Part shown: positions 1-64,000 of the stretch, piece by piece | Layout: every line of letters starts with the position of its first letter | Position numbering within the stretch: the stretch's first letter is position 1 | From: Dyella psychrodurans | Lineage (GTDB): Bacteria > Pseudomonadota > Gammaproteobacteria > Xanthomonadales > Rhodanobacteraceae | DNA length: 64,000 nt | Reading direction: 5' to 3' | Assembly: GCF_003363265.1 (NCBI RefSeq) | Contig: NZ_QRBF01000004.1 | Location: 62,001-126,000 of the forward strand | Made by a program: the position numbers and the translations under genes | Notes under the pieces: generated by a model | What the model was told of the DNA's origin: nothing | Database searches by the model: none | The model's input: only the letters and a program-made list of their open reading frames with translations

Positions 1-2
1 AA

Positions 3-1670
<1,668 letters not shown>

Positions 1671-1678
1671 TGCACGAC

Positions 1679-2662
1679 TCACACGGCGGCTGTCGCGGAC
1701 CGGCTCGCTGACGGGAGACAACCGATGCCTTTGAGCGTGGTGTGCACGGCTTCATCGATCGGCGTGTACGGTTTGCCGCCGAGGAACGCGACGAGCTTGC
1801 TGTCGTCCAACTGCACCGGGCCTTTCCACAGGTAGCGCATCTTGCGCAACTCGCGCAGCGTTTCCATGAACGGTGCGAGCAACGCCGTCAGCCACCACGG
1901 GAAATGACGCAAAGCCATGCGCGGATTGTCGGCGGCGCGGCGCACGACCTCGGCCATGGCGTGACCATCCAGCCAATAGCCGCCGAAGTGGAACACGTCG
2001 AAGTCCGCCAGTTCGTGTTCCCGATCGAGCAGCTTCGCGATGGTTTCGCCCACGTCCGGCAGATACGCCCATGCGTGGCCGATGCTGTACTGGCCGGGAT
2101 AGCGCATGACATTCACCGGCTTGTTCGGCTGCAGCAGTCCCTGCGCAAACCAGGTGCTGCCCGCGTGCGGGCCGATGAAATCGCCGCAACGCAGGACAAG
2201 CGTGCGCACGCCGATGCGCGCCGCCGCGGCGAGTCTGCGTTCCATCTCCACACGGATTTCGCCCTTGCGCGTGGTGGGATGTTGCGGCGATTCCTCGCGC
2301 AGCAGCGGAAAGGCATCCGGTCCGTAGTTGTAAACCGTACCGGGCAACACGATGCGCGCGCCCGCGGCTTTGGCGGCTTCGATGGTGTTGTCCAGCATGG
2401 GCAACACCACCTTGTCCCAGCCGCGATAACCGGGCGGATTCACCGCGTGCACGATCAAGCTCGCGCCCTTGGCCGCTTCGAGTACATCGGCGGCATGCAT
2501 CGCGTCGCCCTTGATCCAGCTGATGCCCATGGCATTGCGGTCCGCCGGCGGTGTGCGCACCAGGGCGCGCACCTGCCAGCCATGCCGCTTCAGGGCCAGG
2601 CAGGATTCGCGGCCGATGCCGCCGTTGGCGCCGATCACCAGTGCCGTCTTCGAGGTGTTCAT
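1679..2662 (-). CDS. NAD(P)-dependent SDR-type epimerase/dehydratase family protein
   Basis: The 327-residue protein opens with TALVIGANGGIGRE, a Rossmann glycine motif, so it binds NAD(P). It resembles extended/atypical SDR proteins that act on sugars or small carbonyl compounds. The substrate cannot be told. The middle part contains VYNYGPD, typical of the active-site loop in NAD-dependent epimerase/dehydratase proteins. The ATG at 2662 is preferred because the Rossmann strand begins a few residues later; an in-frame TTG at 2713 would add 17 unlikely residues. The gene is divergent from a LysR regulator with 92 bases between them, the usual arrangement for a regulator and its target. It ends 8 bases from hrpB, convergently. 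Confidence 0.8.
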   Translation of the reverse strand: MNTSKTALVIGANGGIGRESCLALKRHGWQVRALVRTPPADRNAMGISWIKGDAMHAADVLEAAKGASLIVHAVNPPGYRGWDKVVLPMLDNTIEAAKAAGARIVLPGTVYNYGPDAFPLLREESPQHPTTRKGEIRVEMERRLAAAARIGVRTLVLRCGDFIGPHAGSTWFAQGLLQPNKPVNVMRYPGQYSIGHAWAYLPDVGETIAKLLDREHELADFDVFHFGGYWLDGHAMAEVVRRAADNPRMALRHFPWWLTALLAPFMETLRELRKMRYLWKGPVQLDDSKLVAFLGGKPYTPIDEAVHTTLKGIGCLPSASRSATAAV

Positions 2663-2730
2663 GTCGTCGCTCTCCGTTTGGGATGGACAAAGTCTGGGCC
2701 GGGAGAGGGCCAAAGAAAATTGCCTAATGA

Positions 2731-2747
2731 TGTAGATCTGCTATACA
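2731..2747. promoter_or_regulatory. possible LysR-type operator
   Basis: TGTA-N9-TACA forms an inverted repeat that contains a T-N11-A LysR box. It lies directly in front of the lysR start codon in the divergent SDR/LysR spacer. The position fits autoregulation plus control of the divergent oxidoreductase gene. Support is only motif and position. Confidence 0.35.
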
Positions 2748-2754
2748 AATATGC

Positions 2755-3678
2755 ATGGCAAAGACCGAACCCGGCTGGGAGCTCTATCGATCCTTTCTCG
2801 CCGTCATGCGCGAGGGGAGCCTTTCCGGCGCGGCGCGTTCGCTGGGCATGACGCAACCCAGCCTCGGACGCCACATGCGGGAGCTGGAGGAGGCGCTGGG
2901 CGTGCCGCTGTTCGCACGCTCGCCGCAAGGATTGGCGCCCACCGATCTCGCGCACGAACTGGTGCCGCATGCGCAAGCCATGGCCTCATCATCGGCGGCG
3001 CTGCGTCGTGCCGCATCCACACGGCAGGATGCGATCTCCGGCGTGGTGCGCATTACCGCCAGCGAAGTGATCGGTGCCGAAGTGCTGCCGCCCATCCTCG
3101 CCGCATTCCGGCAGCAGCATCCGGGCATCGTGATCGAGTTGTCGCTTTCCAACCAGGCGGAAGATCTGCTACGCCGCGATGCCGACATCGCCATCCGCAT
3201 GGTCCGGCCTACGCAAGCTGCGCTGGTGGCGCGACAGGTGGGCAAGATCGCGTTGGGCATCTTTGCGCACAAGCGCTACCTCGAGGCGAACGGAAAGCCG
3301 CGCACTATCGCGGATCTCGCTGCGCATGCCCTGATCGGCTTCGATCGCGAAACCGCATATATCCGCAGCATGCGCCCGGCGGGCATGCCTTACGCGCGGG
3401 AAAACTTTGCGCTGCGCACCGACAACGACCTGGCCGCGCTGGCTGCGATTCGCGCAGGCTACGGCATCGGCGTTTGCCAGACCGGCCTGGCGCGCCGCGA
3501 TCCCATGCTCGTGCATCTATTCGCCGACAGTTTCGCGCTGCACATGGATACGTGGGTTGTCATGCATGAAGATCTGCGTCGCAGTGCGCGCACGCGAGCC
3601 TTGTTCGATCATCTTGCCGCAGCGTTGAGCGACTACACGCAACAGCCCGCACGACGAGCTGCCGCGCGAAAGCGCTGA
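2755..3678 (+). CDS. LysR-family transcriptional regulator
   Basis: This 307-residue protein has the LysR winged helix-turn-helix at residues about 8-65, with the signature GSLSGAARSLGMTQPSLGRH. A periplasmic-binding-protein-like effector domain follows from about residue 95, containing ITASEVIGAEVLPPIL and the later GIGVCQTGLA stretch. It probably controls the divergently transcribed SDR gene. The ligand is unknown. Two ATGs lie near the start (2751 and 2755); only the one at 2755 is in frame. The protein ends in a basic tail (RRAAARKR). Confidence 0.9.
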   Translation: MAKTEPGWELYRSFLAVMREGSLSGAARSLGMTQPSLGRHMRELEEALGVPLFARSPQGLAPTDLAHELVPHAQAMASSSAALRRAASTRQDAISGVVRITASEVIGAEVLPPILAAFRQQHPGIVIELSLSNQAEDLLRRDADIAIRMVRPTQAALVARQVGKIALGIFAHKRYLEANGKPRTIADLAAHALIGFDRETAYIRSMRPAGMPYARENFALRTDNDLAALAAIRAGYGIGVCQTGLARRDPMLVHLFADSFALHMDTWVVMHEDLRRSARTRALFDHLAAALSDYTQQPARRAAARKR

Positions 3679-3756
3679 GTGCGAGATCGGCTTGCGCCAG
3701 GCAACGTTTCGTCGTGCGACGAAGCGTTCCCGGCGCTCGACGGTTAGACTGCACGC

Positions 3757-4455
3757 ATGACCGAAGCCAGTCCGCTCAGCCGCTACCAACTTGCCGAGCT
3801 CGGTGCGCTGCTTGCCGAGCCCGCGCGGGCGGCGATCCTGCTTGCACTGATGGATGGCACGATGCGTCCCGCCGGCGAGCTGGCGAAGATCGCCGGCGTC
3901 AGCGCCGCAACCGCGAGTGCGCATCTGAAGCGATTGCTCGACGGAGGTCTGCTGAGTTTGCACGAGCAGGGCAGGCATCGCTATTTCCGGCTGGCCAACG
4001 ATGATGTCGCTGCGTGGCTCGAAGCGATGGCATTGCCGCATGCCTCGCGCGCCGTACCCGTCGCCGCGATCCGCGACACGGCGTTGTGTCGTGCTCGTAC
4101 GTGCTATCGACATCTCGCCGGACAACTGGGCGTAGCACTCTGCGAGGCGTGGCTGGAGCGAGGTTGGCTGCTAACGCAAAGTGAAGGCATATGCCTGCTT
4201 CCGCACGCGGCCGATGCCCTGGTGCAAGCGGGTTTGCAGGCAACCCCGGCGCTACAGCTCCTGCATTTGCGGGGACGCGGCTGTCTGGATTGGACCGAGC
4301 GTCGCTTGCATCTGGGCGGACCGCTGGGTGTCGCGATTACTGGCGCCATGATCGATGCGGGATGGTTGCGGCGCGCCCATCGCAATCGCGCCTTGCTGCC
4401 GACACCGGATGGTTTGCGTCGTCTTGCCGAGCTCGGTGTGCACATCCAAACCTGA
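3757..4455 (+). CDS. ArsR-family (HTH_20) transcriptional regulator
   Basis: The 232-residue protein has an N-terminal winged helix of the ArsR type at residues about 12-85, with EPARAAILLALMDG and GVSAATASAHLKRLLDGGLL. A longer C-terminal part (residues 90-232) of unknown function carries several Cys residues, including ALCRARTCYRH. ArsR proteins respond to metals or small molecules by derepression. No metal site can be assigned with certainty here. The gene stands alone: lysR is 78 bases upstream and a long non-coding stretch follows. Confidence 0.85.
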   Translation: MTEASPLSRYQLAELGALLAEPARAAILLALMDGTMRPAGELAKIAGVSAATASAHLKRLLDGGLLSLHEQGRHRYFRLANDDVAAWLEAMALPHASRAVPVAAIRDTALCRARTCYRHLAGQLGVALCEAWLERGWLLTQSEGICLLPHAADALVQAGLQATPALQLLHLRGRGCLDWTERRLHLGGPLGVAITGAMIDAGWLRRAHRNRALLPTPDGLRRLAELGVHIQT

Positions 4456-5180
4456 TGGGTCGAGCGGCACGTCAGCATCCGTTCATGCTTTTTGACGCGA
4501 TGCGCGGGGTTGTGCGAGCGAACGTATGAAAGTTTGGATCGTGCGAATGCGAAGTCATCGTGCAGTCTTGATGACCTTTCGTGCGATGGTTGCTTGCGCA
4601 AACCTTGCTATGCGGACTCCTGATCGCTTGCGTCAACGACTTGACGGTCATCGTGCGAAAAATGCCGTGTGATTCACCTCTTCACATTCACATCGCCTCG
4701 ATATGGAAGTTGCAGATAAATAAGCGTTTCACAATGTCGTGACGAAACACAAAAAGCTGCGCATCGCATTGCTATCGATATCACTTAGCAAGTTTATGAG
4801 AACCTGTCGCGCGTTTATTTTTGTGAAGAAAAAGCGCTTGTTTTTGGCTATTTTGTGATGGCGCGTTTTTGCCAATAGGTTCTTGTTTTTCAACTTGACG
4901 AAGGTTTGTTCGACAGATAGTTTCGATTGCATTCGTCGTGGGAGCATGCGGCGAATGATTCCGTAACGACGTCACCTTTCCTGGTATATCGCGCGTCGTT
5001 TGAGTGTTGCGTCGGCACTGCCTGCAATGGGAACGCAGGGGGAGCAGCAGCAGCCGGGACTCGGGAGTCGCTGGGCAATCTGGTGAAACAAACGGCGTCG
5101 CGCGCGAGCGCGACTTTACTGTTATGGGGTACGCGCGACCTCATGAGGGTCGTTCGTCCCCAAATTCCTGGGGAATGGAA
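4456..5180. other. 725-base non-coding, AT-rich stretch before the S53 protease
   Basis: No convincing gene is seen. Bases 4680-4930 are clearly richer in A/T than the surroundings, with runs of T and A. A possible sigma-70 promoter on the plus strand is TTGACG (4895-4900), 17 bases, TAGTTT (4918-4923), which would give a leader of about 250 bases for the protease. A 72-codon minus-strand frame here has no ribosome binding site or family resemblance. Confidence 0.5.
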
Positions 5181-7874
5181 ATGCCAAGCAATTTACGCAT
5201 GAAAACGCTGATTGCCGCGTTTGGTCTAGTCGCGATGAACTCCGTGTACGTCGTGGCGAAACCAGTGGCGGACAATACAGCTGCTGTATCCGCACCTAGC
5301 TCTGCGATGGTGAGCCTGCATCCCGCGGTCGCCTTGCGAAACGGCGATCAGGTGGTGGGGCCGTTGGCTTTCTCGCAGCCTATGCATGTAGTCGTCACGC
5401 TGAAGTTGCGTAACGAGCAACAACTCGACAGTTACCTGGCCAAGCCCGGCTTCAAGCCACTGACTTCGGACCAGTTCAACGCGCAATACGCACCGACGGC
5501 GGAGCAGGCACAGGCCGTGGCCGATTATCTGACCAAGGCCGGCTTCACCAACGTACAGATCGCGCCCGATCACGAGCTGGTGCAAGCCGATGGCCACGCC
5601 GATACGGCGCAGGCCGCGTTCAATACGAGCTTCGTGCACGTGAAGACGCACGACGGCCGCGACGCCTATGCCAACAACAGTGCGATACAAATTCCTGCCA
5701 GCCTGCAGGGATCGGTCAACGCGGTGCTCGGCATGCAGAACGTGCATACCGCGCATGTTTTCGCCAAGCGGCTGAATCCCCATGTGGCGCATGCCAACAC
5801 GCCGCATCCCTTTGCGAGTGGCTCGGCAGTGGGACATCAACCGTCCGATTTCGTGTCGATCTATGGTGCGAGCGGATTGCCGAACGTCACCTCGGTGCCG
5901 GTGGGGTCGGTCTCCGAAGGCGATATGAGCAATGTGCAAAGCGACGTCGCGTCGGTCGATCCGGGCGTCACGCTTACGCTCAAGGGCAGCACGGGCGGCA
6001 GTGACACCAGCGGCGACGCCGAATGGGATCTGGACAGCCAGGACATCATCGCGTTCACCGGCGTGAGCCAGTATTACTTCTACGTCGCCGCCTCGCTGAC
6101 GGATGCCGACTTGCAGACCGATTACGCGCAAGTGGTGTCGGACAACATCATCAAGGCGATCGACGTCTCGCTTGGCGAATGCGAAACCGATGCGCAATCG
6201 AGCGGCGCGGCCGCATCGAACGACACCACCTTCAAGCAGGCTATTGCGCAGGGCCAGACCTTCTTCGTTTCCGCCGGCGACTCGGGTGCGGACGAATGCG
6301 GTAACGGCACGCTCACGCCGAGCTGGCCGGCCAGTTCGCAATACGTGACGTCCGTGGGCGGCACCGAGGTGTACACCAGCGGTACCACGACCTGGTCGAG
6401 CGAAACGGTGTGGAACAACAACAGCGAAGGCGAAGGTGCGACCGGCGGCAGCCCCAGCACGTTCGAGCCGATTCCCAGTTGGCAGAAGGGCGTGGTGGGC
6501 GTCACCAACCAGACCTATCGCGGCGTGCCGGATATCGCGTATGACGCGAGCCCGGACAGCGGCGCACTGGTCACGGTGGACGGCCAGGCCGATCAGCAGA
6601 TCGGCGGAACCAGCCTTGCCGCTCCGCTCGCTGTGGGCATGTGGGCGCACGTGCTGCAGGCCAACGGCACCAGCCTCGGTTTTGCGGCGCCGGTGATCTA
6701 CAAGGTGGCGCAATCGTCGGTCGCCAATTACGCGGCGTCGTTCCACGACATCACGTCCGGCAATAACGATAGTTCCGGCGAAAGCACCGGCGAGAACGCA
6801 GCCACGGGTTGGGATTACACCACCGGTTGGGGTACCGCCATCGTGAGCCAGCTGTCGAGCCTTGCTGGCAGTGGCAGTTCGCCCGGCAATCCAGTGGCCA
6901 ACTTTACCGATACCGTCAGCGGACTGACGGTGAGCTTCACCAACACCTCCACGGATAGCGGCGGCACCATCACCTCGTATGCGTGGAATTTCGGTGACGG
7001 CAGCACCTCCACTGCGGCGAGTCCGAGCCACACGTACACCGCCGCCGGCACGTACACGGTGTCGCTGGAAGTGACCGACAACACCGGTGCCACCAACACC
7101 AAGACAGGTTCCGTGACGGTATCTTCCGGTTCGGGCGGCCACCCGGTTGCAAGCTTCACCGACAGCGTGAGCGGGCTGACCGTGGCGTTCACCAACACCT
7201 CGACGGATACCGGCGGCACGATTACGTCGTACTCGTGGAACTTCGGCGATGGCGGCACTTCCACCTCGGCCAGTCCCTCGCATACCTACACGGCGGCCGG
7301 TACCTACACCGTCTCGCTGTCGGTGACCGATAACACCGGTGCCACCAACAGCTCAAGCCAGTCGGTGACGGTGAGCGGCAGCACGCCGGTGCAGGTCATC
7401 AAGAACCCGACCTTCACCAACGGCACATCGTGGACGGAGACCTCGGGCGTGCTCTGCAGCAACCAGAGCAGCAGCGCGTATTACTGCCAGGGCGAGAACC
7501 CGTACACGGGCAACTGGTTCATGTGGCTGGATGGCTACACCGTGTCGCATACCGATACGGTGTCGCAGTCGGTGACGATTCCGTCGGGTCACGCCACGGC
7601 GACGCTGCAGTACGAGCTGCATATCGATACGACCGAGACATCGTCCAGCGCCATCGACACGCTGACCGTGCAGGCCATCAACAGCAGCGGCGTGGCGACC
7701 ACGCTGGCAACCTATTCCAACCTCAATGCCTCATCGGGCTATGTGGCCGAATCGGTGAATGTGAGCTCGTTGATCGGCCAGACCTTCACCCTGAAGTTCA
7801 CGGGCAAGGAGCGTCCGCGCAATGGTGCGGAAACCTCGTTCGTGCTGGGTCAGGTTCAATTGAACGCGCAATGA
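5181..7874 (+). CDS. secreted S53 (sedolisin/pseudomonalisin-type) peptidase with two PKD domains
   Basis: The 897-residue protein starts with a signal peptide (MKTLIAAFGLVAMNSVYVVA, residues 7-26), then an activation pro-domain to about residue 215. The S53 catalytic domain follows: Glu281 and Asp285 in AEWDLDSQ, oxyanion Asp367 in SAGDSGADE, and Ser478 in GGTSLAAP. A C-terminal calcium-site region (DITSGNN...GWDYTTGWG) closes the domain. Two PKD repeats (about residues 571-648 and 655-731, roughly 85% identical) and a C-terminal beta-sandwich-like domain complete it. S53 enzymes are acid-acting serine-carboxyl endopeptidases, self-processed after export. GGGGA lies 6 bases before the ATG at 5181; ATGs at 5175 and 5199 are alternatives. 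The antisense strand is also open for 685 codons but is a shadow. Confidence 0.92.
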   Translation: MPSNLRMKTLIAAFGLVAMNSVYVVAKPVADNTAAVSAPSSAMVSLHPAVALRNGDQVVGPLAFSQPMHVVVTLKLRNEQQLDSYLAKPGFKPLTSDQFNAQYAPTAEQAQAVADYLTKAGFTNVQIAPDHELVQADGHADTAQAAFNTSFVHVKTHDGRDAYANNSAIQIPASLQGSVNAVLGMQNVHTAHVFAKRLNPHVAHANTPHPFASGSAVGHQPSDFVSIYGASGLPNVTSVPVGSVSEGDMSNVQSDVASVDPGVTLTLKGSTGGSDTSGDAEWDLDSQDIIAFTGVSQYYFYVAASLTDADLQTDYAQVVSDNIIKAIDVSLGECETDAQSSGAAASNDTTFKQAIAQGQTFFVSAGDSGADECGNGTLTPSWPASSQYVTSVGGTEVYTSGTTTWSSETVWNNNSEGEGATGGSPSTFEPIPSWQKGVVGVTNQTYRGVPDIAYDASPDSGALVTVDGQADQQIGGTSLAAPLAVGMWAHVLQANGTSLGFAAPVIYKVAQSSVANYAASFHDITSGNNDSSGESTGENAATGWDYTTGWGTAIVSQLSSLAGSGSSPGNPVANFTDTVSGLTVSFTNTSTDSGGTITSYAWNFGDGSTSTAASPSHTYTAAGTYTVSLEVTDNTGATNTKTGSVTVSSGSGGHPVASFTDSVSGLTVAFTNTSTDTGGTITSYSWNFGDGGTSTSASPSHTYTAAGTYTVSLSVTDNTGATNSSSQSVTVSGSTPVQVIKNPTFTNGTSWTETSGVLCSNQSSSAYYCQGENPYTGNWFMWLDGYTVSHTDTVSQSVTIPSGHATATLQYELHIDTTETSSSAIDTLTVQAINSSGVATTLATYSNLNASSGYVAESVNVSSLIGQTFTLKFTGKERPRNGAETSFVLGQVQLNAQ
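6891..7373 (+). repeat. tandem duplication encoding two PKD domains
   Basis: Two adjacent coding repeats (about 6891-7122 and 7143-7373) differ at few positions and both encode cores such as SPSHTYTAAGTYTVSL. They look like a recent intragenic duplication. PKD modules commonly assist binding to polymeric protein or polysaccharide substrates in secreted proteases and chitinases. Confidence 0.85.
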
Positions 7875-7895
7875 GCATTTGACGTTGTCACTTGC

Positions 7896-7930
7896 AAAAG
7901 CCCCGGCCGATATCGGTCGGGGCTTTTTTG
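7896..7930. terminator. rho-independent terminator after the S53 protease
   Basis: A palindromic stem, AAAAGCCCCGGCCGAT facing ATCGGTCGGGGCTTTT, pairs over 16 bases with one G-U. A T-run follows on the plus strand, and the A-run at its 5' end gives one on the minus strand too. It sits between the protease stop (7874) and the end of the convergent tetR gene (7956), so it can serve both. Confidence 0.9.
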
Positions 7931-7955
7931 CGAACGATAGCGAGGCGCGATCGAA

Positions 7956-8675
7956 TTACTTGCAGGGTGTAATGCCGTGCGAGATCAAGGCGACTGCATG
8001 GCGGGCGATATCCGCGGCGCTCAATGTCATGCCGGGAACATCCTTGCCCCACGACTTGGTAGCAACGAGCGGCACAACCGTCAGGCCGAAAATCGACATG
8101 AACAACAGCGAAGGTTCGATATCGGGATTGATGCGACCCTCGGCCTGCCATTGTGTGAGGCAATCGATAGTGGCTTGGTGATGCAGCCTGCCGTAGCGCT
8201 TCACCATGCGCTGGCGCAGCAAACCGTTGTCGCTGAATACCTCGCGCATCCATAGTCCGGGAAACCATGGGTGTTCGGTGGCGGTCTGCATCAACCGCTC
8301 CGCGAGTCGTGTGATCACCGTGACCGGATCGCCCGCGTGCACGTCGAACGTCTTGCCGATCTCTGCGCGACGCGGCTGGATGCGCTCGTCGATCAGCACG
8401 TCCAGCAGCTGATCGCGCGTCTTGAAGTAGTAGTGCAGCATCGCCGGCGTGACGCCGGCTTCGCGCGCGATCGCCGACAGCGGCGTGTCGGCGATGCCAT
8501 ATCGTGCGAACAAGTTCAGTGCCGTATCGAGCAGGCGATTGCGTTGTTCCGGGCCAGCGGCGGAGCCGGAAGGCCGGCCAGGACGGCGCGGCCCGGACGA
8601 ACGCCGCGACGCAGCTTTCGGCTTGGGTGCGGGAAGTTTCTTGGCAGTGGGTGCCGCCATGGTCATCCGGTCCAT
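7956..8675 (-). CDS. TetR/AcrR-family transcriptional regulator
   Basis: After a basic, Pro/Ala/Lys-rich N-terminus, the protein (239 residues from ATG 8675) has a TetR helix-turn-helix at about residues 45-90: TALNLFARYGIADTPLSAIA and EAGVTPAMLHYYFKTRDQLL. The C-terminal helical domain would bind a ligand. It is divergent from an EmrB-type drug exporter, a classic repressor/efflux arrangement. The start is uncertain: GTG 8696, ATG 8675, 8666 and 8660 are in frame and none has a strong ribosome binding site. A tetR promoter candidate is TTGAAA-N17-TAATAT on the minus strand at 8728-8700. Confidence 0.88.
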   Translation of the reverse strand: MDRMTMAAPTAKKLPAPKPKAASRRSSGPRRPGRPSGSAAGPEQRNRLLDTALNLFARYGIADTPLSAIAREAGVTPAMLHYYFKTRDQLLDVLIDERIQPRRAEIGKTFDVHAGDPVTVITRLAERLMQTATEHPWFPGLWMREVFSDNGLLRQRMVKRYGRLHHQATIDCLTQWQAEGRINPDIEPSLLFMSIFGLTVVPLVATKSWGKDVPGMTLSAADIARHAVALISHGITPCK

Positions 8676-8704
8676 TGACTGAACTGTACGGTGCACTATA
8701 TATT
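8675..8704 (+). promoter_or_regulatory. promoter of the MFS exporter with TetR operator in the spacer
   Basis: TTGACT (8675-8680), an 18-base spacer and TATATT (8699-8704) form a sigma-70 promoter reading into the exporter. The spacer holds ACTGTAC-G-GTGCACT (8683-8697), an imperfect 15-base palindrome that also covers the expected start point of the divergent tetR transcript. One bound repressor could therefore shut both genes. Confidence 0.5.
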
Positions 8705-8722
8705 AATCAAGCAATTAATTAA

Positions 8723-10279
<1,557 letters not shown>

Positions 10280-10281
10280 TC

Positions 10282-11001
10282 TCACCACTGTGTGCGGTGC
10301 GGTAGCAGACCTTTCAGCTCGGCATCGGTGAGGTTGCGCCACTGGCCCGGTTTCAGATGGCCGAGTTTGACGTTGATGATGCGCACGCGGCGCAATTGCG
10401 TCACGCGATAACCGAACTCCGCGGCCATCAGGCGGATCTGCCGGTTCAATCCCTGCGTCAGCACGATGCCGAAGCCGAACTTGGCGATCTTGCGCGTGCG
10501 GCAGGGCTTGGTCATCTGTCCACGGATGCGAACGCCGCGCGCCATGCCGGCGAGGAATTCATCGGTAACGGGCTTGTTGACCGCGACCAGGTATTCCTTC
10601 TCGTGATGATTCTCGGCGCGCAGGATCTCGTTGACGATATCGCCATTGCTGGTGAGCAGGATCAGCCCTTCGGAATCCTTGTCCAGCCGCCCGATCGGGA
10701 AGATGCGTTCCTGATGGTCGACGAAGTCGATGACGTTGCCGTCAACGCTCTGATCGGTGGTGCAGGTAATGCCCACCGGCTTGTTCAGCGCGATGTAGAC
10801 GGCACGCTTGGCCGAAGGCGTGCTGGCGAGGATGCGCGCACGCACGATTTCACCGTCGACGCGAACCTCGTCGCCTTCGAGCGCCTTGGCGCCCGTGCTT
10901 ACGACTTCGCCGTTGATGGTGACGCGCCCGGCAAGCAACAGCTCGTCCGCCTCGCGGCGGGAGCAGATGCCTGCCTCGCTGATGTATTTATTGACGCGCA
11001 T
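10282..11001 (-). CDS. rluF: 23S rRNA pseudouridine(2604) synthase RluF
   Basis: The 239-residue protein has an N-terminal S4 RNA-binding domain (MRVNKYISEAGICSRREADELL) and a RsuA/RluB/E/F catalytic domain with the motif GRLDKDSEGLILLT that holds the catalytic Asp. ALNKPVGITCTT and FVDHQERIFPIG closely follow E. coli RluF as I remember it. RluF makes pseudouridine at position 2604 of 23S rRNA. It lacks the long basic C-terminal tail of the E. coli protein. RluB/E are alternatives, but the N-terminal half and VDHxxRxFPIGR region favour RluF. Confidence 0.88.
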   Translation of the reverse strand: MRVNKYISEAGICSRREADELLLAGRVTINGEVVSTGAKALEGDEVRVDGEIVRARILASTPSAKRAVYIALNKPVGITCTTDQSVDGNVIDFVDHQERIFPIGRLDKDSEGLILLTSNGDIVNEILRAENHHEKEYLVAVNKPVTDEFLAGMARGVRIRGQMTKPCRTRKIAKFGFGIVLTQGLNRQIRLMAAEFGYRVTQLRRVRIINVKLGHLKPGQWRNLTDAELKGLLPHRTQW

Positions 11002-11057
11002 GGTTCAGAACCTTGGCAGGCCGCTACCGCCGCGGGCCGTCGGCATGTCGGAGAAGG

Positions 11058-11837
11058 TCACGAACGCAGACCGACGCCGCGCTTGAGCAGATTCAGCGCG
11101 ACGATCGACAGCCCGATCACGAACCCCAGCATCACCACGAACGCGATGCCCACCTGTACGTCGCTGATCCCGAGCACGCCGTAGCGGAATGCATTGACCA
11201 TGTACAGGATCGGATTGATGCGCGAGATGGCCTGCCACGGTTCGCCCAGCATGCTGATCGAGTAGAACACGCCACCCAGATAGGTCAGCGGAGTAAGCAC
11301 GAAGGTCGGCACCAGTGCGATGTCGTCGAACTTCTTCGCGTAAATCGCATTCACGAAGCCGGCCAGCGAAAAGATCGTGGCGCCGAACAGCACCGACAGG
11401 AAGGTGATCAGCGGATGCGCCACCTGCAACTTGGTGAAGAACAGGGCGATCAGCAGAACCAGGGCGCCGACGACAAGGCCGCGCGCCACGGCGCCGGTCA
11501 CGTAGCCGAGCAGGATCACCCAGTTCGGCATCGGCGACACCAACATCTCCTCCACGGAGCGCTGGAATTTCGCGCCGAAGAACGAGCTGGAGATATTGCC
11601 GTAGCTGTTGGTGATGATGCTCATCATCACCAGCCCCGGCACGATGTATTGCATGTAGCTGAAGCCGCCCTGGATGGTGCCGATGCGGCTGCCGATCAGC
11701 TTGCCGAAGATCACGAAATACAACGTCATCGTAATCGCCGGAGGAATCAGCGTCTGCGTCCAGATGCGCATGATGCGCACGATTTCGCGACGTACGATCG
11801 TATGCAGGGCGACAAGGTTGCCGGACATATTGCTCAC
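11058..11837 (-). CDS. ABC-2 type exporter permease (YadH-like)
   Basis: This 259-residue membrane protein has six predicted helices of the ABC-2 permease type. Motifs include IVPGLVMMSIITNSYGN and the late PLTYLGGVFYSISMLGEPWQAI region. It closely resembles YadH of enteric bacteria. Its start overlaps the 3' end of the ATPase gene by four bases (ATGA), so the two are translationally coupled and form one exporter. The substrate is not known for YadGH. Related two-part ABC-2 systems move lipids, polysaccharides or drugs. Confidence 0.88.
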   Translation of the reverse strand: MSNMSGNLVALHTIVRREIVRIMRIWTQTLIPPAITMTLYFVIFGKLIGSRIGTIQGGFSYMQYIVPGLVMMSIITNSYGNISSSFFGAKFQRSVEEMLVSPMPNWVILLGYVTGAVARGLVVGALVLLIALFFTKLQVAHPLITFLSVLFGATIFSLAGFVNAIYAKKFDDIALVPTFVLTPLTYLGGVFYSISMLGEPWQAISRINPILYMVNAFRYGVLGISDVQVGIAFVVMLGFVIGLSIVALNLLKRGVGLRS

Positions 11838-12784
11838 GCTACTTTCTCCTTGCTCAGCTCTTGCCGGCCGTTTTCGACGAGTCGCACGAACAGCTCTTCC
11901 AGGCGATTGGTCTTGTTGCGCATCGACGTGACGGTGATGCCATGCGTGCCGAAGGCATCGAACAAGGTGTTCATGGGCTGCGTGCGCGGCATCTCAGCTT
12001 CCAGCGTGTGCTCGTCGACACAGCGAAAGCTGATGCCGGGCAGGGAAGGCAGTGTGTTCGGCAGGTCGGTGACATCGAACACGAAGGTTTCCACGTCCAG
12101 CTTGGACAACAGGTTCTTCATCGTGGTGTTCTCCACGATGCTACCGTGATCGATGATCGCGATGTTGCGGCAAAGCTGCTCGGCTTCTTCCAGATAATGC
12201 GTGGTGAGGATCACCGTGGTGCCGGCGGCATTGATGCCGCTGATGAATTGCCACATCGAACGGCGTATCTCGATATCCACGCCCGCGGTGGGCTCGTCGA
12301 GAATCAGCAGGCGCGGCTCGTTCATCATCGCGCGCGCGATCATCAGTCGGCGCTTCATGCCGCCGGAGAGCATGCGTGCCTGATCCTGCGCCTTGTCCCA
12401 CAAGCGCAGCTCTTTCAGGTATTTCTCGGCGCGCTCGGCGGCGATCTTGCGCGGAATGCCGTAGAAGCCGGCTTCGTTCACGCAGATGTCGAACGGTTTC
12501 TCGAACTGGTTGAAGTTGATCTCCTGCGGTACCAGGCCGATCAGCTTCATCGCTTCATTGCGCTGCTTGTTGACGGACACGCCGAAGATCCGCGCATCGC
12601 CTTCGGTGGAGTTCACCAGCGAGGAGAGGATGCCGATCAGCGTGGATTTGCCGGCGCCGTTGGGGCCCAGCAGCGCAAAGAAATCGCCAGGCTGCACCGT
12701 CAGGCTGATGCCTTTGAGTGCCTGGACGCCGTTGCCGTAGGTTTTGCGCAGATTTTCGACGACAAGCGCGGGGGAGGGGGACAT
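11834..12784 (-). CDS. ABC transporter ATP-binding protein (YadG-like)
   Basis: The 316-residue ATPase carries Walker A GPNGAGKST, signature LSGGMKRR, Walker B LLILDEPTAGVD and the switch His in LTTHYLEEAEQL. A C-terminal extension of about 80 residues is usual for drug/lipid-exporting ABC-A subunits. ATG at 12784 is chosen over a GTG nine bases upstream. It is the first gene of the two-gene exporter operon and is divergent from fpr. Confidence 0.9.
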   Translation of the reverse strand: MSPSPALVVENLRKTYGNGVQALKGISLTVQPGDFFALLGPNGAGKSTLIGILSSLVNSTEGDARIFGVSVNKQRNEAMKLIGLVPQEINFNQFEKPFDICVNEAGFYGIPRKIAAERAEKYLKELRLWDKAQDQARMLSGGMKRRLMIARAMMNEPRLLILDEPTAGVDIEIRRSMWQFISGINAAGTTVILTTHYLEEAEQLCRNIAIIDHGSIVENTTMKNLLSKLDVETFVFDVTDLPNTLPSLPGISFRCVDEHTLEAEMPRTQPMNTLFDAFGTHGITVTSMRNKTNRLEELFVRLVENGRQELSKEKVA

Positions 12785-12879
12785 GAGCTGCACCGTGGGG
12801 GCTAGCCCTTTATTATAGCGGGCCTTGTCCAGCCGACCGGTTCATCCCGGCGCACTCACTGTTTCTCCGGGAAATCCGC

Positions 12880-13626
12880 ATGGCCGAACACTTCACCCTA
12901 CGCCTCGTCGACAGCCGCATGCTGGCCTCCACCGTGCGGCACCTGGTGTTCGAGCGCGTCGACGGGCAGCCCCTGGCCTTCATTCCCGGGCAGTTCCTGC
13001 AGATCCACTTTCATTACGACGACGGCACCGCCACCAAGCGCAGCTACTCGGTCGCCAGCGTGGGCGATGGAGGCTCGCCGGTTCAGCGCATCGAGATCGC
13101 GGTGAGTTATGTGGACGGCGGCGCGGCCACCAAGCTGCTGAGCGGCCTGGAGATCGGCGGCACGATCGAGGCGAGTGGCCCCTACGGGCGCTTCTGCCTG
13201 CAGGACTCCGATACGCACCCGCGTTATTTGCTGCTGGCGACCGGCACCGGCGTCACGCCCTATCGCGCGATGCTTCCTCAGTTCGAGAAGCTGCTGGCGC
13301 ACGGCCAGCGCGAGGTCGTGCTTCTGTATGGCGCACGCAATGAAACGGAACTGCTTTACGGCGAGGAATTCGAAGCGTTTGCGCAGGCAAACCCAGGCTT
13401 CACGTTTCATGGTTGCCTGAGTCGGCAGCCGCGTGCCGTGCCGCGTCCCCATGATCGTCAGGGGCACGTGCAGAGCGTGCTGGCTGAATTGGCGCCTGCC
13501 GCTCAGCGTGACATCGCTTATCTGTGCGGCAATCCCAACATGGTCGATGCCGCTTTCAATGCGCTGAAGGAATTCGGTCTGCCGATTCCGCAGATTCGCC
13601 GCGAGAAGTACATCTCGTCCCGCTGA
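12880..13626 (+). CDS. fpr: ferredoxin--NADP(+) reductase
   Basis: The 248-residue flavoprotein shows the FAD-binding motif KRSYSVAS, the phosphate-binding loop GPYGRFCL and the NADP-binding motif ATGTGVTPYRAML. YLCGNPNMVD and the C-terminal REKYISSR follow. It moves electrons between NADPH and ferredoxin/flavodoxin in the cytoplasm. The C-terminal residues after the tyrosine are those of subclass I bacterial enzymes only in part, so the subclass is open. It is transcribed alone, divergent from the YadGH-like exporter. Confidence 0.88.
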   Translation: MAEHFTLRLVDSRMLASTVRHLVFERVDGQPLAFIPGQFLQIHFHYDDGTATKRSYSVASVGDGGSPVQRIEIAVSYVDGGAATKLLSGLEIGGTIEASGPYGRFCLQDSDTHPRYLLLATGTGVTPYRAMLPQFEKLLAHGQREVVLLYGARNETELLYGEEFEAFAQANPGFTFHGCLSRQPRAVPRPHDRQGHVQSVLAELAPAAQRDIAYLCGNPNMVDAAFNALKEFGLPIPQIRREKYISSR

Positions 13627-13655
13627 GCATGGGCGTGAAAGTTCTTCATCGGGCC

Positions 13656-13682
13656 TAAAGCGCGTCGAAATTTTGCCGATAA
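13656..13682 (+). promoter_or_regulatory. sigma-28 (FliA) promoter
   Basis: TAAAGCGC (13656-13663), exactly 11 bases, then GCCGATAA (13675-13682). The -10 element matches the FliA consensus (TAAAGTTT-N11-GCCGATAA) at all eight positions and the -35 at its first five. It reads rightward toward a 29-codon frame and the pilin-like gene at 14073. Confidence 0.75.
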
Positions 13683-13696
13683 GGGAAGTGCGGGAC

Positions 13697-13786
13697 ATGA
13701 CAGTCCTGCGCAAACGTCATCGTCATGACGCGTTGGAGCTAAAAACGTTGTCTCGCGACGGTTCAACTGCCCTTGAGCCGTGGTGA
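13697..13786 (+). CDS. possible 29-residue small protein downstream of the FliA promoter
   Basis: An ATG about 15 bases after the FliA -10 element opens a 29-codon frame ending in TGA. The product is basic at the N-terminus (RKRHRH) with no membrane segment. A purine-rich GGGAAG lies 9-14 bases upstream of the start. It could be a real small protein, a leader peptide or chance. There is no recognised family. Confidence 0.3.
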   Translation: MTVLRKRHRHDALELKTLSRDGSTALEPW

Positions 13787-14072
13787 AGTGCGGTCGGATG
13801 TCGATGTTTACCGCGACGGTTTGCCAACGCATCTTTCAGTGGCAAGAAGTTGCCGATAACCAATTGTTTCACAAGGAATTCACGCCACCAACACAATTGC
13901 CGGCATTGCCCTCGCGCGCAAATCTTCTGACGGCCAAATCACACGAAGAGTGTGATGCATTTCTCAATTTCATCACTGGAGTCGGCGGAGCCTCTTAAGG
14001 CCGGTGCGCCGCGGCCGATGGTGCCTATACAGGTACCCGCGATACGCGTGGGCGCCGGTGGAGGGCAGCATT

Positions 14073-14465
14073 ATGCGTGGGCCGCACTGGTTTGTTTTGG
14101 CAAGTTGTTCAGTCGCGATGATGTTCGCGTCATCTGCCGCGAAGGCAAGCGGTGGCGGAACGATCGAAGGCGGAACAATCACCTTCGTCGGCGCTGTGGT
14201 AGAGCCGACGTGCAGTGTTGCGGGCATGCATGACGACGTGAGTCTGGTCGTCAGCGCTGCGCAGACGCATCCGTCGCTTCAGCGAAGCTGTTCTGAACCA
14301 ACGACTACGGGTGCAGTAGCGAATGCGTCCCGGCCCTACGACGTCGACGTCGTGCATCTGTCCGGTTCGGAATCCGACCGGGTGCTCAAGTACTTCGCCA
14401 ATTATGTTCGCGCCGCCCAGCCCAGCTCGGCGGATCCGGTGTTGCTAACGCAGACCTATGAGTGA
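14073..14465 (+). CDS. short secreted pilin-like protein
   Basis: The ATG at 14073 has GGAGG about 8 bases upstream. The 130-residue product has a signal peptide (VLASCSVAMMFASSAAKA), then TITFVGAVVEPTCSVAG, the usual first strand and first cysteine of type 1 pilins. A second cysteine (LQRSCSEP) and a final strand ending LLTQTYE follow, like the C-terminal strand of pilins. At about 100 mature residues it is much shorter than FimA (about 160), with part of the middle missing. It lies on the opposite strand to the fimbrial operon and converges with it. It may be a minor subunit, an assembly terminator or a relic; function unknown. Confidence 0.65.
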   Translation: MRGPHWFVLASCSVAMMFASSAAKASGGGTIEGGTITFVGAVVEPTCSVAGMHDDVSLVVSAAQTHPSLQRSCSEPTTTGAVANASRPYDVDVVHLSGSESDRVLKYFANYVRAAQPSSADPVLLTQTYE

Positions 14466-14552
14466 TGCTTGGGATTTATCGGTACGCGGTGAGGAAAACT
14501 TGAGCCTTAGTTGTGCGCTCAGCATGCCGCCGATCATTCCGCATGCCGACTA

Positions 14553-15740
14553 TTACTGATAAGACATAGTAAACGTGGCAGTGCCACAGACTTGACCTGC
14601 GCTGATTGGCGAGCCGGTTGCGTAGTATTGCGCGTAGTAGGGGAGCGTAAGCTCGCCATTGGGCGAGTTGCCGACCGATTGCGCAGTATTGAATTGCACG
14701 GCCTGCTGATTGCTTTGCAGCAGTTGAATGCCGACATTCGTCGCTGGTGTGCCCGCCGAGCAGGAAGCAGATGGCAGGATCACGCCGGTTGCCGTTCCAG
14801 GATTGGCCGTACTCATTGTCATGTAGAGCGACCAGCCTGACGGGCAGGTGTACTGGATGTTGAAAGACGTCTTGCCCGCCACGGAGCCGGTTGTCGGCAA
14901 TGCGTTGCTGACTATCGTTGGCAATGCGACGCTGAGATTGCTTGAGCCTGCGACGACACTGCAGGTGCTCATGGATACGGTGATAGCGTTCAACGTCACC
15001 GTGGCGAAGGAAACGGAGGCGCTGCTGTACGTCGTTGTCGGGCCATCTTTCGGGGGGTTGGCGGGGACACTATCGGAATCGAAAAGCTGCAGCAGCTGGA
15101 TGCTGCTTATGGTGCCTGGACTCACCGGGCCGGTTTTGACCAGCTGAGCGGTAAATTTGGCTGCAACAGGGTTCGGGCTGCAACTTCCGGGATTGTTGTT
15201 GGTTCCACCTGCTGAAGTGCAATTGCTGGTTTGTACGGCCCATCCGGTGGTGCCATTGGGTCCATTGCTGCCGCTGCTCGCCTGGGCAGGCGTCGCGGTG
15301 AGCAACACATCGATGCCCGGCACGCTGGTCTGGAACATGATGCCGCTTCCACTGGGAGAGGCATTTGTCGAGTCGATGGTTGCCAGTTGGCCGGCCAGTA
15401 CCGTGAAGTCATCGTAATAGTTCGGCGTCAACAAAAAGGCCGTATAGCAATCGACGTCTACCGTTACGGACGCCGCACTGCCAATCAGTCCGTTGGCCGT
15501 GCCCGGCGCAATGCTGATGGTAGACGGCAAGGTAATGGCAGCACTGGTCGGTGTTGCGCTGCACGCGGGGGCTTGGCCGCCCGCGACCTGGGCGGCCAAG
15601 ACGTGAGCATGTCCGGTTTTGCCGCCCGATGAGGTATTGATGACAAACGCAGAGCAGATCGTGGGCGACAACAGGCCAACGGCTAGCACTAGTGCGGTGA
15701 CTCGTCTTGCGAGAGGCGAGGCAAATGTGGCGTATTTCAT
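14553..15740 (-). CDS. fimbrial tip adhesin-like protein
   Basis: The 395-residue exported protein (signal peptide about residues 1-33, ending CSAF) has a Cys-containing N-terminal half that looks like a receptor-binding domain. The C-terminal pilin domain (from about residue 255) ends with QVCGTATFTMSYQ, the typical donor-accepting pilin strand. Two-domain proteins of this type cap chaperone-usher fimbriae and bind host or surface ligands. The ATG at 15740 overlaps the usher stop (ATGA), so it is the last gene of the fimA-chaperone-usher-adhesin operon. The ligand is unknown. Confidence 0.8.
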   Translation of the reverse strand: MKYATFASPLARRVTALVLAVGLLSPTICSAFVINTSSGGKTGHAHVLAAQVAGGQAPACSATPTSAAITLPSTISIAPGTANGLIGSAASVTVDVDCYTAFLLTPNYYDDFTVLAGQLATIDSTNASPSGSGIMFQTSVPGIDVLLTATPAQASSGSNGPNGTTGWAVQTSNCTSAGGTNNNPGSCSPNPVAAKFTAQLVKTGPVSPGTISSIQLLQLFDSDSVPANPPKDGPTTTYSSASVSFATVTLNAITVSMSTCSVVAGSSNLSVALPTIVSNALPTTGSVAGKTSFNIQYTCPSGWSLYMTMSTANPGTATGVILPSASCSAGTPATNVGIQLLQSNQQAVQFNTAQSVGNSPNGELTLPYYAQYYATGSPISAGQVCGTATFTMSYQ

Positions 15741-18547
15741 GTGCCGTCCCTCAAAACAAGTGCGTCGGCGCCAGGGTTCGTGCATGTGACGCTCATCTGT
15801 TCGTAGCCCACCGTCGTTTGTTTGTGCTTGGCTTTGGGCGCGAGCCGATAATCGAACGAACACGACTGTGCCGCTCCATTATCGTCCTGCCAGCGCGCGG
15901 TCAGTCGGCCAGCCTGATCGACACCGCGCAGCAGAATCTGTCCAGCCTGGCCCACGACACCCAGCGAGAAACCCTTCTCGTTGAACACTTCGGCACCGAA
16001 TGGCAACGCCTCGCCGTCCTTGAGGCGCGCACGCACAATGAGCGTGCGACCGTTTTCGGTCTTGAATTTCAGCATCACCACTGCGCCAGCATAGGGTACG
16101 ACCTGCGCGCTGCTGGCATCGAGTTGCACGTCCAGCGGCAATCCTTTGGGATCGATCTGGATGGTATTTAGCTGGTAAGGCGTCAGGTACGGCACCACCG
16201 CATAGCCGAAGCGATCCACGCGTGCGCCGGGGGCATTGGCCAGGCGTGCGCCGGCGGCGTCTGGCAAATACACGATACCCACGGTGTCGCCGAGCGGCTG
16301 GCCGAACGTGACACCGCCGGGGTGCGCAATCACCGAACCACTCGCGTTTACCGATGCCTGCGAGTAGCCGCTGCCATCGCCATAGCTGGCATTGAACACC
16401 GCATACGGACTGCGGTAGCCCACGTTCACCGAGCCGGCATTGCCGCCGCCATCGCTGCTGTGCGTCGCCGCGGCGCTGTAGTTGAACTGGCTATCGCTGC
16501 CGAGCGTGCCGTTGAGCATCGCCTGATCCTGCGAGCCACCTTGTTGATCATGACTGACGTTGAGCGTAAAGGTCGGGGAGTGCGTGTTGCGACCCAGCGG
16601 CAACGAGACGCTCACGAAGTACTCGTTGTCGTAGTGGCCCAGCGGGTCCACCGAGCGTGTCGCGGACAGGCTGTAGGTGAGCTGGTGGAAGTGGTTGTTG
16701 TAGCCGACCTGAAATTGCGTGTCGTTGCCGCGGCGATTCCAGTAGTCGCTGGCGGACACGTTGGCGTAGAACGAGCCGCCGTTGTGCCCCAAGGACTGGT
16801 TGAGCGAGAGCGTGAAATTGCTGCGCTGCCGTTCCACTCCGGTGGCGGAGAGGATCGGGTTGGTGGTGAACGCGCTTCCCGTGAGGGCGGCCTGCTGGGC
16901 GGGCGTCAATACGCTCTGCGCCGGCACGCCATCGATCGTCGGCACGATCTGCTGTGGCACGACATCGAAGGCATTGATGCCCTGGCGCGCGTAATCGCGA
17001 GCTTGTTCGGCCTGGGTCAGGCTGAGAAAGCCGCCGGTGGAATAGCGATAGGTGGCAACCGACAGGGTCGTTCCTGTCGACGGGATGATCTTGCTGTAGG
17101 TCAAACGCACACTCTGGCCCGACTGCGTCGAGTAACCCGGGATATGGGCGTCGGCCTGGGTGATGTCCATTGCCAATGCGCCATAGCGCGTATTGATCGC
17201 GGCGCCCGCCAGCAGCGCGCCATAGCCTTGTGAGCCTGCGATGCCGGCATATCCCGTCAGCAGGTTGTTGAAACCGTGCTGCACGGTGGCCTGCACCACG
17301 GCCGGCTTGTCCTGGATCGTCGCATCACGCAGCTGGCCGACGGCGATGTCGAAGCGGGTGATGCCGGGGCGCAACAGTTGCGCCACCGAGGCGTAAGGTA
17401 CGGCGAAGGTGCTCACACGACCGTCTGCCTCCGTCACCGTAACCTGCAGGCTACCGCCGTAACCGGTGGGATAAAGGTCGCTGAGCGTGAACGGACCGGG
17501 TGACACGGTGGTCTCGTAGATCACCACGCCGTTCTGCCGCACGGTGATCTTGGCATTGGTCTGGGCCACGCCATGCACTACTGGAGCGTAGCCCTGCAGC
17601 GACTGCGGCAGCATGCGATCGTCGGTACCGAGTTGTATGCCGCGGATACCGTAACTGTCGAAGACGGCGCCATCCGTAAAGCTGTCGCCGATCGTCAGCT
17701 GCGCGCGCAGTGAAGACAGGTCACGCTGTACGTAGGTGTTGATGTTTTGCCACTGACTGCGCGCCGGCGCACCGGCGGCCCCCGATTCCCAGTTGGCGGT
17801 GGCGTCTTCGCGGAAATGCCAGGGGCCGAGATTCAGGCCGCTGTTTAGCCCCAGATACGACGTGGTCTGCGTCTGGCCCTGGCTGCGGCTGCGGTAGCTG
17901 TTGAAGTTGTAGTTCAGCAGGGCTGCCGGCACGCCGGCGTCCCAGTATTCCGGATTGACGTAGCCACGCGCCACCTGGCCCAGGTAAGCCTGCGGCACGC
18001 TGACATCGACACGCAGCTGCGTCATGTCGAATGCCATGGTCGCCCCCTGGATCAGGCTGCCCATGCTCACGCAGGTCTTCGGGTCGCTCAGGCTGGCAAC
18101 GGTCTCGGCAGACAGCTTCGCCGGGTGCAGACCCAATTGGTCGAGCAACCGCCGGTCGATGCACGGCATGGCGCTGGCATTCGCGGACGTGGCGGCGAAA
18201 CGTACGTCGCTGCGGCCAACCCAGACGTTATTGAGATAGACGTCCGCGTTGTAGCTGCCTGGAAGCACGGGGTTGCCGTGCTCGAAGCGGGAAAGGTCCG
18301 TGGTGTTCTGTCCGGCACCAGCGAGCAGGCTGCGATCGAAATCGGCAAAGCCGCTGCTGGCGCTGGCATCCGCACCGTTGGCGGCTGCAGCCGCGGATGC
18401 GTCGGGTGATGCGGCAGCGGGAGCAGCAAAAGCGCTCGTCCAGCTGCTTAGTGCGGCAGCAATGCCCACGCAAAGCAAAATCTGGCGACACACACCATGT
18501 TTAGGCGCTGGACCCGCCCCATGAAATGTGTGCCGGCGATGCGTCAC
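15737..18547 (-). CDS. outer-membrane fimbrial usher protein (FimD/PapC family)
   Basis: The 936-residue protein has a signal peptide (about 1-42, ending SAFA) and an N-terminal chaperone-binding domain (FEHGNPVLPGSYNADVYLNN, VWVG). A 24-strand beta-barrel with plug follows, and a C-terminal domain with a cysteine pair (QSCSFDYRL, SVTC). Motifs such as LPQSLQGYAPVV and GPFTLSDLYPTGYGGSL are hallmarks of ushers. It drives pilin polymerisation and export through the outer membrane. It overlaps the chaperone gene upstream by four bases and the adhesin gene downstream by four, so the three are co-translated. Confidence 0.95.
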   Translation of the reverse strand: MTHRRHTFHGAGPAPKHGVCRQILLCVGIAAALSSWTSAFAAPAAASPDASAAAAANGADASASSGFADFDRSLLAGAGQNTTDLSRFEHGNPVLPGSYNADVYLNNVWVGRSDVRFAATSANASAMPCIDRRLLDQLGLHPAKLSAETVASLSDPKTCVSMGSLIQGATMAFDMTQLRVDVSVPQAYLGQVARGYVNPEYWDAGVPAALLNYNFNSYRSRSQGQTQTTSYLGLNSGLNLGPWHFREDATANWESGAAGAPARSQWQNINTYVQRDLSSLRAQLTIGDSFTDGAVFDSYGIRGIQLGTDDRMLPQSLQGYAPVVHGVAQTNAKITVRQNGVVIYETTVSPGPFTLSDLYPTGYGGSLQVTVTEADGRVSTFAVPYASVAQLLRPGITRFDIAVGQLRDATIQDKPAVVQATVQHGFNNLLTGYAGIAGSQGYGALLAGAAINTRYGALAMDITQADAHIPGYSTQSGQSVRLTYSKIIPSTGTTLSVATYRYSTGGFLSLTQAEQARDYARQGINAFDVVPQQIVPTIDGVPAQSVLTPAQQAALTGSAFTTNPILSATGVERQRSNFTLSLNQSLGHNGGSFYANVSASDYWNRRGNDTQFQVGYNNHFHQLTYSLSATRSVDPLGHYDNEYFVSVSLPLGRNTHSPTFTLNVSHDQQGGSQDQAMLNGTLGSDSQFNYSAAATHSSDGGGNAGSVNVGYRSPYAVFNASYGDGSGYSQASVNASGSVIAHPGGVTFGQPLGDTVGIVYLPDAAGARLANAPGARVDRFGYAVVPYLTPYQLNTIQIDPKGLPLDVQLDASSAQVVPYAGAVVMLKFKTENGRTLIVRARLKDGEALPFGAEVFNEKGFSLGVVGQAGQILLRGVDQAGRLTARWQDDNGAAQSCSFDYRLAPKAKHKQTTVGYEQMSVTCTNPGADALVLRDGT

Positions 18548-19287
18548 GGCGAAACGGTGCCCTTGAACGAGGCGGTCGCGCCGTAGTCATTGACGATGTC
18601 ATAGGCGACGGAAGTACCCGCTGCCGGCGCCGCCGTCAGTCCCTTTACTTTCAGGTGCAGCATGCCGAGCGGATCGACCATGCCAGTGTCGGCGCTGTAC
18701 GACTTGCCGCCGACATCCAGCGACAATTTGACGATAGTGACGTGGTATGGCGTGGGGTTGCGCACTTCCAGTGCGTAGCCTTGGCCATCGGCAACGGCCT
18801 TCCAGGTCACCTGTTCGGGTGCTTTCTGCGCGTCGCCGGGCAGATGCGCAGGACGGTAGAAAAGTTTGAGGCGCGAGCGGATCGCGAACTGCAACAGGTT
18901 TTTGCCGGCTGCTTCTTCTCCGCTGGGCTTGGGAGGTATTTCAAGCACGTTGAGCCAGAACAGCGACTCGCGGTCACTGGGCAGCTGTGCGGGCGTGGAA
19001 ATGATGCGCAGGCTCTGATCCTTGTGCGCCTCCATACGAAACAAGGGAGGCGTGATCAGAAACGGCACATTGACCTTGTCCGGCGTGGACTTGGGATCGC
19101 CATTGTCGATCCATGCCTCCACCAGTGCCGGATGAGCGTTGTCATTGGTCAGCCGCACGGTGACTTCGCCATCCTGGGCCGGAAACACGACACGCGTCCC
19201 TGCGATCAGCACGCTGGCATTCGCAGCGCCGGCGACGAGGCACATGGACATCAGGCCCGCGCGGACAGCGCGGATGAGGGTATTCAT
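18544..19287 (-). CDS. periplasmic fimbrial chaperone (PapD family)
   Basis: The 247-residue protein starts at ATG 19287 with signal peptide LMSMCLVAGAANA. The two immunoglobulin-like domains of PapD chaperones are visible: GTRVVFPAQDGEVTVRLTN (G1/A1 strands with the conserved Arg), LFWLNVLEIPP, and IRSRLKLFYRP with the conserved Lys that anchors the pilin C-terminus. It folds pilin subunits by donor-strand complementation and delivers them to the usher encoded next. Confidence 0.93.
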   Translation of the reverse strand: MNTLIRAVRAGLMSMCLVAGAANASVLIAGTRVVFPAQDGEVTVRLTNDNAHPALVEAWIDNGDPKSTPDKVNVPFLITPPLFRMEAHKDQSLRIISTPAQLPSDRESLFWLNVLEIPPKPSGEEAAGKNLLQFAIRSRLKLFYRPAHLPGDAQKAPEQVTWKAVADGQGYALEVRNPTPYHVTIVKLSLDVGGKSYSADTGMVDPLGMLHLKVKGLTAAPAAGTSVAYDIVNDYGATASFKGTVSP

Positions 19288-19334
19288 GGAAGGACTCTCG
19301 AAGGTCAACGAATGACGGAGCGTGTCCGAACTAC

Positions 19335-19362
19335 GCTGCGGCAGAAATTGCCCTGCCGCAGC
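19335..19362 (-). promoter_or_regulatory. hairpin between major pilin and chaperone genes
   Basis: GCTGCGGCAG and CTGCCGCAGC form a perfect 10-base stem with an 8-base loop just after the fimA stop codon. No T-run follows on the minus strand, so it is not a simple terminator. Hairpins in this position stabilise the pilin mRNA or partly stop transcription, giving much more pilin than chaperone and usher. Confidence 0.6.
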
Positions 19363-19378
19363 GCGCTCGTTCCGCGAC

Positions 19379-19942
19379 TTACTGATACTGGGTCGTGTAC
19401 GTCACGGTCGTGTTCACCAGGCCCGCGGTAGCGGCGGCAGTGGCGTAGTACTGAGCCTGATAGCTCAACGTGACGCCGCCACTCGAGAGCGTTCCCACTG
19501 GCGAGTTGGCATTGGTGTTGAGATTGATGACCGCGCTGGTGCCGCTGAGCAACTGCACTTCGACATTGCTAGCGACGGTCTGCGGAGAAGTAGCGGTAGC
19601 GATGTTCTTGAGGTTGCCGTCGGCAGCATTGATGTTGGAACCGCCGAACTGTTCCTGCACGCTGGTGAGGTTCGGATCGCAACCGCTCACCTTGATGGTG
19701 AAGGGCGTGTTACCGGCAACGTTGCCGGCTGCATTCAGGGCCGTCGTGAACACCACCGGCAACTGAACCGTGTTGGAGGCGCTGCCGCCAGCCACGCTGA
19801 ACGTGCAGGTATTGGCGACAACCTTGCCGGTGATCGTGATGGTGCCGTCGGGAGCGGGAGCGGCAGCCCCGGCGATGCGCGGAGCCATTGCGATAACGCC
19901 AAAGCTGGCGACCAGCGCTGCGGCGAGTAGGGTTTTCTTCAT
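19379..19942 (-). CDS. fimA: major type 1 fimbrial subunit
   Basis: The 187-residue pilin has a signal peptide (MKKTLLAAALVASFGVIAMA...AGA), the N-terminal extension used in donor-strand exchange (TITITGKVVANTC), and two cysteines forming the pilin disulphide (ANTCTF, VSGCDP). The final strand is VTYTTQYQ. AAGGAAA is placed about 8 bases before the ATG. It is the first gene of the operon, with chaperone, usher and adhesin downstream. The leader carries a sigma-54-like promoter and two Clp/Crp-like palindromes. Confidence 0.93.
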   Translation of the reverse strand: MKKTLLAAALVASFGVIAMAPRIAGAAAPAPDGTITITGKVVANTCTFSVAGGSASNTVQLPVVFTTALNAAGNVAGNTPFTIKVSGCDPNLTSVQEQFGGSNINAADGNLKNIATATSPQTVASNVEVQLLSGTSAVINLNTNANSPVGTLSSGGVTLSYQAQYYATAAATAGLVNTTVTYTTQYQ

Positions 19943-20059
19943 TGCGGAGTTTCCTTGTTTATCGTCTAGGTAAGGTTGCAGCGTTCGGTAAAGCGCGTGC
20001 GGTGGGCCGGGCGTTTCCCCGCCCCCTCACGGGCAGGCCCACGCCTTGCACCGGACTTG

Positions 20060-20076
20060 AGCAACAATCGGGCCAA
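20060..20076 (-). promoter_or_regulatory. sigma-54-like (-24/-12) promoter of fimA
   Basis: On the minus strand the sequence TTGGCCCGATTGTTGCT has GG and GC separated by 10 bases and matches the RpoN consensus TTGGCACG-N4-TTGCT at all but one fixed position. Transcription would start near 20050, giving a leader of about 108 bases for fimA. No conventional sigma-70 promoter is obvious nearby. Confidence 0.5.
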
Positions 20077-20078
20077 AG

Positions 20079-20094
20079 CGTGATTTGGATCACA
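20079..20094. promoter_or_regulatory. Clp/Crp-like binding site, proximal
   Basis: CGTGA-TTTGGA-TCACA matches the Crp/Clp consensus TGTGA-N6-TCACA at nine of ten positions. It lies two bases upstream of the sigma-54-like element of fimA. In xanthomonads Clp is a Crp homologue whose DNA binding is reported to be blocked by cyclic di-GMP. Confidence 0.6.
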
Positions 20095-20174
20095 TTCCCC
20101 CCTGAAGGCCCGCCAATTTCCAGCGTAGGCCTTACATTTTTTTCAGGGAACGTTGACATTTAATCAGAAAATTC

Positions 20175-20190
20175 TGTGATGCGTGTCACG
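20175..20190. promoter_or_regulatory. Clp/Crp-like binding site, distal
   Basis: TGTGA-TGCGTG-TCACG matches the Crp/Clp consensus at nine of ten positions. It is centred 96 bases from the proximal site, about nine helical turns, so two dimers could act on the same face. Confidence 0.5.
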
Positions 20191-20268
20191 AAAGTTCCCG
20201 GGTGGGCCGTCAAAAAGTGACGCGATTGGTCCAGGGATACCCCTCGTTACGGCCGATAACTCCCACTT

Positions 20269-20330
20269 TGTAAAGCATGCTTGACATGCCTGGGCATCAG
20301 GCCTAGTCTTCGTGTCAAGTACGCTTTACA
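20269..20330 (+). promoter_or_regulatory. promoter with paired operators for the membrane protein/XRE operon
   Basis: TTGACA (20281-20286), 17 bases, TAGTCT (20304-20309) is the promoter. Operator 1, TGTAAAGCATGCTTGACA (20269-20286), is an 18-base near-palindrome covering the -35 box. Operator 2, TGTCAAGTACGCTTTACA (20313-20330), covers the expected start point and is an inverted relative of operator 1. The centres are 44 bases apart, about four helical turns. This suggests autorepression by the XRE protein encoded in the operon. Confidence 0.6.
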
Positions 20331-20348
20331 TGACCTGGGAGGGGATTC

Positions 20349-20951
20349 ATGACGCGCTTTTCACAAAAGCAATACGAATGGCGGGTGCTGGCTGCGATGG
20401 CGGTCTACTCCGCCTTCCTGCTGTACGTCTGGCCGATGGTCCGGACCACGGACAGTTATCCATTCAAGGTGCTGCTGGGCGTGGCGCCGGCGCTGCCGGT
20501 TATCTATGTGCTCGCTCAGCTGGCGCGGCGCATTCGCGCCAGCGACGAACTGGAACAGCGCACGCACCTGATTGCGCTGGGCGTTGCGATGGGTGTCGTG
20601 GGGGCACTGAGCCTGGTGGGCGGGTTTCTCAGCATCGCGGGCGTCCTCAGGATCGACGGCTCGATTCTGATCTGGGTGTTCCCCGTGATGATGCTCACCT
20701 ATGGCGCTACGCGCTGGTGGGTGCTGCGGGGCTATGGCGGGGTCATGTCGTGTGACGATGGCACGAATGTCTGGCTGTGGTTGCGCTTTGTGCTGATTGG
20801 TGCCGTCGTGCTCGTGATGGCGTTGATGCACCCGCCGGGGCTGGACGGTTTCGGCCTGGGTTTCATTTATGGCACCGGGATAGGCCTGCTCGCGCTGGGG
20901 CTGGTGGTTGCCCTGAGGCAATGGTTCAAACGCCGGCTGCGCCACCACTGA
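20349..20951 (+). CDS. integral membrane protein, unknown function
   Basis: The 200-residue protein has five or six predicted transmembrane segments (for example MAVYSAFLLYVWPMV, VLLGVAPALPVIYVLA, LIWVFPVMMLTYGATRWWVL and FIYGTGIGLLALGLVVAL). The central segment RIRASDELEQRTHLIALG resembles the conserved DE-x2-R loop of small membrane proteins encoded beside XRE regulators. A strong GGGAGGGG lies before the ATG. It shares an operon with the next gene, 33 bases downstream. The role is unknown; such pairs resemble stress-responsive membrane protein/regulator modules. Confidence 0.75.
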   Translation: MTRFSQKQYEWRVLAAMAVYSAFLLYVWPMVRTTDSYPFKVLLGVAPALPVIYVLAQLARRIRASDELEQRTHLIALGVAMGVVGALSLVGGFLSIAGVLRIDGSILIWVFPVMMLTYGATRWWVLRGYGGVMSCDDGTNVWLWLRFVLIGAVVLVMALMHPPGLDGFGLGFIYGTGIGLLALGLVVALRQWFKRRLRHH

Positions 20952-20984
20952 ACATGCGCCCCACTGCCCAAAGCATCGAACGAC

Positions 20985-21182
20985 ATGAATAACCTTGTGC
21001 GTGAATTGCGCGCTGAGCGCGGCTGGTCGCAAGCCGACCTCGCGCAAAAGCTGGATGTATCGCGGCAAACCGTCAATGCCATCGAGACCGGGAAATACGA
21101 TCCGAGTCTGCCGCTGGCGTTCAAGATCGCACGCCTGTTCGGCATGACGATCGAAATGATCTTCGTACCCGGAGAGGAGTAA
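20985..21182 (+). CDS. small XRE-family DNA-binding regulator
   Basis: The 65-residue protein consists only of a Cro/C1-type helix-turn-helix: VRELRAERGWSQADLAQKLD, then VSRQTVNAIETGKYDPSLPL and a short hydrophobic tail (MTIEMIFVPGEE). It closely resembles YozG/YgzD-like stand-alone regulators. It lies directly after a membrane-protein gene and just before a hydrolase gene (7 bases apart). The paired palindromes in the operon promoter are its likely targets. Confidence 0.88.
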   Translation: MNNLVRELRAERGWSQADLAQKLDVSRQTVNAIETGKYDPSLPLAFKIARLFGMTIEMIFVPGEE

Positions 21183-21189
21183 GGACTAC

Positions 21190-22764
21190 ATGGCCATGCG
21201 GGGAAGAACTGTTTTTCGCATCGTCGCCGCCGTTGCGGCGATCGGCGTGCTGGCATATCAGCATTGGCATCATGGCGAGCCGTCGTCGGAGAAGGACGGT
21301 GCTGAGTCGAATGCCGTTTCGGCAACCACGCAGAGCGCGCCAGCGCCGGTGCGCACATGGCAGCGAGGTTCGCTGACATTCAAGTCGTGCGAATTGGGTC
21401 GTCCGGGCAGTGGTGCCACCGCGGAAGCTTGGTGCACGACATTCGAGGTGCCGGAGAATCGCGACGATCCGCACAGTCGTCGCATTGGCCTGAAGCTCGC
21501 CATCGCGCGCAGCGACGCGCAGGTGCCGGAACCGGACATGGCCGTGCTGCTGGCGGGCGGTCCCGGCGAGGCCGCCACGGAATCATGGGTGGTGGAAGCG
21601 ACGGCTTTTGCGGAAGTGCGCAAGCATCACGATGTGTTGTTGCTGGATCAGCGAGGCACCGGCGGTTCCAATCCGCTGAGCTGCAAGAATGCCGAAGACA
21701 AGTCCAACGACAACGCCCTGACCGTCGATCTGAACAAGATGCGCAAGGACGTGGCCGCCTGCCTCGATGAGGTCAGGCAGAAGGCCGATCCGCGCTACTA
21801 CACCACCACCGTTGCCGCGCAGGATCTGGAGGACGTGCGCAAGGCGTTGGGATCGCCCCAGTTGGACCTGGTTGGCGTGTCCTACGGCACGCGGATGGCT
21901 CAGCAATATCTCAAGCACTATCCCGATGGCGTGCGCAGCGTCGTGCTCGACTCGGCGGTGCCGAACCAGGTCATCCTCGGCGAGGATTTCGCCGCCAACC
22001 TGGATGATGCCCTCAAGAGAGATTTCGCCGGTTGCATGGCCGTTCCCGCCTGCAAGCAGCGCTTCGGCGATTCCATGCAGACGCTGTATCAATTGCGCGA
22101 CGCTCTGCGCGCCAATCCACACACAGTGAGCTTCCGCGATCCGCAGACCTATGAAACGGTGGAGCGGCCCCTGAGCGAATTTTCGCTGGCGAGCGTCGTG
22201 CGCATGTTTGCCTATCAACCCGAAACGGCGGCGCTGCTGCCGCTTTCGATCAATGCCGCCGCGCACGGCGACGTGGGGCCGTTGCTCGGTCAGGCCAAGC
22301 TGCTCAATGGCGATCTGAGCGGCGACATGAACAGCGGCATGTCGATGAGCGTGATCTGCAGCGAAGACGCGGATCTGCTGCAGCCAAACCCGCAGGACCA
22401 GAACACCATCCTTGGCAATCACCTGGTCGATGGGCTCAAGGCGCAGTGCGACGTATGGTCGCACGGTACGCGTCCCGCGGATTTTCATGCGCCGCTGAAA
22501 AGCGACAAGCCGATCCTGATCCTGTCCGGCGAATTCGATCCGGTGACGCCTCCCCGCTACGGCGAGGAAATCCTGCCGGGGCTGACGGATGGGCGACAGC
22601 TGGTTTTCAAGGGCCAGGGCCACTCGCTGCTCGGTCGCGGCTGCATGCCGCAACTGCTGAGCAAGTTCATCGACAAGCCCGATCCGAAACACCTCGACGC
22701 TAGCTGCCTGGACAAGCTCGGCGACACGCCGGCGTTCATCGACTTCAACGGAGCGTTGCCATGA
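21190..22764 (+). CDS. alpha/beta hydrolase, tripeptidyl-aminopeptidase (S33)-like
   Basis: The 524-residue protein begins with an N-terminal membrane anchor or signal segment (VFRIVAAVAAIGVLAYQ), so it acts in the periplasm or outside the membrane. The oxyanion loop is LLAGGPGEA. The nucleophile is Ser231 in GVSYGT, with Asp450 in GEFDPVTPP and His478 in GQGHSLLG. A cap domain sits between strands 6 and 7. Family members are prolyl or tripeptidyl aminopeptidases and related esterases. It overlaps the NatA-like gene by four bases (ATGA), so it belongs to one operon with the exporter and with the XRE gene 7 bases upstream. Confidence 0.85.
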   Translation: MAMRGRTVFRIVAAVAAIGVLAYQHWHHGEPSSEKDGAESNAVSATTQSAPAPVRTWQRGSLTFKSCELGRPGSGATAEAWCTTFEVPENRDDPHSRRIGLKLAIARSDAQVPEPDMAVLLAGGPGEAATESWVVEATAFAEVRKHHDVLLLDQRGTGGSNPLSCKNAEDKSNDNALTVDLNKMRKDVAACLDEVRQKADPRYYTTTVAAQDLEDVRKALGSPQLDLVGVSYGTRMAQQYLKHYPDGVRSVVLDSAVPNQVILGEDFAANLDDALKRDFAGCMAVPACKQRFGDSMQTLYQLRDALRANPHTVSFRDPQTYETVERPLSEFSLASVVRMFAYQPETAALLPLSINAAAHGDVGPLLGQAKLLNGDLSGDMNSGMSMSVICSEDADLLQPNPQDQNTILGNHLVDGLKAQCDVWSHGTRPADFHAPLKSDKPILILSGEFDPVTPPRYGEEILPGLTDGRQLVFKGQGHSLLGRGCMPQLLSKFIDKPDPKHLDASCLDKLGDTPAFIDFNGALP

Positions 22765-23495
22765 TCGAAGTAAGGGATCTCTACAAACACTTCGGCGACG
22801 TCAAAGCCGTGGATGGCGTGAGCTTTGTCGCGCGCGACGGTGAAATCACCGGACTGCTCGGCCCCAACGGCGCAGGCAAGACCACGACGCTGCGCATGCT
22901 CTATACCTTGATGAATCCCGACCGGGGCCAGGTTCTGGTCGACGGCATCGACGCGGCGCGCGATGCGCAGGCCGTGCGTCGCCAACTTGGCGTGCTGCCC
23001 GACGCACGCGGGCTGTACAAACGCCTGACCGCACGCGAAAACATCGAGTATTTCGCGCGATTGCAAGGCATGGAGCATGCACTGATCCAGGCGCGACGCG
23101 AACAGCTTATCAAGGCGTTGGAGATGGAAGATATCGCCGATCGTCGCACGGAAGGCTTCTCCCAAGGCCAGCGCGTGAAGACCGCCATCGCGCGTGCGCT
23201 CGTGCACGATCCGAAGAACGTGATTCTGGATGAGCCGACCAACGGTCTTGACGTGATGGCCACGCGCAGCCTGCGCCAGTTCATGCGTCGATTGAAAGGT
23301 GAAGGGCGATGCGTACTGTTTTCCAGCCACATCATGCAGGAGGTCGCTGCGTTGTGCGATCGCATCGTGGTCATTGCGCACGGTCGCGTGGTGGCGGACG
23401 AAACGCCCGATGCGCTACGCGCGCAGACCGGGCAGCTCAATCTGGAGGATGCCTTCGTGAAGATCATCGGTAGCGACGAGGGGCTGGCCGCATGA
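22761..23495 (+). CDS. ABC transporter ATP-binding protein, NatA-like
   Basis: The 244-residue ATPase shows Walker A GPNGAGKTT, a FSQGQRVKTAIA signature and Walker B VILDEPTNGLDV, with H-loop SSHIMQEV. Sequence and gene order match NatA of sodium/drug-exporting NatAB systems. The start overlaps the hydrolase stop and the stop overlaps natB, so the three proteins are made together. Confidence 0.88.
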   Translation: MIEVRDLYKHFGDVKAVDGVSFVARDGEITGLLGPNGAGKTTTLRMLYTLMNPDRGQVLVDGIDAARDAQAVRRQLGVLPDARGLYKRLTARENIEYFARLQGMEHALIQARREQLIKALEMEDIADRRTEGFSQGQRVKTAIARALVHDPKNVILDEPTNGLDVMATRSLRQFMRRLKGEGRCVLFSSHIMQEVAALCDRIVVIAHGRVVADETPDALRAQTGQLNLEDAFVKIIGSDEGLAA

Positions 23496-24667
23496 ACACG
23501 ATGCTGATTGTCTTCCTCAAGGAGGTGCGCGAAAACCTCCGCGACCGGCGCACGCTCGGCAGTGCGTTGCTGTTCGGTCCGCTGATCGGACCTTTCATCT
23601 TCGCGTTGATGATGAACACGGTGATCACGCGCGAATTGAACAAGGCCGACCAGCCGCTGAGGATTCCGGTCATCGGTGCGCAGTACGCGCCGAATCTGAT
23701 CGACGCGCTGAAGCAGGAAGGCTTGATTCCGCGACCGCCCGTAGCGAATCCCGAAGCCGCCGTTCGCGATCAAGATGCCGATGTGGTGCTGCGCATACCG
23801 AGCGATTTCGATAAGTCCTGGCGCAAGGGCGAGGCATCCCAGGTGGAAATGATCTACGACTCGTCCCAGCGTGAAACTGGCGGTTCGATCGATCGCCTTC
23901 GCCACATGCTCGAAACCTACAGTCGCCGCCAGGGAGCGATGCGGCTGGTGGCGCGCGGTCTTTCGCCCACGATGATGGCGCCGGTGTCGGTGGACGATCG
24001 CGACCAATCCACACCGCAATCGCGGGCGGGCCAGCTGTTTTCGATCCTGCCGTACTTTTTCGTGCTCGCCGTTTTCATGGGCGGCATGTACCTGGCCATC
24101 GACCTGACGGCCGGCGAACGGGAGCGTCAATCGCTGGAACCGTTATTTGCCAATCCGGTGCCGCGCTGGAAAGTGCTGCTCGGCAAACTGGGCGCGATCT
24201 GCGTGTTTTCGCTGGCGAGCCTGACCATCAGCGTGGTGGGCTTCGGTGTGTGCGGCAGGATCATCCCGGCGGAAAAGCTGGGCATGACCTTGAATCTGGG
24301 GCCGGCTTTCGCCTTGCAGGTCGTGCTGATCATGCTGCCGCTGGTGATCTTGCTGGCGTCGCTGCAGACGCTCGTGGCGGCGTTCGCCAAGAGCTATCGC
24401 GAAGCGCAGACGTATTTGTCCCTGCTCATGATGGTGCCGGCCCTGCCGTCGGTTTTGCTGAGCGTGTTGCCAATCAAAGTGGCGCCGTGGATGTTCACGG
24501 TGCCGCTGCTGGGGCAGCAGGTCGGCATTACCCAGTTGCTTCGCGGCGGAGAGCTCACGTCGATGCAGATTTCCACCTGCGTGACGTGCGGCTTGGTCGT
24601 GGCGGTGCTTGCGACCCTGGTGACGGCCGCTGTCTATCGCTCGGAGAGGTTGGCGATTTCGGCGTAG
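23492..24667 (+). CDS. ABC-2 exporter permease, NatB-like
   Basis: The 391-residue protein has the NatB/ABC-2 layout. One N-terminal helix (SALLFGPLIGPFIFALMMN) is followed by a large extracytoplasmic domain (about residues 45-190) and five C-terminal helices, with DLTAGERERQSLEPLFANPV at the coupling helix. NatAB of Bacillus exports sodium. Here the neighbouring hydrolase suggests a peptide-like or lipid substrate, but that is inference only. Confidence 0.85.
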   Translation: MNTMLIVFLKEVRENLRDRRTLGSALLFGPLIGPFIFALMMNTVITRELNKADQPLRIPVIGAQYAPNLIDALKQEGLIPRPPVANPEAAVRDQDADVVLRIPSDFDKSWRKGEASQVEMIYDSSQRETGGSIDRLRHMLETYSRRQGAMRLVARGLSPTMMAPVSVDDRDQSTPQSRAGQLFSILPYFFVLAVFMGGMYLAIDLTAGERERQSLEPLFANPVPRWKVLLGKLGAICVFSLASLTISVVGFGVCGRIIPAEKLGMTLNLGPAFALQVVLIMLPLVILLASLQTLVAAFAKSYREAQTYLSLLMMVPALPSVLLSVLPIKVAPWMFTVPLLGQQVGITQLLRGGELTSMQISTCVTCGLVVAVLATLVTAAVYRSERLAISA

Positions 24668-24689
24668 GCCATCGATGGCTGCGCGGCGT

Positions 24690-25541
24690 TCACGACCATG
24701 CGCCGTGCAGCCAGTCCGCGACCGGCTGCGGATGTTCGAGGTGCAAATGGTGACAGCCGTCCATGTGCGCGACATGAATGCTCTGCACGTGCGCTGCGCG
24801 CGCCTGCATCAGCGCGGAAGGCAGATAAGGCGTCATCGGGTGGGACAGCAGTAGCGATGTCGGCGCTTCGATGCCGGCGAGCAGCGCGTCGACCTGGCTT
24901 TCCGCCATGCGCATCGCGCTGGGGCGGGTGAGGCGCGGATCGCTGCGCCAGCGCCAGCCGTCTTCGGTTTCCAGAAGGCCGCGTTCGACGATCGGTCGCG
25001 CAAGGTCCGCGCGCAGTCCGCTGGCCAGCGTGCGCGCGCTGATCGCCTGATCGATATCGCGGAACATGCGCAGCGATTTGCCGCTGCCCGTGGTCGCGGC
25101 GAACGCATCGCGAAAGCGTTGCAAGGTATGCGAGCCGTCGTCGCCGAGCGGGCCAAGGCCCTCGATCAGGCATAAGCGCTCGATGTACTGAGGCGCCGCC
25201 GCGGCAACCAGCGACGCGATGCCCGCACCAAGCGAGTGACCCAGCAAGGTGAAACGTTCAAGTTGCAGAACGCCGATCGCGGCGAGTACCGCGCCCACGT
25301 AATCCAGATAGTGATAGCTCGCGCCGGGCGGCAGGTGTCCGGAATGGCCATGACCGGGCAATTCCAGCGCGATCACGCGCCAGCGTTGCGCCAGGATCGG
25401 CGCCAGATACGCGTAGCTGCCCGCGTTGTCCAAACAGCCGTGCAACGCGAGCAACGGCGGTGCATCCGCCTCGCCCCACACCAGGGCGGTCAACGACAGA
25501 TGCGGAGAGAGTTCGACACACTGCTCGATCGGTGCGGTCAC
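24690..25541 (-). CDS. alpha/beta-fold hydrolase
   Basis: The start is taken as GTG 25541, preceded by AGGA at a spacing of about 7 bases; this gives 283 residues. Longer versions of this frame run into the hemH gene in a different frame and are spurious. Motifs are LALHGCLDNAGSY (oxyanion loop), ALELPGHGHSGH, the nucleophile GHSLGAGIA and a C-terminal HMDGCHHLHLEHP that supplies the catalytic His. It resembles MhpC-like esterases. It follows hemH after 22 bases and is probably co-transcribed. The substrate is unknown. Confidence 0.82.
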   Translation of the reverse strand: MTAPIEQCVELSPHLSLTALVWGEADAPPLLALHGCLDNAGSYAYLAPILAQRWRVIALELPGHGHSGHLPPGASYHYLDYVGAVLAAIGVLQLERFTLLGHSLGAGIASLVAAAAPQYIERLCLIEGLGPLGDDGSHTLQRFRDAFAATTGSGKSLRMFRDIDQAISARTLASGLRADLARPIVERGLLETEDGWRWRSDPRLTRPSAMRMAESQVDALLAGIEAPTSLLLSHPMTPYLPSALMQARAAHVQSIHVAHMDGCHHLHLEHPQPVADWLHGAWS

Positions 25542-25563
25542 GCGGACGTCCTGTGCATGTTCG

Positions 25564-26613
25564 TCATGGTCGCGTGGTGTCTGCGGCAAATTCCGGCCAA
25601 CCCTGCGTATGGCGCAGCACCAGCGCCGCAAGGCTGGCGATCTGTTCCGGGTTGTCGTTGAGCGCCGGGATGTAGTGCAGCATGTGGCCACCCGCGGACG
25701 TGAAGAAGTCCCGGTTCTGCATGGCGACTTCCTCGAGCGTTTCCAGGCAGTCGACGGCAAAGCCAGGGCATGCGACATCCAGCCGTTTGACACCTTCGGC
25801 GGCCAGGCGTTTCACGGTGATGTCGGTGTACGGCTGCAACCACGGTTCGCGACCGACGCGCGACTGAAAACCTACGACGAGCTGCGATTCGTCCAGGCCA
25901 AGCCGCGCACGCAGCCGCTGCGCCGTCGCATGGCACTGGTGGAAGTAAGGATCGCCGGCGTCGACGTAACGCTGCGGAATGCCATGGAACGACAGCAGCA
26001 GCTTCTCGCCGCGCCTGTGTTCGGCCCACCAGCGTTCGATGGACAGCGCCAGCGCCTCGATGTGACCGTGATCGTCGTGATAGTCGTTCACGATGCGCAG
26101 CTCCGGCGGCCAGCGCATCTGTTTGATCGCATCGGCCACGGCGTCGATGACCGAGCCGGTGGATGTCGCGGAATATTGCGGGTAGAGCGGCAGTATCAAT
26201 AATCGACGCACGCCTTCGCGCTGCATCTGTTCCATTTGCTCACGCACGGAGGGCTTGCCGTAACGCATGGCCAGCGCGACGCGAATCGGTCCTGATCGCG
26301 CGTGCTCCAGTTGGTTCTGCAAAGCGACGGCGAGCTTTTCGGAGCCGACACGCAAGGGCGATCCTTCGGGCGTCCAGATGCGCGCATAGGCATGCGCGGA
26401 ACGTGCGGGCCGGATGCGCAGGATCACCCCGTGCAGGATCAGCCACCACAGCCAGCGCGGGTATTCGATGACGCGCGGGTCGCCCAGGAATTCAGATAGA
26501 TACGGCCGCAAGGCGCTGGCCGTGGGAGCTTCCGGTGTGCCAAGGTTCACGAGCAATACGCCAGCCTGTGCAGGCTGGTCGTACGATTGGCCGGTATAGT
26601 TGCTGCGTGGCAT
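25564..26613 (-). CDS. hemH: ferrochelatase
   Basis: The 349-residue enzyme inserts iron into protoporphyrin IX, the last step of haem synthesis. It shows VLLVNLGTPEAP at the start, the LPLYPQYSATSTGSV segment, the catalytic His in LLLSFHGIPQRYV, and FQSRVGREPWLQPYT near the substrate pocket. CPGFAVDCLETLEE completes the C-terminal half. The ATG at 26613 is chosen because the conserved strand starts about 18 residues later. It is followed closely by the alpha/beta hydrolase gene. No iron-sulphur cysteine cluster of the animal type is present. Confidence 0.95.
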   Translation of the reverse strand: MPRSNYTGQSYDQPAQAGVLLVNLGTPEAPTASALRPYLSEFLGDPRVIEYPRWLWWLILHGVILRIRPARSAHAYARIWTPEGSPLRVGSEKLAVALQNQLEHARSGPIRVALAMRYGKPSVREQMEQMQREGVRRLLILPLYPQYSATSTGSVIDAVADAIKQMRWPPELRIVNDYHDDHGHIEALALSIERWWAEHRRGEKLLLSFHGIPQRYVDAGDPYFHQCHATAQRLRARLGLDESQLVVGFQSRVGREPWLQPYTDITVKRLAAEGVKRLDVACPGFAVDCLETLEEVAMQNRDFFTSAGGHMLHYIPALNDNPEQIASLAALVLRHTQGWPEFAADTTRP

Positions 26614-26724
26614 CGTGGCGGGGATGGCTGGGTAGCGGACAGAGTCTGCCACAAGCGCTCCGCACTGCGCGGCACCGTGTCGCCGCCGACCGCGATCGAA
26701 ACCCATTTACTACCGGAGCTGCCC

Positions 26725-27417
26725 ATGTTCAAAGCATCGCTGCGTCGCATTTCGTTCCTGGCCCTGGCGCTGTTGTTGCCCACCGCTGCCGTGCATGCCG
26801 ACGACGATTCCCCGCAGGCGCGCGCGCAGAATGCCGTGCGCGTGCTCAACGAAATCGAGCAGGCGCCGGACAAATCCATCCCGGGCGACCTGCTCAAGGA
26901 CGCCAAGGCGATCGCGGTGATTCCGGATGTGCTGAAAGTGGGCTTCGTTTTCGGCGGTCGCCGCGGCGAGGGCCTCATTTCCGTGAAAAACCCGGACGGC
27001 ACCTGGTCCAATCCCAGCTTCATTTCCTTCGGCGGCGGTAGCGTCGGCTTCCAGATCGGCGTGTCCAAGACGGACGTGATCCTGGTGTTCCGCACGGAGC
27101 GTGGCGTGGATTCCATCGTCAACGGCAAATTCACCATCGGCGCGGACGCTTCGGCCGCAGCGGGCCCGGTGGGTCGTACGGCGTCGGCCGCCACGGACCA
27201 GCAGCTGAAGGCCGAGATTTACTCCTATTCGCGCGCACGCGGCCTGTTTGCGGGCGTGGCACTGGATGGCTCGGTGTTGAAGATCGATTATGACGCCAAT
27301 GCTGCGGTTTATGGGCAGGGCATCACCCCGCGGCGCATTTTCGAGGGTGGCGTGAGCAATGTTCCGGGCTCGGTCGTGCAGTTCCGCGACGCCCTGGAGG
27401 AGTACACTGCACGCTGA
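26725..27417 (+). CDS. SYLF (YSC84) domain lipid-binding protein
   Basis: The 230-residue protein has a signal peptide (RISFLALALLLPTAAVHA) and then a full SYLF domain: DAKAIAVIPDVLKVGFVFGGRRGEG, SFISFGGGSVGFQIG, SRARGLFAGVALDG. SYLF domains bind phosphoinositides in eukaryotes and are common as exported proteins in proteobacteria, where the role is unclear. The ATG at 26725 follows CGGAG by about 7 bases. It lies 62 bases upstream of tatA. The C-terminal hydrophilic end (DALEEYTAR) is short. Confidence 0.88.
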   Translation: MFKASLRRISFLALALLLPTAAVHADDDSPQARAQNAVRVLNEIEQAPDKSIPGDLLKDAKAIAVIPDVLKVGFVFGGRRGEGLISVKNPDGTWSNPSFISFGGGSVGFQIGVSKTDVILVFRTERGVDSIVNGKFTIGADASAAAGPVGRTASAATDQQLKAEIYSYSRARGLFAGVALDGSVLKIDYDANAAVYGQGITPRRIFEGGVSNVPGSVVQFRDALEEYTAR

Positions 27418-27479
27418 TACGGAACGCCGGAGCTGCCCCCGCAGTTCCCTGACGGCGCAGACTCCGCAACGAGGTACTC

Positions 27480-27728
27480 ATGGGTTTGGACAGCATTTGG
27501 CATTGGGCGATCCTGCTCGTCATCATTTTGCTGGTGTTCGGCACGGGCAAGCTGACCCGCGTCGGTTCTGATCTGGGCAACGCCGTGCGTGGCTTCAAGA
27601 AAGCCATGCAGGGCGACGAGGAAGAAGAAAAGCGCAAGGCGCAGGAAAAACTGCAGGCCGATCCGGCGCAGGGCGCCGGCAGCACGCAGGCCAACCAGAA
27701 TCAGCGCGATTCCAACGAATCGAAGTAA
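27480..27728 (+). CDS. tatA: Sec-independent protein translocase TatA
   Basis: The 82-residue protein has the single N-terminal membrane helix ([20 protein letters not shown]), the FG hinge, and the amphipathic helix ([16 protein letters not shown]). An acidic DEEEE patch and a disordered Gln/Asn-rich tail follow. TatA polymerises to form the channel for folded proteins carrying twin-arginine signals. It heads the tatABC operon. Confidence 0.95.
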
Positions 27729-27749
27729 GCCACCCAAGGAACAGCTACC

Positions 27750-28115
27750 GTGATCGAGATCAGCCTCGGCAAGCTGGTGTTGCTGGCGTTGGTCGCCCTG
27801 ATCGTGCTCGGCCCGGAAAAACTTCCCCAGGCGGCGCGCACCGCCGGTGCGCTGATGCGTCGCCTCCGTTCCGGCTGGGACAGCGTGCGTGCCGAAGTCG
27901 AGCGCGAGCTGGAGATCGAAGAACTCAAGCGCACCGCGCGCGAAGCGGCGGCACGCGCGGAAGCTGCGCAGAGCGAGATGAATAACGTCATGCGCAGCAC
28001 GCGCGAACAGGTGGCGACCACCTCCGCCGAGGTTCGCGACGAGATCGCGCAAGTCCATAAGGACATCACCGAGACCGATGCCGCGTCGAAGGAATCCACG
28101 CATGGCAACGCCTGA
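27750..28115 (+). CDS. tatB: Sec-independent protein translocase TatB
   Basis: The 121-residue protein starts at GTG 27750 with AAGGA 8 bases before it. It has the TatB N-terminal helix (ISLGKLVLLALVALIVLGPEKLP), with GPEKLP in place of the TatA FGTGKL hinge. A long charged helix rich in Ala, Arg and Glu follows. TatB binds substrate signal peptides together with TatC. It overlaps tatC by 14 bases. Confidence 0.94.
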   Translation: MIEISLGKLVLLALVALIVLGPEKLPQAARTAGALMRRLRSGWDSVRAEVERELEIEELKRTAREAAARAEAAQSEMNNVMRSTREQVATTSAEVRDEIAQVHKDITETDAASKESTHGNA

Positions 28116-28857
28116 GCCCGAACTGGACGTGCAGCAGGGGTTGTTCTCGCATCTGCTTGAACTGCGTACGCGTTTGATCAAGGCGATCCTCGCCTTGGTG
28201 GTGGTGCTGGTTGCGCTGGTGCCGTTCGCCAACCGTCTCTATTCATGGCTCGCCGCGCCGCTGGTGTCGCGCCTGCCGCAAGGCGCGCACCTGATCGCGA
28301 CCGAAGTTGCCAGTCCCTTCGTCACACCCTTGAAGCTGGCGTTCTACACCGCGTTGTTCATCAGCATGCCGGTCATCCTGTATCAGCTGTGGGCATTCGT
28401 AAGTCCGGGCTTGTACAAGCATGAAAAGCGTCTCGCGCGTCCGTTGCTGGTCGCGGCGCTGATCCTGTTCTACATCGGCTGCGCGTTTGCGTATTTCCTG
28501 GTGTTGCCGGCGGCGTTCCGCTTCCTGACCGCCGTGACGCCGCAAGGTGTGGAGATGATGACCGACATCACCCATTACCTCGACTTCGTCATGCTGATGT
28601 TCTTCGCTTTCGGCCTGTGCTTCGAAGTGCCGGTGGCGGTGGTGATTCTGGCCGCGGTCGGCATCGTCGACCTGGACAAGCTGCGCAAGGGTCGTCGTTA
28701 CGCGATGGTCGGCGCATTTGCCATCGCCGCGGTGGTGACGCCGCCGGACATCACCTCGATGATCATGCTGGCCATTCCGATGTGCCTGCTTTACGAAATC
28801 GGCGTGCTCGCGGTGCGCTGGCTGCTCAAGCCGTCCGCCGCGCAAGCCACAACCTGA
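28102..28857 (+). CDS. tatC: Sec-independent protein translocase TatC
   Basis: The 251-residue six-helix membrane protein shows FSHLLELRTRLIKAI at the start, SPFVTPLKLAFYTALFIS and PVILYQLWAFVSPGLYKHEKR, and the later FGLCFEVPVAVVILAAVGI. The ATG at 28102 follows GAAGGAA. TatC is the receptor for twin-arginine signal peptides. The operon continues with a methyltransferase gene three bases downstream. Confidence 0.96.
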   Translation: MATPEPELDVQQGLFSHLLELRTRLIKAILALVVVLVALVPFANRLYSWLAAPLVSRLPQGAHLIATEVASPFVTPLKLAFYTALFISMPVILYQLWAFVSPGLYKHEKRLARPLLVAALILFYIGCAFAYFLVLPAAFRFLTAVTPQGVEMMTDITHYLDFVMLMFFAFGLCFEVPVAVVILAAVGIVDLDKLRKGRRYAMVGAFAIAAVVTPPDITSMIMLAIPMCLLYEIGVLAVRWLLKPSAAQATT

Positions 28858-28860
28858 CCC

Positions 28861-30066
28861 ATGAATCCATCCAAGACTTCCCGCCTGCCCGAGCCTGCCG
28901 CGGACGAGCTGGCCCATTCCGACCGCTTGCTGCAACACCTGCGCGAACAAATCGCCGCTCGTGGTCCGATGCCGTTTTCGCAATACATGGAACGGTGCCT
29001 GTACGCGCCGGGGTTGGGTTACTACAGCGCGGGCAAAACCAAGTTCGGCGAGGCGGGCGACTTTGTCACCGCGCCGGAGCTTGGCGATCTCTTTGCAGGT
29101 TGTGTGGTGCGTGTCGTGCAACCGGTGCTTGCCTTGCTGGGCGAGCAGGCCGATTTCCTCGAACTTGGCGGTGGCAGCGGCGCATTCGCCGAAGCGGCCT
29201 TGCTGGCCTTTGCACGCCAGGGTGCAATGCCGCGCCGTTATTTGATCCTCGAACCCAGTGCCGATCTGCGCGATCGCCAGCGCGAACGGCTCTCCGTGGC
29301 GTTGCCGCCCGATGCGTTCGCGCGTGTCGCGTGGATCGATCGTCCGCCGGAAGACGCATGGCGAGGCGTGTTGTTCGCCAATGAAGTGATCGATGCGTTG
29401 CCCACCACACGCTTCCTCGTTCGTCATGGCGACATCTACGAAGAACATGTCGCACTGGATGGTGAAGGACGCTTGCTGCGCGTGGACCGTCCTGCGGATG
29501 TGCTTGTCGCGGGAGCGGTGAGGCACGTGGAGCGCGATCTGGGCCGCGATTTCGACGATGGCTATCGCTCGGAAATCCTGCCGCAGTTGCCGTACTGGAT
29601 TCAGGCCATTGCCGGAACGCTCGAGGCCGGCGTGATGCTCTTCATCGACTACGGCTACGTGCGTCGCGAGTACTATCTGCCGGAGCGGCAGGACGGCACG
29701 CTGATGGCGCACTATCGTCATCGCGCGCACAACGATCCGCTCTACCTGCCCGGGCTCAACGATCTCACCGCATCCGTCGACTTCACTGCGTTGGCGGAAG
29801 CAGGAAACAGCGCCGGATTTGCCGTTGCCACATACATGCCGCAAGCGCAGTTCCTGATCGCGGCAGGCTTGCAGGAAGTGTTCGAGCAGGCCTACGAAAA
29901 CGCGACCGATGAAGCCGCGCGTTACCGGCTTGCCCAGCAGGTCAAGAAGCTCACGCTGCCCGATCAGATGGGCGAGCGCTTTCAGGCGATGCTTCTTGCA
30001 CGCGGACTTCCCGTGTTGCCGGTGCCCGAAGAGCTATTGGCGTCCGATCACGGTGATCGTCTGTAA
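28861..30066 (+). CDS. SAM-dependent methyltransferase, MidA/NDUFAF7 family
   Basis: The 401-residue protein matches the MidA family: PMPFSQYMERCLYAPGLGYY, then GDFVTAPELGDLFAGCV, the SAM-binding FLELGGGSGAFAEA, and the family motif FANEVIDALPTTRFL. In mitochondria NDUFAF7 methylates an arginine of a complex I subunit. In bacteria the substrate is undetermined, but related activity is plausible. It sits three bases after tatC and is probably co-transcribed with tatABC. Confidence 0.9.
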   Translation: MNPSKTSRLPEPAADELAHSDRLLQHLREQIAARGPMPFSQYMERCLYAPGLGYYSAGKTKFGEAGDFVTAPELGDLFAGCVVRVVQPVLALLGEQADFLELGGGSGAFAEAALLAFARQGAMPRRYLILEPSADLRDRQRERLSVALPPDAFARVAWIDRPPEDAWRGVLFANEVIDALPTTRFLVRHGDIYEEHVALDGEGRLLRVDRPADVLVAGAVRHVERDLGRDFDDGYRSEILPQLPYWIQAIAGTLEAGVMLFIDYGYVRREYYLPERQDGTLMAHYRHRAHNDPLYLPGLNDLTASVDFTALAEAGNSAGFAVATYMPQAQFLIAAGLQEVFEQAYENATDEAARYRLAQQVKKLTLPDQMGERFQAMLLARGLPVLPVPEELLASDHGDRL

Positions 30067-30123
30067 TCGTCTCATCAGCGGTTGGTCGCGCTGCACTTGC
30101 TGAAGTCGACTTCGCCGAGAGCG

Positions 30124-31353
30124 CTAGGTACTACGAAGCTTCACATCGGCGATCGCCCGGATTCTGGCCTTTTCCATGGCCGCACCCACCGCCGGACCTT
30201 GCAGGCCATCGGCCACAAACGGACCCGATGTGATCGATGCTGCCGCATCCCGCGCGGCCCGCAGCCATGCGGCTTGCGGATAGTCGTCGTGCTCGTGACC
30301 CAGCCGGCCGCGTTTGTCGGCCATGCATGCGGTCAGGAAGGTGGTTAGCCGTTCGGGTCTGCGCAGCGCATCCAGCGACACCAGCAGCTTGAGTACCGTG
30401 GATGGCTTCAAATCCAGTGCTCGGTGCGCGTTGAGATGTTCGCGGCAGACCAGCTCCGCCAAGGTCGCGTATTCCGTCGGCACGCGCAGGCGCGCGGCCA
30501 ACTCGCGCAGCGGCTTCACGCCGCGCTGTTCGTGGCCGACGTGGCGAGGCAGTTCGTCGGCAGGCGTGAGCGCCTTGCCGAGATCGTGCGCCAGCGCGCA
30601 GAAGCCGACCAGGTCGTCGCCGGGCGCCAGTCGCGCGGCGGCATCCAGCACCATTTCCAGATGCACGCCGGTGTCGATTTCCGGATGAAACTCGGCGCGT
30701 TGCGGCACGCCGTACAGCGCATCGATTTCCGGAAACAGCACCGCCAGTGCGCCGGCCTCGCGCAGCACGCGCAGGAAGGCCGACGGCTGCGCTTCGCCCA
30801 GCGCCTTGCGCGTTTCCGCCCATACGCGTTCGGGCACCAGATGATCGATTTCGCCATCGCGCACCATCTGTTGCAGCAGCGACATCGTTTCGTCGGAGAC
30901 CGTAAAACCGAGCGGCGCGAAGCGTGCGGCAAAACGTGCCACACGCAGCAGTCGCACAGGATCTTCCACGAAAGCTGGCGATACGTGTCGCAACAGGCGT
31001 CGCTCAATGTCCCGTGCGCCGCCGTAAGGATCGACCAGCGCACCGTGTTCGTCTTGCGCGATGGCGTTGATGGTGAGATCCCGCCGCGCGAGATCCTGTT
31101 CCAGTGTCACGTTCGGATCGGCGTGGAAGGCAAAGCCGTGATAGCCGCGACCGGTCTTGCGCTCGGTGCGCGCCAAGGCGTATTCCTCGCCGGACTTCGG
31201 GTGCAGAAACACCGGAAAATCCTTGCCGACCGGCTTGTAGCCCAGCGCCAGCATGTCATCCGGTTGCGCACCGACCACCACGTAGTCGCGATCGACCACG
31301 GGACGTCCCAGCAAGCTGTCGCGGACGGCGCCGCCAACCAAATAAGTGCGCAT
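30124..31353 (-). CDS. cca: CCA-adding enzyme with HD domain
   Basis: The 409-residue protein adds or repairs the CCA end of tRNAs. It shows the nucleotidyltransferase head [35 protein letters not shown], the [14 protein letters not shown] segment and [14 protein letters not shown]-terminal HD phosphohydrolase domain ([16 protein letters not shown]) gives class II gamma-type multifunctional enzymes. ATG 31353 is used; ten residues of an upstream in-frame extension look spurious. It is third in an operon-like row after slt and an NDUFA9-like gene. Confidence 0.94.
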
Positions 31354-31400
31354 GCACGCATTCTGCCATGCCGGGCGCACCAAGCTTCGTCATGTCGCGC

Positions 31401-32345
31401 TCAGCGGTGGCGGAACGCCTGCCTCGATGCATCCAATCGGTGCTGGCGTGGCGAGCCCTGCACCAGTCGAGGCAGCCAGGGTGTGAAAGGCTGGGGCACG
31501 ATGCCCAGAGCCGCGTAACCGTCCACCTCGCCAACGGAATCCGTATGCAGCGAGAGGAAGTTGTCGACGGAGAATGGTTTGCCGGGCATCCATCCGGCCA
31601 CCTGGGCCTGCAGGCGACCAAGACCATCGTTCAGCGGAACGATGCGGGTGTGCAGGCCGGCTGCATCGCGGATAGCGCGAACGATCTCGCCCAGGCTCAG
31701 CACCTGCGGACCGTAGAGCTCGAAACGGCGGCGTCGCGACAGCTTGTCGTCGGCAACGCAGCGCGCGATGGCTTCGGCCACGTCGCCCGCGTAAGTGGGC
31801 GCCATCAGAGATCCGGCGCGTGCCAGCGGAAGCACGGGCATTTTGCGCAGCAATGCGACGAAGCGTGTGACCAGACCATCGCCGTCGCCGAAGATCACGC
31901 TGGGCTCGTAGATCGTCCAATCCAGTGGCGATGCCTTCACCAGCGTTTCCGCTTCGCCACGTGTCTTGAGGTATTGCGAAAGACCCTGGCCCGCCTTGAG
32001 CGAACTCATCTGATGCAGGCGCTTGACGCCCACGGCGAGGCAGGTTTCGATCAGCCGCCGCGCCAAGTCCACGTAGACGCGTTGGAAGGTATGGCGGCCT
32101 TGCGGGTTGAGGATGCCGATCAGGTTGATCACGGCATCCGCTCCCTCCAGGTGCTGGCGCAGGACCGCATCGTCGTAGACATCCGCGCTGCGGATGTCTA
32201 CGTTCGGCAGCACCGCCATCGAACGACGCAGTTCGCGATTGCGCGAAAGCAGCGTGATGTGGTGACCGTCGGCGGCAAGCCTGGGTACGAGATAACTGCC
32301 AACGAAACCGGTTCCGCCAAGTAGAACGAGGCGCTGGGTTGTCAT
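31401..32345 (-). CDS. NAD(P)-binding protein, complex I NDUFA9-like
   Basis: The 314-residue SDR-type protein begins LVLLGGTGFVGSYLVPRLA, a Rossmann fold, and includes ADAVINLIGIL and WTIYEPSVIFGDGDG, which recall the NDUFA9/NmrA-like atypical SDR group. It lacks the classical YxxxK catalytic pair (the corresponding stretch is SQYLKTRGEAE), as in NDUFA9. The function in bacteria is not established. It lies between slt and cca (16 and 47 bases). Confidence 0.85.
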   Translation of the reverse strand: MTTQRLVLLGGTGFVGSYLVPRLAADGHHITLLSRNRELRRSMAVLPNVDIRSADVYDDAVLRQHLEGADAVINLIGILNPQGRHTFQRVYVDLARRLIETCLAVGVKRLHQMSSLKAGQGLSQYLKTRGEAETLVKASPLDWTIYEPSVIFGDGDGLVTRFVALLRKMPVLPLARAGSLMAPTYAGDVAEAIARCVADDKLSRRRRFELYGPQVLSLGEIVRAIRDAAGLHTRIVPLNDGLGRLQAQVAGWMPGKPFSVDNFLSLHTDSVGEVDGYAALGIVPQPFTPWLPRLVQGSPRQHRLDASRQAFRHR

Positions 32346-32361
32346 GGCTGGAGTCCTCGAG

Positions 32362-34446
32362 TCAGTGCACTTTGTCCTTGGTGGGTACGCCGGGCGTCGA
32401 TGGAACAGTGGTCGGAGGCGTCGGGGCCGGGCTTGCGGGTGCCGCTTCCGGCGGCGCCGTGCAGCTTATGTCCTTGCGCGGATCCTGCGCGTTCGGACGG
32501 CTATACGGCTTTCCGATCAGCGGCATGCGACTCGATATCGGGCTGACCGTGCCGTGCAGACGCCAATCATAGATCACGCTGTAGTACATGACACGCGCCA
32601 CGTATTCGCGCGTTTCCTTGAACGGCATGGTGGCGACGAACACGTCGGGCGGAAGGCTGCCGCGCGCATCCAGCCATTGGTTCACGCGGGCGGCGCCGGC
32701 GTTGTAGGCGGCGCTCGCCAGCCACGGCGAATCGTCGAAACGGGCCGCCATGGCGGCGAGATAACGCGTGCCGAGCGCGATGTTCACCGCAGGGTCGAAC
32801 AGGCTGTTGCCCCCATTCCACGGAAGGCCGTTTTTACGCGCCACGTCGGCTCCGGTGCTGGGCAGCAGCTGCATTAAGCCGCGCGCATCGGCACCCGACT
32901 GGGCATCGCTCATCCAGGCGCTTTCCTGGCGCAGGATGCCGTAGGCCCAGGACGGATCGATGCCGGCCTCCTGTGCCTGCTGCACGACGCCGTCCTGGCT
33001 GGCAAGCGGGAAACGCAGGGTGTAGTAACCCAGCGCTTCTCCTTTGTTGAAGGTGAACACGGCGCGGTCGTACCAGCCGCGCTGGTCGGCGAGGTTGACC
33101 GCCTGCCTGAGGGTTTCCGTATCGGCATCGGCCAGCGTCGCCGTCCACTCGCGCCGTGCCGCCCTGAGCATCCCGACGGCGAACAGCTCGAAAGCGCGCT
33201 GCATGCCGGGCATGGCCAGCACGGCCTGTTCGCCTTCCGGGCTGACCGCAGGTTTCAGAACGCAGAGCGCATACGAGGCGTTCTGGTGATCGGCGGCGAG
33301 GTAGCCGAAGTAGCTCGACTGCACGGCAGCCGTCGCGTATGCGCGTTGAGCGTCCCCGGTGCGTCCCAGTTGGCTGAGCGCGCGGGCGCGGAAATACAGC
33401 CATTCGTCGTTCTGCTGCTGGGCCGGTGTCAGCGCGTCGATCGCCGCGAGGACGGCATTCCAGTCCTGCATCGCCAGCGCCGCGCGCACGCGCCATTCGC
33501 GGCTGGTGTCGGTCTGCGCCGCGGCCGGCAGACTCACCAGGCGCGCCAGCGCATCAGGGTCGTAATCGGTGGCGTGGAACACGGCCAGCGCGTTGAGCAC
33601 GTTGTTGCGCTGGCTGGGCGTCAGCTGGAACCGGCTTTGCAGGTCCTGCCATGCGGTATCCGCCGTCGTGGATTGGCGCCGCGCCAGGCGCACCAGCGCC
33701 AGCGTGACGGCCTGTCGCGAGTGGCTTGTATCCGGCCAGTCCTTGGCGGCGGCCACGGCGGCGGCCGGGTCGGTCAGTGCAAGGACAATCCGCTGCGCCG
33801 CCTTGGCATCGTCGTCGGGCAGCCACTGGGTCATGTCCGAAATGCTGTCGCTTTTGCCGGCATCCATGGCCGTGTCGATGCGCGTCCACAGCCGTTCCTT
33901 GGTGAGCAGGCCCTGATCGTGCGCCGCCTGCAACACGGGATCGCACGCGGACGGCAGCGACGGTTCGGCCCATAGCTCCGCGAGATCCTTGTTGAAATCG
34001 AGTGTCGTGCCGCCTTCCAGTCGCGCCTGCAAGGCATCGCATGTCAGCGCGTCGCCGAGGCCGGGTTGGTACATCGCCTGAAAATTGCTCCAATCCTGGC
34101 GACGCGCCAGTTCCATCAGAAAATTGCGGCGCAGATCGCCGGTGGGGATCAGATCCGGATATTGCTTCAGGTAGGCCTCGACGGTGGGTCGATCGATGAG
34201 CTGGATGTCATGCTCCAGCGACGCGGCCTGCAGATAGGGGTAGAGCGGGTAATGCTGGAGATTGTTCGCCATTGCGCGCCAGCTGTCGCCGCCCTGGCTG
34301 GCGGCCGCGTAGACTTGCTTGAAACTGGCGCGCTGCGCCTCGATCGTGGCGGTATCCGTTTGCGCGGCTGCAGCGCCGACCAGCATCCAGCTGGCGAGCA
34401 CGATCAACAGACGGCCAAGGCGCGGCGGTGTGGCTTGCGGGGCCAT
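32362..34446 (-). CDS. slt: soluble lytic murein transglycosylase
   Basis: The 694-residue periplasmic enzyme has a signal peptide (LLIVLASWMLVGAAAAQ), a long superhelical domain of short helices (about residues 30-450) and a C-terminal lysozyme-like domain. The catalytic Glu lies in LRQESAWMSDAQSGADARGL, followed by MQLLPSTG and AAYNAGAARVNQW. It cleaves peptidoglycan to 1,6-anhydro-muropeptides. The ATG at 34446 has GGAGTTCCC in front. The C-terminal tail is Pro/Thr-rich. It is divergent from the GH17 gene. Confidence 0.93.
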   Translation of the reverse strand: MAPQATPPRLGRLLIVLASWMLVGAAAAQTDTATIEAQRASFKQVYAAASQGGDSWRAMANNLQHYPLYPYLQAASLEHDIQLIDRPTVEAYLKQYPDLIPTGDLRRNFLMELARRQDWSNFQAMYQPGLGDALTCDALQARLEGGTTLDFNKDLAELWAEPSLPSACDPVLQAAHDQGLLTKERLWTRIDTAMDAGKSDSISDMTQWLPDDDAKAAQRIVLALTDPAAAVAAAKDWPDTSHSRQAVTLALVRLARRQSTTADTAWQDLQSRFQLTPSQRNNVLNALAVFHATDYDPDALARLVSLPAAAQTDTSREWRVRAALAMQDWNAVLAAIDALTPAQQQNDEWLYFRARALSQLGRTGDAQRAYATAAVQSSYFGYLAADHQNASYALCVLKPAVSPEGEQAVLAMPGMQRAFELFAVGMLRAARREWTATLADADTETLRQAVNLADQRGWYDRAVFTFNKGEALGYYTLRFPLASQDGVVQQAQEAGIDPSWAYGILRQESAWMSDAQSGADARGLMQLLPSTGADVARKNGLPWNGGNSLFDPAVNIALGTRYLAAMAARFDDSPWLASAAYNAGAARVNQWLDARGSLPPDVFVATMPFKETREYVARVMYYSVIYDWRLHGTVSPISSRMPLIGKPYSRPNAQDPRKDISCTAPPEAAPASPAPTPPTTVPSTPGVPTKDKVH

Positions 34447-34625
34447 GGGAACTCCAATTCCTGCGGGCAATCGGGACGAAGTGTAATGGATGGTTTCTGA
34501 GCGCCCTGAACGAGTCGTAAGCTTTGCGATCACGATGTCGACGCCCGGTGATCGTTCGTCCGATCCCGGCTTGATGCAGGCTGCTAAGCTTGCGCGCTTG
34601 AGCGTGCCGCACCTACAGGACCCGC

Positions 34626-36224
34626 ATGTCGTCACCTTCCAACAGCGTCGTTTCCTACGCATTCGCCTGGTTTTTGCTGGTGCTGACCGCGCTGACCGGC
34701 GGCTTCTGGTGGTGGAACGTGGGACGGCCGGTGGATCTGCCCGATGCGCCGTCGGCGCGCATCGCCTGTGTGTCGTACGCGCCGTTCCGCAAGCCCGGCG
34801 AAACGCCGTACAACGCGAAGTTCGTCATCACGCCGGAACGTATCGATGAAGATTTGCGCTCGTTGTCGCAACGCTTCGATTGCGTGCGCACGTATTCGCA
34901 GGGCAACGGCCTCAGCGCCGTGCCGGCGATTGCCGCGCGCTATCACATGCAGGTGTTGATGGGCATCTGGATCGGTGGCATCAGCAAGGAAAACGACAAG
35001 GAAGTGGCGATGGGTATCGCCACCGCCAATGCCAATCCGAAAACCATTCGCGGCATCGTGGTCGGCAATGAAGTGCTGCTGCGCGGCGAAGTGTCGCCCA
35101 AGCGCCTGGCCGAATACATCCGCACCGTGCGTGCCGCGACGCCGGCATCGATACCGATTACCTATGCCGACGTGTGGGAGCGCTGGTTGCGTTATCCGCA
35201 GTTGGCGAGCTCGGTGGATTTCATCACCATCCACATCCTGCCGTATTGGGAAGACAATCCGGTCAACACCATCGATGCCATACATCATGTCGAGGATGTG
35301 TACGCGCGCGTGCAGCACACGTTTCCCGGCAAGCAGCTGATGATCGGCGAAACCGGCTGGCCCAGCGCAGGACGTCTGCGTCGCACGGCGGAGCCCAGCG
35401 TGGTGAACGAGGCGCGTTACCTGCGCGAGTTCCTTCGTTACGCGGCACAGATGCACATGCCGTACAACGTGATCGAAGCGTTCGATCAACCGTGGAAGCG
35501 CGCGCAGGAAGGCACGGTCGGGGGCTACTGGGGCATCTTCGATTCCGATGCGCGTCCGAAGTTCTCGATGCTTGGCCCCGTCACGGAAGAGCCGTTCTGG
35601 TGGTGGGGCTGGATTGCCGGTGCGATCGGCGTTGCCGTGTTCACCGTCGTGGGTTTCTGGCCGCATCGATGGCACGGCGTGCGCGGCTGGCTTGCGCTGA
35701 TACTTTCGGGTTTTGCCGCCGGTACCGCTGTGGCGTGGCAGGTTCGAAAGATGATGTACGCCTGCGGTCCGTTATGGGAATGGGTATTGTCGTCCGTGAC
35801 GCTGGCGCTGGCGATCGTCGTGGCGGCTGCATTGGCCCGACGCATCGCGGCACATTTCGCCGATCGCTTCGACGACACGGAGCCTGCGCCGTGGTGGCGT
35901 TTCGGCTCGCTGTTCGCCATGGTGCTTTACGACATCCTGATGGCGTTCGACGGGCGCTATCTCGATTTCCCGATGGGCCTGTTCGCGTTGCCGTGCATCG
36001 GCTATGCCGTGTTCGGATTGCTGACACGCGAACACGTCATGCCGTCGGTCGAGCAGCGTTTTCTTGCCTGCGCCGGTCCCGTGCTTGCGGTCGTGCCGGT
36101 GGTCCAGGAGGTGGGCATGAACAAGGTGGCCTGGTTATGGCTTGGCCTGAACCTGGTGATTGCCTTGCCCATCTACATCAACTGGCATCGCCATGCCGTT
36201 GGCCTGCAGACGCACAAGGCGTAG
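34626..36224 (+). CDS. membrane-bound GH17-type beta-glucanase/glucanosyltransferase
   Basis: The 532-residue protein has an N-terminal helix (FAWFLLVLTALTGGFWWW), a GH17 beta-1,3-glucanase-like domain and about six C-terminal membrane helices (from residue about 320). The acid/base Glu is in VVGNEVLLRGE, and the nucleophile Glu is in MIGETGWPSAG. In related bacteria (NdvC/BglE-type proteins) such membrane enzymes remodel beta-1,3/1,6-glucans of the periplasm or capsule. No GT2 glucan synthase is adjacent here. Its last 90 bases overlap the convergent small membrane-protein gene. Confidence 0.85.
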   Translation: MSSPSNSVVSYAFAWFLLVLTALTGGFWWWNVGRPVDLPDAPSARIACVSYAPFRKPGETPYNAKFVITPERIDEDLRSLSQRFDCVRTYSQGNGLSAVPAIAARYHMQVLMGIWIGGISKENDKEVAMGIATANANPKTIRGIVVGNEVLLRGEVSPKRLAEYIRTVRAATPASIPITYADVWERWLRYPQLASSVDFITIHILPYWEDNPVNTIDAIHHVEDVYARVQHTFPGKQLMIGETGWPSAGRLRRTAEPSVVNEARYLREFLRYAAQMHMPYNVIEAFDQPWKRAQEGTVGGYWGIFDSDARPKFSMLGPVTEEPFWWWGWIAGAIGVAVFTVVGFWPHRWHGVRGWLALILSGFAAGTAVAWQVRKMMYACGPLWEWVLSSVTLALAIVVAAALARRIAAHFADRFDDTEPAPWWRFGSLFAMVLYDILMAFDGRYLDFPMGLFALPCIGYAVFGLLTREHVMPSVEQRFLACAGPVLAVVPVVQEVGMNKVAWLWLGLNLVIALPIYINWHRHAVGLQTHKA

Positions 36225-36563
36225 ACAGCCGACCAGCAATGCGACCGCGCCGGCGTAATAGCAATACATGATCAAGGCGAACAGGCCGAGCGCTGCCCCC
36301 AGCCACGCGATGGCCGGTTTCTTCGAGAACAGTGCCACCAGCATCGCGATGAGCGCGGCGATGCCGAAGCCGTAAGTGTTGAATCCCATGACGACGGCGG
36401 CGCGAAAGCTGCACGATGCAGGCACGTTGGCATTGCCCTCGTCGCAAAGATGCGCGAGTGCGGGCGGCTCGATGAAGTCGAAGCGCAGCCATGCCGCGGA
36501 CAGGCCCACCACGGCGAGCAGAAGCCACGGCAGGAGAACGGGGATCAATCGTCGGGTTGTCAT
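36135..36563 (-). CDS. small membrane protein, unknown function
   Basis: From ATG 36563 the frame encodes 142 residues with four hydrophobic segments (LIPVLLPWLLLAVVGLSAAW, VVMGFNTYGFGIAALIAMLV, PAIAWLGAALGLFALIMYCY, AVALLVGCLRLV). Between the first and second there is a loop with two Cys (HLCDEGNANVPASCSF) that could form a periplasmic disulphide. The start overlaps the upstream nuclease-like gene by four bases. The 3' end overlaps the GH17 gene antiparallel by 90 bases, so the C-terminus is uncertain. Confidence 0.65.
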   Translation of the reverse strand: MTTRRLIPVLLPWLLLAVVGLSAAWLRFDFIEPPALAHLCDEGNANVPASCSFRAAVVMGFNTYGFGIAALIAMLVALFSKKPAIAWLGAALGLFALIMYCYYAGAVALLVGCLRLVRLQANGMAMPVDVDGQGNHQVQAKP

Positions 36564-37345
36564 CGGGATAATTTGATGGAGTGCGAGGGCAACTGGATTT
36601 CCGCAGCCAGCGCGAGGTGATCGGAAAAGGCTTGCGGCAACGTCCATACTTTTTCGATTTTGATATCCGGCGAGACCAGGATGTGATCGAGCGCGCGGCG
36701 CGGCTTCCAGCTTGGAAAGGTCGGCACGGGGTGCACCGGTGGCTGCAGGTTGCAACGTGTGAATAGATGCCGCATTTCGCTGCTGTGCGCATCGGTGTTG
36801 AGGTCGCCCATCAACACCGCATGCGGATAATCCTGCAGAACTTCCGCGATGAAGCCGAGCTGTTTCCCGCGTGCCTGCGCGCTTAAGGAAAGGTGCGCGA
36901 TCATCACGGCCAATCCATTGGCGTCATCGCCGAAACGCGCCAGCAACGCACCACGGCCTGGAATGCGACTGGGGAGCGGGTAGTCGATCACCACTTGCGG
37001 TTCGAGCCGGCAGATCAGGCCGTTGGCCGTATGGGAAATCTGCGCGACCGGACGGTTGGGTTGGTGACTCCAGAACGGCATGCCGGAAGTTTCGGCAAGG
37101 TAACGCGTCTGGTTGAGAAACCCCGAGCGCAGACTGCCCGCGTCGGCTTCCTGCAGGCCGATCACGTCGAACTGCGGAAGCAATGCCGCGAGTTGATCGA
37201 GGTTATCCAGCTTGCTGCGTCCGGGCAGCATCGCATTGATGCTGCGCGTGACGTATTGCCGGTAATGCTGCACGCTGGCGCCGGCCAGAATGTTACAGCT
37301 CAACAGGCGCAGCCGATGCTTGGTGGAGGATCCGGCGCGGGTCAT
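36560..37345 (-). CDS. endonuclease/exonuclease/phosphatase family protein
   Basis: The 261-residue protein has the EEP fold motifs: RLLSCNILAG, DVIGLQEADAG (catalytic Glu), MIAHLSLSAQAR (His), VLMGDLNTDA (Asp/Asn) and ALDHILVSPDI with a final SDHLALAAEI. It may act on DNA, RNA or phospholipid headgroups; there is no signal peptide, so it is cytoplasmic. It is the first gene of a two-gene unit with the small membrane protein. Confidence 0.85.
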   Translation of the reverse strand: MTRAGSSTKHRLRLLSCNILAGASVQHYRQYVTRSINAMLPGRSKLDNLDQLAALLPQFDVIGLQEADAGSLRSGFLNQTRYLAETSGMPFWSHQPNRPVAQISHTANGLICRLEPQVVIDYPLPSRIPGRGALLARFGDDANGLAVMIAHLSLSAQARGKQLGFIAEVLQDYPHAVLMGDLNTDAHSSEMRHLFTRCNLQPPVHPVPTFPSWKPRRALDHILVSPDIKIEKVWTLPQAFSDHLALAAEIQLPSHSIKLSR

Positions 37346-37364
37346 TGGGACTAAGTTACATGCT

Positions 37365-37398
37365 GGCGGTGCGGCAGATGTGAAAAAGCCGCACCGCC
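37365..37398. repeat. inverted repeat after dsbA-like gene
   Basis: GGCGGTGCGGC and GCCGCACCGCC form a perfect 11-base stem with a 12-base loop between the dsbA1 stop (37404) and the EEP gene start (37345). The T-run on the minus strand lies in the loop and not after the stem. It is a weak terminator or an mRNA end-stabilising hairpin. Confidence 0.5.
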
Positions 37399-37403
37399 CG
37401 ATA

Positions 37404-38066
37404 TTAATGGCCCTTGGCGTTCAGTTCCTGCTGGACCAGCCACTTGGTGAGGGCGACCAACTGCGGGAAGTCCTTGATGTTGTAGCTGCGGTATTTGCCA
37501 TCGACAACGATGGTCGGCGTACCGTCCACGCCCCAGGTCTGGATCAGCTGAAGATCTTTCTTGATCTGCGCGTCCACTTCAGGCGAATTGGCAATGGTCA
37601 GGAACTGGCCCTTGTTCGCACCGTGGATGGCGTAGAAGTTGGCGATCTCTTCCATCGAATTGATGGGGTATTGTTGCTTGAACTTGGCGTCGAAGAGCGC
37701 GTCGTGCGTCTGATCGACGATGCCGAGTTTCTTGGCCGCGTAGTAAGCGCGTGCGAACGGCACCCAGCTGTCGTTGAATGGCGCCGGCACCAGCTTGAAC
37801 TCCACACCCTTGGGCAGCGATTTGCGCAGTTCGTCGACGTACGGCGAGAACTCGGCGCAGTGAATGCATGCGTACGAGAACACTTCCACCACTTCGATCT
37901 TGCCGCTGTCGCTCGCGCGGTGGTAAGGCGCGGGCAGCGAGACGTACTCGACGCCATCTGTAAAGGATGCCGGAGCCGCGGCATCGGAGGGAGATGCGCT
38001 GCATGCACTCGTCACGGCGAGGCCGCAGAGCAGGGCGAGCAAACGGAAGCGGGCGGTCTTGAACAT
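37404..38066 (-). CDS. thiol:disulfide interchange protein DsbA-like, CIHC active site
   Basis: The 220-residue exported protein has a signal peptide with a Cys at its end (CGLAVTSACSASP), perhaps a lipoprotein. The DsbA thioredoxin fold holds the active site VFSYACIHCAEFSPYV and the cis-Pro motif WGVDGTPTIVV. DsbA oxidises cysteines in exported proteins; CIHC is a less common variant of the CPHC active site. It follows a second DsbA-like gene on the same strand, separated by a terminator. Confidence 0.88.
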   Translation of the reverse strand: MFKTARFRLLALLCGLAVTSACSASPSDAAAPASFTDGVEYVSLPAPYHRASDSGKIEVVEVFSYACIHCAEFSPYVDELRKSLPKGVEFKLVPAPFNDSWVPFARAYYAAKKLGIVDQTHDALFDAKFKQQYPINSMEEIANFYAIHGANKGQFLTIANSPEVDAQIKKDLQLIQTWGVDGTPTIVVDGKYRSYNIKDFPQLVALTKWLVQQELNAKGH

Positions 38067-38113
38067 GGTTTTTCCTGCGCGATGACGACACCTGTGTCGC
38101 CGTCAATACGTCA

Positions 38114-38142
38114 AATAAAAAGCGCCCGGCGAACCGGGCGCT
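38114..38142 (-). terminator. rho-independent terminator with UUCG loop
   Basis: On the minus strand AGCGCCCGG-TTCG-CCGGGCGCT is followed by TTTTTATTT. The stem of 9 base pairs with a TTCG tetraloop lies 13 bases after the second dsbA stop. It ends the transcript before dsbA1, so the two dsbA genes are separate units. Confidence 0.88.
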
Positions 38143-38154
38143 GGGTCATCGGTA

Positions 38155-39054
38155 TTACTTGCCGGCGGCTTCTTTGGCGACGAGCCATTTGGCCAGCTCG
38201 ATCGACTGTCCATAGCCGCCCGCGTCGCCGGGCGTGAAGCGGTATTTGCCGTTGACGATGATCGTGGGCGTGGCGTCCACGCCGTACGCCTTCACCATGT
38301 CATCGGCGCGCTTCATCTGCGTGTTGATGCTGAAGGAGTTGGCGACAGCGACGAATTCCTTGGGATCGACGCCGTGCTTGGCATAGAACTTCGCGACATC
38401 ATCGATGGTGGGCCATGCGGACTGCGGCTTCGGTCGGCCGGTATTGAGGTCGTCCGACGCCAGCTCGCCGCTCTTCCAAATCGCATCGAACATCGCGTCA
38501 TACGTCTTGTCGGCCACGCCCAGCGCTTTCGCGGCGAAATACGCGCGCTGGAACAGCGGGAAGTTTTCGTCGGGGCGGAACGAAACCGGCAGATAGGTCA
38601 TCACCGCATTCGAAGGCAGGTTCTGCGCCAGCTGATCGGCCGTGGTGTGGAACGCATTGCAGGCCGGGCAGGCGTAGGAGAACGCCTCGGTCACCACGAT
38701 CCTGTCCGGAATGCCGGTGGGCTGCGCGGGTTCGATGGTGAAGTAGTTCTTGCCCTCGACCCACTTGCCGTTGTCGACGAACGGCTCAGCCGGCGTAGAG
38801 GTGGTGGCTTTCTGAGCGGTCGTGCTGGCTGCTGGCGGCGTCGCAGTGCTGCTGGCGGCTGCGGCGGCGGTCGAGGCTGCAGCGGGTGCGGGCGTGGTGG
38901 CAGCCGGTGCCGGCTTCGCTGCCGATGCCGGCGCAGCCGGCGCCGAGGATTGCGCAGGGGCCGGCTGAGGCGAAGCAGTGTTGTCAGAACCGTTGTGACT
39001 GCAGGCGGCGAGCGCGATCAGCGCGACGCCAAGGAAAGACAAACGCTTCAACAT
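38155..39054 (-). CDS. DsbA-family lipoprotein with long Ala/Pro linker, CPAC active site
   Basis: The 299-residue protein has a clear lipobox (VALIALAAC, Cys18) and then about 80 residues of Ala/Pro/Ser/Thr linker. A DsbA-type domain follows with FSYACPACNAFH and cis-Pro AYGVDATPTIIV. It is tethered to a membrane and may catalyse periplasmic disulphide formation. It is a diverged paralogue of its neighbour and carries a different active-site dipeptide. Confidence 0.88.
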   Translation of the reverse strand: MLKRLSFLGVALIALAACSHNGSDNTASPQPAPAQSSAPAAPASAAKPAPAATTPAPAAASTAAAAASSTATPPAASTTAQKATTSTPAEPFVDNGKWVEGKNYFTIEPAQPTGIPDRIVVTEAFSYACPACNAFHTTADQLAQNLPSNAVMTYLPVSFRPDENFPLFQRAYFAAKALGVADKTYDAMFDAIWKSGELASDDLNTGRPKPQSAWPTIDDVAKFYAKHGVDPKEFVAVANSFSINTQMKRADDMVKAYGVDATPTIIVNGKYRFTPGDAGGYGQSIELAKWLVAKEAAGK

Positions 39055-39111
39055 GATCAGCCTCGGGGTGGGGAATACGGAAAAACCTTGGACAACATCG
39101 ACGGCCTGAAG

Positions 39112-39921
39112 TTACGGCGAGGCCGTCGCGGGGGCACTGCCGTCGGTTGCATGCAGGCCTTCGATGTAGCTGGCGACGGCGGCGATGTCCTGCGGGTCGA
39201 GTTTCTTGGCGATGGTCGGCATGATCTGCGCATGCGGCTCGTTGCCCCAGATGACGCCGTCGTGGAAGTCTTTCAGCTTGGCTTCGATGTACTGCGCGTG
39301 CTGGCTGGTGAGCTGCGGATACATCGCGCCCGGATTGCCTCGGCCATCGATGCTGTGGCAGGCCATGCAGGCAGGAATGCCGCGCGCGGTGTCGCCTTCG
39401 CGATAGAGTTTTTCGCCCTGCGCCACCACCGTCTGGTCGGCCACGCCGGGCAACGAGCGCTTGCTGGCGAAGTACGCGCCGATATCGTGCATGTCCTGAT
39501 TGGACAACGGCGTGGCCATGCCCATCATGATCGCGTTCTGGCGCGAGCCGGACTTGAAGTTGTGCAGCTGGTGCGCGATGTACATCTCGTGCTGGCCGGC
39601 GAGCTTGGGATACTGCGGATCGGTGGAGTTGCCGTCCACGCCGTGGCACGCGCCGCAGGCTGCGGCCTTGCCCTGGCCGACGGTGGCATCGCCCGGCTTG
39701 GCGGCAGCCATGCTGTCGGCGTCGCTTGCAGGCGCGGCGGCGGCAGGTGCGCTGCTGGCGGCGGGTTTTGCAGCGGTGGAGGCGGCGGCCGGAGCCGGGG
39801 GAGTTTTCTGGGCCGCCTGGCCCTTGGCATTCTGCGCAAAGACGACGCCGGCAGACAAAGCGAAGACCAGGGCTACTGCATTCACGACAGCGGGCCGAAA
39901 ACCGGCGAGCCGAAAACTCAT
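39112..39921 (-). CDS. dihaem cytochrome c4
   Basis: From ATG 39921 the protein has 269 residues with signal peptide ALVFALSAGVVFAQ, an Ala/Pro linker, and two c-type haem sites, AACGACHGVDG and PACMACHSIDG, with distal Met ligands in IMMGMATP and AQIMPTIA. Cytochrome c4 carries electrons from the bc1 complex to cbb3-type oxidases in the periplasm. The Dsb proteins encoded nearby handle the thiol chemistry of such proteins. Confidence 0.9.
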   Translation of the reverse strand: MSFRLAGFRPAVVNAVALVFALSAGVVFAQNAKGQAAQKTPPAPAAASTAAKPAASSAPAAAAPASDADSMAAAKPGDATVGQGKAAACGACHGVDGNSTDPQYPKLAGQHEMYIAHQLHNFKSGSRQNAIMMGMATPLSNQDMHDIGAYFASKRSLPGVADQTVVAQGEKLYREGDTARGIPACMACHSIDGRGNPGAMYPQLTSQHAQYIEAKLKDFHDGVIWGNEPHAQIMPTIAKKLDPQDIAAVASYIEGLHATDGSAPATASP

Positions 39922-40035
39922 ACACTTGCCTCCAGGAAATGCTGCTATGGACGTATGGGGCGAACCCTCTGCGTACCGCGACTGGCAGAACCTCGAAATT
40001 ATCCCCACGCCATCTTAGCCGGTCAAATCGCCTAT

Positions 40036-40680
40036 ATGTCTGCCAATCCGCTGCAGGGTGCACAATTCGTGCTCGCCGCCCATCGCATTCATCAACTACC
40101 TGCCGACGAAGGCGCGGAGGTTGCGTTCGCCGGACGTTCCAATGCCGGAAAGTCCAGCGCATTGAATGCATTGACGGGACAAAAAGCGCTTGCGCGCACC
40201 TCCAAGACGCCCGGTCGCACCCAGCAGATGGTGGCCTTTTCCTTGCCGGTGACCGTGCATGACGAAATGTCGCAGGCAGCCCCGGTACGCCTGATCGACC
40301 TTCCCGGCTACGGCTACGCCAAGGTTCCCGAGGCCCTGCGCGAACACTGGCGGCATGAGATCGATGCCTATCTGCACCAGCGCCGCAGCCTGCGCGGCGT
40401 GGTGCTGATAGCGGATATCCGCCATCCCATGAAAGAGTTCGACAGGATGATGCTGGAATTCTGCTTCGGGACCCTTCTGCCCTGTCACGTGTTGCTGACC
40501 AAGGCGGACAAGCTTTCTCGCAACCAGGCCCAGCAGGCGCTGGCTGCGGTGCGCAAGCAATTGGATGCGAGCACGCCGGTGACGGCGCAGATCTTTTCCT
40601 CGTCCGAGGGGACAGGTGTGGAAGAAGCGCGCGATGCGGTGATGCGCATGCTGCACGGCGAAGGCCGCGGCGACGCGTGA
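40036..40680 (+). CDS. engB: ribosome-assembly GTPase EngB (YsxC/YihA)
   Basis: The start is ATG 40036, giving 214 residues; the frame extends 554 codons further upstream, antisense to the cytochrome and dsbA genes, which is an artefact. G1 AGRSNAGKSSALNAL, switch-region TPGRTQQ, G3 DLPGYGYAKV, G4 LTKADKLS and G5 SSSEG are all present. EngB is an essential GTPase that helps assemble the 50S subunit. It is divergent from the cytochrome c4 gene. Confidence 0.95.
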   Translation: MSANPLQGAQFVLAAHRIHQLPADEGAEVAFAGRSNAGKSSALNALTGQKALARTSKTPGRTQQMVAFSLPVTVHDEMSQAAPVRLIDLPGYGYAKVPEALREHWRHEIDAYLHQRRSLRGVVLIADIRHPMKEFDRMMLEFCFGTLLPCHVLLTKADKLSRNQAQQALAAVRKQLDASTPVTAQIFSSSEGTGVEEARDAVMRMLHGEGRGDA

Positions 40681-40716
40681 GCGCTGCGCTTCACCGGTCG
40701 CACATGAAATGGAACG

Positions 40717-41214
40717 TCAGCGCGAAGCGGCCACTGCTTCCATGAACACCTTGCACAGCGCTTCCATGCCGGCGCGATCGTCGTCGTCGAAGCGGGCGAT
40801 CGAGGGGCTGTCCACGTCCCACACGCCGAGCAGGCTGCCATCGGCGTTGACCAGCGGCACCACGATTTCCGATTGCGAGGCGGCATCGCAGGCGATGTGA
40901 CCGTCGAAGCTGTTCACATCGCGCACCACCTGCGTCTGGCGCGTCTGCGCCGCGGTGCCGCATACGCCTCGCCCGAGCGCGATGCGGATGCATGCCGGCT
41001 TGCCCTGAAACGGTCCCACCACCAGTTCCGTGCCGTCATAGAGGTAGAACCCGGCCCAGTTAAGATCGGGCAGGCTGTTAAAGACCAGCGCCGAAAAATT
41101 GGCCGCATTGGCGACCAGGCTGGGTTCCCCGGCCAGCATGCCCCGGGCCTGTTCGGCCAGGTCGGCGTAGTGCCCGGATTTGTTTGCCGCGTGGCCGTTC
41201 TTGATCTCAAACAT
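40717..41214 (-). CDS. msrC: free methionine-(R)-sulfoxide reductase (GAF domain)
   Basis: The 165-residue GAF-domain protein shows the fRMsr pattern: WAGFYLYDGTELVVGPFQG, the three cysteines in ACIRIALGRGVCGTAAQT and SFDGHIACDAASQSEI, then VVPLVNADGSLLGVWDVDS. It reduces free methionine-R-sulfoxide in the cytosol. ATG 41214 is chosen because the longer upstream extension is an antisense shadow of the next gene. Confidence 0.92.
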   Translation of the reverse strand: MFEIKNGHAANKSGHYADLAEQARGMLAGEPSLVANAANFSALVFNSLPDLNWAGFYLYDGTELVVGPFQGKPACIRIALGRGVCGTAAQTRQTQVVRDVNSFDGHIACDAASQSEIVVPLVNADGSLLGVWDVDSPSIARFDDDDRAGMEALCKVFMEAVAASR

Positions 41215-41292
41215 GACGGGATGGCTCGATTGCTTCAGACTGATATAGCAAGATGGGACGTCTTGTGTCTCGGCACAAGGGGAGCACGCACA

Positions 41293-41997
41293 ATGAACGA
41301 CCAGCAGCACGATTCGCATGTCGGGCGCGTGGAGGCACATCGGCTGGACGGCTTCATCGATGCCGCCTTCGCCTTTGCGGTAAGCGTGCTGGCCATCGCC
41401 GGCGCCGAGGTGCCGCATAGCCTCCATGATCTGATGTCGGCACTGGACCGGATTCCGGCCTTCGCGTGCAGTTTCGCCACGCTGATGATCTTCTGGCACC
41501 GGCACGTACGCTGGCGTGACCGCTTCCGCCTGCACGATACGACCAGCATGATGCTCAGCCTGATGCTGGTGTTCTTTGCGTTGATCTTCGTCTATCCGCT
41601 CAACATGTTGTTCCAGGCGATGTTCAGCAGCCTCTACGAAGCTCTCGCGCATCAGGAGCTGTCGGGTTCGCCGACAATCACCAGCGTGCACGACGTGAAG
41701 GCGCTCTATCTTTGCTATGCCTTGGCGTATGCGTGCATGGCCGGATGTCTGGTTTGTCTTTATCGCCACAGTCTGCGCAAAGTGCATCTGCAACATCCGG
41801 AGCGGATCGAGGCGCGTGAGGTGATGTATACGCAGTCGGGCTCCCTGTGCGTGGCATTGCTTTCGTTGTGCGCGACGTTGCTGATTCCCGAAACACCTGC
41901 GTGGGCACCGCTGCCCGGATTCATCTACATGCTGATCTCGCCGATGTACTGGATCGCGGGGAGATGGGCACGGCGCGCCAAGGAAAGCGTTGCATGA
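41293..41997 (+). CDS. TMEM175/DUF1211-like membrane protein
   Basis: From ATG 41293 (AAGGGGAG about 8 bases upstream) the frame encodes 234 residues with six predicted helices. The N-terminal HRLDGFIDAAFAFAVSVLAI follows the pattern of the TMEM175/DUF1211 family (RxxxFSDxxFAI), but the family FSD is FID. SFATLMIFWHRHVRWRDR and FVYPLNMLFQAMF match other family segments. Bacterial members form tetrameric potassium channels. It overlaps bioD by four bases, a curious pairing with biotin synthesis. Confidence 0.7.
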   Translation: MNDQQHDSHVGRVEAHRLDGFIDAAFAFAVSVLAIAGAEVPHSLHDLMSALDRIPAFACSFATLMIFWHRHVRWRDRFRLHDTTSMMLSLMLVFFALIFVYPLNMLFQAMFSSLYEALAHQELSGSPTITSVHDVKALYLCYALAYACMAGCLVCLYRHSLRKVHLQHPERIEAREVMYTQSGSLCVALLSLCATLLIPETPAWAPLPGFIYMLISPMYWIAGRWARRAKESVA

Positions 41998-42671
41998 GTC
42001 GTTCGCTATTCGTCGCCGGCACCGACACCGGCATCGGCAAAACGCACACAGCCTGCACGCTGCTGCATGCCTTGCGCGCAACGGGGCGAAGCGTGTGCGG
42101 CATGAAGCCGGTGGCGAGCGGTTGTGTGGAAACGCCGCAAGGTCTGCGCAACGAGGATGCATTGGCGTTGCTGGCGGCCGGCAGCGCACCTGCGCCTTCC
42201 TACGAGGAGATCAATCCCGTCGCCCTGCACGAACCGTTGTCGCCCCATCTTGCGGCCAAGCATGAAGGCGTGACCATCGCGTTGCCGGTAGTGCATGCGG
42301 CGTTTCATCATCTGGCCGATCGTTACGACACGGTGGTGGTCGAAGGAGTGGGCGGCTGGCGCGTACCCTTGGCACCGAACCTGTTCGCGTCGGATATCGC
42401 CAGGTCATTGTCGCTGCCGGTGGTGCTGGTGGTCGGACTGCGACTGGGTTGCCTCAGCCACGCGCTGCTCACCGCCGAAGCGATCGTGGCGGACGGATGT
42501 CGCCTGGTCGGCTGGATCGGCAACCGCATCGATACCCACATGGATGCCGTCGAGGAAAATATCGATACGCTTCGCGCACTGTTGCCGGCGCCCTGTCTGG
42601 GTATCCTTCCTCACGGACTGGCGCCGGAGCGTGCTTCCAGTTTGCTGGAGCCGGGCGCGATCGATTTTTGA
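41994..42671 (+). CDS. bioD: dethiobiotin synthetase
   Basis: The 225-residue enzyme makes dethiobiotin from DAPA, CO2 and ATP. P-loop FVAGTDTGIGKTHTACTL, GMKPVASGC with the catalytic Lys, EEINPVALHEPLSPHLAA, VVVEGVGGWRVPL and GWIGNRI are all present. The rest of the biotin genes is not in the window. The start codon overlaps the stop of the TMEM175-like gene. Confidence 0.94.
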   Translation: MSRSLFVAGTDTGIGKTHTACTLLHALRATGRSVCGMKPVASGCVETPQGLRNEDALALLAAGSAPAPSYEEINPVALHEPLSPHLAAKHEGVTIALPVVHAAFHHLADRYDTVVVEGVGGWRVPLAPNLFASDIARSLSLPVVLVVGLRLGCLSHALLTAEAIVADGCRLVGWIGNRIDTHMDAVEENIDTLRALLPAPCLGILPHGLAPERASSLLEPGAIDF

Positions 42672-42734
42672 AAGGAAGGATGCGCCGGCATATCGGCGCC
42701 TCGCACATACGGTCAGCTAACAAAGGGAGGGGAT

Positions 42735-43085
42735 ATGGCCAGCCGCTGTCACTACTACATTCAGATCGCCGATCTTGCGCATGCCCGCGGTGCGCAATCC
42801 GAATTGAGCTATGCCGGCGCCGGTCCCAACGACTTCGCGGCGGCTCTGCACGAAGCCTTGTACAGCCCGATGCTGTTTCAGCGCTGGCGCGCGATGCAGC
42901 CCGACCCGGATGAGGTGGATGAGCGTCTGGGCATCACCGATCAGCTCGCCAAGGTCACCGCGAAAGCGGTGGATCTTCACACCGAAGTGGATGTGATTAC
43001 CGATCTGCCCATGAGCATTCTGCGCCGACGCCTCAACTGGCTGATCGGCGCGCACTGGCAGTTGCACGATGTGCGTCCGGCCTGA
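42735..43085 (+). CDS. conserved-looking hypothetical protein
   Basis: The 116-residue soluble protein has a strong ribosome binding site (GGGAGGGG before the ATG). Nothing in it matches a family that I recognise. YYIQIADLAHARG, FAAALHEALYSPMLFQRWRAMQ and LPMSILRRRLNWLIGAHWQLHDVRP suggest helical segments. It lies 63 bases after bioD on the same strand. Its end is 22 bases from the convergent ispA gene. Confidence 0.7.
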   Translation: MASRCHYYIQIADLAHARGAQSELSYAGAGPNDFAAALHEALYSPMLFQRWRAMQPDPDEVDERLGITDQLAKVTAKAVDLHTEVDVITDLPMSILRRRLNWLIGAHWQLHDVRPA

Positions 43086-43107
43086 GCGATCTCAGGTTCT
43101 AAGAGGC

Positions 43108-44010
43108 TCAGTGATTGCGCTGTTGAATGAAATCGGCGAGCCACGCCAGCGGTTCGGCATCGCTTGAAATGCTGCGTGCCGCGTCGCGTGCTTCGTCAAA
43201 CAAAGCGTTCGCGCGATGCTGCGCCTGTTCAAGGCCGAGCAGCGAGGGGAAGGTGGATTTGTGCTGCGCCAGATCCTTGCCCGCGGTCTTGCCGAGCGTG
43301 GCGGTGTCGGCGATCTGATCCAGTACGTCGTCCTGAATCTGGAACGCGAGGCCGATGCACTTGCCGTAACGATCCAGCGTGTGGCGAACCGCATCCGATG
43401 CATGCGCGGCAATGCCGGCGAGCTGGCAGGTGACGAGAATCAATGCGCCCGTCTTGCGCGCGTGCAGCGATTCCAGTTGTGCCAGCGTCAGAGTGAGATT
43501 TTCCGACGCCATGTCCACGGCCTGGCCGCCGACCATGCCCAGCGAACCGGATGCATGAGCGAGCGCCGTGATCATCTGCACTTTCTGTTCGGCGTCGAGC
43601 GCGTTGTTTTTGGCCAGCGCCTCGAAGGCGAGCGTCTGCAAGGCGTCGCCGACCAAAATCGCAGTAGCGACGTCGTAAGCCTTGTGCACCGTCGGGCGAC
43701 CGCGACGCAGATCGTCGTTGTCCATGCCGGGCATGTCGTCGTGCACCAGCGAATAGGCGTGGATGAGTTCCACCGCGCAAGCGGCTGCGTCGAGTTTTTC
43801 GGCAGCCATACCCAGCGTTTCGCCGCAGGCATACACCATCAGCGCGCGCAGGTGCTTGCCACCTTCGCAGGCGTAGCGCATCGCTTCGTGCAGACGGGCG
43901 GGATCGGTGCCGGCGGACGGCAGCAGGGCGTCCATCGCGCGCTCCAGCCGCTGCAGGTAGGCGGGCACGCGGGCGTCGAAAGAGGAAACCGTGGGGGAAG
44001 TCAGGCTCAT
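43108..44010 (-). CDS. ispA: (2E,6E)-farnesyl diphosphate synthase
   Basis: The 300-residue prenyltransferase condenses IPP and DMAPP to farnesyl diphosphate. It has the first aspartate-rich motif LVHDDMPGMDNDDLRRG, the second AFQIQDDVLD, and the LVGDALQTLAFEAL and GGQAVDM segments. The IPP-binding motif is GGKHLRA, where E. coli IspA reads GGKRLRP, so an Arg and a Pro are replaced. The ATG at 44010 is used. It lies on the same strand as the squalene synthase and cyclase genes and fits into the hopanoid pathway as supplier of FPP. Confidence 0.9.
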   Translation of the reverse strand: MSLTSPTVSSFDARVPAYLQRLERAMDALLPSAGTDPARLHEAMRYACEGGKHLRALMVYACGETLGMAAEKLDAAACAVELIHAYSLVHDDMPGMDNDDLRRGRPTVHKAYDVATAILVGDALQTLAFEALAKNNALDAEQKVQMITALAHASGSLGMVGGQAVDMASENLTLTLAQLESLHARKTGALILVTCQLAGIAAHASDAVRHTLDRYGKCIGLAFQIQDDVLDQIADTATLGKTAGKDLAQHKSTFPSLLGLEQAQHRANALFDEARDAARSISSDAEPLAWLADFIQQRNH

Positions 44011-44154
44011 GCGGAGTCCGGGCAGGGAGCGGGGCAATGACGATCTTGGTTCGCCCGCGACCGGAAAAGCTCGCGGCGTGATCCCCCAACTTTAACATTC
44101 CGACCCTGCTTTGGCCGAGCGATTCGCCGCAAAAGCAGGTATTCCGCGCGAAAT

Positions 44155-44176
44155 CCTCCCCTGCTCGCAGGGGAGG
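44155..44176. repeat. short palindromic repeat A, copy 1
   Basis: CCTCCCCTGC-TC-GCAGGGGAGG is a perfect 22-base palindrome between ispA and copD. A close relative is at 51529-51552. It may end transcripts or be a REP-like element. Confidence 0.6.
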
Positions 44177-44185
44177 AAACCGTTT

Positions 44186-45841
44186 TCACGCTTCGCGATA
44201 CCAGAGCAGGATCACGCCGACCAGCATGAAACAGATCGGCCAGGCCCAGCCGGCGATCCGTCCGCCGCGTCCGGGCAGGCGCAGTTCCAGCCAGCGCGCC
44301 CAACCCGCGGACACTCCAGCCAACGCCAGCGGCGTGTGCGTGAGCTCGATCAGCAGCTGATCCTTTACGTTGGAAATCTGATGGCTGTGCGTGAGCAACA
44401 TCGCGCCGCCCACCGACACCAGCAGCGGAAACACCAGCGCTGCCTTGGGGCTGCGCAGGCGTCCCGTGCGCACGGCCCATTCGAAGACGCCGAACAGGAC
44501 GATGAGCAGCACGAAGAAGCGATGCTGCGCGACCTCCACGTCGCGCCAGGCGATCCAGAAGCCCTCGCTGCCCATTGGCCACACTTCCGGGTCCGAACGC
44601 ACCAGCAGGAAGCCCGCCATCAGCAGGAACAACAGCGGCCAGTGCTTGAGCCATCCCACGCCTGCACGATTGAGCAACGCCAGCAAACCGATCAGCAGGA
44701 CGAAGATGCCGGCCCAGTGATGGTTGTATTCCGACCACGCGATGTCGTCGGCGTTGCGCGGCGGCAGCACGCCCGAACCCGGCACGTTGGCCTGCGCGGC
44801 GGCTTGGCCGCGCTGCGCTGCTTCCTGATTGAGCTGCGACTGCATTTCCGAAATCGCCAGCTGATCGTGATCGGGCGACGTGAAGCGCGGCCATACCGGT
44901 GCATTGCGCACGGCGATTTCGTGCAGCGTGACGCGATCGGTGGTGAGGTCGACGGCAGGCGGCACCGAGGTCAACGAGGCGGCCGCGAAGAAGATGGTGA
45001 AGCCGATGCCGATCTCCACTTCGGCGAAGCGACGCAGGCGAACCACCGAGGTCTCTTCATTCCTGCGCAACCGTTCGGTCACCAGCAGATTGCCCAGGCC
45101 GAACAGCAACAGCGCGAGGAACATCGCGATCTTGGCACCCACCATCACGCCATACGCCGTGCCATAGAAGCCGGGCACGCTGCCGATGTAGAACACCGAC
45201 ATGATGGCGCCCGAAATCACGATGCTCGCCACGCCGATCATCGACATGCGAGAAAAGCCCGGGCCGATCAGGCGCCAGCTCTGTGCGTCGTGCAATTTGC
45301 TCAGTGCGAGGACGAAGCACGGAATCGCGCCGATCCAGATCGCCGCACCGAATTGATGCAGGCCTTCCACGAACAGCAGCAGCACATTGTTGTCCAGCCG
45401 TGCATAGGCATGCGTGGTGAACGTGGCTGCGGTCAGTTCGATCGCGCCGATCAGCAACGGCAACACCGCGGCGAGCGGACCGCTGGACATGCGCCTGCCC
45501 AGACACGGAATCAGCGCCAGCGCGCAGATCACCTTGATGGTGCCGCAGAGGGCGAACGGCGCCTGCATCACGTCGAAGAAAGACAGGTCGACGGTAGACA
45601 TCAGCACGGCCACTTGCAGCCCGGTGCCGGCGGTTTCCGTGATAGCGAGGCCGATCGCGCTGAAAATGGTGAGCCGTGCGATGCGCCGCTCCAGGTCGGC
45701 ACCCTGCGGAAGCACCTTCATCAATGGGCGCAGCAGGAAAACCAGGAACAGCACACCGCCCAGCGTCATCGACTGCGCGACGATGACGAGGCCGTGCAGG
45801 ATGATGCTGAGGTAGCCGAAGATGTCGACGAGTAGTTCCAC
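44186..45841 (-). CDS. copD: copper resistance protein CopD (PcoD-like) membrane protein
   Basis: The 551-residue inner-membrane protein has about 12 hydrophobic segments. It contains the CopD/YebZ-like region (THAYARLDNNVLLLFVEGLHQFGAAIWIGAIPCFVLAL), with a conserved GLHQFGAAIW motif. The C-terminal half has more helices (HHWAGIFVLLIGLLALLNRAG; VGGAMLLTHSHQISN). CopD acts with CopC to take up copper across the inner membrane. It follows copC on the same strand, with a REP-like palindrome between them. Confidence 0.85.
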   Translation of the reverse strand: MELLVDIFGYLSIILHGLVIVAQSMTLGGVLFLVFLLRPLMKVLPQGADLERRIARLTIFSAIGLAITETAGTGLQVAVLMSTVDLSFFDVMQAPFALCGTIKVICALALIPCLGRRMSSGPLAAVLPLLIGAIELTAATFTTHAYARLDNNVLLLFVEGLHQFGAAIWIGAIPCFVLALSKLHDAQSWRLIGPGFSRMSMIGVASIVISGAIMSVFYIGSVPGFYGTAYGVMVGAKIAMFLALLLFGLGNLLVTERLRRNEETSVVRLRRFAEVEIGIGFTIFFAAASLTSVPPAVDLTTDRVTLHEIAVRNAPVWPRFTSPDHDQLAISEMQSQLNQEAAQRGQAAAQANVPGSGVLPPRNADDIAWSEYNHHWAGIFVLLIGLLALLNRAGVGWLKHWPLLFLLMAGFLLVRSDPEVWPMGSEGFWIAWRDVEVAQHRFFVLLIVLFGVFEWAVRTGRLRSPKAALVFPLLVSVGGAMLLTHSHQISNVKDQLLIELTHTPLALAGVSAGWARWLELRLPGRGGRIAGWAWPICFMLVGVILLWYREA

Positions 45842-45873
45842 GAGGAATCGCTCAGGCAGTTGCGGTTATGAAT

Positions 45874-45903
45874 GCGTCATTCCAGCGCAGGCCGGAATGA
45901 CGC
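45874..45903. repeat. REP-like palindrome B, copy 1
   Basis: GCGTCATTCC and GGAATGACGC form a 10-base stem around AGCGCAGGCC. The core GCGCAGGCCGGAAT is shared with the larger element at 54483-54562. It lies between copD and copC. Confidence 0.6.
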
Positions 45904-45947
45904 GTGTAGGACTGGATCATTGAAGTGTTCCAGGTCCTGCAGGGCAC

Positions 45948-46316
45948 TTATGGCTTGGCCGTCACGGTAAACGGCAGATCGCCGCGCGTGAGGTGGCCGT
46001 CCAGCGCCAGCGCCTGCCAGCGCAGCGTATACGAGCCCGGCGCGAGATCGGTGCTCGTATCCAGTTCGTTGCTCTTGCCGTGCGTGTCGATGGTCAGCAC
46101 GCTCTGGCTCTGGTCGGGCTTGACCAGCGTAAGCAGCGAACGGTGCTGGTCGATCTTGCTGTTGTACTTGAGCACAAACTGCACATGGCCGGCCGGCACG
46201 GTGCCGTTCGCCTTGGGCGTGCTGTCGACCAGGATCGCGTGCGCGGATGCGGCCACGCTCACGAGGGCACAGGTCGCAGCGACCAGGAACGTTCCAATAC
46301 GACGACGCAGGGACAT
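45948..46316 (-). CDS. copC: copper resistance protein CopC
   Basis: The 122-residue periplasmic protein has a signal peptide (LVAATCALVSVAASA) directly followed by HAILVDSTPKANG, with the N-terminal His that binds Cu(II). The CopC beta-sandwich ends with LRWQALALDGHLTRGDLPFTV, holding the second His. It lies upstream of copD. It is short and Met-poor, so it probably has only the Cu(II) site. Confidence 0.92.
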   Translation of the reverse strand: MSLRRRIGTFLVAATCALVSVAASAHAILVDSTPKANGTVPAGHVQFVLKYNSKIDQHRSLLTLVKPDQSQSVLTIDTHGKSNELDTSTDLAPGSYTLRWQALALDGHLTRGDLPFTVTAKP

Positions 46317-46362
46317 CAGCAGGTTCTCCTATGGGGCATCGCCGCGGTGGCGATATAAAAAA

Positions 46363-47091
46363 TCATGACGAAGACCAGCCCAGCGCCGGCCCCGTCGCCT
46401 TGGCGGCGGCGCGCAGCGCGAGCGTGGCGCGTTGCATGCGTGAGTATAGTCGGGGCAGCTCGGCCAGCAGCGCCGGATGACGGCATAGCGCCGCGATCAG
46501 CCCCAAGGCGCGTGGGCGGCCCCAGGCATCGACGCTATGGTTCAACGCCGTGGGGATCGTGTCGCCCACTTCGTCGACGATCGCGCGCAGGACGACGAAC
46601 GGAAGGTTGCGTTCGTTGGCGACAGCCGCCACAGCCGCGCTCTCCATATCCACCGCCAGTGCTTCATGCTGCCGATGGGCGGCCGTTTTTGCCGAGGTCG
46701 TCAGCAAGGGCTCGTGCACGGTAAGCAATGATCCGCTCATGTACAGAGGCCGTGGCATTGTCGCCAGCCGCTGCTGCAGGCTGGTGCGCCAGGATGGACT
46801 TGCGGCGTAGTCGTGACCGCGACCATCGAGAACATGGTCAGGGCAAAACAGGCTGCCGTTGCGCAAACGCGCATCCAGTGCGCCTGCGACACCGAACACC
46901 GCCAACGCCTTGGCGCCGGCATCGGCGAGACGATGCGCTGCACGCTGCGCGGCGTCGGGACCCATGCCGCTGAGATACAACGCGGCGCCAGCAGAAAGCG
47001 GTGTAAGACGTTCGGGGCGAACGGTATGTGTCGTCAGCGCACGTGCTTCGGACGCAAGCGCCACGACGATGCCGGTGGCGCCCGGTGCCAT
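46363..47091 (-). CDS. hpnG: hopanoid-associated phosphorylase HpnG
   Basis: The 242-residue protein belongs to the nucleoside phosphorylase/MTAN superfamily: GIVVALASEARAL, the AVFGVAGAL segment and LAVDMESAAVAAVANERNLPFVVLRAIVDE with the purine-binding Glu. HpnG removes adenine from adenosylhopane, the product of HpnH, giving ribosylhopane. The ATG at 47091 lies just after the cyclase stop codon (47100). A frame start upstream (ATG within the cyclase end) is possible, since no ribosome binding site is seen for 47091. Confidence 0.9.
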   Translation of the reverse strand: MAPGATGIVVALASEARALTTHTVRPERLTPLSAGAALYLSGMGPDAAQRAAHRLADAGAKALAVFGVAGALDARLRNGSLFCPDHVLDGRGHDYAASPSWRTSLQQRLATMPRPLYMSGSLLTVHEPLLTTSAKTAAHRQHEALAVDMESAAVAAVANERNLPFVVLRAIVDEVGDTIPTALNHSVDAWGRPRALGLIAALCRHPALLAELPRLYSRMQRATLALRAAAKATGPALGWSSS

Positions 47092-47099
47092 CGTATCGC

Positions 47100-49076
47100 T
47101 CAAGCGGCGGCCGACTGCGAAAGCTGTCGGTAGCGGGCCATGGCCCACAGCGGGAAATACGCGGTGTACCCGTGGTACTTGAGGTAATACACGCGCGGGA
47201 AGCCCGGTGCGTTATGCGAAGGGTGATACCAGAGGCCAGTCGCCTGCTGATTCGCCATCAGATAGGCGATGCCGCGCCGTACCGAATCCGAGTGCGTTTC
47301 GCCCATCGCCAGCTGCGCCAGCAAGGCCCACGCCGTGGTCTGTGGCGTACTCACGCCGTGATTGCTGCCGCGCAGTGCCGGATCGATGTAGCTGTCGTTG
47401 GTTTCGCCCCAGCCGCCGTCGGCGTGCTGGCGTGAGCGCAGCCACTCGATCGACTTGCGGATGTACGGCTGGCGCGAGTCCTCGCCGGCCAGGGCGAGGC
47501 CTGCGAGCACGCTCCACGTACCGTAGATGTAGTTGCTGCCCCAGCGCCCCCACCAGCTGCCGTCGCCGAGCTGGGTGGAGCGCAGGTAATCGATGCAACG
47601 ACGCAGGCTTTCGGCATCCTGCGGACGCGCAAGCACGCCCAGGCATGCGGCCACGCGGCCGGAAACGTCTTCGGTCGGCGGATCGAGCAGCGCACCGTGG
47701 TCGGCGAACGGAATCGCGTTGAGGTAGTAGTACGTGTTGTCCGCGTCGAAAGCGGCGAAGCCGCCGTTCTTCGACTGCAGGCCGATCATCCAGTCGGCAG
47801 CGCGATCCGTGTTGATGCGATGACGGCCCGACTCGCCGCGGCGACGATCCTGGATATGCAACAGCGCCGCCGCCACGGCGGTGTCGTCGATATCGGGGTA
47901 ATACGCATTGTTGTACTGGAATGCCCAGCCGCCCGGAACGGCATCCGGTTTGCGCGCAGCCCAGTCGCCCTTCAATTCCATTTCCTGCTTCGACCGCAAC
48001 CAGTCGACCGACTTTACGACGGCCGACTGCGTGGCATCGTCGTCGCTGGTGTTCATCAGGGTCAGCGCGCTCCACACGGTGTCCCACACCGGCGACACGC
48101 ACGGCTGGCAATACGCCGAGCCATCGTCGCGATGCACGACCAGTTTCTGGATCGAACGCAGGCAGGTCTGGCGCGCGGGGTGATCTTTCGGATAACCGAG
48201 CAGTTCCATCGCTTCGTAGCTGTTGACCATCGGCGGGAAAATCGCGCCGATGCCGTCTTCGCCGTTCATGCGCGGCAGGAACCATGCCTCTGCCTTGCGC
48301 ACCGCGCGTTGACGCACTGCCTTGGGCATGAAGCGGTCGGCGAAGCGGCCGATCTTGTCCAGCACCAGGAAGGTGCGGTTCAACAGGCCGCCGCGAACGA
48401 AGTAGTGATGCTCCTGTTCCGGCGGCGTGACAAACAATTCGCGAATATTGATCTTGCGCGGATTCTTCGCCTTCGCCTTGAGCGAACAAAGAACCGTCAG
48501 CGGCACCAGCGTGGTGCGCGCCCAGTACGAGATCTTGTCGATGTGAAACGGAAACCAGCGCGGCAGCAGCATGATTTCCACCGGCACGTAAGGCGTTGCG
48601 CGCCATGGCACCTGTTCAAACAACGCAAGCAGGATACGCGTGAACACGTTGGCTTTCGCCGCGCCGCCCCGTGCGAGGATGGCGTCGCGCGCAATGCGCA
48701 TATGTTCGGCGGCGGGATCGTCGCCCGCAGCCTTGAGCGCGTAATAGCCTTTGATGGTGCACGACAGATCGATCGCGCCACCGTAATACTGCGGCCAGCC
48801 GCCGTGCCCGTCCTTCACCTGCGTGGCGCGCAGGTAGCGTGCCATCTTTTCCTGCAGCACGTCGTCGATTTCATCCATGTAATGCATCATCAGGATGTAT
48901 TCGGCGGTGATGGTGCAGTCCGACTCCAGCTCGAAGCACCAATGGCCGTCCTTATGCTGGTGCGCAAGCAACGCTGCGCGACCGCGCTCGATGGCCTCGT
49001 CGAGGCTCGTCGTGGCGGAGGGCTGCAGCCGTTCTTCCGCGACAGCGGACTCGGCAATCGGCGTAAACGAATTCAT
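47100..49076 (-). CDS. shc: squalene-hopene cyclase
   Basis: The 658-residue enzyme cyclises squalene to hopene/hopanol at the membrane. The catalytic motif is D395-I-D397-D398 (PDIDDTAVAAALL). QW repeats such as GHWCFELE, GGWAFQYNN, NGGFAAFDADNTYY, GSWWGRWG and GGWGETNDSY are spread through both barrels, and YYLKYHGYTAYFPLWAMARY ends it. The ATG at 49076 overlaps the squalene synthase stop by four bases; 256 upstream codons in this frame are antisense noise. hpnF is a synonym. Confidence 0.96.
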   Translation of the reverse strand: MNSFTPIAESAVAEERLQPSATTSLDEAIERGRAALLAHQHKDGHWCFELESDCTITAEYILMMHYMDEIDDVLQEKMARYLRATQVKDGHGGWPQYYGGAIDLSCTIKGYYALKAAGDDPAAEHMRIARDAILARGGAAKANVFTRILLALFEQVPWRATPYVPVEIMLLPRWFPFHIDKISYWARTTLVPLTVLCSLKAKAKNPRKINIRELFVTPPEQEHHYFVRGGLLNRTFLVLDKIGRFADRFMPKAVRQRAVRKAEAWFLPRMNGEDGIGAIFPPMVNSYEAMELLGYPKDHPARQTCLRSIQKLVVHRDDGSAYCQPCVSPVWDTVWSALTLMNTSDDDATQSAVVKSVDWLRSKQEMELKGDWAARKPDAVPGGWAFQYNNAYYPDIDDTAVAAALLHIQDRRRGESGRHRINTDRAADWMIGLQSKNGGFAAFDADNTYYYLNAIPFADHGALLDPPTEDVSGRVAACLGVLARPQDAESLRRCIDYLRSTQLGDGSWWGRWGSNYIYGTWSVLAGLALAGEDSRQPYIRKSIEWLRSRQHADGGWGETNDSYIDPALRGSNHGVSTPQTTAWALLAQLAMGETHSDSVRRGIAYLMANQQATGLWYHPSHNAPGFPRVYYLKYHGYTAYFPLWAMARYRQLSQSAAA

Positions 49077-50242
49077 TGCGGGTGTACTTCGTGCGCGTCG
49101 ACCGGCTCGCGCCAGTTGACGTCGGCGATATGCGGGATGGAGCGCTTGGGCCACGTGCGCCCAGGCATCGAGGGCTCGCTCCATTCGGCGGTCAGCGGGG
49201 TCAGCGGCAAGCCGCGCGCGGTGGAGGCAAACAGCCAGCGCAGCGCGGCGTTGGACTTGCCGAACAGGCGCGTGAACAGAATCGTGCGTGCCACCGCCTT
49301 GCGCGAGATCTTGATCTGCGTGCCGGCCGAAAAATCGAGATTGTTCTGCAGATTGCGCAGCGTGAGCACGGCCATGCCGATCGCCCACAGGCAGAAGCGA
49401 CGCACGCCGGCGTGCTTGGCGGGGAACATCAGCGTGTAGTCGAGCGCATTGCGCAGATGCGCGTGCGCGATGCCGACCAGCTCGGACATGGTGGCGGCGT
49501 AATCGGCGCTCTGCTGGCCGGGCTTGAGATCGATCAGCTTCACGCCGTGGCGCGCGAACATGTCCTGCGGCAACCAGCAGGCGCCGCGCGCGCGGTCTTC
49601 CCACTGGTCCTTGAGGATGTTCGTCATCTGCAGACCCTGTCCGAACGAGACGGCAAGGCGAAGCATGGTGTTGCGATGGGGAACCAGCGCTGGCTCGAAA
49701 TCGACGAACATCTCCGTCAGCATTTCGCCGACGACGCCGGCGACGCAGTAGCAGTAGCGATCCAGATCGTGCAGGGTCTTGAGACCGTGCAATCCGGCGT
49801 TGCGCTGAAATTCGTGCATGCCGTGCGACATGATCTTCAGGCACTTCACGATGGAAGCCTGTTGCGTGCGCGAAAGGCTGCGCGTCACTTCCAGCACCGT
49901 CGGAAGACGGCGCATCAGATCGCGTTCGGCATCAAGCGTGGCGTTCGACAGCAGCGGCGCGACTTCGTCGGCGACATGCCGCGGATCGGCTTCGCCGGTC
50001 ACCGCCGCGACAAACGCATTTTCGAACCGGCGCTTCTGTTCGGCCGACAGCGCGGGCTCGTCCTCGATGGTGTCCGCGGCACGGCAAAGCAGGTAAGCGT
50101 TGGCCACCGCACAGCGCAGCTCCGGCGGGAGCTGGGGGATGGTCAGCGCAAAGGTCCTGGACACCTTCGGCAGGATCTCGTCCTGGTAGGTGATGGCCTC
50201 GTCGCTCACGAAAGGGACGGTGGCATTGTGTAATTGGGTCAT
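49073..50242 (-). CDS. squalene synthase (farnesyl-diphosphate farnesyltransferase)
   Basis: The 389-residue protein joins two FPP to squalene. It has the first Asp-rich motif LCRAADTIEDEPAL and the second TNILKDQWEDRARGACWLPQD, plus YCYCVAGVVGEMLTEMF. The sequence resembles the single-enzyme squalene synthases of eukaryotes and a few bacteria more than the HpnC/HpnD pair. No hpnC, hpnD or hpnE was found in the window. ATG 50242 has GAGG about 8 bases upstream; ATG 50248 is an alternative. It overlaps shc, so translation is coupled. Confidence 0.85.
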   Translation of the reverse strand: MTQLHNATVPFVSDEAITYQDEILPKVSRTFALTIPQLPPELRCAVANAYLLCRAADTIEDEPALSAEQKRRFENAFVAAVTGEADPRHVADEVAPLLSNATLDAERDLMRRLPTVLEVTRSLSRTQQASIVKCLKIMSHGMHEFQRNAGLHGLKTLHDLDRYCYCVAGVVGEMLTEMFVDFEPALVPHRNTMLRLAVSFGQGLQMTNILKDQWEDRARGACWLPQDMFARHGVKLIDLKPGQQSADYAATMSELVGIAHAHLRNALDYTLMFPAKHAGVRRFCLWAIGMAVLTLRNLQNNLDFSAGTQIKISRKAVARTILFTRLFGKSNAALRWLFASTARGLPLTPLTAEWSEPSMPGRTWPKRSIPHIADVNWREPVDAHEVHPQ

Positions 50243-50487
50243 TGGCATGCCTCGGCCGCTCTAATTATGCCACACCGCCCAGTGCAGGAATTTGGAATGC
50301 TGGCACTGCGGGAAGTTCCCACGTCGCAAAGCCGCCACTGTGATACGGGATGTACACCGCAGAATGACTGGACGCAAAACGGGAGGGGTGGGGCAGGTAT
50401 CGCTATTATGCTGAAGTAGCGCGCGATTTTCGTCCATAATCTCGCGATGACAGTCCCAACTTTCTTCAATGGGCGGCCCATCGCTGC

Positions 50488-51513
50488 ATGCGCGCCGCTG
50501 GTTTCGGCCTGGACGGCATCGCCGTGAGGGCGCTGGTAACCGGGGCCACCGGCTTCGTCGGCTCGGCGGTGGCGCGTCGTTTGCTGCGCGATGGACATCG
50601 TGTCCGCGTGCTGGCCCGTGCAGGGTCCGACCGCCGCAATCTGCAAGGGCTCGACGTGGAAGTGGTCGAGGGCGACCTCACCAAGCCTGCTTCCTTGCTC
50701 CCAGCTTGCGACGGCTGCGATGCGCTCTTCCACGTTGCGGCCGATTACCGTCTGTGGGCCCCCGATCCGAGCGATTTGTACCGTGCCAACGTCGATGGCA
50801 CGCGGGCGATCCTGCAGGCCGCCAAAGAGGTCGGCGTGCCGCGCATCGTCTACACGAGCAGCGTCGCCGTGCTGGGTATCCCCAAGGACGGCACGCCCGG
50901 CAACGAGACGACGCCGGTGACGGTGGACGACATGATCGGACACTACAAGCGCTCCAAGTTTCTTGCCGAAGAAGTCGCGCACGAATTCGCCGCGGGCGGC
51001 TTGCCGGTGGTGATCGTCAACCCCTCCACGCCGATCGGGCCGCACGACATCAAGCCCACGCCGACGGGACGCGTGGTGCGCGACGCGATGCTGGGCCGCG
51101 TGCCCGCCTACGTGGACACCGGACTCAACATCGTGCATGTGGATGATGTTGCCGAAGGGCATTGGCTGGCCTTTGAGCGCGGCGTCGCAGGTGAGCGCTA
51201 CGTGCTTGGCGGATACAACATGAGTCTGCGCGATGTCTTGACGGAAATTGCCGACATCGTTGGACGATCCCCGCCGAAGGTCCGCCTGCCTCATGGAGTG
51301 GTGATGCCGATTGCGTATGCGTCCGAAGCGTGGGCGCGACTCACCGGCATGAATCCGATCGCCACCGTGGAAGAAGTGCGCATGTCCAAGAAACGGATGT
51401 TCTTCACCAGCGCGAAGGCGGAGCGCGAGCTTGGCTACGCGGCGCGTCCCGCGCGCAAGGCGCTGGAAGATGCCGTGCGGTGGTTTCAATCGTTGCAACA
51501 TCGGACTTCGTAA
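50488..51513 (+). CDS. hpnA: hopanoid-associated sugar epimerase HpnA
   Basis: The 341-residue extended SDR opens with RALVTGATGFVGSAVARRLL (Rossmann) and has the catalytic pattern VYTSSVAVLG plus GHYKRSKFLAE (YxxxK). NPSTPIGPHDIKPTPTGR and VPAYVDTGLNIVHVDDVAEGH are marks of HpnA. Its reaction in hopanoid biosynthesis is not established. ATG 50488 or GTG 50524 could be the start; the conserved Rossmann strand begins right after GTG 50524, which favours the shorter form. It is divergent from the squalene synthase gene. Confidence 0.88.
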   Translation: MRAAGFGLDGIAVRALVTGATGFVGSAVARRLLRDGHRVRVLARAGSDRRNLQGLDVEVVEGDLTKPASLLPACDGCDALFHVAADYRLWAPDPSDLYRANVDGTRAILQAAKEVGVPRIVYTSSVAVLGIPKDGTPGNETTPVTVDDMIGHYKRSKFLAEEVAHEFAAGGLPVVIVNPSTPIGPHDIKPTPTGRVVRDAMLGRVPAYVDTGLNIVHVDDVAEGHWLAFERGVAGERYVLGGYNMSLRDVLTEIADIVGRSPPKVRLPHGVVMPIAYASEAWARLTGMNPIATVEEVRMSKKRMFFTSAKAERELGYAARPARKALEDAVRWFQSLQHRTS

Positions 51514-51528
51514 CGCGGCAGACTCATT

Positions 51529-51552
51529 CCCTCCCATGCGTGCAGGGGAGGG
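51529..51552. repeat. short palindromic repeat A, copy 2
   Basis: CCCTCCCATGC-GT-GCAGGGGAGGG is an 11-base stem with one mismatch, related to the palindrome at 44155-44176. It lies between the convergent ends of hpnA and the diiron protein gene and may stop transcription from both sides. Confidence 0.6.
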
Positions 51553-51595
51553 AGGAGGGTGTGATGCCATTTTCAATGCTCGCTACTTGGCGAGC

Positions 51596-52597
51596 TTATT
51601 TGCGCTTGCGGCGCTCAAAAAACCTCAACACCGGCAGCGCACACTTCACCAGGAAAGGCATGGTGGTAGGGCGCAGCAGGCGCTTGTCGTAGCCGGCGAA
51701 TCGGCGATCGTTTTCGCGCAGGCACGTTGCCATCAATTCCACCACGCTCAAATCCTTCTCCGTCACGGACTGCGCGCCGTTAACGGTGAAATTGTTGTCC
51801 TGCGTATGTTCGTTGCCGTCGGCGTCCAGGCTCTTGGCCAGGTCCATGCGCTCCAAGCCGAGGAACCACCAAACGCGGAACACCTTGAGCTCGAATGCAA
51901 TGCGTTTGAACAAGTTGAGATTGGCGCGATGCCATGCAACCCAATTGGCGAACAGCAGGATGTGCCGGCATTCCTCCTGCATCACTGGTTCGAACGTGTC
52001 GATCAGTTCGGGCGGGAACAGTCCCGAATCATGCGCCACCTTGAACAGGCCAAACGCAAAGAAGCTGTCGATGCATTCGCTGTAGCCCGTCACCAGATAG
52101 GCCCACTCCGGATCCTGCGGATATTCGTAAGGCGGCTCCGGCACCAGCGGAATGCCGTAGTGCTGGACCATCTTCGAGAGCACTTCCTTGTGGCGGTTTT
52201 CTTCCCACGCGTTCTGCGCAAGGGTGTTGCGCATGTCCGGATCGGCGACCGTGCGCGCGTAAGCCGCCATGCGCAGGCGTGCCTTGCCTTCGGTCTGCAC
52301 GGCAATGTCCCAGATCGGCAGCGAGGTGATGCGATGCAGCGCCGCATCATCCAGCGCCGGCCACTTGAGCACCGATGGACGATACGGATTGAAGGTCTCG
52401 GCGAACATCTTGCACATCATCTGCTTGTGCGCGTCCGAGCCGTACTTGATGCGCTCCTGCCCGTTGCTCGACCACTGCCGCGTGCGTGTCTCGGAAGCAG
52501 CGATGGTGGCCGCGTCCGGTTCACCGGTCGGCAGGACCGGTTCGTGATAGCCGGGTACCAGGGTTTGGGTATCGAAGGCGTCGTGTTGCAACGTCAT
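51596..52597 (-). CDS. ferritin-like diiron protein in the hopanoid operon
   Basis: The 333-residue protein has a complete diiron ligand set: Glu103 (in QTEGKAR), Glu133 and His136 (EENRH), Glu174 (in YSECIDSF), and Glu209 and His212 (EECRH). This is the E-ExxH-E-ExxH pattern of ferritin-like oxidases and oxygenases. No signal peptide is seen. Its ATG overlaps the hpnL stop by four bases, so it is the last gene of hpnI-hpnJ-hpnK-hpnL-diiron. I do not recognise it as a named hopanoid enzyme. Function is inferred only: oxidation or hydroxylation of a lipid, possibly a hopanoid. Confidence 0.82.
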   Translation of the reverse strand: MTLQHDAFDTQTLVPGYHEPVLPTGEPDAATIAASETRTRQWSSNGQERIKYGSDAHKQMMCKMFAETFNPYRPSVLKWPALDDAALHRITSLPIWDIAVQTEGKARLRMAAYARTVADPDMRNTLAQNAWEENRHKEVLSKMVQHYGIPLVPEPPYEYPQDPEWAYLVTGYSECIDSFFAFGLFKVAHDSGLFPPELIDTFEPVMQEECRHILLFANWVAWHRANLNLFKRIAFELKVFRVWWFLGLERMDLAKSLDADGNEHTQDNNFTVNGAQSVTEKDLSVVELMATCLRENDRRFAGYDKRLLRPTTMPFLVKCALPVLRFFERRKRK

Positions 52598-53616
52598 GAC
52601 TCGGATTCTCTTGAAACAGAAGGCTGGCCGGCGTTCGCATAGAGTCGACGCGCTTCGGCCCATTGCCAGGAAATCAGCGCAGGTACGCCAAAGCCCACTT
52701 CGCGCATGCGCTTGACGATGGACAGCGCGACGCTGGCTTCGGGCGGCAGGCCGATCATGTTGCCGAACAGCACCAGGCCGCCTTCCTGCACGCCCAGGCC
52801 CGCTGGCACGACGAAGATGATGTGGCGCAGCGCCTGCGTCACCGCTTCGATGGCGATCGCGTCCCAGATGCTGATCGGATAACCGAGCAACCGCAGCGCC
52901 AGCCAGGTTTCGAAGCTGCCGACGACGTAGCCGAGGAACTGCCAGCCCAACGCCACGATCAGGCGCAGCGGGCGCGAATACTGCGAGCGGATTTCCAGAT
53001 CAAGGCCCGCGCCATCGATCAGCTCCGTCAGCTTCGAGCGGCCGCCCAGCATCTTTTCCGCGAACCCTTCCAGGCGCGAAAACACCTTGCCATGGCGCAG
53101 CACGATGATCAGGAAAATCGGCAACGGCAGGCTGGCCGCGAGTGCGGAAATCACCGTGCTGAACGCGCCGATGCTCTGCGTCAGCTCGATCAGCAGGATG
53201 ATGCCCAGCGCGGTGAACAGATATTGGTTCACCAGCGTGAGCAGCACTTCCATGATGATGCTCGCGGCTGCTGCGGCGCCGCCGATGCCACGCCACTTCA
53301 CCAGGCGAATGCCGATGATTTCGCCGCCGATGTTCGCCACGGGCAGCAATCGGTTGCTGGCTTCACGGATCGAGGCGATCCAGAACAGGTAGGGAATCGT
53401 GGCCTTGCGATGCGGGTCGCGCGGTGCGATCAGTACGCGCCAGCCGATCACATCCAGCAGCAATGGCAGCACGTGGAATGGGAGCAGCCAAAGCAGCGGC
53501 CAACCGGCGCGATCGATCGCGTGGATGATCTCGCCCCAGCCCTGATGCGCTACCAGCGCGATGGCGACGGCCAGGCCCAGCAAGCCGGCGATGTAACTGA
53601 GACGCTTCATGTTCAT
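52594..53616 (-). CDS. hpnL: HpnL-like integral membrane protein
   Basis: The 340-residue protein has about seven to eight hydrophobic segments and belongs to the lysylphosphatidylglycerol synthase-like membrane family (UPF0104). Examples are WPLLWLLPFHVLPLLLDVIGW, REASNRLLPVANIGGEIIGIRL and IFVVPAGLGVQEGGLVLFG. HpnL is thought to be involved in hopanoid transport or flipping, but direct proof is limited. Its ATG at 53616 overlaps the hpnK stop; its stop overlaps the diiron gene start. Confidence 0.88.
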   Translation of the reverse strand: MNMKRLSYIAGLLGLAVAIALVAHQGWGEIIHAIDRAGWPLLWLLPFHVLPLLLDVIGWRVLIAPRDPHRKATIPYLFWIASIREASNRLLPVANIGGEIIGIRLVKWRGIGGAAAAASIIMEVLLTLVNQYLFTALGIILLIELTQSIGAFSTVISALAASLPLPIFLIIVLRHGKVFSRLEGFAEKMLGGRSKLTELIDGAGLDLEIRSQYSRPLRLIVALGWQFLGYVVGSFETWLALRLLGYPISIWDAIAIEAVTQALRHIIFVVPAGLGVQEGGLVLFGNMIGLPPEASVALSIVKRMREVGFGVPALISWQWAEARRLYANAGQPSVSRESES

Positions 53617-54452
53617 GCCGCAGTCGCCGCCGGGTCGGAAAAGCCATCGCACAGCAAGTAACGCGCAGCGATGGCATCGCGCACGCGCGGCGACAGCAGC
53701 GCGGCCAGTTCGTCGGCATGCCGGTAGTCGACCATGCTTTCGGTGATATGGCCGTGCGAGGCGGGATGCAGATAGACCTCCGAAAGACCTTCAGGCAACT
53801 TCTGCAGAATGTCGAGCATCACGGCTTCGTCCATCGCGCCGCTGTGGCGTAAACCGAAGACGTGATCGTTGTAAGCAATGCCTGCGTTCTTCATGCGCCA
53901 GCGCATCAGTGCAAGCCAGGGGCGAAGCCACGGGCCCATGCCCGGCTCGGAGGGCAGGCGGATCGCGTGCAAACCGTGTTCGCGTCCGATCGTCAGCATC
54001 AACGAAAGAATCGTGGGGTGCAGGTGGAAGTGCTTGTGCGCATTGACGTGATCGAGACGCAAGCCCGTCGCCGCGAAGGCTTCGAACTGCGCACGGATTT
54101 CATCGGCCAACTGGCGACGCACATGCGGCAGGAAGAAAAAGCGGAAGCCGTTGCGCACCATGTCCGAATTGAACATGCCCTGCGCATCGACCAGATCGGG
54201 AATGCGCGATGGCGGCAGCATGGCGCGGCCGTCGGCAAGCACCAGATGCAAACCGACTGCCAGTCCTGGCGTGCGTTTTGCGCGAGCGACGGCATCGGCC
54301 GCAGCGGGCGCGGCGACCATCAGGCTGGCCGCGCGCAACACGCCCTCGCGAAAGCCGCGTTCGACAGCGTCGTTGACGGCCTCATGCAAACCGAAATCGT
54401 CAGCGGTGACGATGAGGCGTGGTCGCGTAGTTGGCGTGACGGAGGTTGGCAC
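53613..54452 (-). CDS. hpnK: hopanoid deacetylase HpnK (ChbG/YdjC family)
   Basis: The 279-residue protein belongs to the ChbG/HpnK carbohydrate deacetylases: LIVTADDFGLHEAVND (metal-binding Asp pair), VGLHLVL and DHVNAHKHFHLHPTI (metal His residues). HpnK removes the acetyl group from N-acetylglucosaminyl-BHT, the product of HpnI. The product is used by HpnJ. It overlaps hpnL downstream; upstream, a palindromic element separates it from hpnJ. Confidence 0.92.
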   Translation of the reverse strand: MPTSVTPTTRPRLIVTADDFGLHEAVNDAVERGFREGVLRAASLMVAAPAAADAVARAKRTPGLAVGLHLVLADGRAMLPPSRIPDLVDAQGMFNSDMVRNGFRFFFLPHVRRQLADEIRAQFEAFAATGLRLDHVNAHKHFHLHPTILSLMLTIGREHGLHAIRLPSEPGMGPWLRPWLALMRWRMKNAGIAYNDHVFGLRHSGAMDEAVMLDILQKLPEGLSEVYLHPASHGHITESMVDYRHADELAALLSPRVRDAIAARYLLCDGFSDPAATAA

Positions 54453-54482
54453 GGTTCTAAAAAGTTTCCCGCTTAAAACGTT

Positions 54483-54562
54483 AATCCGGCGCAGGCCGGA
54501 ATCCAGTATCGAGAATGCGCAAACGTCGCGTTCCGTGACTGGATTCCGGTCTGCGCCGGATT
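54483..54562. repeat. REP-like palindromic pair B, copy 2
   Basis: A 25-base arm at 54483-54507 (begins AATCCGGCGCAGGCCGGAAT) and a 25-base inverted arm at 54538-54562 differ at a single base; 30 bases lie between. Each arm also has an internal CCGG hairpin. The GCGCAGGCCGGAAT core recurs at 45879-45898. It lies between hpnJ and hpnK in an otherwise compact operon. Confidence 0.75.
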
Positions 54563-54572
54563 GACGGGTGGA

Positions 54573-56000
54573 TCAGGCTTCGTGCGCGCGCAGGAAGCGG
54601 AAGAACTCCACGCCTTCGCGCAGACGGCGCTTCATCATGTCCCAGCTGGTCAGCATTTCCTTGACGATTTCCCAGATCTTCGACGGACGGAAGTAGAAGG
54701 CCCGGTAGAACTTTTCGACGCCGTGGAAGATATCCTGCTTGGACAGGTGCGGATATTCGATCAACGCGAGCTGCACGCCCTTGTCGTTGACGAGATTGAC
54801 CGCGTCGTTTTCCTTCAACCAGCCGCTATCGATCGCCTGCTTGTACAGCGCGGTGCCCGGATACGGTGCAGCCAGCGACACCTGGATGGTGTGCGGATTG
54901 ATTTCCTTGGCGAACTGGATCGTCTTTTCGATCGTTTCCTTCGTCTCGCCGGGCAGGCCGAGAATGAAGGTGCCGTGGATCGTGATGCCCAGCTTGCGGC
55001 AGTCTTCGGTAAAGCGGCGCGCGATGTCGGTGCGCAGGCCCTTCTTGATGTTGTGCAGGATCTGGTCGTCGCCCGACTCGTAACCGACGAGCAGCAGGCG
55101 CAGGCCGTTTTCCTTCATGATCTTCAGCGATTCGAACGGCACGTTCGCCTTCGCATTGCACGACCACGTCCAGCCCATCGCGCCAAGGCCGCGCGCGATC
55201 TCATGCACGCGCTCCATGTTGGAGCTGTCGGTAAAGGTGTCGTCGTCGAACATCAGCTCCTTCACTTCGGGCATGTTCTCCTTGATCCACTTCGCTTCGG
55301 CCAACACGTTGGCGGCCGAGCGCGTGCGATAGCGGTGACCGCCGACGGTCTGCGGCCACAGGCAGAAGGTGCACTTGGAACGGCAGCCGCGGCCCGTGTA
55401 GATCGACACGTACGGATAGTTGAGATAGCCGATGAAATAGTTGCTGATCGTCAGGTCGCGCTTGTAGATCGGCGCGACGAACGGCAGATCGTCCATGTTC
55501 TCGATCATCGCGCGCGGCGGATTGTGCTGCACGGTGCCGTCGGCCAGCTTGTAGCTGATGCCGGTGATGCTTTCGAACGGACGACCTTCGGCCACTTCCT
55601 TGCAGGTGTAGTCGAATTCTTCGCGCGCGACGAAATCGATGGCGGGCGATGCGGTGAGCGAACCGCTCGGATCGACCGCGACCTTCGCGCCGACCAAGCC
55701 GACGATCACCTTCGGATTGCGCTCCTTCAGCAACTCCGCGAACTTGGCATCGGTCGGGAACGACGGCGTGCTGGTGTGAATGATCACCAGCTCGTATTCC
55801 GCGGCGATCTTCAGACTGTCTTCGACCGAGATCTCGTCGGCCGGTGCGTCGAGCACGCGCGAATCGGGAATCATCGCGGCCGGCTGGGCCAGCCACGTCG
55901 GATACCAGAAGCTCTTGATCTCACGCTTGGCCTGGTAGCGCGAACCGGCGCCGCCATCGAAGCCGTCAAACGAGGGAGCTTGCAGAAAAAGCGTTTTCAT
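54573..56000 (-). CDS. hpnJ: hopanoid biosynthesis radical SAM protein HpnJ
   Basis: The 475-residue B12-binding radical SAM protein has an N-terminal cobalamin-type domain (residues about 40-170) and the [4Fe-4S] motif GRGCRSKCTFCLWPQT. HpnJ contracts the glucosamine ring of glucosaminyl-BHT to make BHT-cyclitol ether. GTFILGLPGETKETIEKTI and the C-terminal FRPSKIWEIVKEML segment fit the family. It follows hpnI after 79 bases. Confidence 0.95.
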   Translation of the reverse strand: MKTLFLQAPSFDGFDGGAGSRYQAKREIKSFWYPTWLAQPAAMIPDSRVLDAPADEISVEDSLKIAAEYELVIIHTSTPSFPTDAKFAELLKERNPKVIVGLVGAKVAVDPSGSLTASPAIDFVAREEFDYTCKEVAEGRPFESITGISYKLADGTVQHNPPRAMIENMDDLPFVAPIYKRDLTISNYFIGYLNYPYVSIYTGRGCRSKCTFCLWPQTVGGHRYRTRSAANVLAEAKWIKENMPEVKELMFDDDTFTDSSNMERVHEIARGLGAMGWTWSCNAKANVPFESLKIMKENGLRLLLVGYESGDDQILHNIKKGLRTDIARRFTEDCRKLGITIHGTFILGLPGETKETIEKTIQFAKEINPHTIQVSLAAPYPGTALYKQAIDSGWLKENDAVNLVNDKGVQLALIEYPHLSKQDIFHGVEKFYRAFYFRPSKIWEIVKEMLTSWDMMKRRLREGVEFFRFLRAHEA

Positions 56001-56079
56001 TACGAGTAACTCCTGCGGGGGCAGTCGATCTGCCCAGGGACAGCAGACAGTTCAGGAATAAAGCCGAACAAAAATAAAT

Positions 56080-57234
56080 CTAAGGCGCTGAACCGTCGCC
56101 TCGAGCATGCAATACCTGACCGCGCCATCTTACCTGCCAACCGGCTAGGGCAATTGCCCATTCCATCAGCAATAAGGCATCGCGGAGGGGAATCAACAGG
56201 ACTTCATGCCAGGCGAAGGCTTCATCACTGGTGCGCCGCTGTAAAAAGTGTAGCAAAACCCGCGCGCCGCTACCGAGCAGGGCGAGGGCCAGCGTGATCG
56301 CACCGGGCGCGAGACACAGGCCCAGCAACAGCAAAGGAGCGGTGAAACACACGAAAGTCATCGCAAAACCCCATGGCGCGAGGGAGCGGATGGTTCGCAG
56401 CCAACGCACTTCATGGTCCCACAAAGCTTTCAATTGGCTTTCAGAGACGTCCGTGCCGACGACGACATCGGACAGCACCGTGCGCAGCCCGGCGCGACGT
56501 GTCAGCTCGCCCAGCCAGAAATCGTCGGCCAGCGTGTTGCTCAGGGCCTCGAAGCCGCCGATGGTTTGCAGGGCATCGCGGCGCAGGCAGATGGTCGAGC
56601 CGAAGGCGAAGCGTGTCGAGCCGAAGGCGTGCGACAGACGTACCGAAGGCGCAAACCAGTCGTCGATGAATAGACGGCCAAGCCGCGACCAGAACGAAGG
56701 ACCGGATACGCCGCGATAGAGGCAGGTGACGATGCCGACGCCCGCGTCGGCCAGTGGCGCCGTGACGCGTATCAAGTAATCGGGGGCAACGCTGATATCG
56801 GCATCCGCGAGCACCAGCCAGTCGTGCTTGGCGTGCGGAAACATGTTCAACAGATTGCTGACTTTCAGGTTTGCGCCATGCACGCGCGGATCGACCGCCA
56901 AGGCGATATCGCGTCCTGGAAATTCCGCGCGAAGTTTTTCCACCACGGCGATGGCCTGATCGTCCGGATCTCGCACGCCGAATACCAGCTGATAGGTCGC
57001 ATGGTTCTGAAGGCAGAAGCTGCGCAGGTTTTCATGCAGTCGAGGCTCGGCGCCATGCAGTGGCTTGAGTACGGTCACCGGGCGCAGCGTGTTGCTATCG
57101 ATGCCATTCAGTGCCGACGTGCGCGGCACGCGCAATACGGCCCACAGTGCGACACACGCGTAGCCTGCGGCAGCGAAGGCGAGTGCGATGCCGAGTCCAT
57201 GGATAACGGCGATGAAGATCCAGGTTGATGACAT
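56080..57234 (-). CDS. hpnI: hopanoid glycosyltransferase HpnI
   Basis: The 384-residue GT2-family glycosyltransferase has an N-terminal helix (IHGLGIALAFAAAGYACVALW), the DxD-type motif in VLADADISVAPDYL, TNTLADDFWLGE and two or three C-terminal helices. It transfers N-acetylglucosamine to bacteriohopanetetrol. It starts the hpnI-J-K-L-diiron row on the minus strand and is divergent from the DUF2147 gene and the mevalonate genes. Confidence 0.9.
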   Translation of the reverse strand: MSSTWIFIAVIHGLGIALAFAAAGYACVALWAVLRVPRTSALNGIDSNTLRPVTVLKPLHGAEPRLHENLRSFCLQNHATYQLVFGVRDPDDQAIAVVEKLRAEFPGRDIALAVDPRVHGANLKVSNLLNMFPHAKHDWLVLADADISVAPDYLIRVTAPLADAGVGIVTCLYRGVSGPSFWSRLGRLFIDDWFAPSVRLSHAFGSTRFAFGSTICLRRDALQTIGGFEALSNTLADDFWLGELTRRAGLRTVLSDVVVGTDVSESQLKALWDHEVRWLRTIRSLAPWGFAMTFVCFTAPLLLLGLCLAPGAITLALALLGSGARVLLHFLQRRTSDEAFAWHEVLLIPLRDALLLMEWAIALAGWQVRWRGQVLHARGDGSAP

Positions 57235-57312
57235 GGACGGTTATGCTACAGGCTGCCATTTGGGGAATCGGCGGACATGGGGTCCAACCGTCCATCATGC
57301 AAGGAGGGCGCG

Positions 57313-57876
57313 ATGATTTTCGCGGGTCTCGGACGCCCATCGCGTCTCGTTTCGCTGCTCGTGCTTGTCTTTGTCCTGTTCGCGGGACTGGTCGGGCCAT
57401 GTGCGGCCGACGACAGTGTGGCCGATTTGCCCGCGGCGGCCGGCATCGTGGGCGACTGGCTGGTGGAGAGCAAGGACGCCGTCATCCGGATCGAGCGCGT
57501 CGGCGACGAATACCAGGGCTACATCCTCTGGCAGCTGCACGACACCTACGGTCCGGAGGATGGGCCAGAGCTCAACGGCAAGATCGTCACCGACCGGAAC
57601 GACCCCGATCCGACGCTCCGCAGCCGGCCACTGACGGGCCTTCGTTTGCTGAAGGGGTTGCGCTACGACATGGCCGATAACAAGTGGATCGGCGGGCGCG
57701 TTTATAATTCGGAGAACGGAAAGACCTACAATTGCGTGGTGCGGCTGCCCAATCCGAGCCGGCTGGTGTTGCGCGGCTATATCGGCATCCCGCTGTTAGG
57801 CGGAAACACGACCTGGACCCGGGTCACGATGAAAAGCCCAGGTCAGGGCGGCTTACCCTATGTAATTGATAAATAA
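57313..57876 (+). CDS. DUF2147 domain secreted protein
   Basis: From ATG 57313 (AAGGAGG at the ideal distance) the frame gives 187 residues with signal peptide VSLLVLVFVLFAGLVGPCAA. The DUF2147 fold is visible: IVGDWLVESKDAVIRIERVGDEYQGYILW, then LLKGLRYDMADNKWIGGRVYNSENGKTYN. The function of the domain is unknown. It lies 43 bases upstream of mvaD and may be co-transcribed with the mevalonate genes. Confidence 0.82.
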   Translation: MIFAGLGRPSRLVSLLVLVFVLFAGLVGPCAADDSVADLPAAAGIVGDWLVESKDAVIRIERVGDEYQGYILWQLHDTYGPEDGPELNGKIVTDRNDPDPTLRSRPLTGLRLLKGLRYDMADNKWIGGRVYNSENGKTYNCVVRLPNPSRLVLRGYIGIPLLGGNTTWTRVTMKSPGQGGLPYVIDK

Positions 57877-57919
57877 AAATATTTCCTGTTTTTTTGCTGC
57901 CCCTCCCCAGCGGAACAAT

Positions 57920-58948
57920 ATGAATCGTGAACTTCGCGCCGATGCATCCGGCGAATTCCATGCTGCCTCGCAGGCCCAGCCCAACATCGCATTGGTCAAA
58001 TACTGGGGCAAGCGCGATGCCGCGCTGAATCTGCCGGCGGTGGGGTCTATTTCGATCACGCTGGACAGCCTCTGGACGCGTACCGACGTGCGCTTCGTGC
58101 CGGGGCAGAAGGGTGACCGGGTCAGTCTCAATGGCCGCAGCGATGAAGCCGAGTCCAGGCGCATCACGGCTTGCCTGGACCTGCTGCGCCAGCGCGCCGC
58201 GGTCGACTGGGGCGCGGACGTGGCCAGCCGCAACAACTTTCCCACCGCCGCGGGCCTGGCTTCGTCGGCCTCCGGTTTTGCCGCGCTGGTGCATGCGGGC
58301 GCGAGGGCGCTGGGCTTGCAGCTGAGCGATGCGGAGCAATCGGTACTGGCGCGACGCTGCTCCGGTTCGGCGGCGCGTTCCATTTTCGGCGGCTATGTCG
58401 AATGGGCGCACGGTCGATTGGCCGATGGCACCGACTCGGTCGCACAACCGCTGCTTGCGGCGGAGTCGTGGCCGTTGCGTGTCGCGGTGGCGATTACCTC
58501 CAAAGCCGCCAAGCAAGTCGGTTCCAGCGAAGGCATGCGCCGCACGGCGCAGACGTCGCCGTATCAGTCTGCGTGGGTCGACACGCAAGAAGCGGATCTG
58601 ACGACCGCACGCAACGCGATCCTCGCGCGCGATTTCGAAGCGCTCGCGCTGATATCCGAATACAGCTGCCTGAAGATGCATGCGCTCGCCATGGCTGCGC
58701 AGCCGGGATTGCTCTATTGGAACGGCGCCACGATGGAATGCATGCATCGCGTGCGCGCGCTGCGCCAGCAGGGACTGCCCGTGTTCTTCACCGTGGACGC
58801 TGGCCCGCAGTTGAAAGCCGTGTGCGAGCCCTCCGCGATCGAGGAAGTGAAAGCTGCCCTGCGCGACGTTCCCGGCGTGCTCGACGTGCTCGATACCGGT
58901 CTTGGCGCAGGTGCCCGGGCCATTTCGCCCGACGCCGTGGAGGCATGA
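57920..58948 (+). CDS. mvaD: diphosphomevalonate decarboxylase
   Basis: The 342-residue GHMP-family enzyme turns mevalonate 5-diphosphate into isopentenyl diphosphate. PNIALVKYWGKRDAALNLP, the SISITLDSLWTRTDV start, the P-loop-like NNFPTAAGLASSASGFAAL, RRCSGSAARSIFGGYVEW and the catalytic Asp in FFTVDAGPQLKAV are visible. ATG 57920 is used; GGAA precedes it. Its stop overlaps the start region of the next kinase gene. Confidence 0.93.
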   Translation: MNRELRADASGEFHAASQAQPNIALVKYWGKRDAALNLPAVGSISITLDSLWTRTDVRFVPGQKGDRVSLNGRSDEAESRRITACLDLLRQRAAVDWGADVASRNNFPTAAGLASSASGFAALVHAGARALGLQLSDAEQSVLARRCSGSAARSIFGGYVEWAHGRLADGTDSVAQPLLAAESWPLRVAVAITSKAAKQVGSSEGMRRTAQTSPYQSAWVDTQEADLTTARNAILARDFEALALISEYSCLKMHALAMAAQPGLLYWNGATMECMHRVRALRQQGLPVFFTVDAGPQLKAVCEPSAIEEVKAALRDVPGVLDVLDTGLGAGARAISPDAVEA

Positions 58949-60045
58949 TGGAAATCATCGCGAGCGCACCCGGCAAGCAGGTGTTGCTGGGCGATTACGC
59001 CGTACTGGAAGGCGCGCCCGCGCTGGTGCTGGCGGTGAATCGCCGCGCTCAGGCGCGTGTCGTCCTGCGCGATGATGGTGAGTGCAATGTGGTTGCGCCC
59101 GATCTCGATATCAGCGATGCGGCATGGACGATCGATCGCGATGGCGCGCTTCGATGGCAGTGCGATGAGGCTGCGGCCGCCAAGCTCGCGCTGGTCGACC
59201 ACGTGTGGGATGGTTTGCTGCGCGAGGGTCTGGCGCCGCGCGTTGAACAAGGCTTGAGCATCCATCTGGATACATCGGGCTTCTTTCATGGCGAAGGTGC
59301 CGCGCGCGTCAAGCTTGGTCTGGGTTCCAGTGCTGCGTTGACGGTTGCGCTCGCGTCCGCACTGGCGACCTGTGCAGGTCACGAAGATGCGCTGGCCGAT
59401 CGCGTGCAATGGGTGCGCCGCCTGTTCCATATGCATGGCGGCTGGCAAGGCGGCCGCGGCAGCGGTGTCGATGTTGCTGCGGGCGTGGCGGGCGGATTGA
59501 TCAGCTATCAGCTGATGGGCGAGGAGCGCACGCCGCACTTCATGCACGAGGCATGGCCCGTGCAAGGGCTGCATTGGCTATTCGTGTGGTCGGGCCAGTC
59601 CGTATCCACGGCCAATTCGCTCAAGCACCTGGCTCAATGGCGCGCAACGCACGGCGCCGACTATGCGGCGCACATGGGCAGGCTCGGGGCCATTTCCACA
59701 TCGGCCGTGCAGGCACTGCGTCAGCGCGAGACGCAATCTTTCATTGGCCTGACAAAAGACTATGCGACGGCGCTGCAGAATTTCGGCGACGCATGTGGCC
59801 TGGAAATCTATTCTCCCGCACAAAAACAGCTAGCCAGTATGGCGGCCGAGGCCAATGTCAGCTATAAGCCCTGCGGCGCTGGCGGCGACTTCGGCGTGGT
59901 TTTTGCCGAGGATTCAGAAAGGTTGGCGACATTTGAACGCGCCATTGTGCGCGCGGATATGCATGTGATCCCCCTCCCACTTGATTCCGATGGGGTCAGC
60001 TGCCATATGCGTCAGGTTGCAAGCTCGCCGCTTATGGATCTCTGA
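58948..60045 (+). CDS. phosphomevalonate kinase-like GHMP kinase
   Basis: The 365-residue kinase is of the phosphomevalonate kinase (ERG8/MvaK2) type: ASAPGKQVLLGDYAVLEGAP, the ATP loop VKLGLGSSAALTVALASA, GGRGSGVDVAAGVAGG and YKPCGAGGDFGVVF. It should phosphorylate mevalonate 5-phosphate to the diphosphate, the substrate of MvaD. ATG 58948 has GGAGG at about 6 bases; the ATG at 58945 is the alternative. It is coupled to mvaD by overlap. The following fusion gene is 99 bases further on. Confidence 0.85.
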   Translation: MEIIASAPGKQVLLGDYAVLEGAPALVLAVNRRAQARVVLRDDGECNVVAPDLDISDAAWTIDRDGALRWQCDEAAAAKLALVDHVWDGLLREGLAPRVEQGLSIHLDTSGFFHGEGAARVKLGLGSSAALTVALASALATCAGHEDALADRVQWVRRLFHMHGGWQGGRGSGVDVAAGVAGGLISYQLMGEERTPHFMHEAWPVQGLHWLFVWSGQSVSTANSLKHLAQWRATHGADYAAHMGRLGAISTSAVQALRQRETQSFIGLTKDYATALQNFGDACGLEIYSPAQKQLASMAAEANVSYKPCGAGGDFGVVFAEDSERLATFERAIVRADMHVIPLPLDSDGVSCHMRQVASSPLMDL

Positions 60046-60144
60046 CGTGATCGCCAGTGCTTTTAAACGTCATGGTCGGCGTACGACATCCAACGTCCGC
60101 GTGACGAAGTGCATCCATCTTGAACTATCCGGAGTAGCCAAGGC

Positions 60145-62424
60145 ATGAGTGCCGAATCATCGAGTGCCGAACGTTCCCGATTCCCGGCGTTCTACAAACT
60201 CTCTGTTTCCGATCGCGTGCGCATCATCCACGAGCGTGGCTGGGTGTCGGCAGAGGATTACCAAGCGCTGGTGTCCGGCGAGCACACGCTGAAGATCCAC
60301 AAAGCCGACAAGATGATCGAGAACGTCGTCGGCGTGATGGGTCTGCCGGTGGGCCTGGGATTGAACTTCCTGGTCAACGGCCGCGACTACATCGTGCCGC
60401 TGGTGGTGGAAGAGCCTTCGATCGTGGCGGCGCTTTCGTCGGCCGCGAAAGTCGTGCGCGGCACGGGCGGCTTCACCGTGGAGAGTACCGAACCGGTGCT
60501 GATCGGCCAGGTGCAGGTGGTCGATGTGCCGCATCTTTCGCACGCCAAGGCCACGCTGCTCCAGCGCAAGGATGAAATCCTCAACCTCGCCAACAGCCTG
60601 CATCCGCAGATGGTGGCGCGCGGCGGCGGCGCGCAGGATCTCGAAGTGCACGTGCATGCGCGCGCCGAAGGCGGCGACATGCTGGTCGTGCACCTGCTGG
60701 TCGACACGCGCGACGCGATGGGCGCCAACCTCGTCAACACCATGTGCGAAGGCGTCGCCTCGCTGGTGGAAACGATGACGGGCGGCCGCGTCTTCCTGCG
60801 CATTCTTTCCAACCTCACCGATCGTTCGATGGTGCGCGCGCGCTGCGTGATTCCGATCGAACATCTCACCGGCAAAGGCTTCACGGGCGAAGAAGTGCGC
60901 GATGGCATCGTGCTCGCGAACGAGTTCGCCAGCATCGATCCGTACCGCGCCGCTACGCATAACAAAGGCATCATGAACGGTGTCGATGCCGTTGCGCTTG
61001 CGACGGGCAACGATTGGCGCGCCATCGAAGCGGCTGCGCACGCCTACGCTGCGCGCGGCGGTCGCTATACCTCGCTCACGCGCTGGTACAAAGGCGAGAA
61101 GGGCGAGCTGATCGGCGAGCTCGATATTCCGATGAAGGTCGGTATCGTCGGCGGCCCGCTGCAGTCCAACGCCACGGTTGCGCTTGATCTGCGCCTGCTC
61201 GGCGTGAAGACGGCGCGCGAGCTGGCCGAAGTGATGGGTGCGGTCGGTCTCGCGCAGAACTTCTCGGCACTGCGCGCCCTGGTGACCGAGGGCATCCAGC
61301 AAGGACACATGACGCTGCATGCACGCAGCGTTGCCGTCGCCGCAGGCGCCACGGCGGAAATCTTTGACACCGTCGTGGAGCGCCTTGTGGAAAGTGGCGA
61401 GATCAAGATCTGGAAGGCGCAGGAGATCGTCGATCAGGTCCGCAAGGAGTCGCGTGGCGCGATCGAAGCGACCGAACAGCCGGCGATCGATCATCGCGCG
61501 TGCGGCCACGGCAAGATCATCATGCTGGGCGAGCACGCGGTCGTTTACGGCAGCCATGCGATCGCCGCGCCGGTGCCGCTGGCTGTGCGCGCCGTTGCGC
61601 AGGACACCAAGTCCGGTGGCGTGGACATGTTCATCCCGCGCTGGGGCGTGGAATATCGCCTGCACCGCGATCCGGCGCACCGCGATTCGTTCCAGCGTTC
61701 GCTCGGCATCATCTTCGATGAGTTGCAGCTCACCGAGCGTTCGATGCGCATCGAGGTTTTCCCGAACGTGCCGCGTGCGATGGGCCTCGGCGGTTCGGCG
61801 GCGATGGCGGTGGCAGTGATCCGCGCGCTCGACCAGCACTACAAGCTGGGCCTGAGCGACGAAGAGATCAATGCACTCGCTTTCCGTTGCGAAGAAGTCG
61901 CGCACGGTTCCGCGTCGGGCATCGACAACACCGTGGCGACCTACGGCAAGCCGCTGCTCTACAAGCGTGCGGCCAAGCAGGGCGATGCGCCGATGGTGCG
62001 CGAGCTGCATCTGCCCAAGCGCATTCCGCTCGTGATCGGCATCAGCGGCAAGGAAAGCCTTACCGCCGTGACGGTCGGCAAGGTGCGCAGCGCATGGCAG
62101 CGCAACCCGGCGCTGTACGACGGCATCTTCCAGCAGATCGACGGTCTCACGCTGCAGGGCGTCGAAGCCATGCAGCAGTACGACCTGGAACGCCTGGGCG
62201 ACTTGATGAACATCTGCCACGGCTTGCTCAACGCGCTGCGCGTGTCGAGCTGGGAAGTGGAAGAGCTGGTGCAGATCGCGCGCGAACACGGCGCGCTCGG
62301 CGCCAAGCTCACCGGCGGTGGCGGCGGCGGTTCGATCGTCGCGCTGTGCCCGCAGAACCGTGAAAAAGTGGCGGCTGCGATGCGCGATGCGGGCTATCAG
62401 GCGATGGAGGTCGACATTGGATAA
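60145..62424 (+). CDS. fused HMG-CoA reductase (class II) - mevalonate kinase
   Basis: A single 759-residue frame joins two consecutive enzymes. Residues about 15-435 are a class II HMG-CoA reductase: Glu59 in IENVVGVMGLPVGLGLNF, DAMGANLVNTMCEG, HNKGIMNGVDAVALATGND (Lys and Asp) and QQGHMTLHARS (His), all matching the Pseudomonas mevalonii enzyme as recalled. Residues about 450-759 are a GHMP mevalonate kinase: GKIIMLGEHAVVYGS, MGLGGSAAMAVAVIR, HGSASGIDNTVATYG and AKLTGGGGGGSIVAL. The first domain makes mevalonate; the second phosphorylates it. The linker (about 435-450) is short. No stop or frameshift interrupts it. A GGAG/AAGG site precedes ATG 60145. NADH or NADPH preference cannot be told. 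Confidence 0.93.
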   Translation: MSAESSSAERSRFPAFYKLSVSDRVRIIHERGWVSAEDYQALVSGEHTLKIHKADKMIENVVGVMGLPVGLGLNFLVNGRDYIVPLVVEEPSIVAALSSAAKVVRGTGGFTVESTEPVLIGQVQVVDVPHLSHAKATLLQRKDEILNLANSLHPQMVARGGGAQDLEVHVHARAEGGDMLVVHLLVDTRDAMGANLVNTMCEGVASLVETMTGGRVFLRILSNLTDRSMVRARCVIPIEHLTGKGFTGEEVRDGIVLANEFASIDPYRAATHNKGIMNGVDAVALATGNDWRAIEAAAHAYAARGGRYTSLTRWYKGEKGELIGELDIPMKVGIVGGPLQSNATVALDLRLLGVKTARELAEVMGAVGLAQNFSALRALVTEGIQQGHMTLHARSVAVAAGATAEIFDTVVERLVESGEIKIWKAQEIVDQVRKESRGAIEATEQPAIDHRACGHGKIIMLGEHAVVYGSHAIAAPVPLAVRAVAQDTKSGGVDMFIPRWGVEYRLHRDPAHRDSFQRSLGIIFDELQLTERSMRIEVFPNVPRAMGLGGSAAMAVAVIRALDQHYKLGLSDEEINALAFRCEEVAHGSASGIDNTVATYGKPLLYKRAAKQGDAPMVRELHLPKRIPLVIGISGKESLTAVTVGKVRSAWQRNPALYDGIFQQIDGLTLQGVEAMQQYDLERLGDLMNICHGLLNALRVSSWEVEELVQIAREHGALGAKLTGGGGGGSIVALCPQNREKVAAAMRDAGYQAMEVDIG

Positions 62425-63019
62425 TCAGGAACTGGAACGTCAGGAATGGCGCGACTCGAGGGAAGTGGTTTCCTTCGACGACGAGCCCCTGATCCTGGTC
62501 GACTCGGACGACCGTGAGGTCGGCTTCCTCGACAAAGCCGCTGCGCATGTGGGCAAGGGCACCTTGCATCGTGCGTTCTCGCTGTTCGTGTTCAACACGA
62601 AGGGCGAGCTGCTGTTGCAACAGCGTGCACCGGGCAAGCGCCTCTGGCCGGGTTTCTGGTCCAACACCTGCTGCAGTCATCCGCGTCGCGGCGAGACCAT
62701 CGATTCGGCCATCCATCGCCGCCTGCGCGAGGAACTGGGGCTGGCATGCCCGCTCGAGTTCCTGTTCAAGTTCGAGTATCAGGCGCAATTCGACGCCGAA
62801 GGTGCCGAACACGAGCTTTGCTGGGTGTATGCCGGTCGCAGCAATGATGCGCCGACGGTGAACGTGAACGAGATTTCAGGTTTGCGTTACATCGCGCCCG
62901 ATGCGCTGGACGCGGAAATGGCCGCCAATCCTGGTGCTTTCACGCCCTGGTTCAAGATCGAATGGGCCCGGATCCGCCGTGACCACGCGCACGTGTTTGT
63001 GCCGCAGTCCACAGGTTAG
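62417..63019 (+). CDS. idi: isopentenyl-diphosphate delta-isomerase, type I
   Basis: The 200-residue Nudix-fold enzyme interconverts IPP and DMAPP. It shows LLLQQRAPGKRLWPGFWSNT, the CCSHPRRGET motif with the catalytic Cys, and the Nudix-like Glu helix RRLREELGL. The start is TTG 62417 with GGAGG five bases upstream, inside the end of the fusion gene (8-base overlap). No ATG near the beginning fits. It completes the mevalonate route to both isoprenoid building blocks. Confidence 0.93.
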   Translation: MDNQELERQEWRDSREVVSFDDEPLILVDSDDREVGFLDKAAAHVGKGTLHRAFSLFVFNTKGELLLQQRAPGKRLWPGFWSNTCCSHPRRGETIDSAIHRRLREELGLACPLEFLFKFEYQAQFDAEGAEHELCWVYAGRSNDAPTVNVNEISGLRYIAPDALDAEMAANPGAFTPWFKIEWARIRRDHAHVFVPQSTG

Positions 63020-63045
63020 TCTGGGCAGACATAACGGTAACCGCG

Positions 63046-63070
63046 CAGGTGGCTTATACTGGTCCACCTG
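63046..63070. promoter_or_regulatory. inverted repeat and possible promoter before hpnH
   Basis: CAGGTGG and CCACCTG (7 bases each) enclose CTTATACT, a -10-like TATACT at 63055-63060. It lies in the 134-base gap between idi and hpnH and could be an operator or a small hairpin. No convincing -35 box is seen. Confidence 0.3.
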
Positions 63071-63153
63071 AAAAACTTGTAAGCGATTGATGCACAAGCT
63101 TCCCCAACCCTTGGTTTGCTGGCATCCCTCGCATTGACGTACTGGAGAATCCT

Positions 63154-64000
63154 TTGGGTATTCCACTTATTCAACAGACCACGATCGCACGCTACATCCT
63201 CGCTAAAAAGCTGAGTGGCCAAAAGCGTTATCCCTTGGCGATGATGTTGGAGCCCCTGTTCCAGTGCAATCTGGCGTGCGCGGGCTGCGGCAAGATCGAT
63301 CAGCCCAAGGAAATCCTGCAGAAGCGCATGAGCGTCGAGCAGGCCTTGGCGGCCGTGGACGAATGCGATGCACCGGTGGTTTCGATTCCCGGTGGCGAGC
63401 CGCTGATCCACAAGGATCTGCCGAAGATCGTCGAAGGCCTCATTGCGCGCAAGAAGTTCGTATATCTGTGCACGAACGCGATCCTGATGCCCAAGCATAT
63501 CGACGAATACAAGCCGTCGCCGTACTTCACCTGGTCCGTGCACCTCGATGGCCTGGAGAAGCAGCACGATAAATCCGTGTGCATGGACGGCGTGTTCGAG
63601 AAGGCAGTGACCGCGATCAAGCTGGCGCTGTCGAAGGGTTTTCGTGTCACGGTGAACTGCACGTTGTTCAACAGCGAGCCGCCGGAAGAAGTTGCCGATT
63701 TCTTCGATTACGCCATGGAACTGGGTGTCGAAGGCATCACGGTGTCGCCCGGCTACAGCTACCAGCACGCGCCGCGCCAGGACGTATTCCTTGGCCGCAC
63801 CGAGAGCAAGCAGCTGTTCCGTGACATCTTCAAGATCGGCAAGGAACGCAAGCGCAAGTGGGCGTTCAACCAGTCGGCGATGTTCATGGACTTCATCGCG
63901 GGCAACCAGAGCTACCAGTGCACGCCGTGGTCCAATCCCACCTACAACATCTTCGGCTGGCAGAAGCCGTGCTACTTGCTGGTCGACGAAGGCTACGCCA
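63154..64000 (+). CDS. hpnH: adenosylhopane synthase HpnH (radical SAM), 3' end outside window
   Basis: The frame starts with TTG 63154, preceded by GGAGA at about six bases, and runs to the window end (282 codons seen). It shows the radical SAM cluster CNLACAGCGKIDQPKEIL and VSIPGGEPLIHKDL, and the HpnH-type WSVHLDGLEKQHDKSVC and YSYQHAPRQDVFLGR. HpnH joins 5'-deoxyadenosyl to hopene, forming adenosylhopane, the first C35 hopanoid. The gene placed here links the mevalonate operon and the hopanoid pathway. Confidence 0.93.
   Translation, partial: MGIPLIQQTTIARYILAKKLSGQKRYPLAMMLEPLFQCNLACAGCGKIDQPKEILQKRMSVEQALAAVDECDAPVVSIPGGEPLIHKDLPKIVEGLIARKKFVYLCTNAILMPKHIDEYKPSPYFTWSVHLDGLEKQHDKSVCMDGVFEKAVTAIKLALSKGFRVTVNCTLFNSEPPEEVADFFDYAMELGVEGITVSPGYSYQHAPRQDVFLGRTESKQLFRDIFKIGKERKRKWAFNQSAMFMDFIAGNQSYQCTPWSNPTYNIFGWQKPCYLLVDEGYA

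Follow-up and report, generated by a model that had tools for sequence, protein, structure and literature searches.

A natural fusion of class II HMG-CoA reductase with mevalonate kinase in Dyella psychrodurans and other bacteria

We describe a single gene of Dyella psychrodurans that encodes a class II HMG-CoA reductase (HMGR) joined to a mevalonate kinase (MK). The gene lies in a stretch of 64,000 nucleotides (contig NZ_QRBF01000004.1, positions 62,001 to 126,000), referred to here as the window, and unprefixed coordinates are window positions. Judged by the loci compared below, HMGR-MK is a real gene fusion that is common to many species, and not a sequencing error. The explanation that best accounts for the data as a whole, and one we consider highly probable, is that its product carries out both steps within the biosynthetic mevalonate pathway.

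Results

One open frame contains both enzymes

The gene and its parts are as follows.

60145 to 62424, forward strand: HMGR-MK fusion gene, 759 amino acids, an open frame from ATG to TAA with Pfam and NCBIfam matches
60145 to 61446, forward strand: class II HMGR half, residues 1-434, from TIGR00532 and the alignment to 1qax
61456 to 61494, forward strand: linker, residues 438-450, pLDDT <50, variable in length among 74 fusions
61498 to 62421, forward strand: MK half, residues 452-759, from TIGR00549

The first-pass annotation of this DNA had read the frame as class II HMGR and MK in pathway order, with the active-site residues of each in place, and had proposed a search for both Pfam domains in one protein. 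A Pfam scan of the 759-residue protein placed PF00368 at residues 21-393 (363.5 bits, cut-off 27), PF00288 at residues 525-600 (64.6 bits, cut-off 22.3) and PF08544 at residues 674-751 (58.4 bits, cut-off 21). Two NCBIfam equivalogs also exceeded their cut-offs within the frame, namely TIGR00532 (HMG-CoA reductase) at residues 2-393 (423.7 bits, cut-off 259.95) and TIGR00549 (mevalonate kinase) at residues 455-734 (232.9 bits, cut-off 163.05). Residues 11-433 align with the HMGR from Pseudomonas mevalonii (1QAX), and the kinase half aligns from residue 452 with mevalonate kinases, the best solved one being that of Leishmania major (2HFS). Across 74 aligned fusions, E90, K274, D290 and H388, which we take from the alignment to P. 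mevalonii to be the HMGR catalytic residues, are invariant; so are K457, E463, S551, E583 and D594, presumably the active-site residues of GHMP mevalonate kinases. The annotated order and active sites are thus borne out.

Among 24 Dyella-like sequences, in which some genomes appear twice, dN/dS is 0.035 for the HMGR half and 0.051 for the MK half. A chance open frame was rejected on the grounds of the domain and equivalog matches over their cut-offs and of the relatives carrying the fusion in other genomes. Searched against its own genome (4.54 Mb, 16 contigs; 12 candidates scored), the fusion gave a single match at E≤0.001; hence neither another HMGR nor a close mevalonate kinase turned up.

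The frame is continuous across the linker

HMGR and MK genes can be near each other in bacterial mevalonate operons, and two such adjacent genes might merely appear fused through an error of sequencing or assembly. However, all 92 loci compared keep both halves in one frame through the linker, on both strands and in many assemblies; these loci are the best 80 of 220 relatives plus 12 more, with our own gene included and some genomes reached twice. Moreover, dN/dS over linker codons 435-452 is 0.168 in the same 24 sequences. These results refute an assembly error, and with it the frameshift at residues 435-450 that had been named beforehand as a refutation of the fusion; the probability we leave to an artificial join is practically nil. 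One locus, in a Nevskia soli MAG (L026:5404-7677), has a stop inside the HMGR half, and its linker is still in frame with the kinase.

The linker itself is poorly conserved among the 74 aligned fusions. The stretch between query positions 436 and 453 varies from 8 to 25 residues, with Ala, Glu, Gly and Pro the most frequent, and the structure model predicts residues 438-450 to be disordered (pLDDT <50). A disordered linker would cut easily, and either cleavage or an internal translation start could release separate enzymes from the fusion gene. Among 91 sequences, an ATG occurs in frame in the segment leading to the GHGK motif in 23, and an ATG, GTG or TTG occurs in frame within roughly the final 20 codons in 62. 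On the other hand, 68 of the 91 have no in-frame ATG in that stretch, and the window's gene has no in-frame ATG, GTG or TTG in the 30 codons before GHGK. We consider the production of separate enzymes very improbable.

Covalent coupling and channelling

The structure model of the fusion has a mean pLDDT of 81.4 and a pTM of 0.50; therefore, the domains are not placed confidently against each other. Foldseek searches matched the model to HMGRs from P. mevalonii, with a TM by target of 0.83-0.94, and to the L. major mevalonate kinase (0.80-0.81). According to the alignment, the kinase would come after the small C-terminal part of HMGR beyond H388.

It had been suggested in the first-pass annotation that the fusion could fix the enzyme ratio and channel mevalonate. 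The first suggestion stands, as a 1:1 ratio of HMGR to MK follows from their covalent linkage. The second finds no support, with a linker that is variable and predicted to be disordered and a pTM of 0.50. Direct channelling, in which a fixed arrangement of the halves passes mevalonate from one active site to the next, would be in keeping with the fact that the two steps are consecutive, with the single domain order, and with the lack of a split form in the clade's loci, which were found with fusion probes. The distances of the two halves are also correlated (r=0.908), a result that plain co-inheritance gives too. Against channelling, besides the low-confidence linker and the low pTM, is the organization of HMGR, whose unit is a dimer with the active site at the interface (available part of PMC12292504). 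Overall, direct channelling appears quite unlikely, and 1:1 covalent coupling is the safer reading.

The fusion is widespread but patchy

The question of how widespread this architecture is, also raised in the first-pass annotation, can be answered in part: the fusion is found at more than 80 public loci, and is therefore not an oddity of its own genome. Eighty of them are the best of 220 relatives from a scan of genome contigs; because the scan patterns were derived from the fusion, this list favours fusions and is no measure of frequency. In a set of 41 genomes, our own included, the fusion is present in 16/16 of the same genus (94-100% identity), 0/9 of the family's other genera and 3/16 of the rest of the order. 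Carriers, named after the titles of their records, are patchily distributed, among Dyella, Nevskia, Wenzhouxiangella, other gammaproteobacteria and some Acidobacteriota MAGs.

In a sample of the class, with the best two candidates scored per genome, 29 of 369 genomes gave a match at E≤1e-20: nine have a full fusion (our own included), one has a fusion truncated by the end of its stretch (G219), and 19 have HMGR alone. Among 398 sampled Pseudomonadota genomes (E≤1e-18, up to five candidates each), three gave a match to the kinase half: our own fusion, a second fusion (G769) and one stand-alone protein at 28%. Of 247 genomes from the phylum to which a Thermoanaerobaculales MAG belongs, 4 matched, all four with the fusion; the kinase half of one is truncated, and another was counted as having a stop. 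A Thermoanaerobaculales MAG (L144) has two HMGR-MK fusions about 9 kb apart (G830:C177:39045-41279 and 48107-50335), with a squalene synthase family gene directly before the second. Records titled Verrucomicrobia and Candidatus Eremiobacteraeota (L024, L042) hold copies 86% and 96% identical to the window's; these contigs are perhaps misbinned.

In an HMGR tree of 105 rows, six of them copies, the 86 fused sequences group together as a single clade (SH-aLRT 97), outside which fall the 19 stand-alone sequences, drawn from the class alone; the tree is a quick search with several long branches, and the program warns of false joins. A single origin of the fusion would be the simplest reading of this one clade. 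The window's copy is in a clade with those of Nevskia, Dokdonella and others, and Marinobacter groups with one copy from Wenzhouxiangella. Acidobacteriota copies fall among gammaproteobacterial ones, which suggests that the fusion has moved by lateral transfer. The HMGR-half and MK-half distances correlate with r=0.908, a value reached in 0 of 1000 permutations, as expected if the halves moved together.

The remaining mevalonate genes adjoin the fusion

The following genes of the window concern isoprenoid or hopanoid synthesis.

57920 to 58948, forward strand: diphosphomevalonate decarboxylase (MDD), TIGR01240 289 bits (cut-off 171.35), scanned from 57866, start chosen from the sequence
58945 to 60045, forward strand: divergent phosphomevalonate kinase (PMK), TIGR01220 49.9 bits, under the cut-off of 165.7, scanned only from 59071
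62417 to 63019, forward strand: type 1 isopentenyl-diphosphate isomerase (IDI), TIGR02150 148 bits (cut-off 105.8), scanned from 62318
63154 to 64000, forward strand: HpnH, cut by the window end, TIGR03470 459 bits
56080 to 57234, reverse strand: HpnI, TIGR03472 450 bits
54573 to 56000, reverse strand: HpnJ, TIGR03471 829.8 bits
53613 to 54452, reverse strand: HpnK, TIGR03473 394.8 bits
49076 to 50248, reverse strand: squalene/phytoene synthase family gene, PF00494 196.6 bits
47103 to 49844, reverse strand: squalene-hopene cyclase open frame, PF13243 and PF13249

MDD and PMK are upstream and IDI is downstream of the fusion, in the order MDD-PMK-[HMGR-MK]-IDI. The start of PMK overlaps the stop of MDD, and the start of IDI, a TTG chosen from the sequence, overlaps the stop of the fusion gene; between PMK and the fusion there is a gap of about 100 bases. 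Despite this gap, the two overlaps indicate that the genes probably form one operon, beside hopanoid genes. For PMK, the best solved match of the whole protein is 3k17 (Lin0012). The true start of the squalene-hopene cyclase is probably inside its open frame, because this overlaps the synthase frame. No tRNA was found in the 64-kb window.

A similar neighbourhood recurs across 80 loci, with IDI in 78, PMK in 75, MDD in 68, HpnH in 41, and HpnI and HpnJ in 21 each, counts that are lowered because some contigs are short. At five of the 80 (L046, L058, L067, L070, L089), PMK and the fusion gene have a match to the squalene synthase family between them.

The HMG-CoA synthase (HMGS) family PF08540 gave no match in the D. 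psychrodurans genome at E≤0.001. A relative has a divergent HMGS-like protein (L103) that matches PF01154 with 55.8 bits and whose best solved match is an HMGS, 5hwp. With this protein as probe, a copy with 91% identity was found in our own genome (G000:C16:112403-113920), and the idea of a missing HMGS was rejected. The gene, which PF08540 barely detects and which has open frames of about 505-568 codons in relatives, is on a different contig from the operon. The probe, itself from a fusion genome, matched in 18/19 fusion genomes versus 0/22 relatives without the fusion; it had no match in fusion genome G033. At nine of the 80 loci, the HMGS-like gene adjoins HpnH, downstream of the fusion gene.

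IspH and Dxr are found in few of the carriers tested

Most carriers tested seem to have exchanged the MEP pathway for the mevalonate route. IspH was detected in 1 of 19 fusion genomes versus 22 of 22 relatives without the fusion, the lone positive genome (G009) being in 250 contigs with 4% contamination; Dxr over its cut-off was found in 1 of the 19 versus 21 of the 22. IspH is also present in 7 of 50 further fusion genomes; completeness is not stated for these, so some of the absences may be gaps. Altogether, 8 of 69 fusion-genome rows have IspH, with G033 and the genome of L063 apparently one genome, as their coordinates coincide. The mevalonate route is therefore not the sole route in every carrier. 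The fusion and IspH occur together in Dyella sp. S184, in the MAGs of L025, L028, L040 and L092, and in Litchfieldella and Marinobacter (loci L021, L025, L028, L040, L044, L053, L092). It is possible that such genomes are snapshots of an ongoing pathway replacement. The available part of PMC5462960 describes an environmental acidobacterial genome with most mevalonate genes, in which no MEP genes were identified.

Besides G001, six fusion genomes, our own included, have a Dxr-like match under the cut-off; the other five are G007, G008, G010, G011 and G013 (in two pieces). In D. psychrodurans, where IspH had no match, the Dxr-like gene is full-length (G000:C1:1265376-1266551, or L142:7377-8552) and is flanked by one gene of the cytidylyltransferase family (CdsA-like) and one for an M50 peptidase (RseP-like). 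Relative to Dxr over the cut-off, PLDSEHNA is changed to PLNRRQNA and MNKGLE to MDLGLD. We take the changed residues to be metal and substrate ligands of Dxr, and their loss suggests that the protein is a relic or has been repurposed.

Cofactor and direction of the reductase

NADH-dependent HMGRs carry the motif Dx(V/L)xxxL and NADPH-dependent ones (H/Y)xSxxxR (PMC13370337, section 7), and in a class II HMGR a single Asp determines NADH use, as given in the available part of PMC12292504. This Asp would correspond to H153 here. The cofactor helix of the fusions, from H153 to R159, reads H-P-(K/Q/N/R)-x-x-x-R: H153 is kept in 73 of 74, R159 is invariant, and the third position is K, Q, N or R, not S, in 73 of 74. 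The (H/Y)xSxxxR motif is thus matched at H and R, two of its three positions, and differs at S. NADPH is therefore the likelier cofactor of the HMGR half, with the third position unlike the motif.

The best solved relative of this half is nonetheless the HMGR of P. mevalonii (52% identity), which is NADH-dependent and catabolic, and the NCBIfam family TIGR00532 bears the name 'degradative'. The fusion might, by analogy, serve mevalonate catabolism. Yet the HMGR is joined here to a kinase that consumes mevalonate, PMK, MDD and IDI adjoin the fusion gene, the carriers are mostly without IspH and Dxr, and the Asp of the P. mevalonii cofactor helix is His. A degradative role is, in our assessment, extremely improbable. 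The conserved active sites, the apparent operon and the lack of IspH in most carriers point instead to two halves that are both probably active and biosynthetic.

Discussion

As we envisage it, the N-terminal half would convert HMG-CoA to mevalonate, probably with NADPH, and the C-terminal half would use ATP to phosphorylate mevalonate. The kinase would be tethered by a flexible linker that follows HMGR's small C-terminal domain; the cell would then make both enzymes in a 1:1 ratio, and mevalonate would be set free close to its kinase, with a possible benefit of proximity. PMK, MDD and IDI, from the same apparent operon, would take the product further to IPP and DMAPP, with HMG-CoA supplied through the unlinked HMGS-like gene. 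Most carriers tested would make all their isoprenoids, hopanoids included, by this route.

The protein is very probably bifunctional. Each of its parts is ordinary and their union is unusual; it joins the known fusions of mevalonate-pathway enzymes. The HMGR of P. mevalonii (1QAX) has the same fold and the same catalytic residues, with 52% identity over the HMGR half, but it is free-standing, while the HMGR here is fused and has His for the cofactor-helix Asp. The kinases of L. major (2HFS) and Methanosarcina mazei (6MDE) share the fold of the kinase half and are its best solved matches; they too are free-standing. A further solved-structure match, 7M1Z, has a chain named acetyl-CoA C-acetyltransferase and is presumably MvaE, the dual acetyl-CoA acetyltransferase/HMGR of enterococci. 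MvaE is likewise an HMGR fused to another step of the same pathway. Its additional domain is an N-terminal thiolase, whereas here it is a C-terminal kinase, the next enzyme; the Pfam scan of the 759-residue protein found no thiolase domain.

The first-pass annotation knew of no described HMGR-MK fusion, and none is described in the titles and abstract openings listed by our literature search, outside which most subscription papers lie; this is weak evidence of absence. The main text of a preprint on a network of 6,924 bacterial HMGRs does not contain the word 'kinase' (PMC13370337). The sole fusion mentioned in the available part of PMC13001223 is IspDF, and the corresponding part of PMC5462960, on acidobacterial mevalonate genes, mentions no fusion.

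A more far-reaching reading, which we regard as rather doubtful, is that the fusion had a single origin and then, with its operon, spread sideways as a ready-made module that replaces the MEP pathway. With the kinase attached to HMGR's mobile C-terminal domain, the two activities would then be coupled, through local capture of mevalonate or through kinase feedback felt by the reductase, and this coupling would explain the takeover by the operon in these lineages.

As a bifunctional enzyme of the biosynthetic pathway, HMGR-MK would be a second natural case, after MvaE, in which HMGR is fused to a further step of its pathway, and may provide a bifunctional part for isoprenoid engineering. It would also single out a group of Gram-negative bacteria whose MEP route has apparently given way to the mevalonate route. 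The genomes that still have both routes, together with the possible Dxr-like relic of Dyella, would make this pathway replacement directly testable.
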